A DNA stretch of 64,000 nt from Chthoniobacterales bacterium (GTDB lineage: Bacteria; Verrucomicrobiota; Verrucomicrobiia; Chthoniobacterales; Terrimicrobiaceae): NCBI GenBank assembly GCA_014879575.1, contig JACSRU010000115.1, positions 62,001 through 126,000 on the forward strand. Direction: 5' to 3'. Below the pieces are notes generated by a model that saw only the letters and a list, made by a program, of their open reading frames with translations, did not search any database and had not been told where the DNA came from. The position numbers and the translations under genes are program-made. Of the stretch, positions 1 through 64,000 are shown one piece after another (position 1 is the stretch's first letter; every line of letters starts with the position of its first letter).

Positions 1-2
1 CG

Positions 3-521
3 AATGCGGATTTGCTCTTCGTCGGTGAGGCGCCCGGTGCCGAGGAGGACCTGCAGGGGGAACCCTTCGTCGGGCGGGCGGGCCAGCTCCTGACAAAGAT
101 GATTCAGGCGATGGGATTCGAGCGTTCGGATGTCTTTATCGCAAACGTTCTGAAATGTCGTCCGGACATGCCCGAGGGAAAATCCGGCAACCGAAACCCC
201 CGGGCGGACGAAATGGCCACCTGCCTACCGTGGCTCCGCGAGCAGATCGCCCTCATCCAACCACGCGCCATCGTGGCCCTGGGGGCAGTGGCTGCGGAAG
301 GGCTCCTGGGGGACACCTCGCCAATGCGGGATCTGCGCGGACGCTGGCTCGAGTTCCAGGGGATACCCGTCATGGTCACCTACCACCCGGCCTACCTGCT
401 TCGCAACCAGACCATTACAGAGAAGCGAAAAGTCTGGGAGGACCTCCTCCTGGTCCTGGAAAAGCTTGGGAAAAAAATCTCCGCCAAACAACGGGCGTTT
501 TTCACGAAATCCGCCGGCTAA
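3..521 (+). CDS. Uracil-DNA glycosylase family 4 (5'-truncated by window edge)
   Basis: Reading frame open from the window start; motifs LFVGEAPGAEEDLQGEPFVGRAGQLL, NVLKCRP and TYHPAYLLRN are typical of type-4 UDG. Confidence 0.93.
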   Translation, partial: NADLLFVGEAPGAEEDLQGEPFVGRAGQLLTKMIQAMGFERSDVFIANVLKCRPDMPEGKSGNRNPRADEMATCLPWLREQIALIQPRAIVALGAVAAEGLLGDTSPMRDLRGRWLEFQGIPVMVTYHPAYLLRNQTITEKRKVWEDLLLVLEKLGKKISAKQRAFFTKSAG

Positions 522-690
522 CCGCCTCCCGTGCGCCCCCGGAAAAATCTTGGGAAATCCGGTTCATTTTCCGATTGCCAGACCCGGTTGATGTGCTAGC
601 GTCGCCCCTTTCCTTGGGCCCGACTGGGAGGAATTCTGTTTCCCTTGCGACACGGAATCCGCCTTGGTCCACCGGCCCAACCATCTCCCA

Positions 691-1563
691 ATGTCATTTC
701 ATCCAATCATCGCCGCAATTTTGAGCCTTCATGCGCCGCATCTCTTCGCGGCGGATGATGGCGTGAGCTTCCTGAGTTGGTTGACCAACTCGATTTTCGT
801 CAGCATTTTCATCTCTGCTTTTGTGATCTGGCTCTGTCGCCGGGCGACGCGAAAGTTGTTGATCGTCCCGTCCCCGCTCCAGAATGGCTTCGAGTTGGTG
901 GTGGAAAGCCTCTACACCATGTTGGAGGAAATCGTCGGGAAGCACATGATCGCGCGGACATTTTCGTTTTTTGCGACACTGTTTATTTTTATCCTGGCCT
1001 CGAACTGGTTCGGCCTGCTGCCCGGGGTCGGATCGATCGGCTGGGGGGAGCACCCCCCCGGACGCTTCCTGAGCCTTCCACACGTGGATACTCCGCTTCT
1101 GCGTCCCACCACTGCGGATCTGAACATGACGCTCGCGATGGCGCTGGTTTTCATGGTCCTGTGGCTCTATTGGTCGCTGAGCGAAGTCGGGCTGAAAAAT
1201 TTTCTCACCCACATGTTTGGCGTGAAAGGCGGTCTCAAGGGATTCATGGCACTCGCCCTGGCTCCCATTTTCTTTTTCGTGGGTATCATCGAGGTGATTT
1301 CCATCCTGTTTCGTCCGGTTTCGTTGTCCCTCCGGTTGTATGGCAACGTTTTTGCCGGAGAAAATCTTCTGAGTTCGATGATCACGCTCGGTCATGAACT
1401 CGGTCTGCCCCGGTGGATGGCCGCGCTGGCCTCGATCACCATCCCCATTCCCTTTTACTTCCTCGAACTCCTTGTGGGCGTCCTACAGGCCTTGGTCTTT
1501 ATGTTGCTCTGCGCGGTTTACATCCAACTTGCTACAAGCCACGACGAAGAAGAGGAACACTGA
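691..1563 (+). CDS. atpB: F0F1 ATP synthase subunit a
   Basis: Multi-TM protein with SLSLRLYGNVFAGENL signature; ATG at 691 preferred over the upstream TTG at 664. Confidence 0.95.
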   Translation: MSFHPIIAAILSLHAPHLFAADDGVSFLSWLTNSIFVSIFISAFVIWLCRRATRKLLIVPSPLQNGFELVVESLYTMLEEIVGKHMIARTFSFFATLFIFILASNWFGLLPGVGSIGWGEHPPGRFLSLPHVDTPLLRPTTADLNMTLAMALVFMVLWLYWSLSEVGLKNFLTHMFGVKGGLKGFMALALAPIFFFVGIIEVISILFRPVSLSLRLYGNVFAGENLLSSMITLGHELGLPRWMAALASITIPIPFYFLELLVGVLQALVFMLLCAVYIQLATSHDEEEEH

Positions 1564-1633
1564 GACTTTTCCGTCGGGACCGTGGCAGGACTGCGGACGG
1601 CGGGGATAAAAACAACACATACAAAAAATACCT

Positions 1634-1876
1634 ATGAACCCTTACATCATTGCAGAGGCCGCCACAGCGGCGGCGGGAGTCACCGGAAGCCTCACCCTTG
1701 CCCTTGCCGGCGGCGCAGCAGCCATCGGCGTCGGAATGGTCGGATCGAAGGCCGCCGAGGCGGTCGGTCGCAACCCAGGAGCGTTTGGCAAGGTGCTCAC
1801 AATCAGCATCCTTGGCATGGCCCTCTCCGAGGCCATCGCGATTTACGCGTTGATCCTCGCCTTCCAAGGCCGCTAA
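1634..1876 (+). CDS. atpE: F0F1 ATP synthase subunit c
   Basis: 80-aa two-helix hydrophobic protein, GRNPGA loop and conserved acidic residue in LGMALSEAIAIYALI. Confidence 0.95.
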   Translation: MNPYIIAEAATAAAGVTGSLTLALAGGAAAIGVGMVGSKAAEAVGRNPGAFGKVLTISILGMALSEAIAIYALILAFQGR

Positions 1877-1936
1877 CCTCATTCTTGGAGCCGCCGGTCC
1901 ACCGGACAAGGCGGCTCCTCCACTTTTTTCACTCTC

Positions 1937-2446
1937 ATGGACGCGTTAACCCAAATCTTTGCAACCTTCGGGATCAGCTGGCAAAAATTCGGCGCCCAGG
2001 CCATCCTGTTCCTCATTGTTTATCTGGTCCTGAAGAAATTCGCATTCGGTCCGGTGGTTGCGATGTTCGAGGAACGCCGTCGCCGGATCGAGGAGGCCCA
2101 ACTCAACGCCGAGAAGATCAAAAAACAACTCGCGGAGTCCGAAGTCCGTTGCCAGGAAATCCTGCGCAAGGCCAATGCCGATGCCCAGCGCATTATTGAG
2201 GAAGGTCGCATGAGCAGCGAGGCGCACACCCAGAAGGCCTCCCAGCAAGCCATCAAGGATGCCGAAAGCATCATCGCCAGAGCCCATGAGACGGTCGTCC
2301 TCGATCGCGCCAAGATGGTGGCTGAGGTCAAGCAGGAAATGATCCACCTCGTGGTGGATACAACCGCGAAAGTCGCCGGACGCGTCCTCACCAAGGAAGA
2401 TCAGGACCGCCTCGCCGCAGAAACCTCCAAACAAGTCGCCGCCTGA
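1937..2446 (+). CDS. atpF: F0F1 ATP synthase subunit b
   Basis: N-terminal TM helix followed by long charged coiled coil; position in atp cluster. Confidence 0.95.
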   Translation: MDALTQIFATFGISWQKFGAQAILFLIVYLVLKKFAFGPVVAMFEERRRRIEEAQLNAEKIKKQLAESEVRCQEILRKANADAQRIIEEGRMSSEAHTQKASQQAIKDAESIIARAHETVVLDRAKMVAEVKQEMIHLVVDTTAKVAGRVLTKEDQDRLAAETSKQVAA

Positions 2447-2450
2447 TCCC

Positions 2451-2840
2451 ATGAAACTCAGCCGGGAAGCCAGACGTCAGGCCCGCGAACTCTTCGCGAT
2501 CACAATCGTGAACGGTCGCCTCGAGGCTTCGCGGCTCCGCAGGGTCTTTGACGAGGTCGCGGAAAAAAAGCCGCGGCATTACATTTCGATCCTCAAGGAA
2601 CTCACCCGTCTCGCGCGACTGGAGGCGGCCAGCCACCATGCCGTCATTGAGAGTGCTACTGCGCTGGATTCTGCCAGAGCCAGCGAATACGAAGCCGCCC
2701 TCAAAGCCCGCTTCGGGGAACTGACGACGGAATTCCGCGAGAATCCCGCGCTGATCGGGGGACTCCGCGTGCAAATCGGCAGCGATGTCTGGGATGGCAG
2801 CATCCAGGCCCGCCTCGAATCGATCAAACAACAACTTTAA
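2451..2840 (+). CDS. atpH: F0F1 ATP synthase subunit delta (short, 129 aa)
   Basis: C-terminal NPALIGGLRVQIGSDVWDGSIQARLESIKQQL matches the delta/OSCP C-terminal motif; cluster position. Confidence 0.85.
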   Translation: MKLSREARRQARELFAITIVNGRLEASRLRRVFDEVAEKKPRHYISILKELTRLARLEAASHHAVIESATALDSARASEYEAALKARFGELTTEFRENPALIGGLRVQIGSDVWDGSIQARLESIKQQL

Positions 2841-2855
2841 TCTTTCCAACACTCC

Positions 2856-4391
2856 ATGAGCAATATCGTCCTTGAACTTGAAGAAAAAATCGGCGCGATC
2901 AAATCCGCCACCGCACGCAAAACCAATGTCGGCACCGTCCGGGAAATCGGCGATGGTGTGGCCCGCCTCGAAGGCCTGAGCGGTGCGATGCTCAACGAAA
3001 TGCTCGAGTTTCCCGGCGGTCTCGTCGGGCTCGCGCTCAACCTGGAGGAAACCGAGGTTGGAGCGATTCTCTTCGGCGACTACACGACAATCAGCGAGGG
3101 CGACGAGGTCAAGACGACCGGCAAGCTCCTGCAGGTTCCCGTTGGCAAGGGGCTTCTCGGACGCGTGGTGGATGCGCTGGGCCAACCCCTGGATGGCAAG
3201 GGTCCGGTCAATGCCACCGCCCACTATCCCGTGGAAAAAATCGCTCCGGGCATCATCAAACGCCGCAGCGTCAGCCAGCCGGTTCAGACGGGGATTCTCG
3301 CGATTGATGCGATGATCCCGATCGGCCGCGGCCAGCGCGAGCTCATCATTGGCGACCGCGCCACCGGCAAGACCACCATCGCGATTGACACAATCATCAA
3401 CCAGGCAAGAATCAACAAGGCCGGGGAGGAGAGCGGGGATCCCTCGTTCCGCCCGCTCTATTCGATCTATGTCGGCGTCGGACAGAAAAATGCGAACATC
3501 GCCCGGGTGGTTGGCATTCTCGAGGCCAACGATGCGATGAAATACACGATCGTCATTGCCTCGACCGCCTCCGATGCGGCCGCCGAGCAATACCTCGCTC
3601 CGTTCTCCGGCGCGGCCATGGGGGAATGGTTCATGGACAATGGCATGGATGCGCTCATCGTCTTTGACGACCTGACCAAGCACGCCAATGCCTACCGCCA
3701 GATTTCGCTCCTGCTGAAGCGTCCCTCCGGACGCGAGGCCTATCCGGGCGACGTTTTTTACCTTCACAGCCGGTTGCTGGAACGCTCCGCGCGCCTTGGT
3801 GAGAAATATGGCGACGGTTCGCTCACGGCACTTCCCATCATCGAGACCCAGGCCGGTGACGTCTCGGCCTACATCCCGACGAATGTCATCTCGATCACCG
3901 ACGGACAGATTTACCTGGAAACCGATCTTTTCTATCAGGGCGTCCGTCCCGCGATTTCTGTGGGTCTCTCGGTCTCGCGCGTCGGTTCCGCCGCACAGAT
4001 CAAGGCCATGAAACAGGTCGCCGGAAAGATCAAGGGGGATCTCGCCCAATACCGCGAATTGGCCGCCTTTGCGCAGTTCGGCTCGGATCTTGACGCCCGC
4101 ACCAAAGCCACGCTCGAACGCGGCTCGCGGATCGTCGAACTCTTCAAGCAGGCCCAATACAACCCGGTGATGGTCCACGTTCAGGCGGCCGTCCTCTGGG
4201 CCATGCAGAAGGGACTCTTCGACTCGGTGCCTGTGGACAGGATCAAGGAAATCCAGCTCAAGCTGGCGGACTTCCTCGAAACCCGCAAGGAAGCCGTCCT
4301 CAATAAAATCCAGGCCAAAAAGCAGTTCGACGAGGAAATCGAAAAAGAACTCGGAGCGGCCATCGAAGAATTCCAATCCTTCAACAAATAA
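2856..4391 (+). CDS. atpA: F0F1 ATP synthase subunit alpha
   Basis: P-loop GDRATGKT, full-length alpha-subunit sequence. Confidence 0.98.
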
Positions 4392-5258
4392 ATGGCCAAC
4401 CTGCGCGACATCCGGCGGCGGATCAAATCCGTCAAAAACACGGCGCAGATCACCAAGGCCATGCAGATGGTCGCGGCTTCGAAAATGCGCAAGGCCCAGC
4501 AGGCGGCCATCAACGGGCGTGATTACGCGATCCTCATGAACCGGGTCATTGTCTCGCTTCGGGATGCCGTGGATCAAACCACGCACCCGCTTCTCGCCCG
4601 GCGTGAGGTGAAGCACGAACTCGTCCTTCTTTTCAGCACGGACAAAGGGCTCTGCGGTGGACTGAACACAAACCTCTTCCGCGAAGTCATGGCGTTCCCG
4701 GCAGAGACCACTTCGTTTGTTTCCGTCGGACGCAAGGGCACCCAGTTTCTCGCCCGAATGAAACGCAAGATGATCGCGGACTTTCCGCTGCGCGATCACC
4801 CAACCTTTCTTGAGACGAAGGCGATCTCGAAATTCTGCATCGAAAAATTTTTGGACGGTTCGGTGGACAAGGTAACGGTTCTTTTTCCGATGTTCGTCAA
4901 CACGCTTTCTCAGGTTCCGAAAGCGATGCCGATTCTCCCTCTCACGAGCGTCGAGGAGGGCGGCATCGCCGTCCAACAGGAACAAATCAAGGTGCCCGAG
5001 GCGGGTCTTCTTTTCGAGCCGGGAGCGGAGTCCGTTCTGAATGCCATCCTGCCGGCCTACATTCATTTTTCTGTTTACCAGACGTTGCTTGGAACCCGGG
5101 CCTCCGAACAGAGTGCCCGCATGGTCGCCATGAAGAGTGCCACCGACAATGCCAAGAACCTGGTCAAGGATCTCACCCTGGAATACAACAAAGCCCGTCA
5201 GGCCAGCATCACGAACGAAATCCTCGAGATTTCGACCGCGCAGCTCGCATTGGGTTGA
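4392..5258 (+). CDS. atpG: F0F1 ATP synthase subunit gamma
   Basis: N-terminus RDIRRRIKSVKNTAQITKAMQMVAASKMRKAQ and C-terminus SITNEILEISTAQLAL. Confidence 0.97.
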   Translation: MANLRDIRRRIKSVKNTAQITKAMQMVAASKMRKAQQAAINGRDYAILMNRVIVSLRDAVDQTTHPLLARREVKHELVLLFSTDKGLCGGLNTNLFREVMAFPAETTSFVSVGRKGTQFLARMKRKMIADFPLRDHPTFLETKAISKFCIEKFLDGSVDKVTVLFPMFVNTLSQVPKAMPILPLTSVEEGGIAVQQEQIKVPEAGLLFEPGAESVLNAILPAYIHFSVYQTLLGTRASEQSARMVAMKSATDNAKNLVKDLTLEYNKARQASITNEILEISTAQLALG

Positions 5259-5308
5259 TTTTTCTCAGTGCCTTCCAACCTGCTGAACCTTCCCACGGGC
5301 GAGGGGAT

Positions 5309-8062
5309 TTATTTTTTTCTGGAGATGGCGCATCGTTTCAAGGCCGCCTGCAGCGTGTCCGTGCGAATGGGTTTGCTCAGATAGTCATTCATTCCCGCAA
5401 TGCGACAACGGAGCGGATCCTCCGGCATGGCATCGGCCGTCAAGGCCGTGATCCAGGTCGCATCCCCCCGCGCGCGCAATGCCGCGGTTGCCTCATAACC
5501 ATCCATCTCGGGCATTTGGATATCCATCAAAACCATGTCGTAGGACTCGGACTCCATCCGATCCAGGCATTGTCGCCCGTTCTCCAGGACATCCGGCGTG
5601 TAGCCCAGGCGTTTCAGTATGTTTACCACGATCTTGCGATTGATGGCGTTGTCCTCAACGACAAGGATTCTCAAAGGAAAATTTTCCGCCAGGGATTCAT
5701 CGAGCAGGGGCAAAGGTTGGGGAGGCTCAGGAACATGTGTTAAAAACAGACTGTCGAGGAGGTGAAGCAGGGCAGCGGATTTCACGGGCTTCCCAAGCAC
5801 CCCATGAGGGGACGGAACCGATGGGTTTCCTTCCTGGGCCAAGGAGGGCGTGGTCAGAGCAACCACCTTCGGATGGGCGGACGAACCCAGGGAAGTCAGT
5901 TTGGCGGAAATCTCCCCGAGTAGTGAAGACGGAAGACGGTCGTCCATAAAAAGGATATCCGGAGGACCCTCCGAATCCCATCTCGCCTGGAAAGTGGCGG
6001 GATCCGCCGCCAGCGAAACCTTCATCCCCAGCTCGGTCAAAACATCCCGAAACATTTTCCGAAAGGAGGTATTGTCATCAACGACAAGAGCCGTTTTGTT
6101 TTTTGCAACTTCCGTGCCTGGTGCCGGGGGATTTCGATCCGGCACCGGTTTCAGCGGGACCAGAACCACAAATTCCGCGCCTTTTTGGCTTTCGCTGTGC
6201 ACAGTGATGGCCCCTCCCATCAGAGTCGCCAGGCGTCCGCAGATCGCCAGTCCCAGCCCGGTGCCTCCATATTTTCGAGTGGTTGAAGAATCCGCCTGGC
6301 TGAAAGGATTAAAGATGCCCTGCTGTTTGTCTTCGGGAATGCCGATGCCCGTATCCTTTACGGAGAGCATGAGAGCCTCGCCCGCAGGCAGCCACGACCT
6401 TTTTCCCAGGGTGATCACCACCTCCCCGCTCGCTGTGAATTTCAAGGCATTGCCAACCAGGTTGACAAGGATCTGACGGAAGCGGGTTTCGTCATTGGAA
6501 ATCCAATCCAGATCCCGGCTTTCAAACCGGGATAACAGCTCGATCTTTTTCTCCGCAGCCATCAGAGCGTAAAGGTCCAACACCTCTTCCACGCAGGTTC
6601 TTAACGAGAACGGCCTCTCTTCGAGGACGAGCTTGTCGGACTCCATCTTGGAAAAATCCAAAACGTCATTGAGCAGATGCAGAAGCGAATCCCCACACTT
6701 TCGGATGGTGTCGAGGTATTCCCGCTGCTCGGGATTCAAGGGGGTTTCTAGGAGGAGATTGGCGCACCCGATGACTCCGTTCATAGGGGTCCGGATCTCA
6801 TGACTCATCACCGCGAGAAAATCCGTCTTTGTCCTGCCGGCACTTTCCGCGGCATCCCGGGCGGCCACGAGGGCGACCTCGACCGCCTTCTGCGCGGAGA
6901 CATCCAGCAACACACCATCAACAGAAGTCAGATCCCCATTGGCATCCCGGGTCATTACCGCGCGATCCAGCACCCAGACGGGATGCCCCTCTTTGTGGAG
7001 CCATCGGTATTGGCGGATCAACGAGGCCTCCTCGCCATCCCGGGCATGCGTCCAGTCCTCCAGTGCGGCGATATCTTTGGGATGCATCCTGTCCTTCCAA
7101 TCAGATGGTCCCCTGGGCATTTCTTCGGGCGGATATCCCAGAATGCGTTCGCAGTCCCCCCGCCACTCGACTCGGTCCGCCCGTGCGTCGTAATGGTAAA
7201 CAATTTGCCCGAGTGCGCTCACCAGCCGTCCATTCTGTTCCACGACGGCCTGTTTTTCCGAACGGACGGCCAGACCGACGGCTTCCTGGCTTCTCAGGCG
7301 TTGGCGCATGCGGAACACAAAAATCGCCACAAGCAGCGAGATCAGAAAGACAAAGAGCGAGGCCAGCAGGGAGGACCGATGGATTTGACTCAAGTGCCGC
7401 ACATAGTCTTCAAGATTCAAATCCAATCCGACAACCGCCACCGCCCGGCCATCGCTGGACCAAATGGGTGCCACAGCGGTCAGGAAGGTGCCAAATTCAT
7501 CGGTGAAAGGCCGTTCACTGACGTAACTGATCCCCTGCCGGAGCGCCTCCATCTCAGCCCGGTCCTCTTCCGGAGAATGGCTTCTGTAAGCCTCCATCAA
7601 ACGGGAGGCTTTCATCTTCCGTGAAAAACCCAGGCGATCCGCCGCCGTTGCGGTATCCAAGATGAAATGGAATTGCCCGTCCTTCTCGATGAGGGTGTAG
7701 AGATAGGCAATTTGCGGAACCCCCCGGTGAAACTTGATCAACGGTTCCAGCACCCTCCGATATTCCTCACCACCTTCCTGGGAAGGGTCTGTCAACTTTT
7801 CATGCAAGTCTCCGTCAACCAACCCTGCGGCCGCCAGTGCCATCCGGAGCAAACCGTCTCTCACGGTTTGCTTCTGAGTCCTCATGGCTTCTGTGTATTG
7901 ATAGGAAATCCCTGCCATCGCCGTGACAAAAACAACTAACCCCACGAAAACCGCCTCAAGATGAGGCCGGATTCCCAAAGGAAATTTTTTGTCGGAGTGT
8001 GGGGCGGGAGACAAAGCAGAAGAATGGTAGTGCAACTCAGGATGCTTCACAACCCCCGGCAA
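5309..8062 (-). CDS. Hybrid sensor histidine kinase: membrane sensor domain, PAS, HisKA, HATPase, two receiver domains
   Basis: DFLAVMSHEIRTPMNGVIG H-box; DTGIGIPEDKQ and GGTGLGLAI ATPase motifs; two C-terminal REC domains (ALVVDDN..., ILVVEDN...VLMDIQMPEMDGYEA...LSKPI). Confidence 0.95.
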   Translation of the reverse strand: MPGVVKHPELHYHSSALSPAPHSDKKFPLGIRPHLEAVFVGLVVFVTAMAGISYQYTEAMRTQKQTVRDGLLRMALAAAGLVDGDLHEKLTDPSQEGGEEYRRVLEPLIKFHRGVPQIAYLYTLIEKDGQFHFILDTATAADRLGFSRKMKASRLMEAYRSHSPEEDRAEMEALRQGISYVSERPFTDEFGTFLTAVAPIWSSDGRAVAVVGLDLNLEDYVRHLSQIHRSSLLASLFVFLISLLVAIFVFRMRQRLRSQEAVGLAVRSEKQAVVEQNGRLVSALGQIVYHYDARADRVEWRGDCERILGYPPEEMPRGPSDWKDRMHPKDIAALEDWTHARDGEEASLIRQYRWLHKEGHPVWVLDRAVMTRDANGDLTSVDGVLLDVSAQKAVEVALVAARDAAESAGRTKTDFLAVMSHEIRTPMNGVIGCANLLLETPLNPEQREYLDTIRKCGDSLLHLLNDVLDFSKMESDKLVLEERPFSLRTCVEEVLDLYALMAAEKKIELLSRFESRDLDWISNDETRFRQILVNLVGNALKFTASGEVVITLGKRSWLPAGEALMLSVKDTGIGIPEDKQQGIFNPFSQADSSTTRKYGGTGLGLAICGRLATLMGGAITVHSESQKGAEFVVLVPLKPVPDRNPPAPGTEVAKNKTALVVDDNTSFRKMFRDVLTELGMKVSLAADPATFQARWDSEGPPDILFMDDRLPSSLLGEISAKLTSLGSSAHPKVVALTTPSLAQEGNPSVPSPHGVLGKPVKSAALLHLLDSLFLTHVPEPPQPLPLLDESLAENFPLRILVVEDNAINRKIVVNILKRLGYTPDVLENGRQCLDRMESESYDMVLMDIQMPEMDGYEATAALRARGDATWITALTADAMPEDPLRCRIAGMNDYLSKPIRTDTLQAALKRCAISRKK

Positions 8063-8071
8063 ATGTCCGGG

Positions 8072-8554
8072 CTACTCGAGTTTGGTCCGCAATCCCCTTG
8101 TGGCCGATGGAGGAACGAAAGGACTGACATCGCCACCAAGCCGGGCGACCTCTTTGACAATGCGCGAACTCAGGTAGGTATAATCCTCCTTGGGGGTGAG
8201 AAAGACGGTTTCCAGGCGCGGTTCCAACTTCCGGTTCATCAGCGCCATCTGAAACTCAAACTCAAAATCCGAAACCGCCCGCAGGCCGCGGATGACGGTA
8301 AAAATCCCCCGATCCCGCGCAAAGTCCACCAGGAGTCCATCGAGGGAAACGACTTCGACGGCGGGATTGTTCGCCGTGCTCTCCTCGAGCATCCGAATCC
8401 GTTCCTCGACCGTGAAGAGCGGATGTTTTCCCTCCCCCGTGGCCACGGCCACGATGACCAAATCAAAAAGTTGCGTCGCCCGGGAGATGACATCCAGATG
8501 CCCGAATGTCACGGGATCAAAGCTTCCCGGATAAATGGCGCCTCGGGGAGTCAT
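8072..8554 (-). CDS. coaD: Pantetheine-phosphate adenylyltransferase
   Basis: AIYPGSFDPVTFGHLDVISRA and RGLRAVSDFEFEFQMALMNRKL motifs. Confidence 0.97.
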   Translation of the reverse strand: MTPRGAIYPGSFDPVTFGHLDVISRATQLFDLVIVAVATGEGKHPLFTVEERIRMLEESTANNPAVEVVSLDGLLVDFARDRGIFTVIRGLRAVSDFEFEFQMALMNRKLEPRLETVFLTPKEDYTYLSSRIVKEVARLGGDVSPFVPPSATRGLRTKLE

Positions 8555-8555
8555 G

Positions 8556-10127
8556 TCATTCCCACTCGATGGTTGCCGGGGGTTTGCTCGAGACGTCGTA
8601 GCAAATCCGATTCACCCCGCTGACTTCGTTGATCAGGCGCGAGGAGAGGCGGCCGAGAAGTTCATGGGGCAGGCGGACCCAGTCTGCGGTCATCCCGTCG
8701 TGGCTTTGAACAATCCGCAGGGCAATTGTGTAATCATAGGTCCGCTCATCGCCCATCACTCCCACGGAACGCACCGGCAGCAGGACGGCGAACGATTGCC
8801 AGACCTTGTAATACCAGCCGGACTTTTTCATCTCCTCGATCACAATCGCATCGGCCTCCCGCACAATGCGCAAGCGCTCGGGGGTGACGTCCCCAAGGAT
8901 CCGGACCGCCAGGCCCGGCCCGGGAAACGGCTGGCGCTGGACAATCTCCTTCGAGAGCCCGAGTTCCGCACCGACGCGACGCACCTCGTCCTTGAAAAGT
9001 TGACGGAGCGGCTCGACCAGTTCGAACTTCATCCGCTCGGGAAGACCACCGACATTATGGTGGCTCTTGATGAGCGCGGCGGGATTTCCGGAAATGGAAA
9101 CGCTCTCGATGACATCCGGATAGAGGGTGCCTTGGGCGAGGAACCGATAGCTGCCGGGAGCGGTCTTTTTGAGATCCCGGGCGGCGGCCTCGAAGACCTT
9201 GATGAACTCGTTGCCGATGATCTTGCGCTTGCGCTCGGGATCAACAACCCGCTTGAGTTTTCCAAGAAACCGCCGGGAGGCATCAATAGTTCGCATGCGG
9301 ATCCGAAACTCCCCCGCAAACAACTTTTCCACGGCCGCCGCCTCGTCCTTGCGGAGCAGCCCGTTATCCACAAAAATGCAGGTGAGTTGGTCGCCGATCG
9401 CCTTGTGGATCAATGCGGCCGCCACGGAGGAATCCACCCCGCCGCTCAGGCCGAGGATGACTTTCCCGTTGCCAACCTGTTCGCGAATTTCCCGGCAGGT
9501 CCGATCAATGAACGATTCCATCGTCCAGGTCGGCTTCGCGCCGCAGATCTTGTGGACAAAATTCGCGAGGATCTCGTGACCGCGCGGGGTGTGGACGACC
9601 TCGGGGTGGAATTGCAGGCCAAAAATATTGCGTTTGGTATCCCCAATGACGGCATGGCGGGAATTTTCCGTCCGGCCGAGGACGCGGAATCCCGCCGGGA
9701 GTCGCGTGATTTTGTCGCCATGGCTGTTCCAGACATCCAATTCGGCGGGAAGTTTGTGAAAGAGGGCGCAGCGGGGGTCGCCCTTCAGTTTGCCGGGACC
9801 ATATTCGCGACGTTCGGAGCGTTCCACCTTGCCGCCAAGCCCTTGGGCGATGAGCTGCATCCCGTAACAAATCCCCAGCACGGGAACTCCGAGGGAGTAA
9901 ATTTTTCGGTCCACCTGCGGGGCATTTTTCGCATACACGCTTGCCGGACCTCCGGACAAAATGATGCCGGCGGGTTTCAGGGCGCGGAGAGCGGAGGCTT
10001 TGGTGTGGAAGGGAACAATCTCGGAATAGACGTGGCACTCCCGGATCCGGCGCGCGATGACCTGGGTGTATTGGGACCCGAAGTCGAGGATCAGGATTTT
10101 GTCACCATCGGGATGTTGAACGCTCAT
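8556..10127 (-). CDS. guaA: GMP synthase (glutamine-hydrolysing)
   Basis: Class I GATase ([11 protein letters not shown]) plus PP-loop [13 protein letters not shown] and C-terminal dimerisation domain ending [18 protein letters not shown]. Confidence 0.98.
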
Positions 10128-10187
10128 GAAAAAGGGATGCGAAAATTACTGGAGGGCAGCCACTGGGTTACTGGGTTGGACAAAGGA

Positions 10188-10364
10188 TCAGCGGTAGTCG
10201 GCTCCGAAGGAGTCCGAAGTGGGATCATTCGGAACAATCTGGCCCCGCCCCTGCAGGCCATCCTGGAACCGATTTCCCACATCGCTTGCGCTCTGCTCCG
10301 TCACCGAGCAAGCGTTCAGGGTGAGGAGCAGACCGATGCAGAGGAACAAGAAGACGCCTTTCAT
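10188..10364 (-). CDS. Small predicted lipoprotein (58 aa), not in the supplied ORF track
   Basis: Manual translation MKGVFLFLCIGLLLTLNACSVTEQSASDVGNRFQDGLQGRGQIVPNDPTSDSFGADYR*; signal peptide with LNA|C lipobox; lies between guaA and aat. Confidence 0.7.
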   Translation of the reverse strand: MKGVFLFLCIGLLLTLNACSVTEQSASDVGNRFQDGLQGRGQIVPNDPTSDSFGADYR

Positions 10365-10392
10365 CCGTCCGAGAATAATGATTTGCTCGGGT

Positions 10393-11028
10393 ATGGCAAA
10401 CAGGATTCCACCAGAAACCCTGCTGGAATTTTACCGGCAGGGAGTCTTTCCCATGGCCGGGCCGGGTGGGCTGCGGCTTTTTTCTCCGGATCCCCGGGGA
10501 ATCCTCCCCTTGGAGGCGTTCCACATCCCCCACGGCACCCGACGGGCCTGGAGAAGCAGGGATTGGGAACTGCGCATGGACACCTGTTTCCCGGAAGTGG
10601 TCCTCGCGTGCGCGGAGCGCAAGGAAACATGGATTGATGAAACGCTCTATCGAAGCTACCTCGAACTTCACAAGGCCGGTCACGCACATTCCATCGAAAT
10701 CTGGATCAGAGATCGCCTGGCCGGGGGGTTATACGGCGTCCGGCTCGGTGCGGCATTTTTTGGGGAGTCCATGTTTCATCGGGTGACCGATGCCTCAAAA
10801 ATCGCGCTCTGCTGTCTCGTGGCTCTCCTGAGATCCGGCGGCTTCCTGCTTCTCGACCTCCAATGGGTCACCCCGCATCTCACCCGCTTTGGCGCCGTGG
10901 AAATCTCCCGGGAAGCCTATCTCAAAATGCTCACCTCCGCTGTCTCCACGAAGGCGACTCTGTCGGCGATGCCAGGGGACGCCGCCACGCTCGATCTCCT
11001 GTTGGGCGATCGGAACACCCGGCGATAG
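10393..11028 (+). CDS. aat: Leucyl/phenylalanyl-tRNA--protein transferase
   Basis: YRQGVFPM, FFGESMFH, GGFLLLDLQWVTPHL(T)RFGAVEI motifs; likely ATG at 10393. Confidence 0.95.
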   Translation: MANRIPPETLLEFYRQGVFPMAGPGGLRLFSPDPRGILPLEAFHIPHGTRRAWRSRDWELRMDTCFPEVVLACAERKETWIDETLYRSYLELHKAGHAHSIEIWIRDRLAGGLYGVRLGAAFFGESMFHRVTDASKIALCCLVALLRSGGFLLLDLQWVTPHLTRFGAVEISREAYLKMLTSAVSTKATLSAMPGDAATLDLLLGDRNTRR

Positions 11029-11032
11029 TTTT

Positions 11033-12025
11033 TCAGACCTTCCAGAGCTGAAGAACCCGAAGGTAGTTCGCGCGCTCGAACGCCGAGGAATCCGGGGAAT
11101 TGCGATGGCTCAGGCAGCCGCGCATTTCCGAGATGTCCTGATAATCATGCTCCACCATCCACGCCGCGAAGTCTTTGATGAGTGCCGTCAGTGCCTGTGG
11201 TCCCTGCCGAAGCAGCAACGAAACCATCTGAAGGGTGTCGGCACCGGCCATGATCCCCTTGATCGCATCGTGAACCTTGTGGACTCCGCCGCTGAGAGAA
11301 AGGGAGAGAGGGGTTTTTCCGTGCAGAATCGCCATCCAACGCAGCCGGAGCAGAAGTTCGGAGGAGGTTGAGAGGAAAATTTTCGGCTCCACGTTAAGGT
11401 CTTCGATATCCAAATCCGGCTGATAAAAGCGGTTGAAAAGCACAAGTCCGTTCGCGCCGGCAAGCTGGATGTTCCTGGCCAGGTGCGGAAGGGATGAGTA
11501 AAACGGGGACAGTTTCACGGCGAACGGGATGGCAACCTTTTCGCGTACCCCGGCCACCACATCGAGCACGCGGGCCTCAATTTCCGGGCCGCTCTCGGCC
11601 TCATCGGTTGGCACCTCGTAAATGTTCAGTTCGATCGCATCCGCCCCGGCCTCCTCCATGAATTTTGCGTGGCCCACCCATCCCCCCGGAGTTCGGCCGT
11701 TGAGCGAACCGATCACGGGGATCGACAACCGGCTCTTCAACAGGGCGATGTGTTTGAGATAGTCCTCCGGGCCGAGCGAATACTCTGCGGATTCCGGGAA
11801 ATAGCTCATGGCCTCCGCATGGGATTCCTCGAACGTCTCGGTGAAGGCCGTCATGGCCGAGGCTTCGCCGGTGAGTTGTTCCTCGAAAAGGGAATGCAGG
11901 ACAATCGCCGCCGCCCCGTTATCCTCGAGACGACGCGCCGTGTCGAGATCGTCGCCAAGCGGGGAGGCGCCGACAACAAACGGGGATTCCAGTTCCAGAC
12001 CGAGGTATTGGGTTTTCAGGTTCAT
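11033..12025 (-). CDS. Dihydroorotate dehydrogenase-like (beta/alpha)8 flavoprotein
   Basis: DHOD-like sequence (LGLELESPFVVGASPLG, VIGSLNG, FAVKLSPFYSS); 4-nt overlap with nifJ. Confidence 0.85.
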   Translation of the reverse strand: MNLKTQYLGLELESPFVVGASPLGDDLDTARRLEDNGAAAIVLHSLFEEQLTGEASAMTAFTETFEESHAEAMSYFPESAEYSLGPEDYLKHIALLKSRLSIPVIGSLNGRTPGGWVGHAKFMEEAGADAIELNIYEVPTDEAESGPEIEARVLDVVAGVREKVAIPFAVKLSPFYSSLPHLARNIQLAGANGLVLFNRFYQPDLDIEDLNVEPKIFLSTSSELLLRLRWMAILHGKTPLSLSLSGGVHKVHDAIKGIMAGADTLQMVSLLLRQGPQALTALIKDFAAWMVEHDYQDISEMRGCLSHRNSPDSSAFERANYLRVLQLWKV

Positions 12026-15000
12026 GAGGTTTTCTCCGGAGTTCCGCCGCTGGCCATGCGACGGTAGGTTTCGTAGCGTGAAGCGATCTGATCCTGGGCA
12101 TTGCGCGCAAGGGTTGCCGCACGCTCCTTGTTGGCCGACTCCAGCAGCCGATAACGGATTTCATTTTCGGTGAACCGGGCCAGCGGGAGTTTCGGTGCCG
12201 GGGAATCCAAAACCAGCGGGGAAAGTCCGGCCTCCAGACGGCGGGGATCATGTCGGTAAAGCGGCCAATAGCCGGTCTCGACCGCGAGCTTTTGTTGCTC
12301 GAGGCCTCGCGCCAGATTGTAGCCGTGCGCGATGCAATGGCTGTAGGCGATGATGAGCGAGGTGCCGGGATAGGACTCCGCCTCCGCGAAGGCTTTCAAG
12401 GTCTGGGAATCCTTCCCTCCCATGGCCACGCGGGCGACATAGACGTTCCCGTAGCTCATGGCATACAGCCCGAGATCCTTCTTGGCATTGGCTTTTCCGG
12501 AAGCCGCAAATTTTGCGATCGCTCCCATCGGGGTCGCTTTCGACTGCTGGCCGCCCGTGTTGGAATAGACCTCGGTATCCAGAACGAGAATGTTGACATT
12601 CTCCCCAAGCGAAAGCACGTGGTCGAGCCCGCCAAACCCGATGTCGTAGGCCCAGCCGTCCCCGCCCATGATCCACACGGATTTCTTGACAAGGTAATCG
12701 GCGAGTCCCTCAAGCCGTGCCCGGAAACTTTCCGGGACCAATGCCAGCTTTTCACGAAGTGCGACGACCCGTTCTCTCTGTTGCGCAATCCCCGCCTCCG
12801 TGGATTGATCGGCCTCCAGGATCGAGGCCACAAATTCCGCGCCCAGCGCATCCTTCGCCGCCAGCAAAAGTTCGCGGGCCTGGGTGTTTTTGTGTGTGAC
12901 CGACAGCCGGAGACCGAGCCCGAATTCCGCATTGTCCTCAAAAAGCGAGTTCGCCCAGGCCGGGCCCCGTCCGTCGGAGTTCGTCGTATAGGGAGTCGTC
13001 GGAAGGTTCCCCCCATAAATCGAGGAACAGCCGGTCGCATTCGCAATGATGGCACGGTCGCCGAACATCTGGGTCATCAGCTTGACGTAGGGCGTCTCGC
13101 CGCAACCCACACACGCGCCGGAATACTCGAACAACGGGGTCATGAACTGGCTGTCCTTTACCAGGTCGGCCTTGAGTCGCGTGCGATCCGGTGCGGGAAG
13201 GGATTCGAAAAACGCGAAGTTCGCGCGTTCCCGCTCGCGGAGCGGCGCCAGGGGGGCGGCATCGAGTGCCTTGTGCTTGGCGTTTGTCTTGTCCTTGGCC
13301 GGACAGATGTAAATGCAAAGGCGGCATCCGGTGCAGTCCTCCGGCGCCACTTGGATCGTGTAACGCTGGCCGGTGACTTCCGGAGACCGGAAGGCCACGG
13401 ACTGAAACCCTTCCGGCGCGGCGGTCAGCTCGGATTCGGGATAATATTTTGCGCGGATCGCCGCATGCGGGCACACGAGCACACACTTGTTGCACTGGAT
13501 GCAGATCGCGGAATCCCAGACCGGAATTTCCAGGGCGAGATTTCGCTTTTCCCATTTGCTGGTGCCCGTCGGCCAGACCCCGTCGGGAGGGAACACACTC
13601 ACCGGCAACTGGTCTCCGCGCCCGGCAAGCAGCGTTCCGGAGACCTCCCTCACAAAATCCGGCGCCTCGACCGGAATCGGGAACGGGCGCGGTGCGGTGG
13701 CCGTGGCGGCGTCCGGCACCTGAACTTCGTGGATGCCGGCCACCGACTTATCCACGGCGTTGCAATTCCGCTGCACAAGATCCGCCCCCTTGCGGGCGTA
13801 GCTCTTCTCAATGGCGGTCTTGATTTCGGAAATCGCCTGATCCAGCGGAAGGATGTCGCTCAATGCGAAGTAGGCCACCTGCATGATCGTGTTGATCCTG
13901 GCTCCCATGCCGGTCTCCTTGGCGATGCGATACGCATCAATGACAAAAAACTTCAACTTTTTTGAGAGGATCAATTCCTGGGACTCGTGCGAGAGGTGAT
14001 CCCAGGCGGTCTCCGGCCCATGCGGAGTGTTCAGAAGAAAGGTCGCCCCCTCGCGGGCCGTTTCCAGCACCGGTTGCTGCTCGAGCAGATGGTATTGATG
14101 ACACCCGACGAAGTCTGCGGCGGAGATCAGATACGGTGCGTGAATCGGATCGTTCCCGAATCTCAGGTGCGAGACGGTGACCGCCCCCGCCTTTTTCGAG
14201 TCATAGACAAAATACGCCTGCGCATGGAGCCCGAGCTTCTTGGCGATGATCTTGATCGTGTTCTTGTTTGCGCCGACGGTGCCGTCCGAGCCGAGCCCAT
14301 AAAAGACCGCCTGATTGAAGGTCTGACCCGGAAGGTGGAATCCCGGATCGTAGCGGAGCGAGAGCCCGCTCACATCGTCCTCGATCCCGATCGTAAATTC
14401 CTCCCGTGGCTCCTCCGCCTGCATGTCGGCGAAAATTGCCAGTGCCATGGCCGGGGTAAATTCCTTCGAGGCCAGCCCGAAGCGTCCTCCGTGGACCTTT
14501 GGCAATTCCTTCCACCGCGAGCGCCCCCTGGCCCGGAGCGTCGAGGAGACATCGAGGAAAAGGGGCTCGCCAGGAGCCCCGGGTTCCTTCGTCCGGTCGA
14601 GCACCGTGATCTGCTTGACCGTCTCCGGCAACGCATTCAGAAAGGCCCAGGCATCAAACGGCCGATAGAGCCGGACTTGCAGGACGCCTGTCCGCTGCCC
14701 CGTGCTGTTCAGGTATTTTGATGTCTCCCGGAGCGTCTCCCCACCGGATCCCATCACCACCACCACCCGGTCGGCTTCCGGATCCCCGGTATAATCAAAA
14801 AGGTGGTATGTCCGCCCGGTCAGCGACGCAAACCGGAACATCTCCTCCTGCACAATCCCCGGCAACGCCGCGTAAAAGGGATTGGCCGCCTCGCGGGCCT
14901 GGAAAAAAGCATCCGGATTCTGCGCCGTCCCCCGAATGCTCGGACGGTCGGGCGTCATCGCCCGCTTCGCGTGCGCCTGGATCGCGGCCTCGTCCATCAT

Positions 15001-15591
15001 GGCGCGAAGCACATCATCGGAAAGCAACTCCAGATCATTGATCTCGTGCGAGGTGCGGAAGCCGTCAAAAAAGTGCAGAAACGGCACGCGGGAGAGCAAC
15101 GTGGACGCGTGGGCGATGCAGGCCATGTCGTGGGCCTCCTGGACGCTGGCCGATCCCAGCAGCGCAAACCCCGTCTGCCGGACTGCCATGACGTCCGAAT
15201 GATCCCCAAAAATCGAAAGGGCGTGGGTGGCAAGCGTCCGGGCCGTCACATGCATGCAGAACGGCATCAGCTGGCCCGCCAGCTTATACATGATCGGGAT
15301 CATCAAAAGAAGCCCCTGGGAAGCGGTAAAGGTGGTCGCCAGCGATCCCCCCTGGAGCATTCCATGAATGGTTCCCGCAGCCCCTGCCTCGGATTGCATT
15401 TCCACGACCTTCGGGACATGCCCCCAAAGATTTCCCTGCCCCTTCGATGCCCATTCGTCCGAAAGCTCACCCATCGGAGTCGAAGGAGTGATCGGATAAA
15501 GAGCGATCGTCTCACTCAGCCGATAAGCGACATACGCCGCCGCTTCGTTGCCATCCATGCTCCGTCTCGCTGCGCTGGTGCGTGTTTGCAT
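12022..15591 (-). CDS. nifJ: Pyruvate:ferredoxin (flavodoxin) oxidoreductase
   Basis: 1189 aa; N-terminal YPITPSTPMGE, two 4Fe-4S CxxCxxC...CP motifs, C-terminal TPP domain GGDGWAYDIGFGGLDHV. Confidence 0.97.
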   Translation of the reverse strand: MQTRTSAARRSMDGNEAAAYVAYRLSETIALYPITPSTPMGELSDEWASKGQGNLWGHVPKVVEMQSEAGAAGTIHGMLQGGSLATTFTASQGLLLMIPIMYKLAGQLMPFCMHVTARTLATHALSIFGDHSDVMAVRQTGFALLGSASVQEAHDMACIAHASTLLSRVPFLHFFDGFRTSHEINDLELLSDDVLRAMMDEAAIQAHAKRAMTPDRPSIRGTAQNPDAFFQAREAANPFYAALPGIVQEEMFRFASLTGRTYHLFDYTGDPEADRVVVVMGSGGETLRETSKYLNSTGQRTGVLQVRLYRPFDAWAFLNALPETVKQITVLDRTKEPGAPGEPLFLDVSSTLRARGRSRWKELPKVHGGRFGLASKEFTPAMALAIFADMQAEEPREEFTIGIEDDVSGLSLRYDPGFHLPGQTFNQAVFYGLGSDGTVGANKNTIKIIAKKLGLHAQAYFVYDSKKAGAVTVSHLRFGNDPIHAPYLISAADFVGCHQYHLLEQQPVLETAREGATFLLNTPHGPETAWDHLSHESQELILSKKLKFFVIDAYRIAKETGMGARINTIMQVAYFALSDILPLDQAISEIKTAIEKSYARKGADLVQRNCNAVDKSVAGIHEVQVPDAATATAPRPFPIPVEAPDFVREVSGTLLAGRGDQLPVSVFPPDGVWPTGTSKWEKRNLALEIPVWDSAICIQCNKCVLVCPHAAIRAKYYPESELTAAPEGFQSVAFRSPEVTGQRYTIQVAPEDCTGCRLCIYICPAKDKTNAKHKALDAAPLAPLRERERANFAFFESLPAPDRTRLKADLVKDSQFMTPLFEYSGACVGCGETPYVKLMTQMFGDRAIIANATGCSSIYGGNLPTTPYTTNSDGRGPAWANSLFEDNAEFGLGLRLSVTHKNTQARELLLAAKDALGAEFVASILEADQSTEAGIAQQRERVVALREKLALVPESFRARLEGLADYLVKKSVWIMGGDGWAYDIGFGGLDHVLSLGENVNILVLDTEVYSNTGGQQSKATPMGAIAKFAASGKANAKKDLGLYAMSYGNVYVARVAMGGKDSQTLKAFAEAESYPGTSLIIAYSHCIAHGYNLARGLEQQKLAVETGYWPLYRHDPRRLEAGLSPLVLDSPAPKLPLARFTENEIRYRLLESANKERAATLARNAQDQIASRYETYRRMASGGTPEKTS

Positions 15592-15688
15592 GGAGTATAA
15601 GCTACGCTAATATAAGGATGCGTAAAGAAAAATTCGGTTAATACACGAACGTTTTTCCACGAGGCCGCGCGCCCGCCGCTCCATGGTG

Positions 15689-15905
15689 CGAGGTGCCTCT
15701 TCTGGAGGGACGACCTCCGTGTCGTCCGTCTCGGGCCGTGCCATCCCCGCCGACCGCCAGCGGACTCCAGGGCGCGGGGCACCGCCCTCCCCTTCACGGC
15801 ACACAGTGCCACTTCTGGAGGGACGACCTCCGTGTCGTCCGCCCCGGGTTGTTCCATCCCCGCCACCCGCCAGCGGACCAGACGAATCTGGTCCCTCCAG
15901 GGTGC
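15689..15905. repeat. Two tandem imperfect copies of a structured intergenic repeat (period about 113 bp)
   Basis: TCTGGAGGGACGACCTCCGTGTCGTCC occurs at 15701 and 15814; each carries hairpin GGACGAC-CTCCGT-GTCGTCC; copy 2 has an additional GGACCAGA-CGAA-TCTGGTCC hairpin (15875-15894). Confidence 0.85.
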
Positions 15906-15915
15906 GGGGCGCCAC

Positions 15916-17520
15916 TTACAACGAGATCACCCGGGCGGCGGTAATGTCGCTGTCCGCTGTGAGGCGGGAAAGGACGGCTGCATCGGGCAGGCTGTCAAGG
16001 TTCAGCAGGGTGAGCGCGAATCCGCCCTGTTCGGTGCGCGAGAGGCTCATGCTGGCGATGTTGATGTTTTCCTTTCCGAGAAGCGTGCCGATATGGCCGA
16101 CGAGACCCGGCCGATCCTTGTTTTCAAGCAAAAGGACGACCCCAGAGGGGGTCACCTCGACGGGACGCCCGTTGACACGGACGATGCGCGGATCGTTTTT
16201 GGCGCCAAAAAATGTTCCGCCGACCGAAACCTGGCTTTCGCCGCTGAAGACCGCGACGTGGAGCCATTCGTTGAAGTCGGTCTGCTCGCTGGAGCGGATT
16301 TCTTCGACATTGAGTCCGAGCGTCGAGGCCATCGTGCGGACGTTGACGCTGTTGACTTCCTCGCCGCCGACATTTTTAAGAAATCCGGTGAGGATCGCCC
16401 GCGAGATCGCCTCGGTGGGCATCTCGACCGCCTTGCCGCCGTAGGTAATGACAATCCGGTCGTTTCTTTTGGGTGCCAGCTGGGCCACAAAGCGGCCGAT
16501 CTTATCACCCAGTGTCAGGTAGGGTTTCACGAGGGCTGCCGTCTTGGCATCAATGCTCGGCATGTTGACCGCGTTTCGAATTTCCCCTTCGAGCAGGGCT
16601 GCGCGAATCGCCTGGGCAATTTCGATACCGACATTCTCCTGGGCCTCGGCCGTGCTGGCGCCAAGGTGCGGGGTGAAGACGATATTCGGCAGCGGACGCA
16701 GGGCAAAGTCCGCGGGAGGAGGTTCGACCTCGTAAACATCGAGAGCCGCCGCAGCAACCTGACCGGATTTGAGAGCCTCCCCCAGCGCGGCTTCGTCAAT
16801 GAGTCCGCCGCGGGCGCAGTTCACGATCCGCACGCCTTTTTTGCAGAGCCCAAGGCACCGGGCATCCAGCATGTGCCGGGTTTCGTCCGTGAGCGGCATG
16901 TGCATCGTGAGAAAATCCGCCTGAGGCACGAGCGCATCCACTTCCTCGACCAATTCGACCTGAAGGCTGCGGGCCCGGGTGAGCGAAAGGTAGGGGTCGT
17001 AGGCGACAACCCGCATGCCGAACGCAATCGCCCGGCGTGCCAGCTCGGTCCCGATGCGGCCCATGCCCAGAATGCCGAGGGTCTTGTTGTAAAGTTCGAC
17101 GCCCTCGTACTTTTTGCGATCCCACTTCCCGGCCTTCACGCTGGCATCTGCCTGGGGAATGCTGCGGGCGATGCTCATCAACAGGGAAAAGGCATGCTCT
17201 GCGGTGGAAATCGTGTTTCCTCCGGGGGTGTTCATCACAATAACCCCGTGGCGGGTGGCGGCGTCCACATCGACATTGTCCACACCGACCCCCGCCCGCC
17301 CGACCACCTTCAGTTTTTTGGCGGCATCGAGCACGGCGGCGGTGACTTTTGTCTGGCTGCGGACGACGAGGGCGGAGAATTCCGGGATCCGGGCGATCAA
17401 TTCCGCTTCCTTGAGGCCGGTTTGGACGGTCACTTCGAGGGCTCCGCCGACGGCAAGTTCTTCGACGCCCCGTTGGGAAACCGGATCCGCTACGAGCACT
17501 TTCGGTAATGACATTTTCAT
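15916..17520 (-). CDS. serA: D-3-phosphoglycerate dehydrogenase with C-terminal ACT domain
   Basis: LGILGMGRIGTELARRA, NCARGGLIDEAAL, TPHLGASTAEAQENV; C-terminal regulatory domains. Start 17520 or 17514. Confidence 0.97.
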   Translation of the reverse strand: MKMSLPKVLVADPVSQRGVEELAVGGALEVTVQTGLKEAELIARIPEFSALVVRSQTKVTAAVLDAAKKLKVVGRAGVGVDNVDVDAATRHGVIVMNTPGGNTISTAEHAFSLLMSIARSIPQADASVKAGKWDRKKYEGVELYNKTLGILGMGRIGTELARRAIAFGMRVVAYDPYLSLTRARSLQVELVEEVDALVPQADFLTMHMPLTDETRHMLDARCLGLCKKGVRIVNCARGGLIDEAALGEALKSGQVAAAALDVYEVEPPPADFALRPLPNIVFTPHLGASTAEAQENVGIEIAQAIRAALLEGEIRNAVNMPSIDAKTAALVKPYLTLGDKIGRFVAQLAPKRNDRIVITYGGKAVEMPTEAISRAILTGFLKNVGGEEVNSVNVRTMASTLGLNVEEIRSSEQTDFNEWLHVAVFSGESQVSVGGTFFGAKNDPRIVRVNGRPVEVTPSGVVLLLENKDRPGLVGHIGTLLGKENINIASMSLSRTEQGGFALTLLNLDSLPDAAVLSRLTADSDITAARVISL

Positions 17521-17619
17521 TTTGAGAATTCTGGATTATCCATGAGATCGCCGGGTTGGGCGGTCGCGCAGGAATGCGTGTGATAAGCCCAAACCGCTTC
17601 AACGGAAAACCAATTTTTT

Positions 17620-18714
17620 ATGCGCTGGTCATATAAAGTCGCCCGGGTGGCGGGCATTGATGTGAAAATTCACGTCACATTCCTGCTGATTCTGGCCTAT
17701 TTCGGAGCCATTTACTGGCAACAAGGCGGCTTGGCCGGCGCGGTGACGGGCATGGGATTCACGCTTCTTCTGTTTTTGTGCGTGCTTCTCCATGAGTTCG
17801 GGCATGCCTTTGCCGCGAGGGCCTATGGGATTCGCACGCCGGACATCACGCTCCTGCCGATCGGCGGGGTCGCGCGGTTGGAGCGCATGCCGGACAAACC
17901 GGTGCAGGAACTCGTGGTCGCCATCGCCGGGCCGGCGGTAAATGTCCTCATCGCCGCCGGGCTTCTGATTTTTCTCGCGGCGAGCCTCCGGATGTCGGAC
18001 TTCACGGAAATCGAGCAGGCCGGGGGTGGGATCCTGGAGAATCTTCTGGCGGTCAATGTCATTCTCGTTGCCTTCAATGCGATTCCCGCATTCCCGATGG
18101 ATGGCGGACGCGTCGTGCGGGCGCTCCTCGCGATGGTCATGGATCACATCAAAGCCACGACCATTGCCGCGCGGATCGGCCAGGGGGTGGCGGTCCTCTT
18201 CGCGCTTGCGAGTCTGGGCGGACCCCTGCTTCAGAGCCTCGCGCCGGGCCTCATGCGCGGCACCTTTTTGGAGTCCTTCTCCGGGAATCCCATGCTCCTC
18301 TTCATCGCGCTCTTTGTGTTTTCCGGCGCCGGACAGGAACTGGCGTATGCGCGCGCCCGTTCCGTCGTCGGCAGGCGCACGGTTTCGGATGTCATGCATT
18401 CCGGGTTTGCCTCGATTCCAACCGGCACGCCGGTTGCCCATGCGCTGGCGTTTGCCAAAGCCGGTGCCCAATGGGCGTTCCCTGTGGTGGATCCCCATCT
18501 TCGGGCTGTCGGGCTCGTCGGTCTCCCGGCCCTCGAAAAGGCCGTGGCCGGGGGCTTCGGCGACCAGTTGGTGGATGACCTGGCCCTTCCGGCGGCAAGA
18601 ATCCAGGGCGCCACGCCGCTCACGGAGGTCCTGGGTGCCATCGCCCCGCGCGTTCCTGTCATTGTCGAAAATTCCTCGGGGCAAATCGTGGGCCTCCTGG
18701 CGGTTTCCGAATAG
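17620..18714 (+). CDS. Site-2 protease family (M50) membrane metallopeptidase with C-terminal CBS-like region
   Basis: HEFGH zinc motif, AFPMDGGRVVRALLA motif, multiple TM helices. Confidence 0.92.
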   Translation: MRWSYKVARVAGIDVKIHVTFLLILAYFGAIYWQQGGLAGAVTGMGFTLLLFLCVLLHEFGHAFAARAYGIRTPDITLLPIGGVARLERMPDKPVQELVVAIAGPAVNVLIAAGLLIFLAASLRMSDFTEIEQAGGGILENLLAVNVILVAFNAIPAFPMDGGRVVRALLAMVMDHIKATTIAARIGQGVAVLFALASLGGPLLQSLAPGLMRGTFLESFSGNPMLLFIALFVFSGAGQELAYARARSVVGRRTVSDVMHSGFASIPTGTPVAHALAFAKAGAQWAFPVVDPHLRAVGLVGLPALEKAVAGGFGDQLVDDLALPAARIQGATPLTEVLGAIAPRVPVIVENSSGQIVGLLAVSE

Positions 18715-18739
18715 GAAAGCGGGTCCGCACGGATTTTTT

Positions 18740-21565
18740 TTAACAGCAATTCCGTCGAAACCATCCAAGGTCGGAGGGTGCCAGATCGCCATGAATCAAC
18801 CGGTATTTCGTCTGTCGGCGGGGAATCCAGGAGATGTTGCCCAAACCGGGAGCGGTACGTTCCACGTTCAGCCGAAGAAGCGCAGAGGGAAATTGGTCAA
18901 GACACTCCAAGGGAATGGTTGCCAAAGCGATCCAACCGTCTGTGCGCCGCAACACCCTTGTTTTCCATCGTCGATCAAGAAGAACCTCTTTGTTGTCAAG
19001 GAACCTGGCGCCGAACCTCCCAATGTAAAAATCCCTTGTGGCCCCGAAGCGGCGGGGCTCGATCGAAATTCGAACAAAGTCCGAATCCGCAAAGTTTTGC
19101 GATTGTTGCTGGGAAATTGCCGACGGAGGGACTTTGCATTTGATCCGAAAGAAGAGATTGCGGCCATCGTGAGCCGACTGCCAGCAAGTTTCCCAGCCTT
19201 CCATGTTTTGACCGCCGTTCGGAGCGAGGTGGCAGACAGCGGGGTCATTCCATTTCCGTTTTCCAGAACCCTGCATTTTCCTTGCGCACTCGTATGTGGT
19301 TTCGCCTGCCCGAGGTTCAAAGGCGGACAAACAACCTTTTTTCATCCGACGTTTCGCCTCGGGGAAATCCTTGCGAAGCAAGCTCTGGAGAAGACGTTTC
19401 CGCCAGCGGAGCTTTGCCGGAAAATACTTGTAGCCTTCCGCCTCGGAATGAAATCCGAGCCGTGAGTCGGCGCGTGAGAGTTTCTCCAGTTTTGTGGAAT
19501 TCTCAATTTCCGCAACGACAAGTGCCTCCAGTTTTGCGAATGACTTTTCCCGCGCTTTCGGCGAGCACCGGGAATAAAGCCGCTCGCGCTCAGCATAAAA
19601 CTTCAGCACATTGACTGCGCTGCGGATTTGAATGTGCATCGCCTGCGCGACCCCAATTTCCCAAACGCGATCTTTTTGCCGACGATATTTATTCAAGAGC
19701 GGCTCAAGGAGAAGGATCCCTGCGCTCCATGTGCGGAGCATTTTCTCACAAAGAGAGATCGCTTCGCCCAGGGTATGTTCAAAGCCGACGCATTCGCCCA
19801 TACGGTCCCCGCTGGGCGGATAGCCGAGGAGCCAACTCGGAGCCATCGGGGTATTGACGGGATTCAGATGCAGAGGCCACACAACGGCGTCATGAACCGG
19901 ACCATACCAGGCGAACGCCAGATTTGCCGGGAAATACCGGTAGGCCTTGCTGAAGAGCCGCCACGCTTCGGCTACGACAGACCCATCTTCCCCCCAACCA
20001 ATCTCTGCCAGCCTTTGGAGAAAAGCCTTCTCGGTTTGCGGAAATGGTGCAAACGAGAGCTCGCCAGCGGCCTTCGTCATCAGGGACGGATAGCTCCCGA
20101 AATACCAGGAGTGCATGGCGCCGCTGACTCCCAACTCGTGCATGGTCCGATACTTCCGGAACAAATTTCCCGGCGCGGGCACGAAGGGAACGGTGGCGAC
20201 TTCGTGCGAGCATCCCACTTGCAGCTTCGCCGACAGGCGTGCGCCTCGCGTTTTCAAAGCCTTCGCGCAATTCGCAAAAATGCAGCTCGGGCCGACATAG
20301 GCGAGCGAGTAATCGCGCACCCGGCGCGTCTTTCCGAGCTGTTCGAGCGTTCCCATGGACTCGAAGTTGTATTGGAAGGTAACGTTCTCCGGAAAATGCG
20401 CGGCGACCTGTCGGATCATTTTCTCCGCCTCGGCGATCCGGCGTTCGGAGCGGTCGGGGATGTAGGGGACATACAGCCACGAAATCAGTTCCGCCTCGGG
20501 ATTCGCGCGATTCATCCCCCGCCGCAGGGGAGAAAGGGTGTCGTGAAATGTCTGCCACGGCTCGCGCTTCGAGCACCGCGGACAGTTGTTTTCGGAGAAA
20601 TCCCAGAGCATCGCCGAGCGGCAATGCGTCGGACGTTCCCCCAGGTTGATGCCCATCAGTCCGCCCAACCCCGGCACCTGGGAAAAGAGGTGATACGCCG
20701 AGGTCTCCAGGTATTCCTGCGCCTCCGGACTGCTTGGACAGAAAAACGTGGTGTCGCCCTGACGATGCCCGCCCAACTCGGGGTGGCGGGCGAGGTCTTC
20801 CTGCGAGTTCAGATATTCCGGAACATTGCCGAACCCCTTCGGTTCGATGCAAAACGCATAAATCCGGATGCCGTGGCGCGCGCATTTCTGCACCACCCGG
20901 CGGAGCTTGGCCAGACGCCGCCCGCTATCCCGACCATGATCCGGGAAAAACCGCGACGGGCACAGGTCGCGGAAGTTGACCGTCAGCCACAGGGCGTTGA
21001 CGCTCTCGTGTGCCAGGCGGTTCAGGTAGGCGTCCGGATAGTAGTCCACGTCATCCGCCAATTCATCGCGCTTCTTCGGCGGGCGATTGATCGGCCCAAA
21101 GAAACAACGCGAGAGCCGCGTGCGGATTTGTGGCTTCCGTGCGGTGACCCCCAGCGGTAAAAACGGACCGCCGGTGCGCAGGATTTCATCCTGCAAAAAG
21201 AATAGACCCCGTCGCACTCCCTCGCTGTCCCCCGCCACAATCGTGCAGCCGTCCCGCCGCACCTCCAGACGGTAGGCCTCGAGGGCTTCCGTTTCTCCAG
21301 GCCTCACATGGATCGAATACTCTCCCTTGCAGGAAATGCGCCCTGCGGTAAAAAACTGCCGGAGATCATCAAAGGCCGTCTCCAACACTCCGCCCGGATC
21401 GGGAAAGGACGACTGCACACACACGCCGCCCCTGAGCGAAACCTCCCCATGACGAAGCGGCTTCCTCTGCCACCGCAGCGATTCCCACAGCGGTGTCTTC
21501 AAATCCTCAACAAATCGCCACTCCTCCTCCGCAGGCTGGACCGGCTCGGACAAAACAAACCTCAT
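18740..21565 (-). CDS. Large glycoside-hydrolase-like protein (TIM-barrel core with N-terminal alpha/beta domain and C-terminal CBM9-like region)
   Basis: 941 aa; GDSEGVRRGLFFLQDEI N-terminal feature resembles GH20/GH67-type N-terminal domains; C-terminal CBM9-like segment (WNDPAVCHLAP...GWETCWQSAHDGRNLFFRIKC); downstream of a LacI regulator gene. Confidence 0.65.
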   Translation of the reverse strand: MRFVLSEPVQPAEEEWRFVEDLKTPLWESLRWQRKPLRHGEVSLRGGVCVQSSFPDPGGVLETAFDDLRQFFTAGRISCKGEYSIHVRPGETEALEAYRLEVRRDGCTIVAGDSEGVRRGLFFLQDEILRTGGPFLPLGVTARKPQIRTRLSRCFFGPINRPPKKRDELADDVDYYPDAYLNRLAHESVNALWLTVNFRDLCPSRFFPDHGRDSGRRLAKLRRVVQKCARHGIRIYAFCIEPKGFGNVPEYLNSQEDLARHPELGGHRQGDTTFFCPSSPEAQEYLETSAYHLFSQVPGLGGLMGINLGERPTHCRSAMLWDFSENNCPRCSKREPWQTFHDTLSPLRRGMNRANPEAELISWLYVPYIPDRSERRIAEAEKMIRQVAAHFPENVTFQYNFESMGTLEQLGKTRRVRDYSLAYVGPSCIFANCAKALKTRGARLSAKLQVGCSHEVATVPFVPAPGNLFRKYRTMHELGVSGAMHSWYFGSYPSLMTKAAGELSFAPFPQTEKAFLQRLAEIGWGEDGSVVAEAWRLFSKAYRYFPANLAFAWYGPVHDAVVWPLHLNPVNTPMAPSWLLGYPPSGDRMGECVGFEHTLGEAISLCEKMLRTWSAGILLLEPLLNKYRRQKDRVWEIGVAQAMHIQIRSAVNVLKFYAERERLYSRCSPKAREKSFAKLEALVVAEIENSTKLEKLSRADSRLGFHSEAEGYKYFPAKLRWRKRLLQSLLRKDFPEAKRRMKKGCLSAFEPRAGETTYECARKMQGSGKRKWNDPAVCHLAPNGGQNMEGWETCWQSAHDGRNLFFRIKCKVPPSAISQQQSQNFADSDFVRISIEPRRFGATRDFYIGRFGARFLDNKEVLLDRRWKTRVLRRTDGWIALATIPLECLDQFPSALLRLNVERTAPGLGNISWIPRRQTKYRLIHGDLAPSDLGWFRRNCC

Positions 21566-21614
21566 AAAAACATCGCCTCCAAAATCGCAGCAGAGAATAA
21601 GGAGCCCACCGAAA

Positions 21615-21632
21615 GAGTCAAGCGATTGACTC
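21615..21632. promoter_or_regulatory. Putative LacI-family operator GAGTCAAGCGATTGACTC
   Basis: Perfect 18-bp palindrome with central CG matching the AAnCGnTT core of LacI-family operators; 50 bp upstream of the 21565 start codon. Confidence 0.7.
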
Positions 21633-21640
21633 TTGATCCG

Positions 21641-21674
21641 AAAAATCTGTCGGATCGGTTCGATCCGTCGGATT
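21641..21674 (-). terminator. Putative intrinsic terminator downstream of the lacI-type gene
   Basis: Minus-strand AATCCGACGGATCG-AAC-CGATCCGACAGATT followed by T tract; 12 of 14 stem positions pair. Confidence 0.6.
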
Positions 21675-21697
21675 CCGCCGGGCCCTCGTTCCGCGCG

Positions 21698-22795
21698 TCA
21701 CTTTGCGGTGAGAACCGCCGTGGACATCCGGGGGATGAACTCCGGTTGGAAGACATGTTCCGAAGCCGGGTTGTCTCCGGTGGGCTCTGTGACCAGTGCG
21801 ACCAATTTTTCCGCGATTTCCGCCAGGGGCATGGAGACGCAGCTGAGGGGCACGGCACCGTAGCGGGCATAGTAGGTGTTTCCCGAGCACACGACGGACA
21901 GGTTCTCCGGCACGCGCAGTCCCCGGCTTGCGAGGGCAGACATGAGGACGTGGGCATGCGTGTCGTCCGTGGTGATGGCCGCTGTGGGCAGGGGATCGAG
22001 GCGGAGAAACTCCCCGGCCACGCAAAGCCCCCCCGCAAAGGTTTTTTCCGCACCGACGGCCTCCGTCGAAAACGTCTTTGGCAGGCTCACCGGGACCAGC
22101 TCGGCTCCGGGGTGGAGTTGCATGGCCTCCTCAATTCCGCTCCGTGCCTCCCGGCTCAGCCAGGAGCCGCGATGGTAGGGCATCAGGGCAATGCGACGGT
22201 GCCCAAGACCAAGCAAATGCTCCGCCGCCATGCGGGCGCCCTTGCGGACATTCACCGTGACAAATCCCCGGAGGGCTCCTGACGGATTGGGCAGACCCTT
22301 CGGCAGTGGCCCCCAAAAGCTGGTGGGGATGCCGGTGTCGCTGAACAGATCTTCCTGAAATTCCCCCAGCGGATTCATGGGCGGAGAAAACGAAACGATC
22401 CCCTCCGCCCGGTGGGCGGTCATGGTGCGGAACGAAGAGGCCTCGAGCTTTTCGTCCCACTGATGAAACTGCGCCTCCACCCGCAGGGACCGCTTCGCCG
22501 CCTGTTCATACAGCAGATCCAGCATCATGGAGTAAAACGGAATGCCCGAACAGGGCAGAATGACCCCCAAAAGCGCACTGCGTCCTCCCGCCAGTGCCCG
22601 GGCATGCGCGTTGGGCACATAGCGCCGTTTGCTTGCCAGTGCCCGAATCTTCGCCTTCATGCCCGCCGAGACCTTCGGGCTGTCCCGCAACGCCAGCGAG
22701 ATCGTCGAGGTGTCCACCCCGAGTTCCCGGGCAAGATCCGCAAGGGTCCGCCTTCGCGGTGCGGAAGCGGGTTGGTCGCGCGACGACTTCCTCAT
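21698..22795 (-). CDS. LacI family transcriptional regulator
   Basis: N-terminal HTH TLADLARELGVDTSTISLALRDSPKVSAGMKAKIRALA; periplasmic-binding-like sensor domain. Confidence 0.95.
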   Translation of the reverse strand: MRKSSRDQPASAPRRRTLADLARELGVDTSTISLALRDSPKVSAGMKAKIRALASKRRYVPNAHARALAGGRSALLGVILPCSGIPFYSMMLDLLYEQAAKRSLRVEAQFHQWDEKLEASSFRTMTAHRAEGIVSFSPPMNPLGEFQEDLFSDTGIPTSFWGPLPKGLPNPSGALRGFVTVNVRKGARMAAEHLLGLGHRRIALMPYHRGSWLSREARSGIEEAMQLHPGAELVPVSLPKTFSTEAVGAEKTFAGGLCVAGEFLRLDPLPTAAITTDDTHAHVLMSALASRGLRVPENLSVVCSGNTYYARYGAVPLSCVSMPLAEIAEKLVALVTEPTGDNPASEHVFQPEFIPRMSTAVLTAK

Positions 22796-22805
22796 GCGGC
22801 GAACC

Positions 22806-23477
22806 TTATTGTGGGGTGATCGGCTTTGTGGACTGGAATTTTTCCGACCCTGTCGTGAAGGTTTCGATGCGGTAAGTTTCGCCGGCCTTCATTTCGCGGG
22901 TGGGAATTTTTTCCTGATATTCGATCCGTTCCTTCGGGTTGATGATCACGATCCCCTCCTCGGGCTGGAAGGCCCGGTCGTCGGACCAGCGGTCCACCAC
23001 GATTCCCTTCGAATCGTAGGTCAGAATGTCAATCCTCTGGGTCGTGGGATATTCCAGGCGGGAGAGTTTTTTTGTGTTGTTGCGGATCGAGTAGGTCACA
23101 TTGACCTCCCGGCGGTCTTGGAGGGAGAAGGAGGACGGATCGACCTGCAGATTTTCCGTGGTCGGGGGTGTGCGGATCGGGCCGAGGTTTACGGAAGAAA
23201 ACATGCCGCCGAAAAATTTTTTGATTTGGGTGGCGGCACTTCCCTCGGAGTTCCTGTTCTGGGGATACTCCGCGATCTCATCCTTCGGGTCGCTGCCGGC
23301 ATATTCGATCTGATACGTGGCGGGGGAGACCCCGGGACTCAGAAAAAACGGGCTATTCTCGTCGGGGTTGGCGATGGCAAAGGCGGTTGCCGTGTCCACG
23401 GAGGCGGGCTTGAGCCTCTCCTGAGCCAGGAGGGGAGCCAGTCCGGAAGCCAGGAAAATGAGCAGGACGCGTTTCAT
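22806..23477 (-). CDS. Secreted protein with BsuPI-like (intracellular proteinase inhibitor) domain
   Basis: Signal peptide MKRVLLIFLASGLAPLLAQ; C-terminal RIDILTYDSKGIVVDRWSDDRAFQPEEGIVIINPKERIEYQEKIPTREMKAGETYRIETFTT resembles the BsuPI family. Confidence 0.6.
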   Translation of the reverse strand: MKRVLLIFLASGLAPLLAQERLKPASVDTATAFAIANPDENSPFFLSPGVSPATYQIEYAGSDPKDEIAEYPQNRNSEGSAATQIKKFFGGMFSSVNLGPIRTPPTTENLQVDPSSFSLQDRREVNVTYSIRNNTKKLSRLEYPTTQRIDILTYDSKGIVVDRWSDDRAFQPEEGIVIINPKERIEYQEKIPTREMKAGETYRIETFTTGSEKFQSTKPITPQ

Positions 23478-23544
23478 GTCCGCAAGCCCTATCGCACTGT
23501 TGGAACGGTTGCAAATCCATTTGCTTCCCATAACATGGGGGGAC

Positions 23545-24057
23545 ATGCGCATCTTTCTCCGCCTTTTCGCCGTCCTCATCCTGCTTTTCCCCCTTGCCGC
23601 TTTTGCCTGGGGAAAGAAGCCCGCTCCCGTCAGCCTGAGACTTTTCTGCGAGGGGAATGAAAAGGAAGGCGAGTCGTTTGTCACGCCGATCGAACTGACA
23701 AATCCCCCCAAAAAAGTTTTTATGCGCAAGGTGCCGATCGTGACCGAGCGGGACATTCGCGCCTTCTATCCCTTCCCCGGTCGCGACGGGATGATTGGCG
23801 CGTATTTTCTTCTGGATCCGCATGGGGCCGACAAGCTGGAACAATTCACCACGGAGGATCGCGGGAAGCTGGCTGTGGTCGTGGTGAACGGCCGGGTGGC
23901 GGCCGCCTTGCAGGTTGAGCAGCGAGTTCAGGACGGCATTCTCTATGTGCCGGGGGGGCTCCTCCCCAACGAAATCGAGATGTTGGAAGCAAAATATCCC
24001 GTCATTGGTCGGGAGAAGGAATTCGGGAAGAAGCCGCCCAAGGAGAAAAAGAAATGA
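23545..24057 (+). CDS. Secreted protein with SecD P1-head-like domain
   Basis: Signal peptide MRIFLRLFAVLILLFPLAAFA; KLAVVVVNGRVAAALQVEQRVQDGILYVPGGLLPNEI resembles the SecDF P1 head subdomain. Confidence 0.5.
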   Translation: MRIFLRLFAVLILLFPLAAFAWGKKPAPVSLRLFCEGNEKEGESFVTPIELTNPPKKVFMRKVPIVTERDIRAFYPFPGRDGMIGAYFLLDPHGADKLEQFTTEDRGKLAVVVVNGRVAAALQVEQRVQDGILYVPGGLLPNEIEMLEAKYPVIGREKEFGKKPPKEKKK

Positions 24058-25127
24058 TCCCGCGTCTGCTTGCGGCACTCGTCACCCTGTCCGGTGCCGA
24101 GGCCGCGCTTTTCGACTTCCCCACACAAAACCGCGCGCTGCTCGAAGGCCGCCCGCAGGATTTCTACATGTATGTGGAAAGAAATTTTGAGGGGAATGTC
24201 AGCCATCCGTGGGAGGGCGGGCAATTCGGTTTCGTCCGGGGGCCGCAACGGACGACCCAGGGCGTAATCTATACCTCGCTGCACGAGGGGGTTGACATTC
24301 TGCCCCTTCGGCGTGATGCCGCCGGGACGCCGTTGGATGATGTGCTGGCCTCTGCGGATGGCCGGGTCGTTCACGTGAGCCCGGAGCCGCGCGCCTCGAA
24401 CTACGGCCGGTATATTGTCATGGAACATCTCATCGAAGGCTCGCCGATTTACACGCTTTACGCGCATCTGGCTTCCGCCGCGGTTGTCCCCGGCCAGATG
24501 GTCCGGCAGGGGGATGTCATCGGACGCCTGGGATTTTCCGGAGCGGGCATTGACCGGGAGCGATCCCACGTGCATTTCGAGATCGCCCTCCTTCTCAGCG
24601 AGAATTTTGAAGCCTGGTTCGGGGCGCGTTCGGCGGGGGATCCGAACCGGCACGGACTCTTCAACGGCATGAATCTCTGTGGAACCAATCCCTCCGACAT
24701 CCTTGTCGCCGCTGCACGGGATCCCGGATTTCAACTTACGAGATTCCTCGGCGGCCTGGAGCCGGTCTTCAAACTTACGATCCCGAGTTCCCCGGATCTG
24801 TCCCTTCTGCGGAGATATCCCTGGCTGGTGGCGGGAGAAATCGCCAACCCGGACGCGTGGACAATCGCGTTTACAGGCACAGGGTTTCCGATTCGCGCGG
24901 TGGCCTCCCCAGGCCCGGTGAGCGAGCCGAAAGTTGTCTGGGCCAGGGAAACGCCCGGGACCACCTACTCGCAGGCCACTCGCGGGCTGGTGGGCGGCCC
25001 GGCCGGACAGCCGAGGCTCACGGAATCCGGGCACCGATTTGTCAGTCTCCTCCTTGCTCCCCCCGGTGCCCCGGAGGTCCCGGATGCCAGGAAAGTGCCT
25101 GTCCCAAAGAAGCCTCGGGGCCGATGA
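24054..25127 (+). CDS. M23 family metallopeptidase
   Basis: HEGVDI and HVHFEI metal-binding motifs; ATGA overlap with preceding gene. Confidence 0.85.
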   Translation: MIPRLLAALVTLSGAEAALFDFPTQNRALLEGRPQDFYMYVERNFEGNVSHPWEGGQFGFVRGPQRTTQGVIYTSLHEGVDILPLRRDAAGTPLDDVLASADGRVVHVSPEPRASNYGRYIVMEHLIEGSPIYTLYAHLASAAVVPGQMVRQGDVIGRLGFSGAGIDRERSHVHFEIALLLSENFEAWFGARSAGDPNRHGLFNGMNLCGTNPSDILVAAARDPGFQLTRFLGGLEPVFKLTIPSSPDLSLLRRYPWLVAGEIANPDAWTIAFTGTGFPIRAVASPGPVSEPKVVWARETPGTTYSQATRGLVGGPAGQPRLTESGHRFVSLLLAPPGAPEVPDARKVPVPKKPRGR

Positions 25128-25207
25128 CCGGGAAACCCCCCCCCAGAGAAAATTGAGTCCGCAGTTGTCAGGCGCGGAGAACCTTGTTACCAAATTTCCC
25201 AACCTGT

Positions 25208-25738
25208 ATGGCTCTTGCTGTCGAACGTCCCAAACTCACGCTCTCTGAGCGGCTCTACCTCCCCGCGATTGCGGCCGGGTTGCTGATCACGCTCAAGCAC
25301 CTTGTGAACCGGCTGACCGGACGCACAAAGGTCACGATGCAATACCCCGAGCAGAAGTGGGACGAGAGCCTCCCGGAGTGGTATCGCGGGGCTCCCACAC
25401 TGGTCACTGACGAGTGGGGCCGGGAGCGCTGTGTGGCCTGCCAGCTTTGCGAGTTTATCTGTCCGCCACGGGCCATTACGATCAAGCCGGAGGAAATCCC
25501 GGTTGACGAACGCTGGGGCAAGGTCGAGAAGCGTCCGAAGGAATTTGATATCGACATGATCCGCTGCATCTACTGCGGGCTCTGCCAGGAGGTCTGCCCG
25601 GAACAGGCGATTTTCCTGCGCAAGGACTACTCGATCACCGGCTACTCGCGCGCGGATATGAATCATAACAAGGCAAAACTTTACGAACTGGGGGGGCTGA
25701 TGCCCGGGCTGGTCAACAAGTGGAACGAAAAAAAGTAG
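25208..25738 (+). CDS. nuoI: NADH-quinone oxidoreductase subunit I
   Basis: Two 4Fe-4S motifs CVACQLCEFICP and CIYCGLCQEVCP. Confidence 0.97.
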   Translation: MALAVERPKLTLSERLYLPAIAAGLLITLKHLVNRLTGRTKVTMQYPEQKWDESLPEWYRGAPTLVTDEWGRERCVACQLCEFICPPRAITIKPEEIPVDERWGKVEKRPKEFDIDMIRCIYCGLCQEVCPEQAIFLRKDYSITGYSRADMNHNKAKLYELGGLMPGLVNKWNEKK

Positions 25739-25779
25739 CCGTCTCCGGATCCGCCTGTTAAAAAAACCGCCGATTGATC

Positions 25780-26280
25780 ATGTCGCTCGCACTCTTTTGG
25801 ATATTCGCCATCCTGACACTCCTTTTTGCCGTGGGGGTGGTGGTTTTCCGGAGTCCCGTTTCGAGCGCAATGAGTTTGGTGATGTCCTTTGTGGGGCTGG
25901 CTGCGCTCTTCGTCACGCTGGACGCCTTTTTTATCGCGGTGGTGCAGGTGCTCGTGTATGCCGGCGCCGTGATGGTGCTCTTTCTGTTCATCATCATGCT
26001 TCTGGACCTTCGCACGGAGGAACGGCGTCCGGTCAAGCTGGCGGCGTGGGCCGGTGGGGGGATTGTGCTCGCGGGGTTTCTTGTTGCAATAGCCCGGGTG
26101 ATCTCCTCGCTTCCGGGAGCCACGAACACCAAGCCGGAAATCCTGCCAGGCCTCAACGATGTCGCCCAGGTCGGCGTGGCCCTCTTTCGGAACTTTAATC
26201 TTCCTTTCCAGATTATCGGAGTCCTCCTCCTCGTCGCCACCATCGGAGTGGTTGTGCTCAGCCGGAGGGAACTCAAATGA
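25780..26280 (+). CDS. nuoJ: NADH-quinone oxidoreductase subunit J
   Basis: Five-TM NuoJ-type protein, [21 protein letters not shown]. Confidence 0.96.
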
Positions 26281-26368
26281 AACCAGGGAGCCCGATGTCA
26301 CGCACGCCGGGAGAGCGGTTTCCCTTCGGATTCCGTCCTTCCTGCCACTCCCTTTTCTAGATCTGGAA

Positions 26369-26689
26369 ATGCCGACACTTGCCCATTACCTCTATGTCAG
26401 CGGTGCCCTGTTCTCGATCGGCCTGCTTGGGGTGCTTTTGCGGCGCAACATCCTCATTATTTTCATGGGGTTGGAGTTGATGCTCAACGCCGCCAACCTT
26501 TCCTTGGTGGCCTTTTCGCGCTTTCATCCGGGTCTTGACGGACTTCCGGGCTACAATGCCCAGGTGCTCGTCTTTTTCATCATTACGGTTGCGGCGGCCG
26601 AGGTGGCGGTCGGGCTGGCAATCATCGTGGCCCTGTTTCGTGCCAAACAAACCGTCCACGTCGAGGATCTCGACACCCTGAAGTTTTGA
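26369..26689 (+). CDS. nuoK: NADH-quinone oxidoreductase subunit K
   Basis: Short three-TM protein, [35 protein letters not shown]. Confidence 0.96.
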
Positions 26690-28515
26690 TGAACACACTG
26701 ATTGCGCCCTGGATCATCCTTTTCACGCCACTCGCTGCGGCGGCAGTGATTCTCTTTGTTGGAAGGCACTCCAAGCCGCTCAGTGCCGGGCTGGCGATCG
26801 GGTCCGCCGCCGTCGGCTGCCTCCTGAGTTGGTGGCTGTTTTTGCAGCCCGATCCGGAGGAGGTCCTGCGTTTCCCCTGGATCGCGATCGGAGACTCCTG
26901 GCTCCAGATGAATCTTTCGATCCCGATCGGTGTCACGGTTGATCACCTCAGCAAGCTGATGCTTGTCGTGGTCACGACGATTGCGACGCTGGTCTTCACC
27001 TACTCCATCGGGTATATGAAGACCGAGGAGGGCTACTGGAGATATTTTGCCGGGCTGTCCCTGTTCCTCTTCTCGATGCTCGGGATCGTCCTTGCGGACA
27101 ATTTCGTGATGATGTTCATCTTCTGGGAACTCGTCGGCCTGAGTTCCTACATCCTGATCGGACACTACTTCCGGAAGGATTCCGCCGCGGATGCCTGCAA
27201 GCAGGCCTTCATCGTCAACCGTGTCGGTGACTTTGGATTTTTGCTTGGGATTCTCTTCCTCTGGGCCGCCACCGGGACCCTCATGTTTGGGGATCTGACC
27301 TCCGGCAAGGGGATCGCGCTCTTTGCGGCGAATCCGATCTACCTGACGGTTGCCTGTCTTTTGATTTTTTGCGGAACGGTGGGGAAATCCGCGCAGATGC
27401 CCCTGCATGTGTGGCTTCCGAATTCCATGGAGGGCCCGACGCCGGTCTCCTCGTTGCTCCATGCGGCAACGATGGTGGCGGCGGGCGTCTATCTGCTCGC
27501 CCGGATTTTTCCGATCCTGGAGGCCGCCCCGCATGCGCTGGATGTCATCGCCTGGATTGGTGGCATCACCTGTTTTGCGGCGGCCCTCATGGCCACCCAA
27601 CAGAATGACATCAAGAGGATTCTTGCCTACTCCACCATCTCGCAGCTCGGTTACATGGTCCTTGGCATGGCCTCTGCCAGTTCCGCGGACGTGTCGATGT
27701 TCCACCTCTTCACGCATGCGTTCTTCAAGTGTCTGCTCTTCCTGTGCGCCGGTTCGGTAATCGTCGGAATGCATCACGAGCAGGACATCTGGAAAATGGG
27801 GGCACTGAAAAACAAGATGCCAGTCACGTTTTTGATCATGTGCATCGGAGGTCTGGCGCTCTCGGGCTGTCCATTTTTCAGCGGTTACTACAGCAAGGAT
27901 TTGATCATCGCCTGGGCGGTGGTGAAGTATCCGCTCCTCGGATGGCTCTCCGTCGCCACGGCCGGGTTGACGGCATTTTACACGGTTCGGCTTCTGACGG
28001 TTGTCTTTCTCGGCAAACCCCGCGGTGACCAGGCAAAGCACGCGGTGGAATCCCCGCTCGTGATGCTTGTGCCCCTGGCCTGTCTCGCCCTGCCATCGTT
28101 CATCGCGGGCTATCCGTTCATCGAAAAGCTGTTCTTCCATGTCGAGGAACCGACCGCCGTCCCGCATCTCCTCCACCCGGTTTTGCTCTTCCTTTTTGCA
28201 GTCGGCGTCGTCTCGGCGTTTCTGCTTTATCGCAATGCGGAAAAGGACCCGATTTTCATCCCGCTCTTCGCGAACCGACTCTACATCGACAACCTTTACG
28301 ACTGGCTTGTAAAAAACATCCAGGGGAGGGGAGCGGCGGTTCTTTCCTGGGCCGATCGTTGGATTGTGGATTTGTTCATTGTCCAGATCCCGAGTAAAAT
28401 CGTCTGGGGCAGCGGGTTTGTGCTCCGGTTTTTCCAAATCGGAAACATTCAGGCCTACGCCTTTTTCTTCGGTCTCGGGGTCATCGGGCTTGTCCACTTT
28501 TTAATTTTCCGATGA
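26686..28515 (+). CDS. nuoL: NADH-quinone oxidoreductase subunit L
   Basis: [49 protein letters not shown]. Confidence 0.98.
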
Positions 28516-30011
28516 CTCAGGTGAGCCCACTCCTTTTTCTGATCCTCGTCCCGCTGGTGGCCAGTGCCTTTATCTTTGTCGGCTCGTCGGCCCGGAGGAC
28601 CGCGCTCATTGCCTCCCTCGTTAACCTGGTCTTCGTCCTGGCACTGTTCGCGGTTTTCCAGACGGGAGATGCTTCCTACCAGTTCGTCTCTTCAACGCCT
28701 GTGATTCCCTCCCTGGGGATTGCCCTGACCCTGGGGGCGGACGGCCTGAGCCTGATCATGCTCCTGCTCACGGCCTTGGTGACGGTGGCGGCGGTGGCGG
28801 TGGCCCGCACGCCCGATAAAAATGCCGGTTGGTTTTACGCCTCGCTGCTCTTTATCTCAGCCGGGGGTCTCGGTGCCTTTGCCTCCATTGACCTCTTTTT
28901 CTTTTACATGTTCCACGAGCTGGCGCTGATTCCGACATTCCTGCTGATCGGTATCTGGGGCTCCGGCGACCGCCAGGCTGCGGCCTGGAAGGCGACTATT
29001 TACCTTGCGCTCGGCAGCTTTGTCCTTTTGCTGGGCTTGATTGGTCTTTATCTGATCCAGCCCGAAGGCTCGCGGACGTTCGATCTGCGCTCGGTCATCA
29101 GCATGGCCGGTCTCGGAGTGCTCGGGGATGGGACATGGGTTTACCTGCTGCTCCTGCTGGGTTTTGGAATCTTGGTCTCCCTGTTTCCCTTTCACACCTG
29201 GGCGCCACAGGCCTACGCCAGCGCCCCTCCGCCGGCAGCCATGCTCCACGCGGGCGTCCTGAAAAAATTCGGTCTCTATGGTTTGATTCGCATCGCCTCT
29301 CCGATTCTTCCCGAGGCGGTGACGCAATTTGCCAACCTTCTGCTCATCCTCCTTGTGGGAAATCTCCTGTATGTCGGCTATGTCACGATCTCGCAGCGGA
29401 AGCTGGACTGGATGCTCGGCTACTCGAGCGTCATGCACATGGGCTACATCTTCCTCGGATTTGCCGCCCTCAATGTCTTCAGCATCACCGGAGCCTCCCT
29501 GCTTCTGTTTGCGCACGGCCTTTCGATTGCCGCACTTTTCGCGCTGAGCGGGGAATTGCGCGAGAGAACCGGAACCCTCGATCTCGCGGAGTTCGGGGGG
29601 CTTGCCAAGCCGATGCCGTTCTTCGGACTTCTCTTCGGATTCGCCTCCTTCGCCGCCATTGGGCTTCCCGGTTTCGTGGGGTTCCCCGGCGAGTTGCTTG
29701 TCTTTTTTGGCGCATTTGCCGGGGGCGAACCGCTCATGGATTCCGTGAACGGAGTGGAAATCTTTGCGCTCAACAACTTTCAAATCGCCACCGTATGCGC
29801 GGTGTGGGGCGTGGTGATTTCCGCCATTTATATGCTCCGTGCCTACCGCCGCATTTTCTTTGGTCCGGTGAGTGACCGATGGAAGGGGCTGCCGGAGATT
29901 TCCGGGGTGCCGCGGGTCGCCATTGTCACGCTCCTCGTGGTGATGCTGGTTACCGGATTCTTTCCCAATCTTCTCATCAGACTCCTCGCGAGCACCTCTC
30001 TCTGGTTATGA
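28512..30011 (+). CDS. nuoM: NADH-quinone oxidoreductase subunit M
   Basis: FPFHTWAPQAYASAPPPAAMLHAGVLKKFGLYGLIR. Confidence 0.97.
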   Translation: MTQVSPLLFLILVPLVASAFIFVGSSARRTALIASLVNLVFVLALFAVFQTGDASYQFVSSTPVIPSLGIALTLGADGLSLIMLLLTALVTVAAVAVARTPDKNAGWFYASLLFISAGGLGAFASIDLFFFYMFHELALIPTFLLIGIWGSGDRQAAAWKATIYLALGSFVLLLGLIGLYLIQPEGSRTFDLRSVISMAGLGVLGDGTWVYLLLLLGFGILVSLFPFHTWAPQAYASAPPPAAMLHAGVLKKFGLYGLIRIASPILPEAVTQFANLLLILLVGNLLYVGYVTISQRKLDWMLGYSSVMHMGYIFLGFAALNVFSITGASLLLFAHGLSIAALFALSGELRERTGTLDLAEFGGLAKPMPFFGLLFGFASFAAIGLPGFVGFPGELLVFFGAFAGGEPLMDSVNGVEIFALNNFQIATVCAVWGVVISAIYMLRAYRRIFFGPVSDRWKGLPEISGVPRVAIVTLLVVMLVTGFFPNLLIRLLASTSLWL

Positions 30012-31462
30012 CGCCCAGCTTTCCCATCGAATTTTGCGTGCTGTTTCTCGGGGTCGTCCTGCTGCTGGCGGATGCGTTTTTTCCGGACATGGACAAACGC
30101 AAGCTCGCCCACATTGCCCTCGTCTGGCTGGGGGGATTCCTTGTTGCCACCTTCTTTTTGCGGCCCGCACTGCTCTGGGCAAGCCCCGCCGGTTTCTATC
30201 TTGCCGATCCGCTGGGCATTTTCTTCAAACAATTCGCGCTCGTGGCCACCATGCTGACACTCGTCCTGGCGATCGAATATGCGCCGGTCGTGGAGCGGGC
30301 GATCCCCGGCTCGAAACCCGGCGCGGGTCTCGGCGAGTTTTTTATCCTGCCCGTCTTTACATGCGCGGGCCTGATGTGGATGGCGTCCGCCGCGGACTTC
30401 ATCATGATTTTTTGCGCCCTTGAACTGGTGACGATCTCCTTCTATATCCAGGTCGCCTATCTGAGGAAATGTCCGGCGAGCCTCGAGGCCGGAACCAAAT
30501 TCCTGATTCTCGGCGCCCTCTCCACCGGGTTCCTTGTTTACGGGATCACCTGGATCTACGGATTGTCCGGGCAGACCGGACTCTCGGCGATTGCCGGCGC
30601 ATTTGCCGGTATTCCCGCCATCCCGCAGTCCAGTCAGACGGCATTGCTATTTGGCCTGGGCCTGGTGTTGGTGGCTCTCGGCTTCAAGGTGGCGGCGGCT
30701 CCTTTTCAATTCTGGGTTCCGGACGTCTATCATGGTGCGCCAACTCCTGTGACCGCCTTTCTTTCCGTGGGGTCCAAGGCGGCGGGTTTCGTGGTATTGA
30801 TGCGTGTGCTGGGGCCGTTTCTCACGGTTCCGGAAATCGAGACCCGGGTCATTACGGTGCTGCAGGTTCTTGCCGGGATCACCTTGATTTACGGAAATCT
30901 CGCAGCCATGCCCCAGACAAATCTCAAACGGCTTCTGGGATACTCGAGTATTGCGCACGCCGGATATTTGCTCATGGGCGTTGCGAGCGTCGGCTCTCCG
31001 CTGGCCGGGAGGGCGATTGTTTTTTATCTGGTCGGCTATCTCCTGATGACCTTCCTGGCGTTTCTGATTCTCATTCCGGTCGCGAAGGCCGCCGGGGGCG
31101 ACGATATTGCGCATTTTAATGGATTGGGACGCCGATCCCCCGGTCTGGCTCTGGCCATGCTCCTCGCGATGCTCTCGCTGGCCGGTCTGCCGTTCACCGT
31201 CGGCTTCCTCGGGAAATTTTTCATCTTCGAGGCCGCAATGCAGGAACAACAATACTTCCTGGTCGCCATCGGAGTCGTGACCGTGGCCTGTGGGTTCTAC
31301 TACTATCTGAAAGTCGTCCGCGCGATGTATTGGCAACCGGTGCCTGTGGATGCCGCGCCCGTGGAGTTTTCTCCCCTCGGCCGCTTTGCCGCCGCGTTTC
31401 TGGCTGCGCTCATCCTGATTGTGGGAATCTTTCCCAAGCCCATTTTAGATATCCTGCCCTGA
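30008..31462 (+). CDS. nuoN: NADH-quinone oxidoreductase subunit N
   Basis: PFQFWVPDVYHGAPTPVTAFLSVGSKAAGF; ATGA overlap with nuoM. Confidence 0.97.
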   Translation: MTPSFPIEFCVLFLGVVLLLADAFFPDMDKRKLAHIALVWLGGFLVATFFLRPALLWASPAGFYLADPLGIFFKQFALVATMLTLVLAIEYAPVVERAIPGSKPGAGLGEFFILPVFTCAGLMWMASAADFIMIFCALELVTISFYIQVAYLRKCPASLEAGTKFLILGALSTGFLVYGITWIYGLSGQTGLSAIAGAFAGIPAIPQSSQTALLFGLGLVLVALGFKVAAAPFQFWVPDVYHGAPTPVTAFLSVGSKAAGFVVLMRVLGPFLTVPEIETRVITVLQVLAGITLIYGNLAAMPQTNLKRLLGYSSIAHAGYLLMGVASVGSPLAGRAIVFYLVGYLLMTFLAFLILIPVAKAAGGDDIAHFNGLGRRSPGLALAMLLAMLSLAGLPFTVGFLGKFFIFEAAMQEQQYFLVAIGVVTVACGFYYYLKVVRAMYWQPVPVDAAPVEFSPLGRFAAAFLAALILIVGIFPKPILDILP

Positions 31463-31465
31463 ATC

Positions 31466-32422
31466 ATGCCGGCTCTCGACAAACCGCTCAGCGAACTCCG
31501 CACCTACCTTGGGATCAATCCGAAACCTGCGGATTTCGATGAATACTGGGCTCGCGCGCTGGCGGAGTTGGATTCGATCGCCCCCGATCCGGAGCTGATT
31601 CCCTGCGATGCCCTGGGAGCGAGGGGAGTCGAAACATTTGATCTTTATTTTCAGAGCGTGGGCGGAGCGCGGATCTACGCGAAATACCTGCGGCCCCGGC
31701 AGCCGGCAAAGCCCGGTCCCGGACTTCTCCTTTTCCACGGCTATTCCGGCCAAAGCGGCGACTGGCAGGACAAACTTTCCTTCGTCGGGCAGGGCATGGC
31801 GGTCGCGGCGTTGGACTGTCGAGGTCAGGGCGGTCGGAGCCAGGATCCCGGCGGCGTCCGGGGCAATACCTTTCGCGGTCATATTATCCGCGGCCTGGAT
31901 GAGTCGCCGGACAAACTCCTGTTCCGGCAGATTTTCCTCGATACCGTGCAGCTTGCGCGCGTTGTGTCCGGATTTTCCGAAGTCAACGAACTCTTCTGCA
32001 TGGGAGGCTCACAGGGTGGCGGTCTCTCGATCGCCTGTGCCGCCCTCGAACCCCGCATCCGTCGCTGCGTCTCCATATTCCCATTTCTTTCTGACTACAG
32101 GCGCGTGTGGGAGATGGACCTCGCCAAGGATGCCTATCTCGAACTCCGGGACTACCTCAGGTGGTTTGATCCGCTCCATGAACGCGAGGAGGAGATTTTT
32201 CGCACTCTGGGCTATATTGATGTCCACCACCTGGCGCCCCGCATTCAGGCGCGCGTCCTCATGGCACTGACCCTGATGGATACGATCTGTCCGCCATCGA
32301 GTCAGTTTGCCGTCTTCAACAATCTCTCCACGGAAAAAGAATCGGTGATCTATCCCGATTTCGGGCATGAGTCTCTGCCGGGCTTCCCGGATCGCGCCTT
32401 CCGCTTTCTGACCGCTGAATAA
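31466..32422 (+). CDS. Acetylxylan esterase / cephalosporin-C deacetylase family (CE7)
   Basis: RGQGG, GGSQGGGLSIACAAL nucleophile motif, HE near C-terminus (FGHESLPGF). Confidence 0.9.
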   Translation: MPALDKPLSELRTYLGINPKPADFDEYWARALAELDSIAPDPELIPCDALGARGVETFDLYFQSVGGARIYAKYLRPRQPAKPGPGLLLFHGYSGQSGDWQDKLSFVGQGMAVAALDCRGQGGRSQDPGGVRGNTFRGHIIRGLDESPDKLLFRQIFLDTVQLARVVSGFSEVNELFCMGGSQGGGLSIACAALEPRIRRCVSIFPFLSDYRRVWEMDLAKDAYLELRDYLRWFDPLHEREEEIFRTLGYIDVHHLAPRIQARVLMALTLMDTICPPSSQFAVFNNLSTEKESVIYPDFGHESLPGFPDRAFRFLTAE

Positions 32423-32445
32423 AAAACCCGGACCGTCGCCGGTTC
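32421..32445. terminator. Putative intrinsic terminator between the convergent CE7 gene and metH
   Basis: AAAAAACCCGGACCGTCGCCGGTT; minus strand reads AACCGGCGACGGTCCGGGTTTTTT. Confidence 0.5.
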
Positions 32446-32464
32446 TATTTCGTGGCCTCCGAAA

Positions 32465-35400
32465 TCACTCGGGATCGTAGTTGAGGTAGGGACGCAGCCA
32501 TCTTTCCATTTCCAGAACAGACAGACCCTTGCGCGAAGCGTAGCTCTCGACCTGGTCGCGCCCAATTTTTCCGACGGCAAAATATTTTGCCTGCGGATGG
32601 GAAAAAATGAGTCCGCTCACGCTGCTCCCCGGGAACATGGCCAGACTCTCCGTAAGTTGGATTCCCGTGTGGCGTTCGACATCGAGGAGCCTCCAGAGCG
32701 CCCACTTCTCCGTGTGGTCCGGTTGGGCGGGGTATCCGGGGGCGGGACGAATGCCCCGGTATTTCTCGCGGATCATTTCCTCGGAGGTCAGGTTTTCTGT
32801 CGCGCCAAATCCCCAGAGATCCCGGGCTTTTTTGTGGAGACACTCCGCATACGCTTCGGCAAAACGGTCGCCGAGTGCCTTGGTCATGATCGAGAGGTAA
32901 TCGTCGTGGTTTTTCTCGTAAAGGCCGGCGACATCATGCACTTCGGGGCCGGCCGTGACGGCAAAGGCGGCGATGTGATCCGGCTTGCCGACAGAGTCCG
33001 GGGCGATGAAGTCCGCGATGGAGAAGTTCGGCTGGCCAGCAGGCTTTTTCAGTTGTTGCCGGAGGGCGTGGAGAACCTCGATCGGCTGTCCGGATTCCCC
33101 AAAAAGCTGGATGTCCTCCCCTGTGCTGGCGGCGCGCCAGAATCCCAGAACCCCGCGCGGACGGAAAAGATTTTTGGAGACGATTTCCTCGAGGAGCCTC
33201 CGGGCATCGTCATAAAGCTTCCGGGCTTCCGGGCCGATATTCGGATCATCCAGGAGGGCGGGAAAGCGTCCGCGCAACTCCCAGGCATGGAAAAAGGGAG
33301 ACCAGTCGAAATAGGAAACAAGTTCGTCCGGCGGGATATCCAGCGGAATCACGCCGAGGCGGGACGGCTGGGCGATATCCGACCAATCGGCCTGGAATTT
33401 GTTGTTTACGGCGTCCGGGAAGCTGAGCTGGGGACGCTCAGATTGTTTGCCCGCGTGAACCTGGCGGAGCTTTTCGTAATCCCCCGCAAGTTTTTCGAGG
33501 AACTCCGGCTTTTTTTCCGGACTGAGCAGGGCACTGACGACGTTGACCGAGCGGGAGGCATCGAGGACATGGACGACCCCCGGTGCGTAGTGTTGGGCCA
33601 CTTTCACGGCCGTATGGGCCCGGCTGGTCGTGGCTCCGCCGATCATCAGGGGAAGTGAGAATCCCTCGCGCTGCATCTCCCTCGCGACATGGATCATTTC
33701 ATCCAGGGACGGGGTGATGAGTCCGGAGAGACCGATGATATCGCAGTTTTTCTCGCGGGCCGTGGCGAGGATTTTCTCGCAGGGCACCATCACCCCCATG
33801 TCAATGACTTCGTAGTTGTTGCAGGCCAGGACGACGCCGACGATGTTCTTGCCGATATCGTGTACATCGCCCTTGACCGTGGCCATGAGGATTCGGCCCT
33901 GCGAGCGGGCATCCGGATTCGCCGCCCGCTCGGCCTCCATGTGGGGTGTGAGCCATGCGACCGACTTTTTCATCACGCGCGCGCTCTTCACGACCTGGGG
34001 CAGAAACATTTTTCCGGCACCAAAGAGATCTCCCACCACCTTCATTCCATCCATGAGCGGTCCCTCGATCACAAGCAGACCGCGTTTGTATTTGGCGAAT
34101 GCTTCTTCCGTATCGACATCCACAAAATCCACGATGCCCTTGATCAGTGCGTGTTTGAGGCGCTCCTCGACCGTGCCCTCGCGCCAGGTGAGATCCGCCG
34201 TCGGCGCGGATCCGCCGCTGGCACGGGCCTTGATCGTGTCCGCAAACGTGACGAGGTGTTCCGTGGCATCGGGGCGGCGATTGAGGAGGACGTCCTCGAT
34301 CAGGTCGCGCAGATCTGCGGGAATCTCCTCGTAAACGCCCAGCATCCCGGCGTTCACGATGCCCATGTCGAGCCCGGCCTGGATCGCATGGTAGAGAAAA
34401 ACCGCATGCATGGCTTCGCGCACGGGGTTGTTGCCCCGGAAGGAGAATGAGACGTTGCTGATGCCGCCGCTCACCCGCGCATGGGGAAGATTGGCCTTGA
34501 TCCAGCGCGTGGCCTCGATGAAATCCTTGGCGTAGTTCGCGTGTTCCTCAATGCCGGTGGCGACGGTGAGGACGTTCGGATCGAAGATGATGTCCTCGGG
34601 CGGAAAGCCCACCTCGTCCACCAGGATCCGGTAGGCCCGCTCGCAGATGGCGATTCGCCGCTCGTAGTTGTCGGCCTGCCCGTTCTCGTCAAACGCCATG
34701 ACGACAGCCGCCGCCCCATACCGGCGGACCAGGGTGGCTTGTTGGCGGAATTCCTCCTCGCCGGATTTGAGCGAGATGGAATTGACGATCCCCTTGCCCT
34801 GCACGCACCGCAGACCGGCTTCGAGAACCTCCCATTTCGAGGAGTCAATCATCACCGGAACCCGTGAGATATCCGGCTCGCTGGCGATGAGGTTCAGAAA
34901 TTTCGTCATGGCAGCCACCCCGTCGAGCATGCCTTCATCCATGTTGACATCGATGACTTGTGCTCCGGCTTCGACTTGCTGGCGCGCGACGGCGACCGCC
35001 TCGTCGTAGTTCCCCGCAAGGATCAGTTTGGAAAATTTTGGGGAACCGGTGATGTTCGTGCGTTCGCCAACATTGATGAAGGCGATTTCCGGTCGCGCGG
35101 TAAAGGGCTCCAGTCCGCTAAGGCGGAGGGTTGTTTCGCGATCCGGGATTTTTCTTGGGGGCATCTCCTTCACGGCATCTGCCATGGCGCGGATGTGATC
35201 CGGCGTGGTTCCACAACAGCCCCCCACGATGTTGAGCCAGCCCTGTTGCGCCCAGTCGAGGATTTGCGGAGCCAGGGACTCCGGGGTCTCCGGGAATCCC
35301 GTCTCGGAAAGCGGATCCGGCAGCCCGGCATTCGGATACGTGCTCACGTGGAAGGGGGCAATCCGCGAGAGTTCCTCGATATACGGACGCATTTCGCGGG

Positions 35401-36142
35401 GGCCGAGCGCGCAATTCAGACCGATCGAGAGGAGCGGAAAGTGGGACATCGAATTCAAAAACGCCTCGACGGTTTGCCCGGTGAGCGTGCGGCCGCTCAG
35501 GTCGGTGATCGTGCCCGAGACCATCACCGGGAGCACCGGGTGCCTGGTGAAAAACTCCGTGATCGCAAAGAGCGCGGCCTTGGCGTTGAGCGTGTCAAAA
35601 ATCGTCTCGACGAGGAGAATGTCCACCCCCCCGGCCACGAGGTGTTCCACCTGCTCCAGATAGGCTGCCGCGACTTGCTGGAAGGTGACTTCCCGTTTGC
35701 CCGGATCGTTTACATCGCGCGAGATCGAGAGGGTCCGGTTGAGCGGCCCAATCGCCCCGGCCACGAAAACCCGCCGGTCGGTGCAGGCATCCGCCGCCTG
35801 CCGCGCCAGCTTCGCCGCCTCGCGGTTCAACTCGGGAACAAACGCCTCAAGCCCGTAATCCGCCTGCGCAATGACCGTCCCGCTGAAGGTATTGGTCTCG
35901 ATGATGTCCGCCCCGGCGGCAATGTATTTGCTGTGGATTTCACGGATAACCTCCGGACGCGTGAGCACCAGGAGGTCGTTGTTTCCCTTGAGATCCTGCC
36001 CCTTCCAATCGGCAAATCGTTCGCCCCGGTAGTCCGCCTCCTGGAGCTTGTATCTCTGAACCATTGTTCCCATCGCTCCGTCTAGGATGAGAATGCGTTC
36101 GGCCAGAAGTTCGCGAAGTTGCTTTTCGATGGATGAAATCAT
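32465..36142 (-). CDS. metH: Methionine synthase, cobalamin-dependent
   Basis: 1225 aa; [40 protein letters not shown]12-binding motif, C-terminal activation domain. Confidence 0.98.
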
Positions 36143-36289
36143 GAAGAAAAAGACACTCTACCCGCTATCGCGCGGGATCAAACCGAAAAAATCCGGAACA
36201 AGGTGCGCCTCACGGCCATTTCTCTGGCACGTTTCGAGAAAATATTAATATGTCATGCCTGACCCCTTGTTCCTCTCCAGTCGAACGGT

Positions 36290-36727
36290 TCAGTAGGAAT
36301 AATTGTCCGGAAGCTGAAAGGCGTTCTCGATGACTCTCACCTCGCCGGAGGGGCCGGTCAGGACTTCGACCACATCGAAACGAAAGGTGATGTCCGGCAT
36401 GTCGAGGAGACGCAGCCATTTCATCGCTCCGCGGATAATGAGACGTCGTTTTTTTTGATCAACGGCATCCAACGGACGGCCGAACTCCTCCGAGGATCGG
36501 GTCTTTACTTCGACAAAGACGAGTTCCTTTCCCTGGCGGCAGACGATGTCAACCTCCCCGCCTCGCGGGGCACGAAAATTTCTTCGGAGGATCTTGTAGC
36601 CGTGTCGGCGCAGGTGGCGGACGGCAATTTCCTCGCCCATCCGCCCCAGACGGATGTGGGGTGCTTCAGAAGAGTTCCGCCTGTGCAACCGGCGAAAAAC
36701 TTCGGCGATGAATCGGGCAGGGGCCAT
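36290..36727 (-). CDS. YraN/UPF0102 family nuclease-like protein
   Basis: LGRMGEEIAVRHLRRHGYKILRRNFR..GGEVDIVCRQGKELVFVEVKTR. Confidence 0.92.
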   Translation of the reverse strand: MAPARFIAEVFRRLHRRNSSEAPHIRLGRMGEEIAVRHLRRHGYKILRRNFRAPRGGEVDIVCRQGKELVFVEVKTRSSEEFGRPLDAVDQKKRRLIIRGAMKWLRLLDMPDITFRFDVVEVLTGPSGEVRVIENAFQLPDNYSY

Positions 36728-37280
36728 GCTCGCGGAGTTTGGCAAGGTGAGCGGGTGTTGGATAGCCTTTGTGTGCGGAAAATCCATATTCGGGATACTT
36801 CGCATCCAGCGCATCCATCGCCCGGTCCCGCTCGACCTTGGCAATGATACTGGCGGCGGCAATGCTCAGACTGAGCGCATCCCCGCCGACCAGCGCGGTT
36901 TGAGGGCAGGGAAAATCCGGGACAGGCAGACCGTCAATGAGAGCGTGTTCGGGGAGGGGCTTGAGCGAAAGGAAGGCCTGGCGCATGGCCCGGTGAGTCG
37001 CTCGCAGGATGTTCCAGCGATCCACCTCGTTGTTGTCCAGGTGGGCGGAGGCCCAGCGCACCCCCGGCGATCCCGTCAACGCGACATAGAGCATGTCCCG
37101 CTTTGTCGCCGATAATTTCTTGGAATCATCCAATCCCGGCAGATGGAAACCCGGCGGCAAAACAACAGCCGCCGCAACCACGGGGCCCGCCAAGGGCCCC
37201 CGCCCGGCTTCATCAATGCCCGCCACGGAAGGGATTCCGCGCCGGACCAGAAGCTCCTCCTGCTCGAAGGAGCAGGGCAT
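36666..37280 (-). CDS. rnhB: Ribonuclease HII
   Basis: AGIDEAGRGPLAGPVVAAAVVL, SIIAKVERDRAM, KGYPTPAHLAKLREHGPCPIHRRSF. Confidence 0.97.
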   Translation of the reverse strand: MPCSFEQEELLVRRGIPSVAGIDEAGRGPLAGPVVAAAVVLPPGFHLPGLDDSKKLSATKRDMLYVALTGSPGVRWASAHLDNNEVDRWNILRATHRAMRQAFLSLKPLPEHALIDGLPVPDFPCPQTALVGGDALSLSIAAASIIAKVERDRAMDALDAKYPEYGFSAHKGYPTPAHLAKLREHGPCPIHRRSFSPVAQAELF

Positions 37281-37634
37281 TTACGCCCGATCAGACTTTT
37301 CCTTGACCGTCGTGGCCGATTTGCCCTTGCGGCTGCGCAGATAGTTCAGCTTGGAACGACGCACAGAGCCTTCCCGCTCGACCTCGATTTTCGCGATGCG
37401 TGGCGAATGAAGCGGAAAAACCCGCTCAACCCCTTCGCCGTAGGAGACACGGCGGACAGTGAAATTCGCGTTGAGGCCGGTCCCCTTGCGTCCGATCACA
37501 ATGCCGGAATAAATTTGGATGCGCTCCTTGTCCCCCTCGATAACGCGGGTGTGGACCTTGACGGTGTCGCCAACTTTGAAGGCGGCGACTTCTTTCTTCA
37601 ACTGTTCGCTTTCGATCTTCTCAATGATGCTCAT
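37281..37634 (-). CDS. rplS: 50S ribosomal protein L19
   Basis: [51 protein letters not shown]. Confidence 0.97.
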
Positions 37635-37804
37635 GACTTGAAAAACTGGAACTGTTCACTATGAACGGTCCCGGGCGGGGTGCAAGAAGGATTCCAGATT
37701 ATTTCACGAGTGCGAAGGAGGAAGCCCCCCTATCAGGAAATTTGGCCTGCCTGGGGACTTTCCCTCTCCCCGGGCCAATTCCACAAGGCTGCCGGGCACC
37801 AACC

Positions 37805-38839
37805 CTACGAGCGACAGGGTCCAAGGCCCCGCCGGAGAAGATTCTCAAGGGCGTCCAGCCACCGGGGATGTTCGTTCAGGCAGGGGATGAGGTCGAATTC
37901 CCGTCCACCGGCCTCCAGGAAGATGTCGCGTCCGCGCATGGCAATTTCTTCGAGGGTTTCGAGGCAGTCGGCGACGAAGGCCGGGCAGATCACGAGCAAC
38001 TTTTTCACGCCGGTTTCCGCGAGGCGGGTGATTTCCAAATCGGTATAGGGCTTCAGCCAGGGATCCCGACCGAGGCGGGACTGGAAGGCGACCGAATACT
38101 TTTGCGGAGGCAGTCCGGTTGCTTCGACAAAGGCGCGGACTGTCGCAAAGCATTGGGCGCGGTAACAGGTGGCGTGTGCGGGCGATGCGGTTTCGCAGCA
38201 GTTGGGTGTCGCCAGACAATGGGTGCCACTGGGATCTGCTTTGCGCAGATGGCGCTCGGGCAGGCCATGAAAACTGAACAGCAGATGGTCATAGTCGGCG
38301 GCAAGATGATCCGCTGCGCTGGCGGCCAGCGCCGCGATATAGTCCGGATCCGCAGGATAGGGCTCCGCGTTGGTCAGCTTCATGCCGGGAGCCCGTTGGG
38401 ACGCGACTTCTTTTGCCCGGACCACGGCCGTCTCAAAGCTGGACATGGCATAGTGCGGAAAGAGCGGGAGGACAAAGAGGTCGGTGACCCCCTCATCCCG
38501 CAGGCGCCCGATCGCGGAGGCGAGGGAGGGGTTCTGGTAGCGCATGGCCAGTTCGACCACGACGTTCTCTCCAAAACGACGCTGCATTTCACGCTGCACG
38601 TTGCGGCTTGTGACCACGAGGGGCGAGCCTTCGTTCGTCCAAATTTTTTCGTAGGCTTCGGCGGATTGTGCCGAGCGGGCGGGAAGGATGGCGAGATGGA
38701 CCACCCACCAACGGATCAGCCACGGGGAGTCGAGCACGCGCGGATCCATGAGAAACTCGCGGAGATACTTCCGCACATCGCCCACGGAGGTGGAATCCGG
38801 TGATCCAAGGTTTACCAACAACACGCCCTGCTTGCTCAT
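37805..38839 (-). CDS. hemH: Ferrochelatase
   Basis: VLLVNLGSPDS, LLFSFHGLPERHL, VAFQSRLGRDPWLKPYT. Confidence 0.97.
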   Translation of the reverse strand: MSKQGVLLVNLGSPDSTSVGDVRKYLREFLMDPRVLDSPWLIRWWVVHLAILPARSAQSAEAYEKIWTNEGSPLVVTSRNVQREMQRRFGENVVVELAMRYQNPSLASAIGRLRDEGVTDLFVLPLFPHYAMSSFETAVVRAKEVASQRAPGMKLTNAEPYPADPDYIAALAASAADHLAADYDHLLFSFHGLPERHLRKADPSGTHCLATPNCCETASPAHATCYRAQCFATVRAFVEATGLPPQKYSVAFQSRLGRDPWLKPYTDLEITRLAETGVKKLLVICPAFVADCLETLEEIAMRGRDIFLEAGGREFDLIPCLNEHPRWLDALENLLRRGLGPCRS

Positions 38840-40233
38840 GCGGGGGCAGACTGACCGGATGCGGAGGCTTTTTCAATCCGTTCCGCGACCTGGCAGCCGG
38901 AAATTATCGAGTCGCCGAGCGAGATCCCGTCGCGGTAGTGGCCCGCAAAGTAGAGACCGGGAGCTTCCGCCTCGGTGGCGTCCAGAAGCTTTCGGTAGCG
39001 GCCATAGCCAAGGTTGTATTGCGGGATGGCCCGCGCATAGAGCGCGCAATGCTGGAAGGTCGGGCGTCCGTTCACGCCGAACAACTTTTTCAAATCCCGA
39101 AGTGTGACTTCCACCAATTCCGGCTCGGGCAGTGCCGCCAGTTCCGGGTGGCGCTCCCCGCCGACATAGCTCGTGAGCGTGAGATGGCCGGCTGGCGCAC
39201 GGTTTGGAAACAGGGAGGAGGAAAAGATCGTGCCGAGAATGCTGAAGCCCTCGACTTTCGGGATCAACGCCCCGAATCCCTGACAGGGATGCCGCACATC
39301 CTCACGCCGGAAACCAAGCACCACACTCGCCACCGGTGGATGCCGCACTCCGGAAAATGACGACAGATCCAGCAGCCTTCCCGACGACCCGATCGGCAAT
39401 CCGGCGAGTTGATGGGCGGTGCCCGCGTAAACAACGACGTCGTGTCTGGCCGAAAAATCCCCGTCGGGATGGCTGAGGGCGAGCGTCCATCCCCCGCCAT
39501 CCCTCGTGAGCCGTTTGACAGAGGTGCGCCGCTTGACCGCGTCCCCCAGTTGTTCCCCCAAGGCATCGGGAAGCGTCTGCAACCCCTCGTCGAACGAAAA
39601 TTTCGGCGCGCGGTCCTTGGCGACTTCCCGACGTTTCCTCCGCTCCCGGGCTCCGAGAATCTGACCTTTGACAAGCGAGCCGTATCGGGCTTCCAGGGCG
39701 GCGAGCTTGGGAAACGCCTGCTGGAGCGACAGGTTGGCAGGATCGCCCGCATAGACGCCGGCCACCATGGCATCAATGGCATGGTCGAGGAATTCCTGGC
39801 CCAACCGCCGCCGGACAAACGCCGCAATGCTCTCCTCGGCGCCATCCCGCCGGGGCGGCACAAAGGGTTCGCGCAGCACGGCCAGCTTGGCGCGAAACGT
39901 GAAAAGTTCGGTCGTGAAAAATTCCAGCGGCGATCCGGGCATTGCCATGGGCCGCCCGTAGCGGACCACGTAGCGCGCGCCGGCCTCCGGCGCGGGAAAG
40001 ATCCGGCGGGATTCGAGTCCCGCATCGCGGACAAGTTGAGTGATTTTTGGCGAGGTCTCAAGGATCGTGTTTGGCCCGAACTCCGCAAGGTAGCCGTCCT
40101 TGCGCAGCGATTGGATCACGCCGCCGATCCGGGGGCTCGCCTCGTAGAGCGTCACGGGAAATCCCGCCCGCCGGAGTCTGAACGCTGCGGTCAATCCCGT
40201 GATGCCCGCTCCGATGATTGCGACGGATTGCAT
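38836..40233 (-). CDS. hemY: Protoporphyrinogen oxidase, HemY type
   Basis: FAD-binding IIGAGITGLTAAFRLRRAG, GGVIQSLRKDGYLAEFGPNTI, C-terminal LYFAGHYRDGISLGDSI. Confidence 0.95.
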   Translation of the reverse strand: MQSVAIIGAGITGLTAAFRLRRAGFPVTLYEASPRIGGVIQSLRKDGYLAEFGPNTILETSPKITQLVRDAGLESRRIFPAPEAGARYVVRYGRPMAMPGSPLEFFTTELFTFRAKLAVLREPFVPPRRDGAEESIAAFVRRRLGQEFLDHAIDAMVAGVYAGDPANLSLQQAFPKLAALEARYGSLVKGQILGARERRKRREVAKDRAPKFSFDEGLQTLPDALGEQLGDAVKRRTSVKRLTRDGGGWTLALSHPDGDFSARHDVVVYAGTAHQLAGLPIGSSGRLLDLSSFSGVRHPPVASVVLGFRREDVRHPCQGFGALIPKVEGFSILGTIFSSSLFPNRAPAGHLTLTSYVGGERHPELAALPEPELVEVTLRDLKKLFGVNGRPTFQHCALYARAIPQYNLGYGRYRKLLDATEAEAPGLYFAGHYRDGISLGDSIISGCQVAERIEKASASGQSAPA

Positions 40234-41609
40234 CAGACGGTCTTCGAGTGCTGTTTTTCGCCGACGGGAGCAAGCAGGTTGTCAAAACACATCGCGATAT
40301 TCCGGATGAAGAGCCGTCCGCTGTCGGTGACGACAAGGCCGCCCGGCGCGCGCCGCACGAGCCCGTCGGCCTGAAAGGGCTCGAGGGCCTCCAGTTCCTT
40401 CGCGAAGTGGCCCGCGAAATCCAAGCCCAGCTCCCGCGACAATTCTGTAAAATCGAGGGACAGATCGCACAGGATGCGACGAATCGTTTCGCGCCGGATC
40501 TTGTCCTCTCCCGTGACGAAACACCCGCGCTGCCACGGCGGCTTCCCGGCCTCCACCGCTTCCCGATACTTTGGGAGGTCTTTTTCATTTTGCCAGTAGG
40601 CGTCGGGGATTTGGGAAATGGCGGACATGCCGAAGGAATAGATGTCCGAACCCGAACAGGTGCTGTAGCCCTGAAAATTTCTTTGGAGCTGTTTGTTGCT
40701 CTGGGCGAGCGCGAGCTCGTCGTCCGGACGCGCAAAATGGTCCATCCCGATATAGACATACCTCCCGTTGGCCGTGAGTTTTTCGATGACCATCTTGAGC
40801 AGTTGGAGCTTGGTTTCCGGAGCGGGCAGGATTTTCGCCTCAAGGATTTTTTGGGCGGGCTTGATCCACGGCACATGCGCGTAGCTGAACACGGCCAGAC
40901 GGTCCGGCTGCATGTCCAGAACCACGTCCAGTGTTTCGCGGAAAGTTTCCGGGGTCTGGTGCGGAAGTCCGTAAATGAGGTCGAGATTGATCGAGCGGAA
41001 GCCGAGTTCGCGCATCCAATCCAGTGCCTGCTGCGTCATTTCCCGGGGTTGAATCCGATGGATCGCCTCCTGCACCCGGGGGTGAAAATCCTGCACACCC
41101 ATCGAGGCCCGATTGAATCCGACCTCGCGAAGCGCCACCAGGTGGTCGCGTGTGAGGCGGCGGGGATCAACCTCCACGCTCGCCTCGATATCCGGGGAGA
41201 AATCCAGGTGCCGACGGAGAATCCCGCCGAGTCTCCGGATTTCGTCCGGACGCAAAAATGTGGGCGAGCCTCCGCCGAAGTGGAGCTGCACAACCTTGCG
41301 CGCGGGATTCAACCGGGATGTCATGCCCGCGATTTCCCGCTCGAGAAAACCGATGTAATCCGTCCCTTGGGCATGGTTCCGTGTGATCACGGTCGTGCAG
41401 CCGCAAAACCAGCAAAGCGTTTCGCAGAACGGAATATGAACGTAAATCGAGAGGTCGCGGGCGCTGCGATTGTTCGCCTCGATGCGCGCCTCAAGTTCTT
41501 CCCGGGAAAAATCCTCCGTGAATTTCGTGGTCGGCGGATAGCTTGTATAGCGCGGACCGGCGACGTTGTATTTTTTCACCAACTCGAGATCGACGGATAG
41601 CGGGTTCAT
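40233..41609 (-). CDS. hemN: Oxygen-independent coproporphyrinogen III oxidase
   Basis: YNVAGPRYTSYPP, radical SAM CxxxCxxC (CETLCWFCGC), LIYGLPHQT; likely start MNPLSVDLEL at 41609. Confidence 0.96.
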   Translation of the reverse strand: MNPLSVDLELVKKYNVAGPRYTSYPPTTKFTEDFSREELEARIEANNRSARDLSIYVHIPFCETLCWFCGCTTVITRNHAQGTDYIGFLEREIAGMTSRLNPARKVVQLHFGGGSPTFLRPDEIRRLGGILRRHLDFSPDIEASVEVDPRRLTRDHLVALREVGFNRASMGVQDFHPRVQEAIHRIQPREMTQQALDWMRELGFRSINLDLIYGLPHQTPETFRETLDVVLDMQPDRLAVFSYAHVPWIKPAQKILEAKILPAPETKLQLLKMVIEKLTANGRYVYIGMDHFARPDDELALAQSNKQLQRNFQGYSTCSGSDIYSFGMSAISQIPDAYWQNEKDLPKYREAVEAGKPPWQRGCFVTGEDKIRRETIRRILCDLSLDFTELSRELGLDFAGHFAKELEALEPFQADGLVRRAPGGLVVTDSGRLFIRNIAMCFDNLLAPVGEKQHSKTV

Positions 41610-42751
41610 GTTTGGAGGGAAAAATCCCGCACGGTATCCACCAGGGCCTGGAGGCATTCCAACTTGGCGGCGGGCGTCACTCCGTGCCCGAGGTTGAAGA
41701 CATGACCGGGAAGTCCTTTCATTTCGCGAAGAATCCGGGCGGTCTCGGCGGCCACAATTTCCGGGGTGGTGGTGAGCAAAAAAGGGTCGAGGTTTCCCTG
41801 GACACCGACAGCTGCGGGCAACTGACGGCGGACGGCCGCCAGGGGCTGCGTCCAGTCCACGCTCAGGACATTTGCGCCAGTGCTTGCGAGTTCCGGCAGT
41901 CGTGCGGATGCGCCCTTGGTAAAAACAATCACCGGGACCGCTCCCGCCAAGGCGGCAATGATTTCGCGCATCCAGCGTCCGGAGGCCGCCTCATACGCAT
42001 CGTCGGAGAGAAAATCCCCGTGGCTGTCAAAGATCTGCACCGCCTCGGCACCGGCGGCGATCTGCAGACGCAAAAAATCCACAAGGACCGCAACGAGCTT
42101 CTCCATCAACTCCCCGAACAGGAGCGGCTCGGAATAAAAAAGCTCCTTCGCGCGGTGCGCCTCGCCGAAGCTGGATCCATCGACCATGTAGCGGGCAAGT
42201 GTCCAGGGAGATCCGGCGAAGCCAAGCAAAGCCGTGCGCCCGCCCAGTTCCGGCTTGATGAGCGAAAGAGCGGCCGCGACGTATTGCAGCCGCTCGACGG
42301 CATTCCGCGCATCCAATCGCCGGATGTCTCCCGCCGATTTCACCGCAAATTCCATTTCAATGCCCCCGCCCTTTTCACGGAAGTGATACGCCTGGCCCAT
42401 CGCCTCGGGCACGACGAGGATGTCGCTAAACAAAACCGCCGCGTCAAAATCAAAACGCCGGATCGGCTGCAGCGTCGCCTCTGCGGCCAGTTCCGGCGTC
42501 CGCACAAGTTCGAGAAACGGATGCTTTTCCTTGAGTGCCCGGTATTCCGGCAACGCGCGGCCGGCCTGCCGCATCAGCCAGACCGGCGTGCGATCCACCG
42601 GAAGACACCGGCAGGCGGCCAAAAAACGTCCCCGGTTGTTCAGCGGTTCCGCTGCGAGACGCCCACTCGAAGCCGACGGCGAATCCGTCTTCACCGGATG
42701 AAAAATCTCCTCGGGAAATCGCGCGGGTGTTCGGTCATGGACAATTCCCAA
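41606..42751 (-). CDS. hemE: Uroporphyrinogen decarboxylase
   Basis: PVWLMRQAGRALPEYRALK, FSDILVVPEAMG, FNLGHGVTP. Start codon uncertain (no upstream in-frame ATG; TTG/GTG only). Confidence 0.95.
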   Translation of the reverse strand: MGIVHDRTPARFPEEIFHPVKTDSPSASSGRLAAEPLNNRGRFLAACRCLPVDRTPVWLMRQAGRALPEYRALKEKHPFLELVRTPELAAEATLQPIRRFDFDAAVLFSDILVVPEAMGQAYHFREKGGGIEMEFAVKSAGDIRRLDARNAVERLQYVAAALSLIKPELGGRTALLGFAGSPWTLARYMVDGSSFGEAHRAKELFYSEPLLFGELMEKLVAVLVDFLRLQIAAGAEAVQIFDSHGDFLSDDAYEAASGRWMREIIAALAGAVPVIVFTKGASARLPELASTGANVLSVDWTQPLAAVRRQLPAAVGVQGNLDPFLLTTTPEIVAAETARILREMKGLPGHVFNLGHGVTPAAKLECLQALVDTVRDFSLQT

Positions 42752-42886
42752 GCCAAGGCGAAAAAACTGACCGCGTAAACCCCAAACCGCGAATTTTCCC
42801 CGCCGTCACCCCGTGCGCCTCCGCAACAGACGGCTCGCAAAGTGTGGTTCTTCCCCATCCCCACTCCCCTCCGACCAGACAGGATA

Positions 42887-42907
42887 TGCCTCACGCGAGG
42901 CATTTTC
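42887..42907 (+). terminator. Hairpin ATGCCTC-ACGC-GAGGCAT followed by T tract in hemE/glycosyltransferase divergent intergenic region
   Basis: Perfect 7-bp stem with 4-nt loop and TTTT; role uncertain. Confidence 0.4.
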
Positions 42908-42997
42908 TGTTGCGGCCAAATTCTTTGCGCTCCGCGTGCCGTGCGTTCGGATGGGACTTGAGGAACGGCGGTTTTTTCGGCAGGCTTTCGCCTATTC

Positions 42998-44179
42998 ATG
43001 GGCAAGCGGGTTCTTATTCTTTCGGCTTCGGTCGGTTCCGGCCACGTTAAGGCAGCCGATGCGCTTGCCCGGGTGATGAAGGGCCGTCCGGATGTCGATG
43101 AGGTGCTCTCCGATGATTCGCTGGACCACACGAACGTGCTCCACAAGCAACTCTATTCCACGCTCTACTCAAAACTCTCTTCGATGCTGCCGGAATTTTT
43201 GGGCTGGTGGTATGAATCGAGCGACGACCCCTGGGTCTCGGACAAGGGACGTCTGGCTCTCGACATTCCGCAGGCCCTTCCGCTGATGAATCTGGTCCGG
43301 GAGTTTCGTCCGGACATCATTCTCTGCACGCACTTCATGCCGGCCGGAGTTCTCTCCTGGCTGATTGGAAATGGAAAACTGGATGCGCGCCTGGGGATCG
43401 TCGTTACGGACTTCCACTTCCATGCGTTTTGGATCACGCGGGCCTTCGACTGGTATTTCGTGGCGCAGGAGGAGGACAAGATCCACATGGAGGCGCTCGG
43501 ACTTCCGGGGGACCACATCGAGGTGACGGGAATCCCTGTCGAGCCGGAATTCGAGAAACCGGTGGACGCGGCATCCGTGCTCACGCGGCATGGCCTGCGG
43601 CCCGGACGTCCGACTCTCCTTGTTGCGGGCGGCGCACTGGGTCTGAGTCCGGCCACAGCCGTCGTGAGGCGCCTCCTCCAGCTCGACAGCGATTTCCAAG
43701 CTCTGATTGTCTGCGGAAAGAACGCCGAACTCCATGAGGAGGTGAGCCAGTTGGTGCGCGAGCGGCCCGGGGATTTCCGGGTTTTCGGCTATACCACGGA
43801 AATGCCGGATCTTATGGCCGCGTCCACAATCCTCCTCAGCAAGCCCGGCGGCATGACAACGGCCGAGGCTCTCGCGCGCGGACTGCCGATGGTAATCCTC
43901 GACCCAATCGGCGGACAGGAGGAACGAAATTCCGATGTGCTTCTCGAGCTCGGCGCCGCTGTCAAATGCACCGAGGTGACACTCGTTGGCCACAAGCTGA
44001 AAAAGCTTCTCGAGAACCCGGCACGGATCCGCGCCATGTCGGAAAACGCCCGGGCGCTTGGTCGTCCGTCCGCCGCCCGAGACATTGCCGACATTGTCCT
44101 CAAGACGCCCGGGCGCCCGCCGGTCAAAATCTCCAAACGCCGGGAGAAGGCACTCCGCAAGCGCATCGCGGCCACATAG
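42998..44179 (+). CDS. MGDG synthase/UgtP-like glycosyltransferase (GT28)
   Basis: LILSASVGSGHVKAADAL N-terminus, VTDFHFHAFW, VTGIPVEPEF, LLSKPGGMTTAEALARGLPMVILDPIGGQEERN. Confidence 0.9.
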   Translation: MGKRVLILSASVGSGHVKAADALARVMKGRPDVDEVLSDDSLDHTNVLHKQLYSTLYSKLSSMLPEFLGWWYESSDDPWVSDKGRLALDIPQALPLMNLVREFRPDIILCTHFMPAGVLSWLIGNGKLDARLGIVVTDFHFHAFWITRAFDWYFVAQEEDKIHMEALGLPGDHIEVTGIPVEPEFEKPVDAASVLTRHGLRPGRPTLLVAGGALGLSPATAVVRRLLQLDSDFQALIVCGKNAELHEEVSQLVRERPGDFRVFGYTTEMPDLMAASTILLSKPGGMTTAEALARGLPMVILDPIGGQEERNSDVLLELGAAVKCTEVTLVGHKLKKLLENPARIRAMSENARALGRPSAARDIADIVLKTPGRPPVKISKRREKALRKRIAAT

Positions 44180-44203
44180 CGGGTTCGCCCGTTGCCTCCC
44201 GCC

Positions 44204-45766
44204 ATGATCGTACCCGGCCCCTCTGGAACCGACAACCCTCCCCGCCTGTCCCCGGACTTTCTGGTCGGTGTCGCCACGGCGGGCTACCAGTGCGAGGGCG
44301 GCTACAATGGCACTGGACAACCTCACAACAACTGGGCCAACCATGAGGCCTGTGGAAGGGTCGCCGTCACGGGAGTCGCGACCGATTTCTGGAATCGCTA
44401 CCGGGAGGATTATGCGCTCTGCCGCGACATCGGGCTCAATGCCTTTCGCCTGAGCATCGAGTGGACGCGCGTGCAGCCGTCGGATTCGGCGGAGGCCGTC
44501 ACGACGCCGCCGGACTTCGATCAGGCAGCCATTGATGCTTACGCGGAGCGCATTGCGGCCTGCAGGCTCGCCGGCATGGAGCCGGTCGTCACGCTCCATC
44601 ACTTCACGCATCCGGCCTGGTTGGGGTGCGACGCCTGGCTCGAAGACACAACCCCGGCCCTCTTCGAAAAGTTTGTTGTCACGACCCTGGCCCGCCTGAA
44701 CGACCAGCTCTGCGAGCGGTTCGCTCAGGCTCCGATTCACTGGTATGTGACGCTCAACGAACCGAACATGCTCGTCTTGAACACCTACCTGAACCGCCAT
44801 TTCCCCGGTGGGTCCGAGGGGGGAATCCAGGTCGGGCTCCGGGCGTATAACCGTCTGCTGGCGGCGCATGTTCGCGCTTACAATGCCATCCACGACCTCC
44901 ATGAGTCGCGGGGCTGGCCCTCGCCGCGTGTGACCATGAACACGTTTTGCAGCGATGTTTACTGGTCGGAGCAAATGCTCCTCGATCTTTTGTGTTTTCG
45001 CGAGCATCGGATTTCGCCGTCCGCGTTACGGGAGCATTTGGGCGGGCGCGCCAATGCCTTGGCGGACGCGCTGCGCGACGCGCATCTTCCGGTGCGCGCT
45101 GATCCGCTGACCTGGGCTGGTCAGGCCCTTCAGGTGACGGCCAACTTCCTCGTCCGCCGGGCCGCCACGGTCGAAGCGTTTGATTACTTTCTGGCGGAAG
45201 CCGGGCGTTCGAAGCGGGATGTGTTCCTCGATTACCTTGGCCTGGACTACTACGATCCTTTTCTCATCCACATTTTTCGGATTCCGTCATTCCGGGATCT
45301 GGAGTTTCCGCAGCGCAGCCTGCACGGACGCCTGATGGATGGACTTTCCAGCAAGTGGTGGGACTGGCACATTCTGCCGGAAGGACTCCACGCATTCTGC
45401 GCACACTACGCGCGCTCCTTTCCGGGAAAGGGAATTTTGATTGCGGAGAATGGCATGGCACTGCGGTTGACTGCGGGCAATCAGCCGGGGCCGCAGCGCA
45501 GGGATCGGATCACGCGCAGCGAATTTCTCTGTGCCCACTTTGACGAGATGCGCAGAATGCTGGACGCACAAATCCCCCTCCTGGGCTACCTCCACTGGTC
45601 GCTCACGGACAACTATGAATGGGGGTCATTCTCCCCGCGGTTCGGATTGTTCCAAATCGATTACGCGGCCGGCCTCCAGCGGCGGGCAGTGGATCACCTG
45701 GGCGACAATCCGTCGCTGACCTATGCGCGGCTCATCCGGAAACTCCGACAATCCGGAGGTAGTTGA
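44204..45766 (+). CDS. Glycoside hydrolase family 1 protein
   Basis: Acid/base motif TLNEP, nucleophile motif IAENG, C-terminal GYLHWSLTDNYEWGSFSPRFGLFQID. Confidence 0.93.
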   Translation: MIVPGPSGTDNPPRLSPDFLVGVATAGYQCEGGYNGTGQPHNNWANHEACGRVAVTGVATDFWNRYREDYALCRDIGLNAFRLSIEWTRVQPSDSAEAVTTPPDFDQAAIDAYAERIAACRLAGMEPVVTLHHFTHPAWLGCDAWLEDTTPALFEKFVVTTLARLNDQLCERFAQAPIHWYVTLNEPNMLVLNTYLNRHFPGGSEGGIQVGLRAYNRLLAAHVRAYNAIHDLHESRGWPSPRVTMNTFCSDVYWSEQMLLDLLCFREHRISPSALREHLGGRANALADALRDAHLPVRADPLTWAGQALQVTANFLVRRAATVEAFDYFLAEAGRSKRDVFLDYLGLDYYDPFLIHIFRIPSFRDLEFPQRSLHGRLMDGLSSKWWDWHILPEGLHAFCAHYARSFPGKGILIAENGMALRLTAGNQPGPQRRDRITRSEFLCAHFDEMRRMLDAQIPLLGYLHWSLTDNYEWGSFSPRFGLFQIDYAAGLQRRAVDHLGDNPSLTYARLIRKLRQSGGS

Positions 45767-45843
45767 GGCATGGAAGCATGAAAAAATCCCCCCGGCATTC
45801 CTGAAGAAGCCTTGAGACAACGCGGCGCGGACAGGCCACCAAG

Positions 45844-46707
45844 TCAGGGCGGAGTCACGGCTTGGGGCGCGGGCTGAACCAGAGGGAGAAACTCAACCTG
45901 GGGCGTGGGTTGGGTCTGCGGCAGGAACTCGACCGGCGGCAGGGGCTCCGCCTGCAAGGGGGAGTCGGCTTGCGAGGGAGGTTCCGCTGGTGGCGCGGGT
46001 TGGGCCTGTGCCGGGGAACCTGGCGGGCGCAACTCGCTGGCCGTGCAGAGAACGTATCCGCGTTTGACCAGGGCATCGAATACCACTGGCATTTGCTTGG
46101 CGGATTTTTGAAAACTTTCATGAGCCAGAATCACGGAACCCGGCTTCACCCCATCGAGAATCACCCGCAGAAGTTTTGCCTGGCTCGGATTGCGCCAGTC
46201 GCCGGAATCCAATGTGGAATCCAGCACTTCGTATCCTTCCTTTTGAACCAGACCGCGCAGGGATTCGTCCAGCTCGCCGTTGGTCGCACGAAAATACCTG
46301 GGCTTTACGCCTGCCACGCGCACGATGGCTTCGTCGGCCGCCCGAATTTCCCGCGCGATGTCCGCCGGGCTCAGTTTTTTGAGGTTGGGCAACGAATACG
46401 TGTGGTTGGCGATCTCATGGCCTTCGGAAACAATCCGCCGCGCAAGTCCCGGATTGGATTCCAGGTTCTGCCCGCTCACAGCAAACGTCGCCTTCATGCC
46501 ATGTTTCTTCAGCGCATCCAGCAGGAGGGGCGTGACGTAGGGCGAGGGGCCGTCCTCAAAGACAAACGCGATGTGCCTGGACAACGCAGATGTCGGTGCC
46601 GGAGCCAGCCCGGGAGGCGACGAAACCTCGGCTTCGGGAATCTGCCCGAGTGCCAGCCGCCCCAGCAGGAGGAAACTCATCAAAACTCCATGCAGGCGAC
46701 TTTTCAT
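45844..46707 (-). CDS. Secreted polysaccharide deacetylase (NodB-fold) with altered catalytic motifs and Pro/Gln-rich C-terminus
   Basis: FVFEDGPSPYVTPLLLDALKKHGMKATFAVSGQNLESNPGLARRIVSEGHEIANHTYSLPN; signal peptide from M at 46707. Confidence 0.85.
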   Translation of the reverse strand: MKSRLHGVLMSFLLLGRLALGQIPEAEVSSPPGLAPAPTSALSRHIAFVFEDGPSPYVTPLLLDALKKHGMKATFAVSGQNLESNPGLARRIVSEGHEIANHTYSLPNLKKLSPADIAREIRAADEAIVRVAGVKPRYFRATNGELDESLRGLVQKEGYEVLDSTLDSGDWRNPSQAKLLRVILDGVKPGSVILAHESFQKSAKQMPVVFDALVKRGYVLCTASELRPPGSPAQAQPAPPAEPPSQADSPLQAEPLPPVEFLPQTQPTPQVEFLPLVQPAPQAVTPP

Positions 46708-46720
46708 TCCCGGAGGGACT

Positions 46721-47026
46721 TCAGAGGCCGGGGATCTTGAGCCCTCCCGTGAGGCGTCCCATCTCATTCCCCGCAAGTGCCTTGGCTTCTTCGAGAGCCT
46801 GTTTGACTCCGGAGAGAATGAGATCCTCGAGAAACTCCACATCCTGCGGATCCACGACCTGCGGGTCGATTTTTATCGAAACAATGTCCCCTGCCCCCGT
46901 GGCGGTGACTTTGATTTTCCCCCCGCCGGCGTTGACTTCGAGAGTGCGTGCGGCGAGTTCATCCTGGACCTGCGCCATGCGTTCCTGCATGCGCTGGGCT
47001 TCCTTCATCATTTTGGCAATATTCAT
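46721..47026 (-). CDS. YbaB/EbfC family nucleoid-associated protein
   Basis: MNIAKMMKEAQRMQERMAQVQDELA; immediately downstream of dnaX with ATGA overlap. Confidence 0.93.
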   Translation of the reverse strand: MNIAKMMKEAQRMQERMAQVQDELAARTLEVNAGGGKIKVTATGAGDIVSIKIDPQVVDPQDVEFLEDLILSGVKQALEEAKALAGNEMGRLTGGLKIPGL

Positions 47027-48747
47027 ACGGCGGGATTTTGCAGGGAGCTTTTGAAAACTTCGAGGGCTTTCTTGATAAAGGGATCGTTTTTGAAATCCTC
47101 GCTCGGATCTTTCGGCGGCTTCTGTGGTTCCACGGCCGCGGGTTTGGCGGGTTCGGCAGGCGCCTCGGGGATCGGTTCCGGTTCGGATGGTTGCGCGAGC
47201 GAGTCATCCCACTCGAAGACCAATTTGGCCGTTCGAGACAAAGCCTTGGTGAGTATGGATTCTATCTCCTTGAGACCCGTTTCCATCCAGAAACTCTCCG
47301 AGTGTTCCTTGGAGGCGGCGGGGAAACGGACGAAAAGTTTTCCTCCTTCAAACCGTTCGAAGAGCCCGTCCCGGAGCCATCCGTAGCGGATGAGGGAGTT
47401 CTTCGCCAGCTCCCCCGCGGTTTTCTCCCAAATCATGGCTGCCGAAACTCCGGCTTCCTCCGGATCCGGTGCGGGGGTGGTCGGGGGCGGAGGTGCCTGT
47501 GGGGGTTTTTGCTCGGGAGCAACTCGCGCGACGGGCGCGGGCGGAGGCGTGGGAGGCGCCGGCGCGGGTGCAGGAGCTTTGATTTGCGGAGGAGTCGCCG
47601 GGACCGACGACTTCGGGAGGACCCCTTCCCCGCCGCTGAGACTCGTCAGGGTCTCGATCACATCCGTGAGGCTTGTCTCATCCAGAAGGTGCAATGCCTT
47701 GATGACCGCGACATCAAGCTGGAGTTTTTTGTCGGCGACCCACTTCATCCGGTCTTCCGCCTCGCCAAAATGGTCCACGAGATCCAACAGTTTTCCCTGC
47801 GGGACCTGGGAAGTCTGGCCGGTGGCCGCAGCAACGAGCAGATCCCGGAGATGGGCGATAAGATCCGCCGTGAGCCGGGAGAGATCCTTGCCGGCATCCG
47901 ACTGCTCGGCCACGAGACCCAGCGCACCGGCCGCATCCCTTGCGAAAAGGTGATTGGCAAGCCCGGCAACCGTCTCCTTGGACGTAAAGCCGAAAACATC
48001 CATCACGTCCTGGGCCTGAATCTTCTCCTGGCAGAACGCGACCATCTGGTCGAGCATGCTCTCGGCGTCGCGCAATCCGCCTTCTGCGCCGCGGGCAATC
48101 GTCTCGGCGGCGGCGGGATCGAGGGAAATGTTCTCGGCCTGCGCGATGTAGGCCAGATGCGAGGCGATCAGCTCCGTGGGAATCCGGCGGAGATCGAAGC
48201 GCTGACACCGGCTCGTGATCGTGGCTGGCAACTTCTGGGCCTCGGTCGTGGCAAAAATAAATTTCACGTGTGGAGGCGGCTCCTCGAGGGTTTTGAGCAG
48301 GGCATTGAAGGCTGCCGTGCTCAACATGTGGACCTCGTCGATGAGATAGATCTTGAAAGGCCCGCGCGCTGGCGCATAGGCGGCGTTTTCGCGGAGGTCG
48401 CGGATGTTTTCGACTCCGTTGGTGCTCGCGCCGTCAATCTCGATCACATCCAGGCTGCGCCCGTCGGCGATTTCCCGACAGGCATCGCACGCGCCGCAGG
48501 GCGTCGTCGTCGGACCGTTCACGCAATTGAGCGCCTTGGCGAGAATCCGCGCCGTCGAGGTCTTGCCGATTCCGCGCGGTCCGACAAAAAGATAGGCCTG
48601 CGCAAGCCGGTTGGCCGATACCGCATTCTGGAGCGTTCGGGTGATATGATCCTGGCCGACAACCTCGGCAAACGTCTGGGGACGGTATTTTCTGGCAAAA
48701 ACACGGTAGCTCACCCCGAAACTATTACCGCCCCCACTCACGGGCAT
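47023..48747 (-). CDS. dnaX: DNA polymerase III subunits gamma/tau
   Basis: YRVFARKYRPQTFAEVVGQDHITRTL, GPRGIGKTSTARILAKALNC, zinc module CGACDACREI. Start may be GTG at 48714. Confidence 0.97.
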   Translation of the reverse strand: MPVSGGGNSFGVSYRVFARKYRPQTFAEVVGQDHITRTLQNAVSANRLAQAYLFVGPRGIGKTSTARILAKALNCVNGPTTTPCGACDACREIADGRSLDVIEIDGASTNGVENIRDLRENAAYAPARGPFKIYLIDEVHMLSTAAFNALLKTLEEPPPHVKFIFATTEAQKLPATITSRCQRFDLRRIPTELIASHLAYIAQAENISLDPAAAETIARGAEGGLRDAESMLDQMVAFCQEKIQAQDVMDVFGFTSKETVAGLANHLFARDAAGALGLVAEQSDAGKDLSRLTADLIAHLRDLLVAAATGQTSQVPQGKLLDLVDHFGEAEDRMKWVADKKLQLDVAVIKALHLLDETSLTDVIETLTSLSGGEGVLPKSSVPATPPQIKAPAPAPAPPTPPPAPVARVAPEQKPPQAPPPPTTPAPDPEEAGVSAAMIWEKTAGELAKNSLIRYGWLRDGLFERFEGGKLFVRFPAASKEHSESFWMETGLKEIESILTKALSRTAKLVFEWDDSLAQPSEPEPIPEAPAEPAKPAAVEPQKPPKDPSEDFKNDPFIKKALEVFKSSLQNPAV

Positions 48748-48996
48748 CCAGCAGGATTTGTGCGAACTTTTCGTCGGCCGATTCCCCCCTCCGTCCCGAT
48801 GTCCACCTCGATCACCTCACAGACTTCCCGCCAACCGGGAAAATTTCAGGTGTTTGGGAAGCCACTGCACGGAGTCGGCTTGACCGGCGGGATCCGGCAA
48901 TCCCTTCCCCCGGGAAATAGGCGGGCTCCATCGGGTGGATCAATGTTTGATGCCCGGGATGGACAGCGACCGGGAATCCGGACAGTCTGCACCACC

Positions 48997-49740
48997 ATGT
49001 TGGAATCATCCTGGCAATGGATCTTCGCCTACGGCGCGGCGATCTGCATCGGACTGAGCAAAACCGGTTTTGGGGGCGTTGGGATGCTGGCCGTTCTTCT
49101 CATGGCCCAGGTGTTGCCCGCGAAGGAATCCACGGGAGCCGTTCTGCCCCTCCTGATCGTGGCGGATGTCTTTGCCGTCCGCAGCTTCCAGAAATTCACG
49201 GTCTGGCGACACTTGAAAAAATTGCTGCCTCCGGCCGTCGTGGGGGTTGTGTCAGGCTGGCTTTTGATGCCACGGATTTCCGACCGGGTGTTCGGGCCGC
49301 TGATCGGGTGGGTGGTTCTCGCGCTGATCGTCCTGACCGTGATCCAAAAACTCTCCGGCCGCCTCTCGGCGAGCGCGGCGGAGCACCCTTCGATCGTCTG
49401 GCCGCTCGGCTGGATCGCCGGGGTAACCACCATGCTCGCCAACGCCGCCGGGGCGGTCATGACCATTTACCTGCTGGCCTGCCGGTTGCCGAAATACGAA
49501 TTTGTCGGGACGGCCGCCTGGTATTTTCTCATCGTGAACGTGATCAAGGTTCCCTTCAGCGCCTCGCTCGGTCTCATCAATTTTTCCTCGCTGTGGCTGA
49601 ATGCCCTTCTTGTTCCCGGAATCCTCGTGGGCGTGCTTGCCGGCCGATTTTTTCTGGGAAAGATCCCCCAGGATGCCTTCGAATGGCTGATGATCGCGTT
49701 CTCGCTGGTCGGCGGACTCCGGTTGATATTTGTCGGGTGA
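48997..49740 (+). CDS. TauE/SafE family sulfite exporter-like membrane protein
   Basis: Eight-TM pattern, GLSKTGFGGVGMLAVLL and ANAAGAVMTIYLL repeats. Confidence 0.88.
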   Translation: MLESSWQWIFAYGAAICIGLSKTGFGGVGMLAVLLMAQVLPAKESTGAVLPLLIVADVFAVRSFQKFTVWRHLKKLLPPAVVGVVSGWLLMPRISDRVFGPLIGWVVLALIVLTVIQKLSGRLSASAAEHPSIVWPLGWIAGVTTMLANAAGAVMTIYLLACRLPKYEFVGTAAWYFLIVNVIKVPFSASLGLINFSSLWLNALLVPGILVGVLAGRFFLGKIPQDAFEWLMIAFSLVGGLRLIFVG

Positions 49741-49750
49741 GTCCCTGCGG

Positions 49751-51517
49751 TCAGGCTTCGGGGCCAGGGCGGAGGGGTTTGGGTTTTGTGTTCAGGCAGG
49801 AGATTTCAGCGGAGCCGTCCTTTTTCAGGAGGATGAGATGGTCGTGGAAGGCCTTGAGGGTGCTCCTGTGGCCGATGCTGACAAATGAGATGCCGAGTTC
49901 ACGGAGACGCAGGTAGAGATGACGTTCGCTCTCCTCATCGAGCGAGCTGGTGGCTTCATCCAAAAAGGCCAGGAGAGGTTTGCGGAGGAAGATCCGCGCG
50001 AAGGAGACGCGTTGTTGTTCCCCGAGGGAAAGGACGTTTGTCCAATCGACGACACGGTTGAAATCCCCGTCCACACGATTCAGCACCTCGATAAAATTCA
50101 CCTTTCCAAGAGCCTGCCGGATCAGTTGGTCATCCGCCCCTTCCTCGCTTTGTGGATAGACCAGCTGGGCGCGCAGACTGCCCTGAACCATATAGGGGCG
50201 CTGGGAGAGGAAAATGAGGCTGTTGAGCTTGGGGCGCTCGATCGTCCCACCGCCATTTGCCCACAATCCCGCAATCGTCCGGAGCAGGGAACTTTTCCCG
50301 GTGCCGCTCGGCCCCATGACAAGCACACTCTCCCCTGGCGGCAGGGTAAAGTTCAGGTTGCGGGTCAGCGTTTTCGCTCCGTCGGGAGTCTGCACCGTGA
50401 GATTTGTCAGCTTGAGATGCGCGGCGTTTTCCGCAATTTCGATTTGTCGGCCCTTCTCCATCAGCGCGTCCTCGGTATCGAAGTCATCGAGTTCATCCCA
50501 GAGATCGCCAAGGCGCTTGATGCCGGCCGCAAAGGCGCTCAACCCTTCAAACTGCAGAATGATCACGCTCAAGGCCATGAGCACCTGGGCAAAGGCGCTC
50601 TGGGCCTGTGTGACGACCCCGAACTCGACTTGGCCAAGGATATACATCGGCCCCACGATGAGAGTCGGGATGACCAGAGACACGTAGTTGTAGCTGTTCG
50701 TGAAGAATCCGAGCGTCCGGTTCCATCCGATGATGCGCAGAGTGTTGCCCACCACCTCCGCAAATCGTGTCATCAGGTCGCGGTGCTCACGTTTTTCCCC
50801 GCGGAAAAAGGCGATGCTCTCCGCATTGTCCCGCACCCGGATGAGGGCGTAGCGGAAGTCCGCCTCCTTTCGGTATTGATGAAAATTCAGGCTGACAAGG
50901 CGGTGCCCGATCCAAATCGAGAGCCCGGTGCCGAGCGTCGCGTAGAGGAACAACGAGACGGGCAACGTCCACGAAATCGTCCACAAAACCCCGAGAAACG
51001 CCGCGAGCGTGACGCCGGAATTGATCAGGGTGAGAAAATAGCCGAGAACCCCGGTGGTGAACGATTTGACATCCTCCGAAATTCGTTGATCCGGGTTGTC
51101 CACGCGGTGCGATGTGCGCAGGCGATAATAGGCGCGGTTAAAAAAGTAGCGTTTGACCAACAGGCGGGTCATCCACTGCCGCCATAAAAGTGAGAGCCTC
51201 TCGCCGGTATACCGGTAGAAGACCCCAATGGGAACCGCGATGGCAAAGACGCCAAGATAAAGCCAAAGGTTTTTGTAAAATCCTGCGGAATCCCGCTGGA
51301 CGAGCGACGTGATAAAATTGCGTCCGGCGAAGCTCACAAGCACCTGGACCACGCCAACTGCGAGACAGAGCCCAAGCATGGTAATGGCAAGAAGACGCGC
51401 CTCCCGACGATGGGGATCAAAAAAAAATGCCCGCGAGAGCTGGCCCAGCCGACGGAGGACGACCGGATGCAGGGCCGTGTATTCGGGTACGGGTTCTGCC
51501 ACGCCGCAAGTTAACAA
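49751..51517 (-). CDS. ABC transporter ATP-binding/permease, SbmA/BacA-YddA type
   Basis: Permease with TGERLSLLWRQWMTRLLVKRYFFNRAYYRL..NPDQRISEDV; ATPase Walker A GPSGTGKSSLLR, LGEQQRVSFARI, FLDEATSSLD. Confidence 0.93.
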   Translation of the reverse strand: MLTCGVAEPVPEYTALHPVVLRRLGQLSRAFFFDPHRREARLLAITMLGLCLAVGVVQVLVSFAGRNFITSLVQRDSAGFYKNLWLYLGVFAIAVPIGVFYRYTGERLSLLWRQWMTRLLVKRYFFNRAYYRLRTSHRVDNPDQRISEDVKSFTTGVLGYFLTLINSGVTLAAFLGVLWTISWTLPVSLFLYATLGTGLSIWIGHRLVSLNFHQYRKEADFRYALIRVRDNAESIAFFRGEKREHRDLMTRFAEVVGNTLRIIGWNRTLGFFTNSYNYVSLVIPTLIVGPMYILGQVEFGVVTQAQSAFAQVLMALSVIILQFEGLSAFAAGIKRLGDLWDELDDFDTEDALMEKGRQIEIAENAAHLKLTNLTVQTPDGAKTLTRNLNFTLPPGESVLVMGPSGTGKSSLLRTIAGLWANGGGTIERPKLNSLIFLSQRPYMVQGSLRAQLVYPQSEEGADDQLIRQALGKVNFIEVLNRVDGDFNRVVDWTNVLSLGEQQRVSFARIFLRKPLLAFLDEATSSLDEESERHLYLRLRELGISFVSIGHRSTLKAFHDHLILLKKDGSAEISCLNTKPKPLRPGPEA

Positions 51518-51652
51518 CCTGTGGCTTCAAAGCGCAATCGCCGGAGTGATCTGCCGTAGATTTTCCCATGCCATCCCCTGAAAAAATCATCCCCTCCCGT
51601 TTTCCGTATTTGCTTTTTTCTTCGGTGATGCGGAAATGTCCCGGGTTTCGCC

Positions 51653-52813
51653 ATGCGCGTCCTTTTCATCAATCACACCATCAAAAAAAGCGGGGCGGGG
51701 ATCAGCTTGGGGACGCTGGTGAAGAACCTTCCCGATGCGGTGGAGCCGCATTTTTTGCTGCGGAAGGGTTCGGAGGTGGATGGGATCCTGGGGGTGGGAT
51801 CCCGCCCGGTGGTGCATGGACGCTTCATTTCGCAGACGATGACGACGATGTATGGGCAGGGGCTGCCCTTTCCGCAATTTGCGTGGCAGTTGGTGAAGGC
51901 GCCTTACAGCGCGGCCCGTGTCCGGGGGCTGTGCCGCCGATGGGGGATCGATCTTGTCCATATCAACGAGACCACCCTGCTGGCCGATGCCTGGGGGGCG
52001 GCCTGGGCGGGCGTGCCGGTGTTCATTCATGCCCGCACCGCGTGTCAGTTGCGGCCGTTTGAGCGGTGGTTTCTGGAGGTCACGGGGCGTCTGAAATCGG
52101 CCCGCTTCCTGGCAATTGACGACGAGGTGCGCGACAGCCTGCCATCCGTCTGCCGGGAAAAATGCGAGGTGGTTCATAATCCGATCTCCCTGGGTCCCAA
52201 TCCGGACCCGTCCGACGTGGAGGCCCTGCGTGCCGCGTGGGGGGTGCGGTCCGGCGAAGTGGTGGTCGGGCAGGCGGCGTCCCTCCATCCGGAGAAGGGG
52301 ATTTGGGACATTTTGCATCTGGCGGAGGCCACGCGGGAGACGTTGCCGGATGTCCGTTTTGTTCTGGTTGGGGACACCGCCGCCGCGGTCGGATGCGGAC
52401 CGCAGCTTGCCGAGGCCATCCGCTCGCGCTCGCTTGCCGGGAGGGTGGTTCTTGCAGGATACGAAAGCCGACTGGCACTGGTCTATGCGGCCTTTGATGT
52501 GGCGCTCTGCCTGTTTGGCGGGGGGTTGGGCGGAGTGGGCCGGGCGGCCTATGAAGCCGGACTTTCCGGCAAACCGTTGGTGGCCACCCTGCCGGACCCG
52601 GCGGCATCGAAGACCCTGCAGAACGGGGTGAGCGGCCTGTTGTTCACACAGGAAGATGTGTCGGGCATCCGCGCGGCCGTCGAGCGGCTGGCCGGAGACC
52701 CCGCCCTGCGCGCCAGCCTCGGCGCGGCGGCGAAGTCCGCACTCGCCGAACGCCACGATCCCGCGCATGTGGCTGCCCGTGTCGTGTCGCTCTACCGGGG
52801 CGTCCTCCCATGA
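51653..52813 (+). CDS. Glycosyltransferase family 4-like
   Basis: MRVLFINHTIKKSGAGISLGTLVKNL; GT-B fold pattern with EAGLSGKPLVAT..NGVSGLLF. Confidence 0.88.
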   Translation: MRVLFINHTIKKSGAGISLGTLVKNLPDAVEPHFLLRKGSEVDGILGVGSRPVVHGRFISQTMTTMYGQGLPFPQFAWQLVKAPYSAARVRGLCRRWGIDLVHINETTLLADAWGAAWAGVPVFIHARTACQLRPFERWFLEVTGRLKSARFLAIDDEVRDSLPSVCREKCEVVHNPISLGPNPDPSDVEALRAAWGVRSGEVVVGQAASLHPEKGIWDILHLAEATRETLPDVRFVLVGDTAAAVGCGPQLAEAIRSRSLAGRVVLAGYESRLALVYAAFDVALCLFGGGLGGVGRAAYEAGLSGKPLVATLPDPAASKTLQNGVSGLLFTQEDVSGIRAAVERLAGDPALRASLGAAAKSALAERHDPAHVAARVVSLYRGVLP

Positions 52814-53682
52814 TCGTCGCCCCCTGCGGAGGCGGGTTCCGGTTGGGAAACCGGCTGGAAATGTTCCTGCATCTGGGTGCCTTCAGTCATCGCGCGGGCG
52901 TTCCCGTGGCCATTCCCTCCTTCGCCGGCCATGCGGAGGATTTCGCCGGCACGCGGCGCAATCCCTTCTGCCTTTTCCCCCGCCGGGAATCCTTCCGGTG
53001 GCTCCCACCGCTGGCAGCCCACACGCTGGCCTGGCTGCCAACCCGGCTGCCCGCCCTCGCTGCCGCCCTGGATGGCGTGTGCCTGGATTGTCCGAATGAC
53101 CGGGAATTCGACCTCGCCTCCGCTGATTTCCTCGACCTCGCCCGAAGTCGGCGGTTTGTTTTTTTGCGCACGGGCTGGCAATACCGCGACTGGGACGCCC
53201 TGCCGGACTTCCTTCCCGTCGCCCGGAAGTATTTCCATCCCGCCGCCCCTGTGGAACGCGCGGCCCGGGCAGTCGTCGAGGCGGCCCGCCGGAAGGCCGA
53301 CATCGTGGTGGGCGTGCATGTGCGGCGCACGGACTTCCGTGACCACCTCGGAGGACGCTACTTTTTCAGCATCGAATCCTATGCGGCACGGATGAAGGAA
53401 ATCGCGGCATCCGCCGGGAGCCGCCGCGTCGCCTTCGTGGTCTGCTCGGATGAACCCCGTCATCCCGGGGAATTTCCGGGGCTGGAGGTTGTCTGTTCCG
53501 GCCTCCCCGCGACCGGTGACCTTGCGGCACTGTCCTTTTGCGACGCGGTCACCGGCCCGGCCATCAGCTCTTTCAGCGGCTGGGCCGCGCTCATGGGGGA
53601 CCGCCCGTTTCTGGGCCTCGAGCCCGAGGCCCCCGCAGCCTCCCTCGCCGCCTTCGGTCCCTCGCCGCTGCTGAAACGTTGA
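52810..53682 (+). CDS. Fucosyltransferase-like glycosyltransferase (GT11/GT23-like)
   Basis: HVRRTDF (HxRRxD) motif; C-terminal SSFSGWAALMGDRPFLGLE. Confidence 0.7.
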   Translation: MIVAPCGGGFRLGNRLEMFLHLGAFSHRAGVPVAIPSFAGHAEDFAGTRRNPFCLFPRRESFRWLPPLAAHTLAWLPTRLPALAAALDGVCLDCPNDREFDLASADFLDLARSRRFVFLRTGWQYRDWDALPDFLPVARKYFHPAAPVERAARAVVEAARRKADIVVGVHVRRTDFRDHLGGRYFFSIESYAARMKEIAASAGSRRVAFVVCSDEPRHPGEFPGLEVVCSGLPATGDLAALSFCDAVTGPAISSFSGWAALMGDRPFLGLEPEAPAASLAAFGPSPLLKR

Positions 53683-53688
53683 AAGTCC

Positions 53689-53723
53689 TTGCGGAATCGT
53701 GAGTGCCACTTTAGTATCACTCC
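53689..53723 (+). promoter_or_regulatory. Putative promoter of the Phd/ParE operon
   Basis: TTGCGG - 17 nt - TAGTAT, then 6 nt to ATG (53724). Confidence 0.45.
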
Positions 53724-53981
53724 ATGCGAACCGAACTTGTCACAACCCTCAAGCGCAAGGCGACCGACGTTATTTCCCGGCTTGCCAGTGACCAGGAGCC
53801 CGTGCTGATCACCCAGCATGGACTCCCTGCCGCATATCTCATTGATGTGCGAATGTATGAGGGCATACAAAAGAGACTGACGCTCCTTGAGGGTATCGCC
53901 CGCGGCGAGAAAGCCATTCTGGAGAAGCGCGTTGTTCCCCACAAGGAGGCAAGGCAGAGGATGGCGCGATGGCTCGCATAA
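53724..53981 (+). CDS. Type II antitoxin, Phd/YefM-like
   Basis: LKRKATDVISRLASDQEPVLITQHGLPAAYLIDVRMYE; overlaps a RelE/ParE toxin. Confidence 0.9.
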   Translation: MRTELVTTLKRKATDVISRLASDQEPVLITQHGLPAAYLIDVRMYEGIQKRLTLLEGIARGEKAILEKRVVPHKEARQRMARWLA

Positions 53982-54280
53982 TCTGGACTGAGCCCGCGCT
54001 CCAAGACCTAGACGCGATCGCGGATTATATTTCCCTCGATAAGCCACTCGCGGCGCGCCAATTCGTTCAGCGGGTATTTGATCGAATCGAACAACTTGCA
54101 ACCCACCCAAAGAGCGGATCAGTGCCCGCCGAACTCAGGGGCACACCGTATCGCCAACTGGTCATTCCACCAGTCCGCATCTTTTATCGAACACAGAATG
54201 GGGTTGTTTACATTGTTTACGCCATGCGGGATGAAAAACTTTTTCGGAACGACGACTTGCTCGAAAGAGATACGGACTAA
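53969..54280 (+). CDS. Type II toxin, RelE/ParE superfamily
   Basis: IIWTEPALQDLDAIADYISLDKPLAARQFVQRVFDRIEQLATHPKSGSVPAELRGTPYRQLVIPPVRIFYR. Confidence 0.93.
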   Translation: MARIIWTEPALQDLDAIADYISLDKPLAARQFVQRVFDRIEQLATHPKSGSVPAELRGTPYRQLVIPPVRIFYRTQNGVVYIVYAMRDEKLFRNDDLLERDTD

Positions 54281-54334
54281 AGGAATGTGGTGGTGGAGGG
54301 GAAAAGTCCGTCTTCCTTAACTCCCGGATTCCTA

Positions 54335-54606
54335 GTGTGCTGTCATCCAAATAGCTTGATGTTTGCCGAAGAGAAATTTGCCGATTTTCAAGGCGCGAGC
54401 GAAGCACCTGTGTGGAGCCACACTGGTCGAGCGAGCAACGCGGAAAATCGGCAAATTCCTCACGGCCCGAAGGGTTAGCTGGAAAATGGCCCGGCACCCG
54501 CGTTGCTCCTCAGTCACGTATCGCAACGGATATGCTCCTTCGTCGCGCCTTGGCGGCGGGCCATTTTGCAGCCAACAAACATCAAGCTATTTGGATGACA
54601 GCACAC
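54335..54606. mobile_element. 272-bp MITE-like/structured element: perfect 31-bp terminal inverted repeats enclosing two hairpins
   Basis: 54335-54365 GTGTGCTGTCATCCAAATAGCTTGATGTTTG is the exact reverse complement of 54576-54606. Inner arms 54371-54389/54443-54461 (18 of 19 pairs) and 54478-54493/54557-54572 (15 of 16 pairs). Confidence 0.85.
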
Positions 54607-54716
54607 CAGTGTTCCTTCTGAAAACCGCTGCAACGGATCGTGCGAAGCCCGAACAGTCAGGCTTTCAAAACTGAAAACCGAACACTGAACACTGAACCCT
54701 GAAAACTCCTCCTCCC

Positions 54717-56576
54717 TCACCCCACCCCAAACACCCTCGTCCATGCGGCAAATGCCGTGACGCGCCAGAGCGTCGGGCAGTGGACCCCTCCGGCGGAAAA
54801 GTCCTGCCACATCCGCCGCAGGCCCGCTTCATTCAAAATCTCCGGATGGTTGGCCGCCGCCTCGAGGGTGAGTGCGCAGGCCGCATCGGAAGATTGGCGC
54901 AGCCATCGTTCTTCGGGTGTGGCGAATCCCAGTTTGTCGCGGCGCGCCACCACCGAGGGTGGAACGATGTCCCGCAGCGCGGACTTCAGGATGCGCTTGG
55001 TCACTCCGTTCCGGATTTTGAATTCGTCGGGCAGGGCGAGGGTCATCTCGACGAGTTCGTGGTCGAGGAAGGGGACCCGGGACTCGACGCCATGGGCCAT
55101 CGAGTTGCGGTCCTCCCAGTGCAGGAGCATGGGCAGCGTGAGCCTCTGGATCATCAGCAGCGACATCGAGCGCGTCGTGGCGCGTGTCTCCGCGCGTTCG
55201 GGCCTTTGCCACGGCGGCATGGGAATTCCTTCGCCGAGGAGGAATCCCTTTGTCGCCCAAGGGTTGTTTTCGAGGGGATTTACCACCAACCGCTTGGCAA
55301 TGCGAAACACCGTCCGGGGGGTGAACCAAAGTGCCATGCTGCGCAGGGTGTCAGCCCACCGCCAGTCATGATCCTCGCGGAAATGCCGGGCCTCGTTGAA
55401 AACGGTCCAGATTTTCAGCCGCCTGAGCATCCCGAGGAGATGGGGACCGAAGAACTGCGGGTAGCTGGCCAGCAATTCATCCCCGCCCTGGCCGTCCACC
55501 ATCACCTTGAGCCCCTGCTCCCGTGCCATCTGGAAGACGGCGTATTGCGAGAGGATGCTGGCATTCGCAAGCGGTTCGTCTTGGGAAAAAGTGACCCGTT
55601 CGAGCCGTTGCACAAGATCGGAGGCCGGGGGCGTCACCTCAATAAGCCGGGCTCCGGCCAATGCCGCCGCGTCGCGCGCGTAACGGCTTTCATCAAGGCG
55701 CGCATCGGGAAAATGGCAGTGGATTCCGGTCGGCTGCCGGCCGCTCCCCCTCAGGCGCGCCCTGGCGACACCGATGAGGGCGGAGGAATCCATGCCGCCC
55801 GAGAGGCAGAAGCCCAGCGGCACGTCGCTGCGCAGATGCAGCGAGACCACTTCAAACATTTTCTCGCGATACGCCCGGGTCGCATCCTCGAAGTCCCCCA
55901 TCGGTTTTCCCGGAGAAGGAAGGCGATACCATGTCTGCGGCTCCGCGCGTGCGGGATGCCCGAGGTCAATCTCGAGCATCTCCCCGCCGCGCAACTGTCC
56001 AACTCCGTCAAACAGCGTGTCCGCCGTGTGGTCCTGCGCTCCAAAAACCAAAAAATCCCGCACGCGGGCGGGATGAAGACGTGGCGTGGCGCCGAGCAAT
56101 TGTTTGATTTCCGAGGCGAACTCCCAGCCGTCGGCGGTTTTGCGCCAATACAGCGGCTTGATGCCGAAGCGGTCCCGCGCGACCAGGACCCGCCTGCGTG
56201 CCGGATCAGCAATCACAAAGGCAAACATCCCCCGCAGGTGCCGCAGACAGTCCGCTCCCCACTTTTCATAAGCGGCAAGGAGAACCTCCGTGTCTCCCGC
56301 CGTCCGGAACTCCCCGCCGATCCGGTGCCGGAGTTCGATGTAATTGTAAATCTCTCCGTTGAAGACCACCACCGGACCGCCGGGCCGCCGCCGGAGGGGC
56401 TGGTTCGAGCCGGCCTGCGGGTCCAGAATGCTCAGCCGCCAGTGCGCGAGCGTCACGCGCTGCCCGCAGGCTTCCAGCACCTCCGTGCCCGAGGCATCGG
56501 GGCCACGGTGCGCCACCGGGATGATTTCCCTCTCCGGTTCGCCCATCGGTTCGATTCTTCCGAAAATTCCGCACAT
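54717..56576 (-). CDS. asnB: Asparagine synthase (glutamine-hydrolysing)
   Basis: MCGIFGRIEP N-terminal GATase, LSGGMDSSALIGVA PP-loop; 619 aa. Confidence 0.95.
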   Translation of the reverse strand: MCGIFGRIEPMGEPEREIIPVAHRGPDASGTEVLEACGQRVTLAHWRLSILDPQAGSNQPLRRRPGGPVVVFNGEIYNYIELRHRIGGEFRTAGDTEVLLAAYEKWGADCLRHLRGMFAFVIADPARRRVLVARDRFGIKPLYWRKTADGWEFASEIKQLLGATPRLHPARVRDFLVFGAQDHTADTLFDGVGQLRGGEMLEIDLGHPARAEPQTWYRLPSPGKPMGDFEDATRAYREKMFEVVSLHLRSDVPLGFCLSGGMDSSALIGVARARLRGSGRQPTGIHCHFPDARLDESRYARDAAALAGARLIEVTPPASDLVQRLERVTFSQDEPLANASILSQYAVFQMAREQGLKVMVDGQGGDELLASYPQFFGPHLLGMLRRLKIWTVFNEARHFREDHDWRWADTLRSMALWFTPRTVFRIAKRLVVNPLENNPWATKGFLLGEGIPMPPWQRPERAETRATTRSMSLLMIQRLTLPMLLHWEDRNSMAHGVESRVPFLDHELVEMTLALPDEFKIRNGVTKRILKSALRDIVPPSVVARRDKLGFATPEERWLRQSSDAACALTLEAAANHPEILNEAGLRRMWQDFSAGGVHCPTLWRVTAFAAWTRVFGVG

Positions 56577-56579
56577 AAT

Positions 56580-57752
56580 CTAAGCCATCCTGCCCGCCGC
56601 AAAGTGCCGCCGCCGGGCGTCGTCCACCAGGGCCGCATTGCCGCTGGACTCCCACCAATCCGCAATGTTCCGTGCGGAGGTGCCCCATGCGCCCTCTTCG
56701 CGCAGCACATCCAGGAGGCTGCAATACAAATCGTAATACCCGGGCTTGACCAGATTCTCCGGATGCCAGAGCAGGCTCACTACGCCGCGCACGGCCGCAA
56801 CGCGTGCGATCACCCCCCGGCAAAACGCGAGCGCCGACTCCGGCGAAAGGTCCATGTTGTCTCCCCGCAACAGTGCCCCATCGTGCAGGATGAGGGGAAT
56901 CTCGAGGACGTTGAGCCACGCCTGCCCGCCGACCGACCAGAGGCGGTGGGGATACGAAGTGCCCGTGCGGAAAAACACCGAGCGATTGGACCCCAGCGTG
57001 CAATCCACTCGCAACCCGGACGCCGCAAGGAGGTCCGGCGTCACCGCCGCGCCGAATTGCAGATTGTGCTGACGCCCGGACGTCACCGGTGCGCCGACCG
57101 CCTGCTCGACATCGAGCCGCTGCGCTTCGAGCAGGCCGGTCGTGTGAGCCGACTCGATGCTCCCATGCAGACCCACCTCCCAGCCCCGCGCGGCCACCTG
57201 CGCAAAGACCGCGCGGATGGGCTGCAAGCCGCCCTCGAAGGGCATCAGATCGTCCCAATGATACATCAAATCCCGCGGATGCCGTGCGGACACTGCCGTC
57301 GGAAAGACAAAGAATGTCGAGGTGAACCCCCGCTCCTTTTCTGCCTCCAACCAGGGCGAAAGCAGGTCGCGCCGACCTCGGCGATGCCGCAGCCCGATCA
57401 CCGCCGACAGGGCGCGCAGCTTGTCCCGCACCGTCGTGGCCGCATCGGCATTTGTCCGGATCAGCCGGGCAAGTTGCTCGCGGCAGTGCTCCCGCGTCCC
57501 ATCCACATCATGACTCAGGAACGCCGCAAACCGCCTCCCCTCCGGCCAGCGAATCCGCTCCGCCACCGAGGGATCCCGGCGAAGCATCTCTTCGTCAAGG
57601 ACCGGCCGACAAACCGATGCCTCCCGATAACGGGCCGTGTGGTGGATCTCAAAATTATGGATGCCATCCCGGTCCCCCCCAAGCTCCTCCTCAAGCGTCA
57701 GCCAGTCTGCCTGGGATGTGTTCAGGAACTCTCTTTCCGGGGGCCTTGTCAT
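56580..57752 (-). CDS. Polysaccharide deacetylase family protein (HDVD-type)
   Basis: FAAFLSHDVDGTRE, TSTFFVFP, GWEVGLHGSIESAHTTGLLEAQ; 3 nt upstream of asnB. Confidence 0.8.
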   Translation of the reverse strand: MTRPPEREFLNTSQADWLTLEEELGGDRDGIHNFEIHHTARYREASVCRPVLDEEMLRRDPSVAERIRWPEGRRFAAFLSHDVDGTREHCREQLARLIRTNADAATTVRDKLRALSAVIGLRHRRGRRDLLSPWLEAEKERGFTSTFFVFPTAVSARHPRDLMYHWDDLMPFEGGLQPIRAVFAQVAARGWEVGLHGSIESAHTTGLLEAQRLDVEQAVGAPVTSGRQHNLQFGAAVTPDLLAASGLRVDCTLGSNRSVFFRTGTSYPHRLWSVGGQAWLNVLEIPLILHDGALLRGDNMDLSPESALAFCRGVIARVAAVRGVVSLLWHPENLVKPGYYDLYCSLLDVLREEGAWGTSARNIADWWESSGNAALVDDARRRHFAAGRMA

Positions 57753-57910
57753 GGGTTTACACCGCTTCCATACCTGACCCCCCGCCTAACCGCAAGTGTT
57801 GGAAGGGGAATTAACCGGCTGCACGATCTGCTTCTGCAGGGGCATGAATTGTGAAATCTGCATGAAATCGGAAAGGATTCGCGACCGTGCGGGACATTGC
57901 GAATCCGGTT

Positions 57911-57947
57911 TTGACGACTGCCAAATGGCATTGCAATATGTGCATTA
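57911..57947 (+). promoter_or_regulatory. Putative promoter/operator of the Xre-ParS/RES operon
   Basis: TTGACG - 17 nt - CAATAT with palindrome TGCCA-AA-TGGCA in the spacer (57919-57930); ATG at 57947. Confidence 0.55.
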
Positions 57948-58354
57948 TGGCAACCACACTTCTGAGCCCCGAAAGGGTTTTTGACGACGCGCTGATGGAT
58001 CGGGAAATCCGCCATGGACTTCCTGTGGAGCTTTTTTTTCGTGTGCGCGACGCTCTTGCCATCCAGCCCGAAATGCTCTCGCAGGTCATCAATGTGCCGA
58101 TCCGGACACTCATGCGGCGGAAACAACTTGGCGAGCGGCTGAAGTCTGATGAGTCGGAGAGGTTGTTGAGACTGGCGAGGCTCCATCTCCGGGCGGCGGA
58201 AGTATTCCATGGCAAGGAGAAGGCTCGCCGCTGGCTTTTCTCGCCGAACCGCGCCCTCGGCGGAAAGACCCCCTTCGAGTTTTCCTCGACGGAACCGGGT
58301 GCCCGTGAGGCAGAGCGGCTTTTGGGCCGGATCGCGCACGGTGTGTTTTCGTGA
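57947..58354 (+). CDS. Type II antitoxin, Xre/MbcA/ParS toxin-binding (DUF2384) family
   Basis: SDESERLLRLARLHLRAAEVFHGKEKARRWLFSPNRALGGKTPFEF; precedes a RES toxin with ATGA-type overlap. Confidence 0.93.
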   Translation: MATTLLSPERVFDDALMDREIRHGLPVELFFRVRDALAIQPEMLSQVINVPIRTLMRRKQLGERLKSDESERLLRLARLHLRAAEVFHGKEKARRWLFSPNRALGGKTPFEFSSTEPGAREAERLLGRIAHGVFS

Positions 58355-58827
58355 TCACAGTCTGGCGAATTTGCACGAAACAGCACGTTCGGAACGCGTT
58401 TTCCGGCGAGGGGGCTGCATCGAATGGCGGCCGCTGGAATTCCCCCGGCACGCCCGTCGTTTACACCGCAGGAACGCAATCCTTGGCTGCGCTGGAGATT
58501 CTCGTTCACACCGCCGACCCAAACGACCTCATTGATCTCGGGTATGTTGCCATCCCTGTCGAACTCGATGAAGAAATGGGAGCTGATGTTCCCAAGCTCC
58601 CCCGAAATTGGAAGACCTATCCCGCACCGCTCGCCACGATGAGGCTTGGTGATGCATGGATTCATGCCAAAACTTCGGTGGCCCTTCGCGTGCCCAGCGT
58701 GGTGATTCCCTCGGAATCAAACTATTTGCTCAACCCAACGCATCCCGATTTTGGCAAACTGCGAATCGGAAGACCGCATGCTTTCTTGTTCGATTCGCGG
58801 TCGGCTGATCAACCCCAGCCAAAATAA
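58351..58827 (+). CDS. RES-domain toxin
   Basis: VWRICTKQHVRNAFSGEGAASNGGRWNSPGTPVVYTAGTQSLAALEILVHT...VPSVVIPSESNYLLNPTHPDF; RES family. Confidence 0.93.
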   Translation: MITVWRICTKQHVRNAFSGEGAASNGGRWNSPGTPVVYTAGTQSLAALEILVHTADPNDLIDLGYVAIPVELDEEMGADVPKLPRNWKTYPAPLATMRLGDAWIHAKTSVALRVPSVVIPSESNYLLNPTHPDFGKLRIGRPHAFLFDSRSADQPQPK

Positions 58828-58867
58828 AACGAAATTGTCTGGGCCGGATTCGCGCGAGCAGGATTCT

Positions 58868-59182
58868 TCACCCAACCAGACGCGCCGCTTCCTGCACATT
58901 GGGATTCACATAATGGGGTGCGTGTTTTTCTTTCAGCAGGTTCCGAACCGTTTTTTCAGAGAGACCCATCCGCTCGGCTTCCTCCGCGACGGTGTGATAG
59001 TCCCTGAAAGGCGGCGGGCACTTCAACGAGGCCGCTATTTCAGCGACCCCGTCTGCGCTCAGGGCAATCTCCAGGGCCTCAGATGTCAGAGAGAGCGCGA
59101 AAGCCCCATCACGCGGGATTCGAAGAACGGCACCGCAAAGCTCCGCGCTGGCAGAGTTCGATGGGCGTCGGTCGGAGTTCAT
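58868..59182 (-). CDS. Small HTH-containing protein of unknown function
   Basis: HTVAEEAERMGLSEKTVRNLLKEKHAPHYV resembles a helix-turn-helix. Confidence 0.5.
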   Translation of the reverse strand: MNSDRRPSNSASAELCGAVLRIPRDGAFALSLTSEALEIALSADGVAEIAASLKCPPPFRDYHTVAEEAERMGLSEKTVRNLLKEKHAPHYVNPNVQEAARLVG

Positions 59183-59375
59183 GATCGCCTTTTCCGGGAT
59201 CAGCCGAGAAAGTGAAGGGGGGAACCGAAGATTTTTGTTCCAAAGTGCAGATTTTACCTAAAAGAACCTAAAGAAATTTTTCCTCCAAACGAATTCAGAA
59301 GAAATCAAAAAAGATTCTCTCCAAGCGCAAGTGTCTGTTTTGGAGGCATTTGAAGGATTTTGGTGCCATTTGAAA

Positions 59376-59406
59376 TGGCGACCCTAACGGGATTCGAACT
59401 CGTGTT
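59376..59406 (-). other. 3' fragment of a tRNA gene (tRNA-Glu-like), probable attachment site
   Basis: Minus strand reads AACACGAGTTCGAATCCCGTTAGGGTCGCCA: T-arm, acceptor 3' strand, discriminator and CCA; no 5' half of a tRNA nearby. Confidence 0.75.
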
Positions 59407-59479
59407 AATCACGATAGTAGATGTGATTTTTCTTGCGTTTGGGACAAATTTGGGACAATTTCCCTTAAAACAAGAAAAC

Positions 59480-60832
59480 ATGAAGGCAAAAGGCGCAGTT
59501 GAAGTAGTAGGAACGAAGGGTGTTTCCATTTACGAGGACGCAGTGGAGGCCAAGGGAAAGCAATACAGTTCATTCAGGGTAATTTATTACAAGGGAGGAA
59601 AGCGGTGCAGGGAACGGGCCAAGACTCTTGAGGAGGCGAAGCGGAGAGCCAAGGAGGTGGCTGATGAATTGTCGGGTTCCCTGCCAGAGGACCGCTCCCC
59701 ATTCACCCGCAGAGAAAGGGAGGTTGTGGAGGCTGCCATTGACACCTTGGCTCCACTGAACATCAGAATTTCGGATGCGGCAAGGACGCTGGCGGAGGTA
59801 AAGGAAATTCTGGGGGAAAAAGGCACTCCACAGGAGGCGGCACGGGCATTCGTGAAACAGAACCAGAGGGATGAGATCGAGGAAAAAACTTTGGGGGAGG
59901 TTTACGAGGAATTTATGGCGACTCTGGCGAGCAAGGGCGGTGCAACGGTTCGGGAATACAAACGCAGTTTCCGGTATTGGCAGGACTGTAGCCAACGCTT
60001 GGGGGCTCTGGCAGAGCATTTCAAGGACACGCTCATCAGCGACATTAAAGCGCGGGAATTGGATGCCTTTTTGGACAAGATGCCAGTCCGCCATGTTTCG
60101 GCAACCGGCGTCCGATATACCGGCAAATTCACATCACCACAGGGCCGCACCAGGAATAATTACAGGGGGGCATTTTGCACCCTTTTCAGTTTTGCGAGAA
60201 AGAAGGAATATCTGCCGAGGGACATCAAAACCGAGGCGCAATACATGCAGGTTGCCGGCGAGACGAAAACGAAAAAAGAATTGTCAGTGGGGTTGAGGAA
60301 GAAAATTTACACGCCGTCCGATATGCAGGAGATCCTAGACGGGTTGCCTGATCGCTGGATACCGTTCGTGGCGCTGGGGGCACTGGCCGGAATACGCACA
60401 GCCGAAATCCACCGTCTGCAATGGGAGGATATTAATTTCGACAGGAAGTTTATCGAAGTGGAGAAGGATCAGGCGAAGATGGGGAGCAGGCGGGTTATTT
60501 CGATGTCTGATCAGTTGATTGCTTGGCTGAAACCGCTTGCCCAGAAATCGGGATGGGTTATTCCCCACTACGCCCACGACAGCACACTGAATATCGAATT
60601 CAAGAAAGCGAGAAAGTTGATACCCGTCCCGATGATCCAGAACGGTCACCGGCATTCGTATGCCACATACCGGATTTGGGAAATTGGGGATGAATCCAAG
60701 GTTGCTTGGGAAATGAACACTTCCGTTCGGAAGCTCCATGCGAACTACTTTTCTCCCGCAGACGAACTGGCGTTGAAAGAGTGGAAGTTGGTATTACCGA
60801 AGAAAAACCGGTGGAAGGTGAAGAAGGGTTAA
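59480..60832 (+). CDS. Tyrosine recombinase/integrase
   Basis: ALAGIRTAEIHRLQWEDINF, GHRHSYATYRIWE, ANYFSPADELALKEWKLV catalytic-domain features; adjacent to tRNA fragment. Confidence 0.9.
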   Translation: MKAKGAVEVVGTKGVSIYEDAVEAKGKQYSSFRVIYYKGGKRCRERAKTLEEAKRRAKEVADELSGSLPEDRSPFTRREREVVEAAIDTLAPLNIRISDAARTLAEVKEILGEKGTPQEAARAFVKQNQRDEIEEKTLGEVYEEFMATLASKGGATVREYKRSFRYWQDCSQRLGALAEHFKDTLISDIKARELDAFLDKMPVRHVSATGVRYTGKFTSPQGRTRNNYRGAFCTLFSFARKKEYLPRDIKTEAQYMQVAGETKTKKELSVGLRKKIYTPSDMQEILDGLPDRWIPFVALGALAGIRTAEIHRLQWEDINFDRKFIEVEKDQAKMGSRRVISMSDQLIAWLKPLAQKSGWVIPHYAHDSTLNIEFKKARKLIPVPMIQNGHRHSYATYRIWEIGDESKVAWEMNTSVRKLHANYFSPADELALKEWKLVLPKKNRWKVKKG

Positions 60833-61497
60833 CTCAATATCCGGCTTCTTGCCTCTCGTGTCACTCGTGGGCTATCCGGCGTATCCATAAATTTTGTCAA
60901 GGCTTCCACCGAATAGCTGCGATGTTTCCCCAGCATCCTTGGTTGTGGAATGAGTCCCCTTTCGGAATAGTCGTATAGAGTTCTCACCGAGATCCCGAGC
61001 AATTTTGCGGCTTTGGCAGCCTTTATCCACTTGGGCTGAATTGCCCCAATTTCTGGCTCCCCTGCCTTCAATGGTGTTTCAGTTGGCAGTCTGGCCGGTT
61101 GCTCCGCCCTGATAAGCCGATCCAGGGCAGCATTGACGGCATCCCGAGGAAACAGGCGTTCTGGGGTGTCTGCAATGGGTTTGAGCCATCCAGCAGCAAT
61201 AACGCGCTCCAGAAGTAGCGGTGAACGGAAAACATATTCAATGGCTTCCTCTTCCGTCAGGAGAGGCAGAAGGTGCGCCGGATCTACCAGCATTTGTTGC
61301 GTCACAGTGCCCGCGTGGGGCTTGGAAGCGGTGAAGTAGTCGTATCCGCCAGTCCAATCTTTCTCCTCAGCCAGCCAGCCCAAGATGCGCCGCGCCCTCG
61401 CTTCTGGAGATGGGAACATCCCCTGCTCTTCTTTCAGATTCTCGAAGTTGGCGATGTATTCCGCCACCTCGTCTCCCGGCTCCTCATGCTCCATCAT
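60829..61497 (-). CDS. Excisionase/MerR-like HTH protein
   Basis: C-terminal IKAAKAAKLLGISVRTLYDYSERGLIPQPRMLGKHRSYSVEALTKFMD; overlaps integrase 3' end convergently. Confidence 0.7.
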   Translation of the reverse strand: MMEHEEPGDEVAEYIANFENLKEEQGMFPSPEARARRILGWLAEEKDWTGGYDYFTASKPHAGTVTQQMLVDPAHLLPLLTEEEAIEYVFRSPLLLERVIAAGWLKPIADTPERLFPRDAVNAALDRLIRAEQPARLPTETPLKAGEPEIGAIQPKWIKAAKAAKLLGISVRTLYDYSERGLIPQPRMLGKHRSYSVEALTKFMDTPDSPRVTREARSRILS

Positions 61498-61535
61498 TGC
61501 CAGAGGCTGCCATTTCTGATTTTCCTCTGCAAGGA

Positions 61536-62051
61536 ATGAACACGCGCGAAACCTTGGAAGCGATGGAGAAGCTGGAAAACGGCGAGAGCGGGAGATATTG
61601 GCTGGAATACACCCTTGGGGAGGAAGAGCATTGGCGGTTCTCAGACTATGCACACCCATTTTTCCCCATTTTTGAGGCGTGCTGCCTGAATTTACCGGAA
61701 GCCCCGGAGAATATCAGCAAGATTGCCGTTGGCGAGCGTGGGAGGGGAAATGGGGGCGCGAATAAAGGGGGCGATACCATTTCGCCAAGCCCTCACGACT
61801 CTTCCGGGCAGATTGCCATAGGCGAAACGGATAAAGGCAAAAACCTTGCGACTCTTGCGGTAATACTTGTTACTGATTCCACTGCGGAACTAAAGATTTT
61901 GGATGAAGCGAGGTTCGACGAGTTTATCATACAGGCGGAAAGAGACGAAGAAGAGCTTAATGCCTTACAGGCAATGAAGGAGAAAGCGTTAACACTCGAA
62001 CCGGATACGCCGGGAATAGATCCCAAGAGTTGGCCGTGGGGGGATGAGTAG
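61536..62051 (+). CDS. Hypothetical protein (172 aa)
   Basis: Intact ORF MNTRETLEAMEKLENGESGRYWLEYTLGEEEHWRF...; divergent from the HTH gene. Confidence 0.5.
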   Translation: MNTRETLEAMEKLENGESGRYWLEYTLGEEEHWRFSDYAHPFFPIFEACCLNLPEAPENISKIAVGERGRGNGGANKGGDTISPSPHDSSGQIAIGETDKGKNLATLAVILVTDSTAELKILDEARFDEFIIQAERDEEELNALQAMKEKALTLEPDTPGIDPKSWPWGDE

Positions 62052-62072
62052 CACGATTAACGATATACCGAT

Positions 62073-62456
62073 TTACCTCGCGAGATGGGGGTTGACTGAT
62101 TCGGCTCGCCTGAGCATTGGCATGGCCAGTTTTTTGTATCGGGCGAAGAAGTTCTGCTTCATGCCTGCCAAGGTTGCCAGCAGTTCCCCGTAATCTGGGT
62201 TTGTGAGGAATGCCCGGATTTCCCACAATGGTTTCCCAGATAGGGTGGTAGATCCGTATTTGTGGTTTTTGGGGATGGGTTGCGAGTAGTGTTCCAAGTC
62301 TGCTATCGCGGAATTGAACATACTGGCGACAACTTGTTGTTCTGGGATAAAGTCATCCAACCAGGTTGCATTTCCAGTATCTTCTACAGTTGAGTCATCT
62401 TGATATTCCGGTTCAATATCGAACCATTGCCCATAATGTGATACGCCCGTTTTCAT
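62073..62456 (-). CDS. Hypothetical protein (127 aa)
   Basis: Intact ORF MKTGVSHYGQWFDIEPEYQDD...; no recognised domain. Confidence 0.45.
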   Translation of the reverse strand: MKTGVSHYGQWFDIEPEYQDDSTVEDTGNATWLDDFIPEQQVVASMFNSAIADLEHYSQPIPKNHKYGSTTLSGKPLWEIRAFLTNPDYGELLATLAGMKQNFFARYKKLAMPMLRRAESVNPHLAR

Positions 62457-62510
62457 CTACTATGATTATAGCAGATGGGATGGGCAATTAACGGTTTGGG
62501 ATGGAGTTTT

Positions 62511-62756
62511 TTACTCGTCCAAATCGGCCCATTTCTTGCCGAGGGTATCCAGGACTTTCTGGATCTCAATATCCGTCAGGCTGCGTTTTCCGAGTTCCAC
62601 ACGGTTCAGCACCATGATGTCCACATCCCAGCCATTGAGCTGGAGGCGGCGGGCAAGTTCGGCTTGGGTGAAGCCAATCTGTTCCCGCAACGAGCGCAGG
62701 CGGGGGCCTTTCAAATTGAGCGCCTCCCCCTGAATACGTGAACTTCGCTGTGCCAC
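62511..62756 (-). CDS. XRE-family transcriptional regulator
   Basis: GPRLRSLREQIGFTQAELARRLQLNGWDVDIMVLNRVELGKRSLTDIEIQKVLDTLG; GTG start. Confidence 0.85.
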   Translation of the reverse strand: MAQRSSRIQGEALNLKGPRLRSLREQIGFTQAELARRLQLNGWDVDIMVLNRVELGKRSLTDIEIQKVLDTLGKKWADLDE

Positions 62757-62758
62757 AT

Positions 62759-62807
62759 ATAGACGGTAGCATCTACTTCTTGGTTTGACATAGACGGCAG
62801 CCTCTAT
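62759..62807. promoter_or_regulatory. Paired operator-like repeats ATAGACGGTAGCATCTAC / ATAGACGGCAGCCTCTAT
   Basis: Two 18-bp near-identical imperfect palindromes at 62759 and 62790, 31 bp apart, in the divergent xre/membrane-protein intergenic region. Confidence 0.65.
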
Positions 62808-62820
62808 ACTCTCGCGCCTG

Positions 62821-63474
62821 ATGAAAAGTCACTTTTTTTCGGAGAAGCTGGTATGGGGGTTTGGAGGGTTGCTGGTTCCGGGGTTGGTTGGCTGGGGAAT
62901 GGCGCTTTTCATGGTTGTCAACGACATGAACCCCACGGGCACGAAGGTTGGGCTGGCTTGCAGTTTTCCGCCTGCCCTCCAGATCGGGTTGGCCATTGAC
63001 GGGAATTGGGCACCCATCCTTGTTTCTGTCATCGGCAGTCTGGCGGTTGCTGGGGCGCTGGTTGCCTTTTTGAGGCCCGAGGCCTGTTCTCAGTTGGCAG
63101 CCAGTGGCAGGGACTACGCGACCAATATCCTGAGCAAGGAAGACAAGCAGGAAGAGAAGCCGGAAACCTCCCCTGCGGGTAGAACGGCATCTGAGGGCAG
63201 CCGGAAGGGAAAGATTCTCAGAATCATTGGGCTGTTCGGCGGGGGCATACTCACGATTGGAGGGATTGCGGTTGCGCTTTTCGCTTGGGCACACCGCCCG
63301 GTTGAAGATTCGTTGGCTGGAGCAGCCGAGCTTCTGGCCCGTGGAGGCATGGATGCGTGGGCAATCCACGATGGGCCATTTGTCATCATCATGGGGGTGG
63401 CGGTTGGCGCGATTGTTCTGGGGTTGATCGGGTTCACCAGTGCGCTCATCTCGATTGTCTGGAAGCGAATCTGA
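62821..63474 (+). CDS. Predicted integral membrane protein, unknown function
   Basis: About four hydrophobic segments (LVPGLVGWGMALFMVV, APILVSVIGSLAVAGALVAFL, IIGLFGGGILTIGGIAVALFAW, FVIIMGVAVGAIVLGLIGFTSALISIV). Confidence 0.6.
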   Translation: MKSHFFSEKLVWGFGGLLVPGLVGWGMALFMVVNDMNPTGTKVGLACSFPPALQIGLAIDGNWAPILVSVIGSLAVAGALVAFLRPEACSQLAASGRDYATNILSKEDKQEEKPETSPAGRTASEGSRKGKILRIIGLFGGGILTIGGIAVALFAWAHRPVEDSLAGAAELLARGGMDAWAIHDGPFVIIMGVAVGAIVLGLIGFTSALISIVWKRI

Positions 63475-63482
63475 TTTACGCA

Positions 63483-64000
63483 ATGAAAAAAGTCCTGTTT
63501 CTCCTCTCAGTCCTCGTCGTCAGTCTGGTTGCCGGTTGTGGTGGCCCGAACTACGCCAATGGGTTCAAAGAATGGCTGGGAAACAGCGTTGCCAAAAACG
63601 GCCCTTTGAAACTTGCATGGGTAAAAATCGAAAAGCTTTCAAGTGGGAAGACAGAAGCCGTTTTCAAATTCACAAGCGAGGTTCAGATTACCGAGAATCA
63701 ATACGGTTCTGTTGGTTCCGATGATATTGCTCCCGCTCTGGCGGCATTAAAAAAGATGAGGGAAGCGAATGTTCCCGTTCCTCAGCAGAACGAAGTTACC
63801 GCCCTATACAACGAGATGATGACGATGAGATTGCCGGTTTACAAAATTGTGACACCGGAAGGGAAAAGGGTTTCGATGAGCGGGAAGGCGCAGGCCACAT
63901 TGCTGAACAACGGAGCGTGGGAATATGAACTTTTGGATGTGGTTGGAGGGAATTACCCTGTTGGCAAAGAGCCAACGGGAAAATGGGCGCGGGAGGAGAG
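63483..64000 (+). CDS. Predicted lipoprotein, 3'-truncated by window edge
   Basis: Manual translation MKKVLFLLSVLVVSLVAGCGGPNYANGFKEWLGNSVAKNGPLKLAWVKIEK...; LVAG|C lipobox; no stop before 64000. Confidence 0.75.
   Translation, partial: MKKVLFLLSVLVVSLVAGCGGPNYANGFKEWLGNSVAKNGPLKLAWVKIEKLSSGKTEAVFKFTSEVQITENQYGSVGSDDIAPALAALKKMREANVPVPQQNEVTALYNEMMTMRLPVYKIVTPEGKRVSMSGKAQATLLNNGAWEYELLDVVGGNYPVGKEPTGKWAREE

Follow-up and report, generated by a model that had tools for sequence, protein, structure and literature searches.

A short element with perfect inverted ends in a Chthoniobacterales genome probably belongs to a MITE-like superfamily that shares a tandem G·A hairpin fold

The window analysed here, a stretch of 64,000 nucleotides from a Chthoniobacterales bacterium, carries a 272 bp element downstream of two toxin-antitoxin genes, one for a Phd/YefM antitoxin and the other for a ParE toxin. 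The ends of the element, a left TIR at 54335-54365 (plus strand) and a right TIR at 54576-54606 (minus strand), are exact reverse complements over 31 nt. The interior consists of two hairpins, hairpin B at 54369-54462 (plus strand) and hairpin A at 54479-54572 (folded strand minus), separated by a 16-nt linker at 54463-54478 (CGGCCCGAAGGGTTAG) with a small CCC/GGG hairpin. The fold of 54320-54625 has an energy of -152.1 kcal/mol, compared with -96.5 ± 5.8 kcal/mol for shuffled sequences (z = -9.55; 0 of 100 shuffles as good). Open reading frames overlapping the element encode 63-111 amino acids, mostly cross its boundary and look spurious. The preliminary description of this DNA, which proposed perfect 31-bp TIRs around two long hairpins, a CCC-GAA-GGG turn between them and no plausible ORF, is thus accurate on the layout, with the turn lying in the linker. 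Directly after the element (54627-54668 and 54680-54709), the window contains a different dispersed repeat, GCTGCAACGGATCGTGCGAAGCCCGAACAGTCAGGCTTTCAA, and then a ACTGAACACTGAA-type repeat. The former has about 15 matches in a relative (G004), where it is sometimes in tandem (contig C13), and a few in the window's own genome; the latter is also present in several relatives.

The hairpins are inverted homologues of one another, a relation absent from the preliminary description, as a single covariance model (R1, below) matches both in opposite orientations. Hairpin A is the canonical one (87.6 bits, E = 3e-21), and hairpin B is a diverged copy of the model hairpin (38.5 bits, E = 1e-7). Each has a 54-nt core of the form AAGG..GCGG. 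The core of hairpin A, AAGGCGCGACGAAGGAGCATATCC..GATACGTGACTGAGGAGCAACGCGG, spans 54498-54551 on the minus strand and has three tandem G·A motifs, as seen in alignments A1 and A2 and their pair tables. That of hairpin B, GCGAGCGAAG..CGAGCGAGCAACG, spans 54390-54443 on the plus strand, where tandem G·A motifs are apparent from direct reading of the sequence and from alignment A2.

Searches with the full-length element found it only once in its own genome. However, 53 bp of the second hairpin recur on another contig of that genome with 92% identity and match a genome of the same genus (G002) in 12 places, and the copies in G002 have arms and ends quite unlike those of the window element. Full-length BLAST would therefore understate the family, whose members with other arms are present in both genomes. 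A strict core pattern, scanned over 388 genomes of the same phylum, matched only the window's own genome because it is too sequence-specific. A gapped pattern based on both of the conserved stretches of purines, scanned over one genome per species, returned 53 loci, mostly in Verrucomicrobiota MAGs, with others in MAGs of Acidobacteriota, Planctomycetota and Elusimicrobiota; a match in Nitrosomonas (L043) lacks arms and was dropped as a chance hit. With the covariance model, and few candidates scored in each genome, at least 30 of the 388 same-phylum genomes, and at least 17 of 199 genera, were found to be carriers, with 10 places in one genome (G242) and 7 in that of the window. The copies are dispersed and intergenic. 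The preliminary description could name no family for the element. It is not an orphan, as it has relatives in these genomes, although no Rfam 15 covariance model reached its gathering score over either hairpin and our literature search found no paper describing the core or these elements, and no matching repeat family. A search of viral contigs and plasmids for the core gave no match.

The relatives share a common plan: a TIR, an arm, the conserved core and the matching arm, followed either by the second TIR or by a linker and a second hairpin. This gives units of two main sizes, those of about 272 bp having two hairpins in inverted order and those of about 162 bp having one, both bounded by TIRs and lacking an ORF. 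Where the TIRs are clear, most copies have 64-67 bp between the TIR end and the start of the core, and the window element, with about 65 bp, has the same spacing as relatives to which it is unrelated in sequence. The element end falls at about +57 or about +168 bp past the core, independent of arm sequence. Between relatives, TIRs and arms are almost wholly different yet still complementary. The inverted pairs are arranged head to head, so each strand carries one G·A hairpin, symmetric like the ends of a transposon, and a 15-16 nt linker with CCC..GGG is present in nearly all of the 23 pairs listed. Tandem hairpin copies are found in other genomes (L206, L218, L223).

The conservation of the hairpin was examined in two alignments: A1, with 28 non-redundant hairpins, and A2, with 109 R1 matches. 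In A1, compensatory changes are seen at almost every arm pair. Of the cells in the arms, 81.5% are paired, compared with 57.8% in shuffled and at most 44% in slid controls, and the arm covariation score is 0.558 versus 0.165. The core, in A2, is a continuous helix in which three tandem G·A/A·G motifs are separated by covarying Watson-Crick pairs. The tandem G·A, A·G pairs at positions 29-30/65-66, 32-33/62-63 and 36-37/58-59 are present in 82-94% of rows (104 rows), and the pattern holds when rows are grouped into 25 clusters with at most 60% arm identity (76-96% G·A). Between the motifs, pair 31/64 is CG in 62 rows, GC in 19, AT in 7 and TA in 5. The inner Watson-Crick pairs mostly lay outside the model used for making the alignment; they are 90.2% paired with 214 double changes, and slid controls reach at most 51.5%. 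Because of the relatedness of the rows and the use of a sequence pattern to collect the first set, conservation of the core at the level of letters is somewhat overstated; the pairing itself is not, since it holds in covariance-model matches with changed letters. The fold comprises covarying arms and, inside them, a helix with three tandem G·A/A·G pairs. Since the sequence is rewritten from genome to genome while the two-hairpin shape is kept, the fold rather than the sequence appears to be what selection preserves. The element is therefore not the single-copy sequence, devoid of homologues and covariation, that would have undone the preliminary description. In the genomes of one family (f22; L208, L209, L220, L221) the core is a near-regular helix of tetranucleotide period, with two Watson-Crick pairs alternating with two G·A pairs (GCGA GCGA GGGA type).

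The hairpins fold on one strand. Wobble and mismatch pairs in the arms are strongly asymmetric when read on the purine strand (94 G·T versus 23 A·C; 75 G·A versus 11 C·T), and the wobble bias persists when counted by cluster (13 versus 3, p = 0.02), which indicates that a single strand folds and that it is the purine-rich one. The wobble asymmetry is equally expected for RNA. DNA containing sheared G·A pairs of the GCGAAGC type is exceptionally stable, and mini-hairpins of this sort appear in the literature, which makes a DNA fold plausible.

The preliminary description placed the element next to a toxin-antitoxin operon, which is indeed there. Homologues of the Phd/ParE genes in three relatives (76-86% DNA identity) end about 50 bp before the position of the element and are followed by unrelated sequence. 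The operon is therefore found elsewhere without the element, and the association looks incidental; as the homology stops short of the insertion point, these relatives do not provide an empty site for the window copy. Among about 90 contexts, whose neighbours were read unsystematically, no general link to a neighbouring gene was seen. By hand sums for the one-hairpin elements, the upstream gene is co-directional with the folded strand in 40 cases and with the other strand in 41.

These data bear on the possibility of a mobile RNA, in which the hairpins act after read-through transcription as an mRNA 3' stabiliser, a terminator or a protein-binding sponge, and the MITE spreads because its RNA is harmless or useful. 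The excess of G·U over A·C wobbles is in keeping with it, as is the minimum-energy fold of the minus strand when computed as RNA, which reproduces the paired and unpaired pattern of the core. The intergenic settings, 27 convergent versus 12 divergent, also show that divergent (promoter) regions are avoided. However, one-hairpin elements have no sense or antisense preference (14 in ++ and 16 in -- settings), there is no relation to Rfam, and because the paired hairpins fold on opposite strands, a single transcript would carry only one proper G·A hairpin. We regard an RNA role as rather unlikely. Of the two identities offered in the preliminary description, a MITE-like element or a structured ncRNA family, the structured family is supported by very strong covariation, and an ncRNA nature is supported neither by Rfam nor by any sense-strand preference.

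The evidence for mobility comes from the boundaries of the copies. Recent copies have the same 3-bp TNA triplet on either side; by hand tally, 26 of 30 copies are flanked by identical triplets of this type, in which all four bases occur at N. All 9 copies in G002 have identical flanks (TAA, TTA, TTT), and duplicated triplets are likewise seen in G242 (TTA, TGA, TAA), in the window's own genome (TCA, TCA, TGA, TGA, TAA) and in other relatives (TGA, TCA, TTA), with flanks also agreeing at L041, L047, L048, L060, L073 and L075. The TNA target often overlaps a stop codon. A second class, which includes the type found in the window, is flanked by TA on both sides (L055, L063, L064, L066, L070, L080, L081, L095, L190-L192, L201, L215). 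At the window copy, the family boundary (TA followed by GTGTGCTG) places TA at 54333-54334 on the left and CA at 54607-54608 on the right; judged by comparison with the boundaries of same-type relatives, which have TA/TA, this is a TA duplication whose right copy has decayed. The TTCCT repeat suggested earlier as a target duplication (54329-54333 and 54612-54616) does not abut the TIRs and is not supported. Several derivatives show the TIRs to be the mobile boundary: a 46-bp TIR-only unit in the window's own genome (AGAACCTGGGAAAAAAGTGGGGGCTGGCACTTTTTTCGCAGATTCT, L240 1501-1546, contig C154:6713-6758) in which the core is deleted and the ends and TGA/TGA duplication are intact, a 126-bp copy with TGA/TGA flanks (L232), and solo TIR ends beside housekeeping genes in the window's own genome. 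Near position 1501 of two G002 loci (L130, L131) is a different unit common to both, CTAGCAGAAATAACTTGATACAAATTAGGGTTCTTTG. It matches the G002 TIR in its outer part and is unrelated in its interior, and is possibly another element using the same transposase.

Both the TNA and the TA duplications fit DDE transposases of the IS5 kind. The 3-bp TNA or 2-bp TA duplications thus argue for a MITE-like element that transposases of the DDE type mobilise in trans. Members of the IS1031 type in the IS5 family have TNA duplications and GAGCCTG-like TIRs. TNA duplications are present here, some family members have GAGCCTGTCTGAAAA (L265-L267, L272), and the TA class differs. No autonomous insertion sequence with matching TIRs was found in a complete genome (G344), in G002 or beside the TIR sites of the window's own genome. 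Few DDE_Tnp_1 genes are present in six carrier genomes searched (none in G414), and R1 found none flanked by a hairpin at the DDE_Tnp_1 loci of six genomes, a search that covered one family of DDE proteins. The elements thus display most hallmarks of MITEs, namely TIRs, short length, a noncoding interior, fixed-length duplications across the family and dispersed copies, and lack a detected autonomous partner. As the MAGs may lack this partner, we describe membership as MITE-like, and it is this half of the earlier proposal that the TIRs, TNA/TA duplications, dispersed copies and differing interiors bear out.

We also considered whether the hairpins are large REPs of a REPIN/RAYT-type system, mobilised by a Y1 HUH transposase through its recognition of folded single-stranded DNA. 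Y1_Tnp (RAYT-like) proteins are encoded in 9 of 9 carrier genomes searched (G000, G002, G412-G418; 4-23 matches each), the paired inverted hairpins are REPIN-like, the folded strand is strand-specific, and TIR-flanked tyrosine transposases (TIRYT) have been described for Acidobacteria and others (PMC3733652, PMC6006769). However, at 19 of the 20 Y1 loci R1 has no match. The lone near match, at L095, is a two-hairpin element (about 2260-2530) with TIR GAACCCATCTCATAA and TA on both sides, inserted between two genes whose ORFs read as brnT and brnA; it inserted independently, into a toxin-antitoxin operon next to the Y1 locus, so none of the 20 loci is hairpin-flanked and linkage to RAYT was rejected. 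In addition, Y1 transposition makes no target duplication, in contrast to the clear TNA duplications here, and the hairpins are 94 nt rather than 20-40 nt and lack a GTAG tag, which makes this origin quite improbable.

It is equally improbable that the palindromes have no function, being symmetrised by template-switch correction in replication around a core that is a relic of common ancestry: the arms change in sequence and are nonetheless near perfect, and the correction of quasipalindromes can maintain complementarity between arms in the absence of selection, but such correction should erase the G·A mismatches, which are instead the best conserved feature and so disfavour a purely mutational origin, and it accounts neither for the compensatory change of Watson-Crick pairs between the G·A motifs nor for a geometry fixed between elements with no common arm sequence.

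We therefore consider it fairly probable that the window element belongs to a large superfamily of non-autonomous, MITE-like elements that are moved in trans by DDE transposases, exchange their TIRs and carry a selected fold acting at the DNA level. Of the parts of this reading, mobility and the fold are well supported, and for the G·A hairpins we favour a role at the level of DNA. In such a scheme, a DDE-type transposase supplied in trans, likely IS5-family-like given the TNA/TA duplications, would recognise the TIRs; as the transposase would differ between hosts, TIRs could be replaced while the hairpin body is kept. The G·A hairpin may fold when its strand is single, during replication or in a cruciform, and could then hold the two ends together and/or allow the long palindrome to be tolerated or recognised. 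With hairpins A and B in inverted order, each element end would have its own folded strand, as in symmetric transposon ends. We know of no DDE mechanism that explains a folded body in a DDE transposon. More tentatively, these may be mobile elements defined by their fold, with the tandem G·A body recognised as folded single-stranded nucleic acid by a widely distributed factor and the TIRs repeatedly exchanged, so that different transposases would move the elements in different hosts. If the G·A hairpin is indeed recognised as a fold, this would be folded-strand recognition apart from that of IS200/IS605-REP and of attC sites in integrons. It would also account for the association of a single parasite body with transposase ends that are unrelated. 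Sequence is the usual means of finding bacterial repeat families, and this one, with a precise architecture revealed by covariation, is nearly invisible to BLAST between genomes; the covariance model is ready for annotating intergenic DNA in Verrucomicrobiota and their neighbours.

The element works like a MITE and matches no family in Rfam or in the literature we searched, and it shares features with several known systems. Integron attC sites are recognised through a one-strand fold in which the arms vary in sequence and unpaired or non-canonical features are conserved, a description that would suit the present elements too. In attC, however, the ends are conserved and the centre variable, the reverse of the present elements, which also have target duplications and no integrase. 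With the IS5 family, in which TNA (IS1031 group) or TA duplications occur, they share TNA duplication at CTNAG-like sites and, in some members, TIRs such as GAGCCTGTCTGAAAA and GAACCTGT..AAAA; unlike IS5 elements, they have no transposase, and we know of no IS5-family insertion sequence with internal conserved hairpins. REPINs, the REPs of RAYTs and the TIRs of TIRYTs (PMC3733652, PMC6006769) are similar in their paired inverted hairpins, strand-specific fold, intergenic location, non-autonomy and Y1-rich genomes. The present hairpins differ from these in being much longer, lacking the GTAG tag, having target duplications and not adjoining Y1 genes. There is also a likeness to bacterial MITEs such as QMITE2 of Coxiella (reviewed in PMC10969869), which are also short, have TIRs, target duplications, a stable predicted structure and no ORF, and are presumed to be mobilised in trans. 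Known bacterial MITEs are, however, sequence families; here the TIRs and arms are unrelated between genomes, and it is only the fold and its tandem G·A core that are kept, across more than one phylum.
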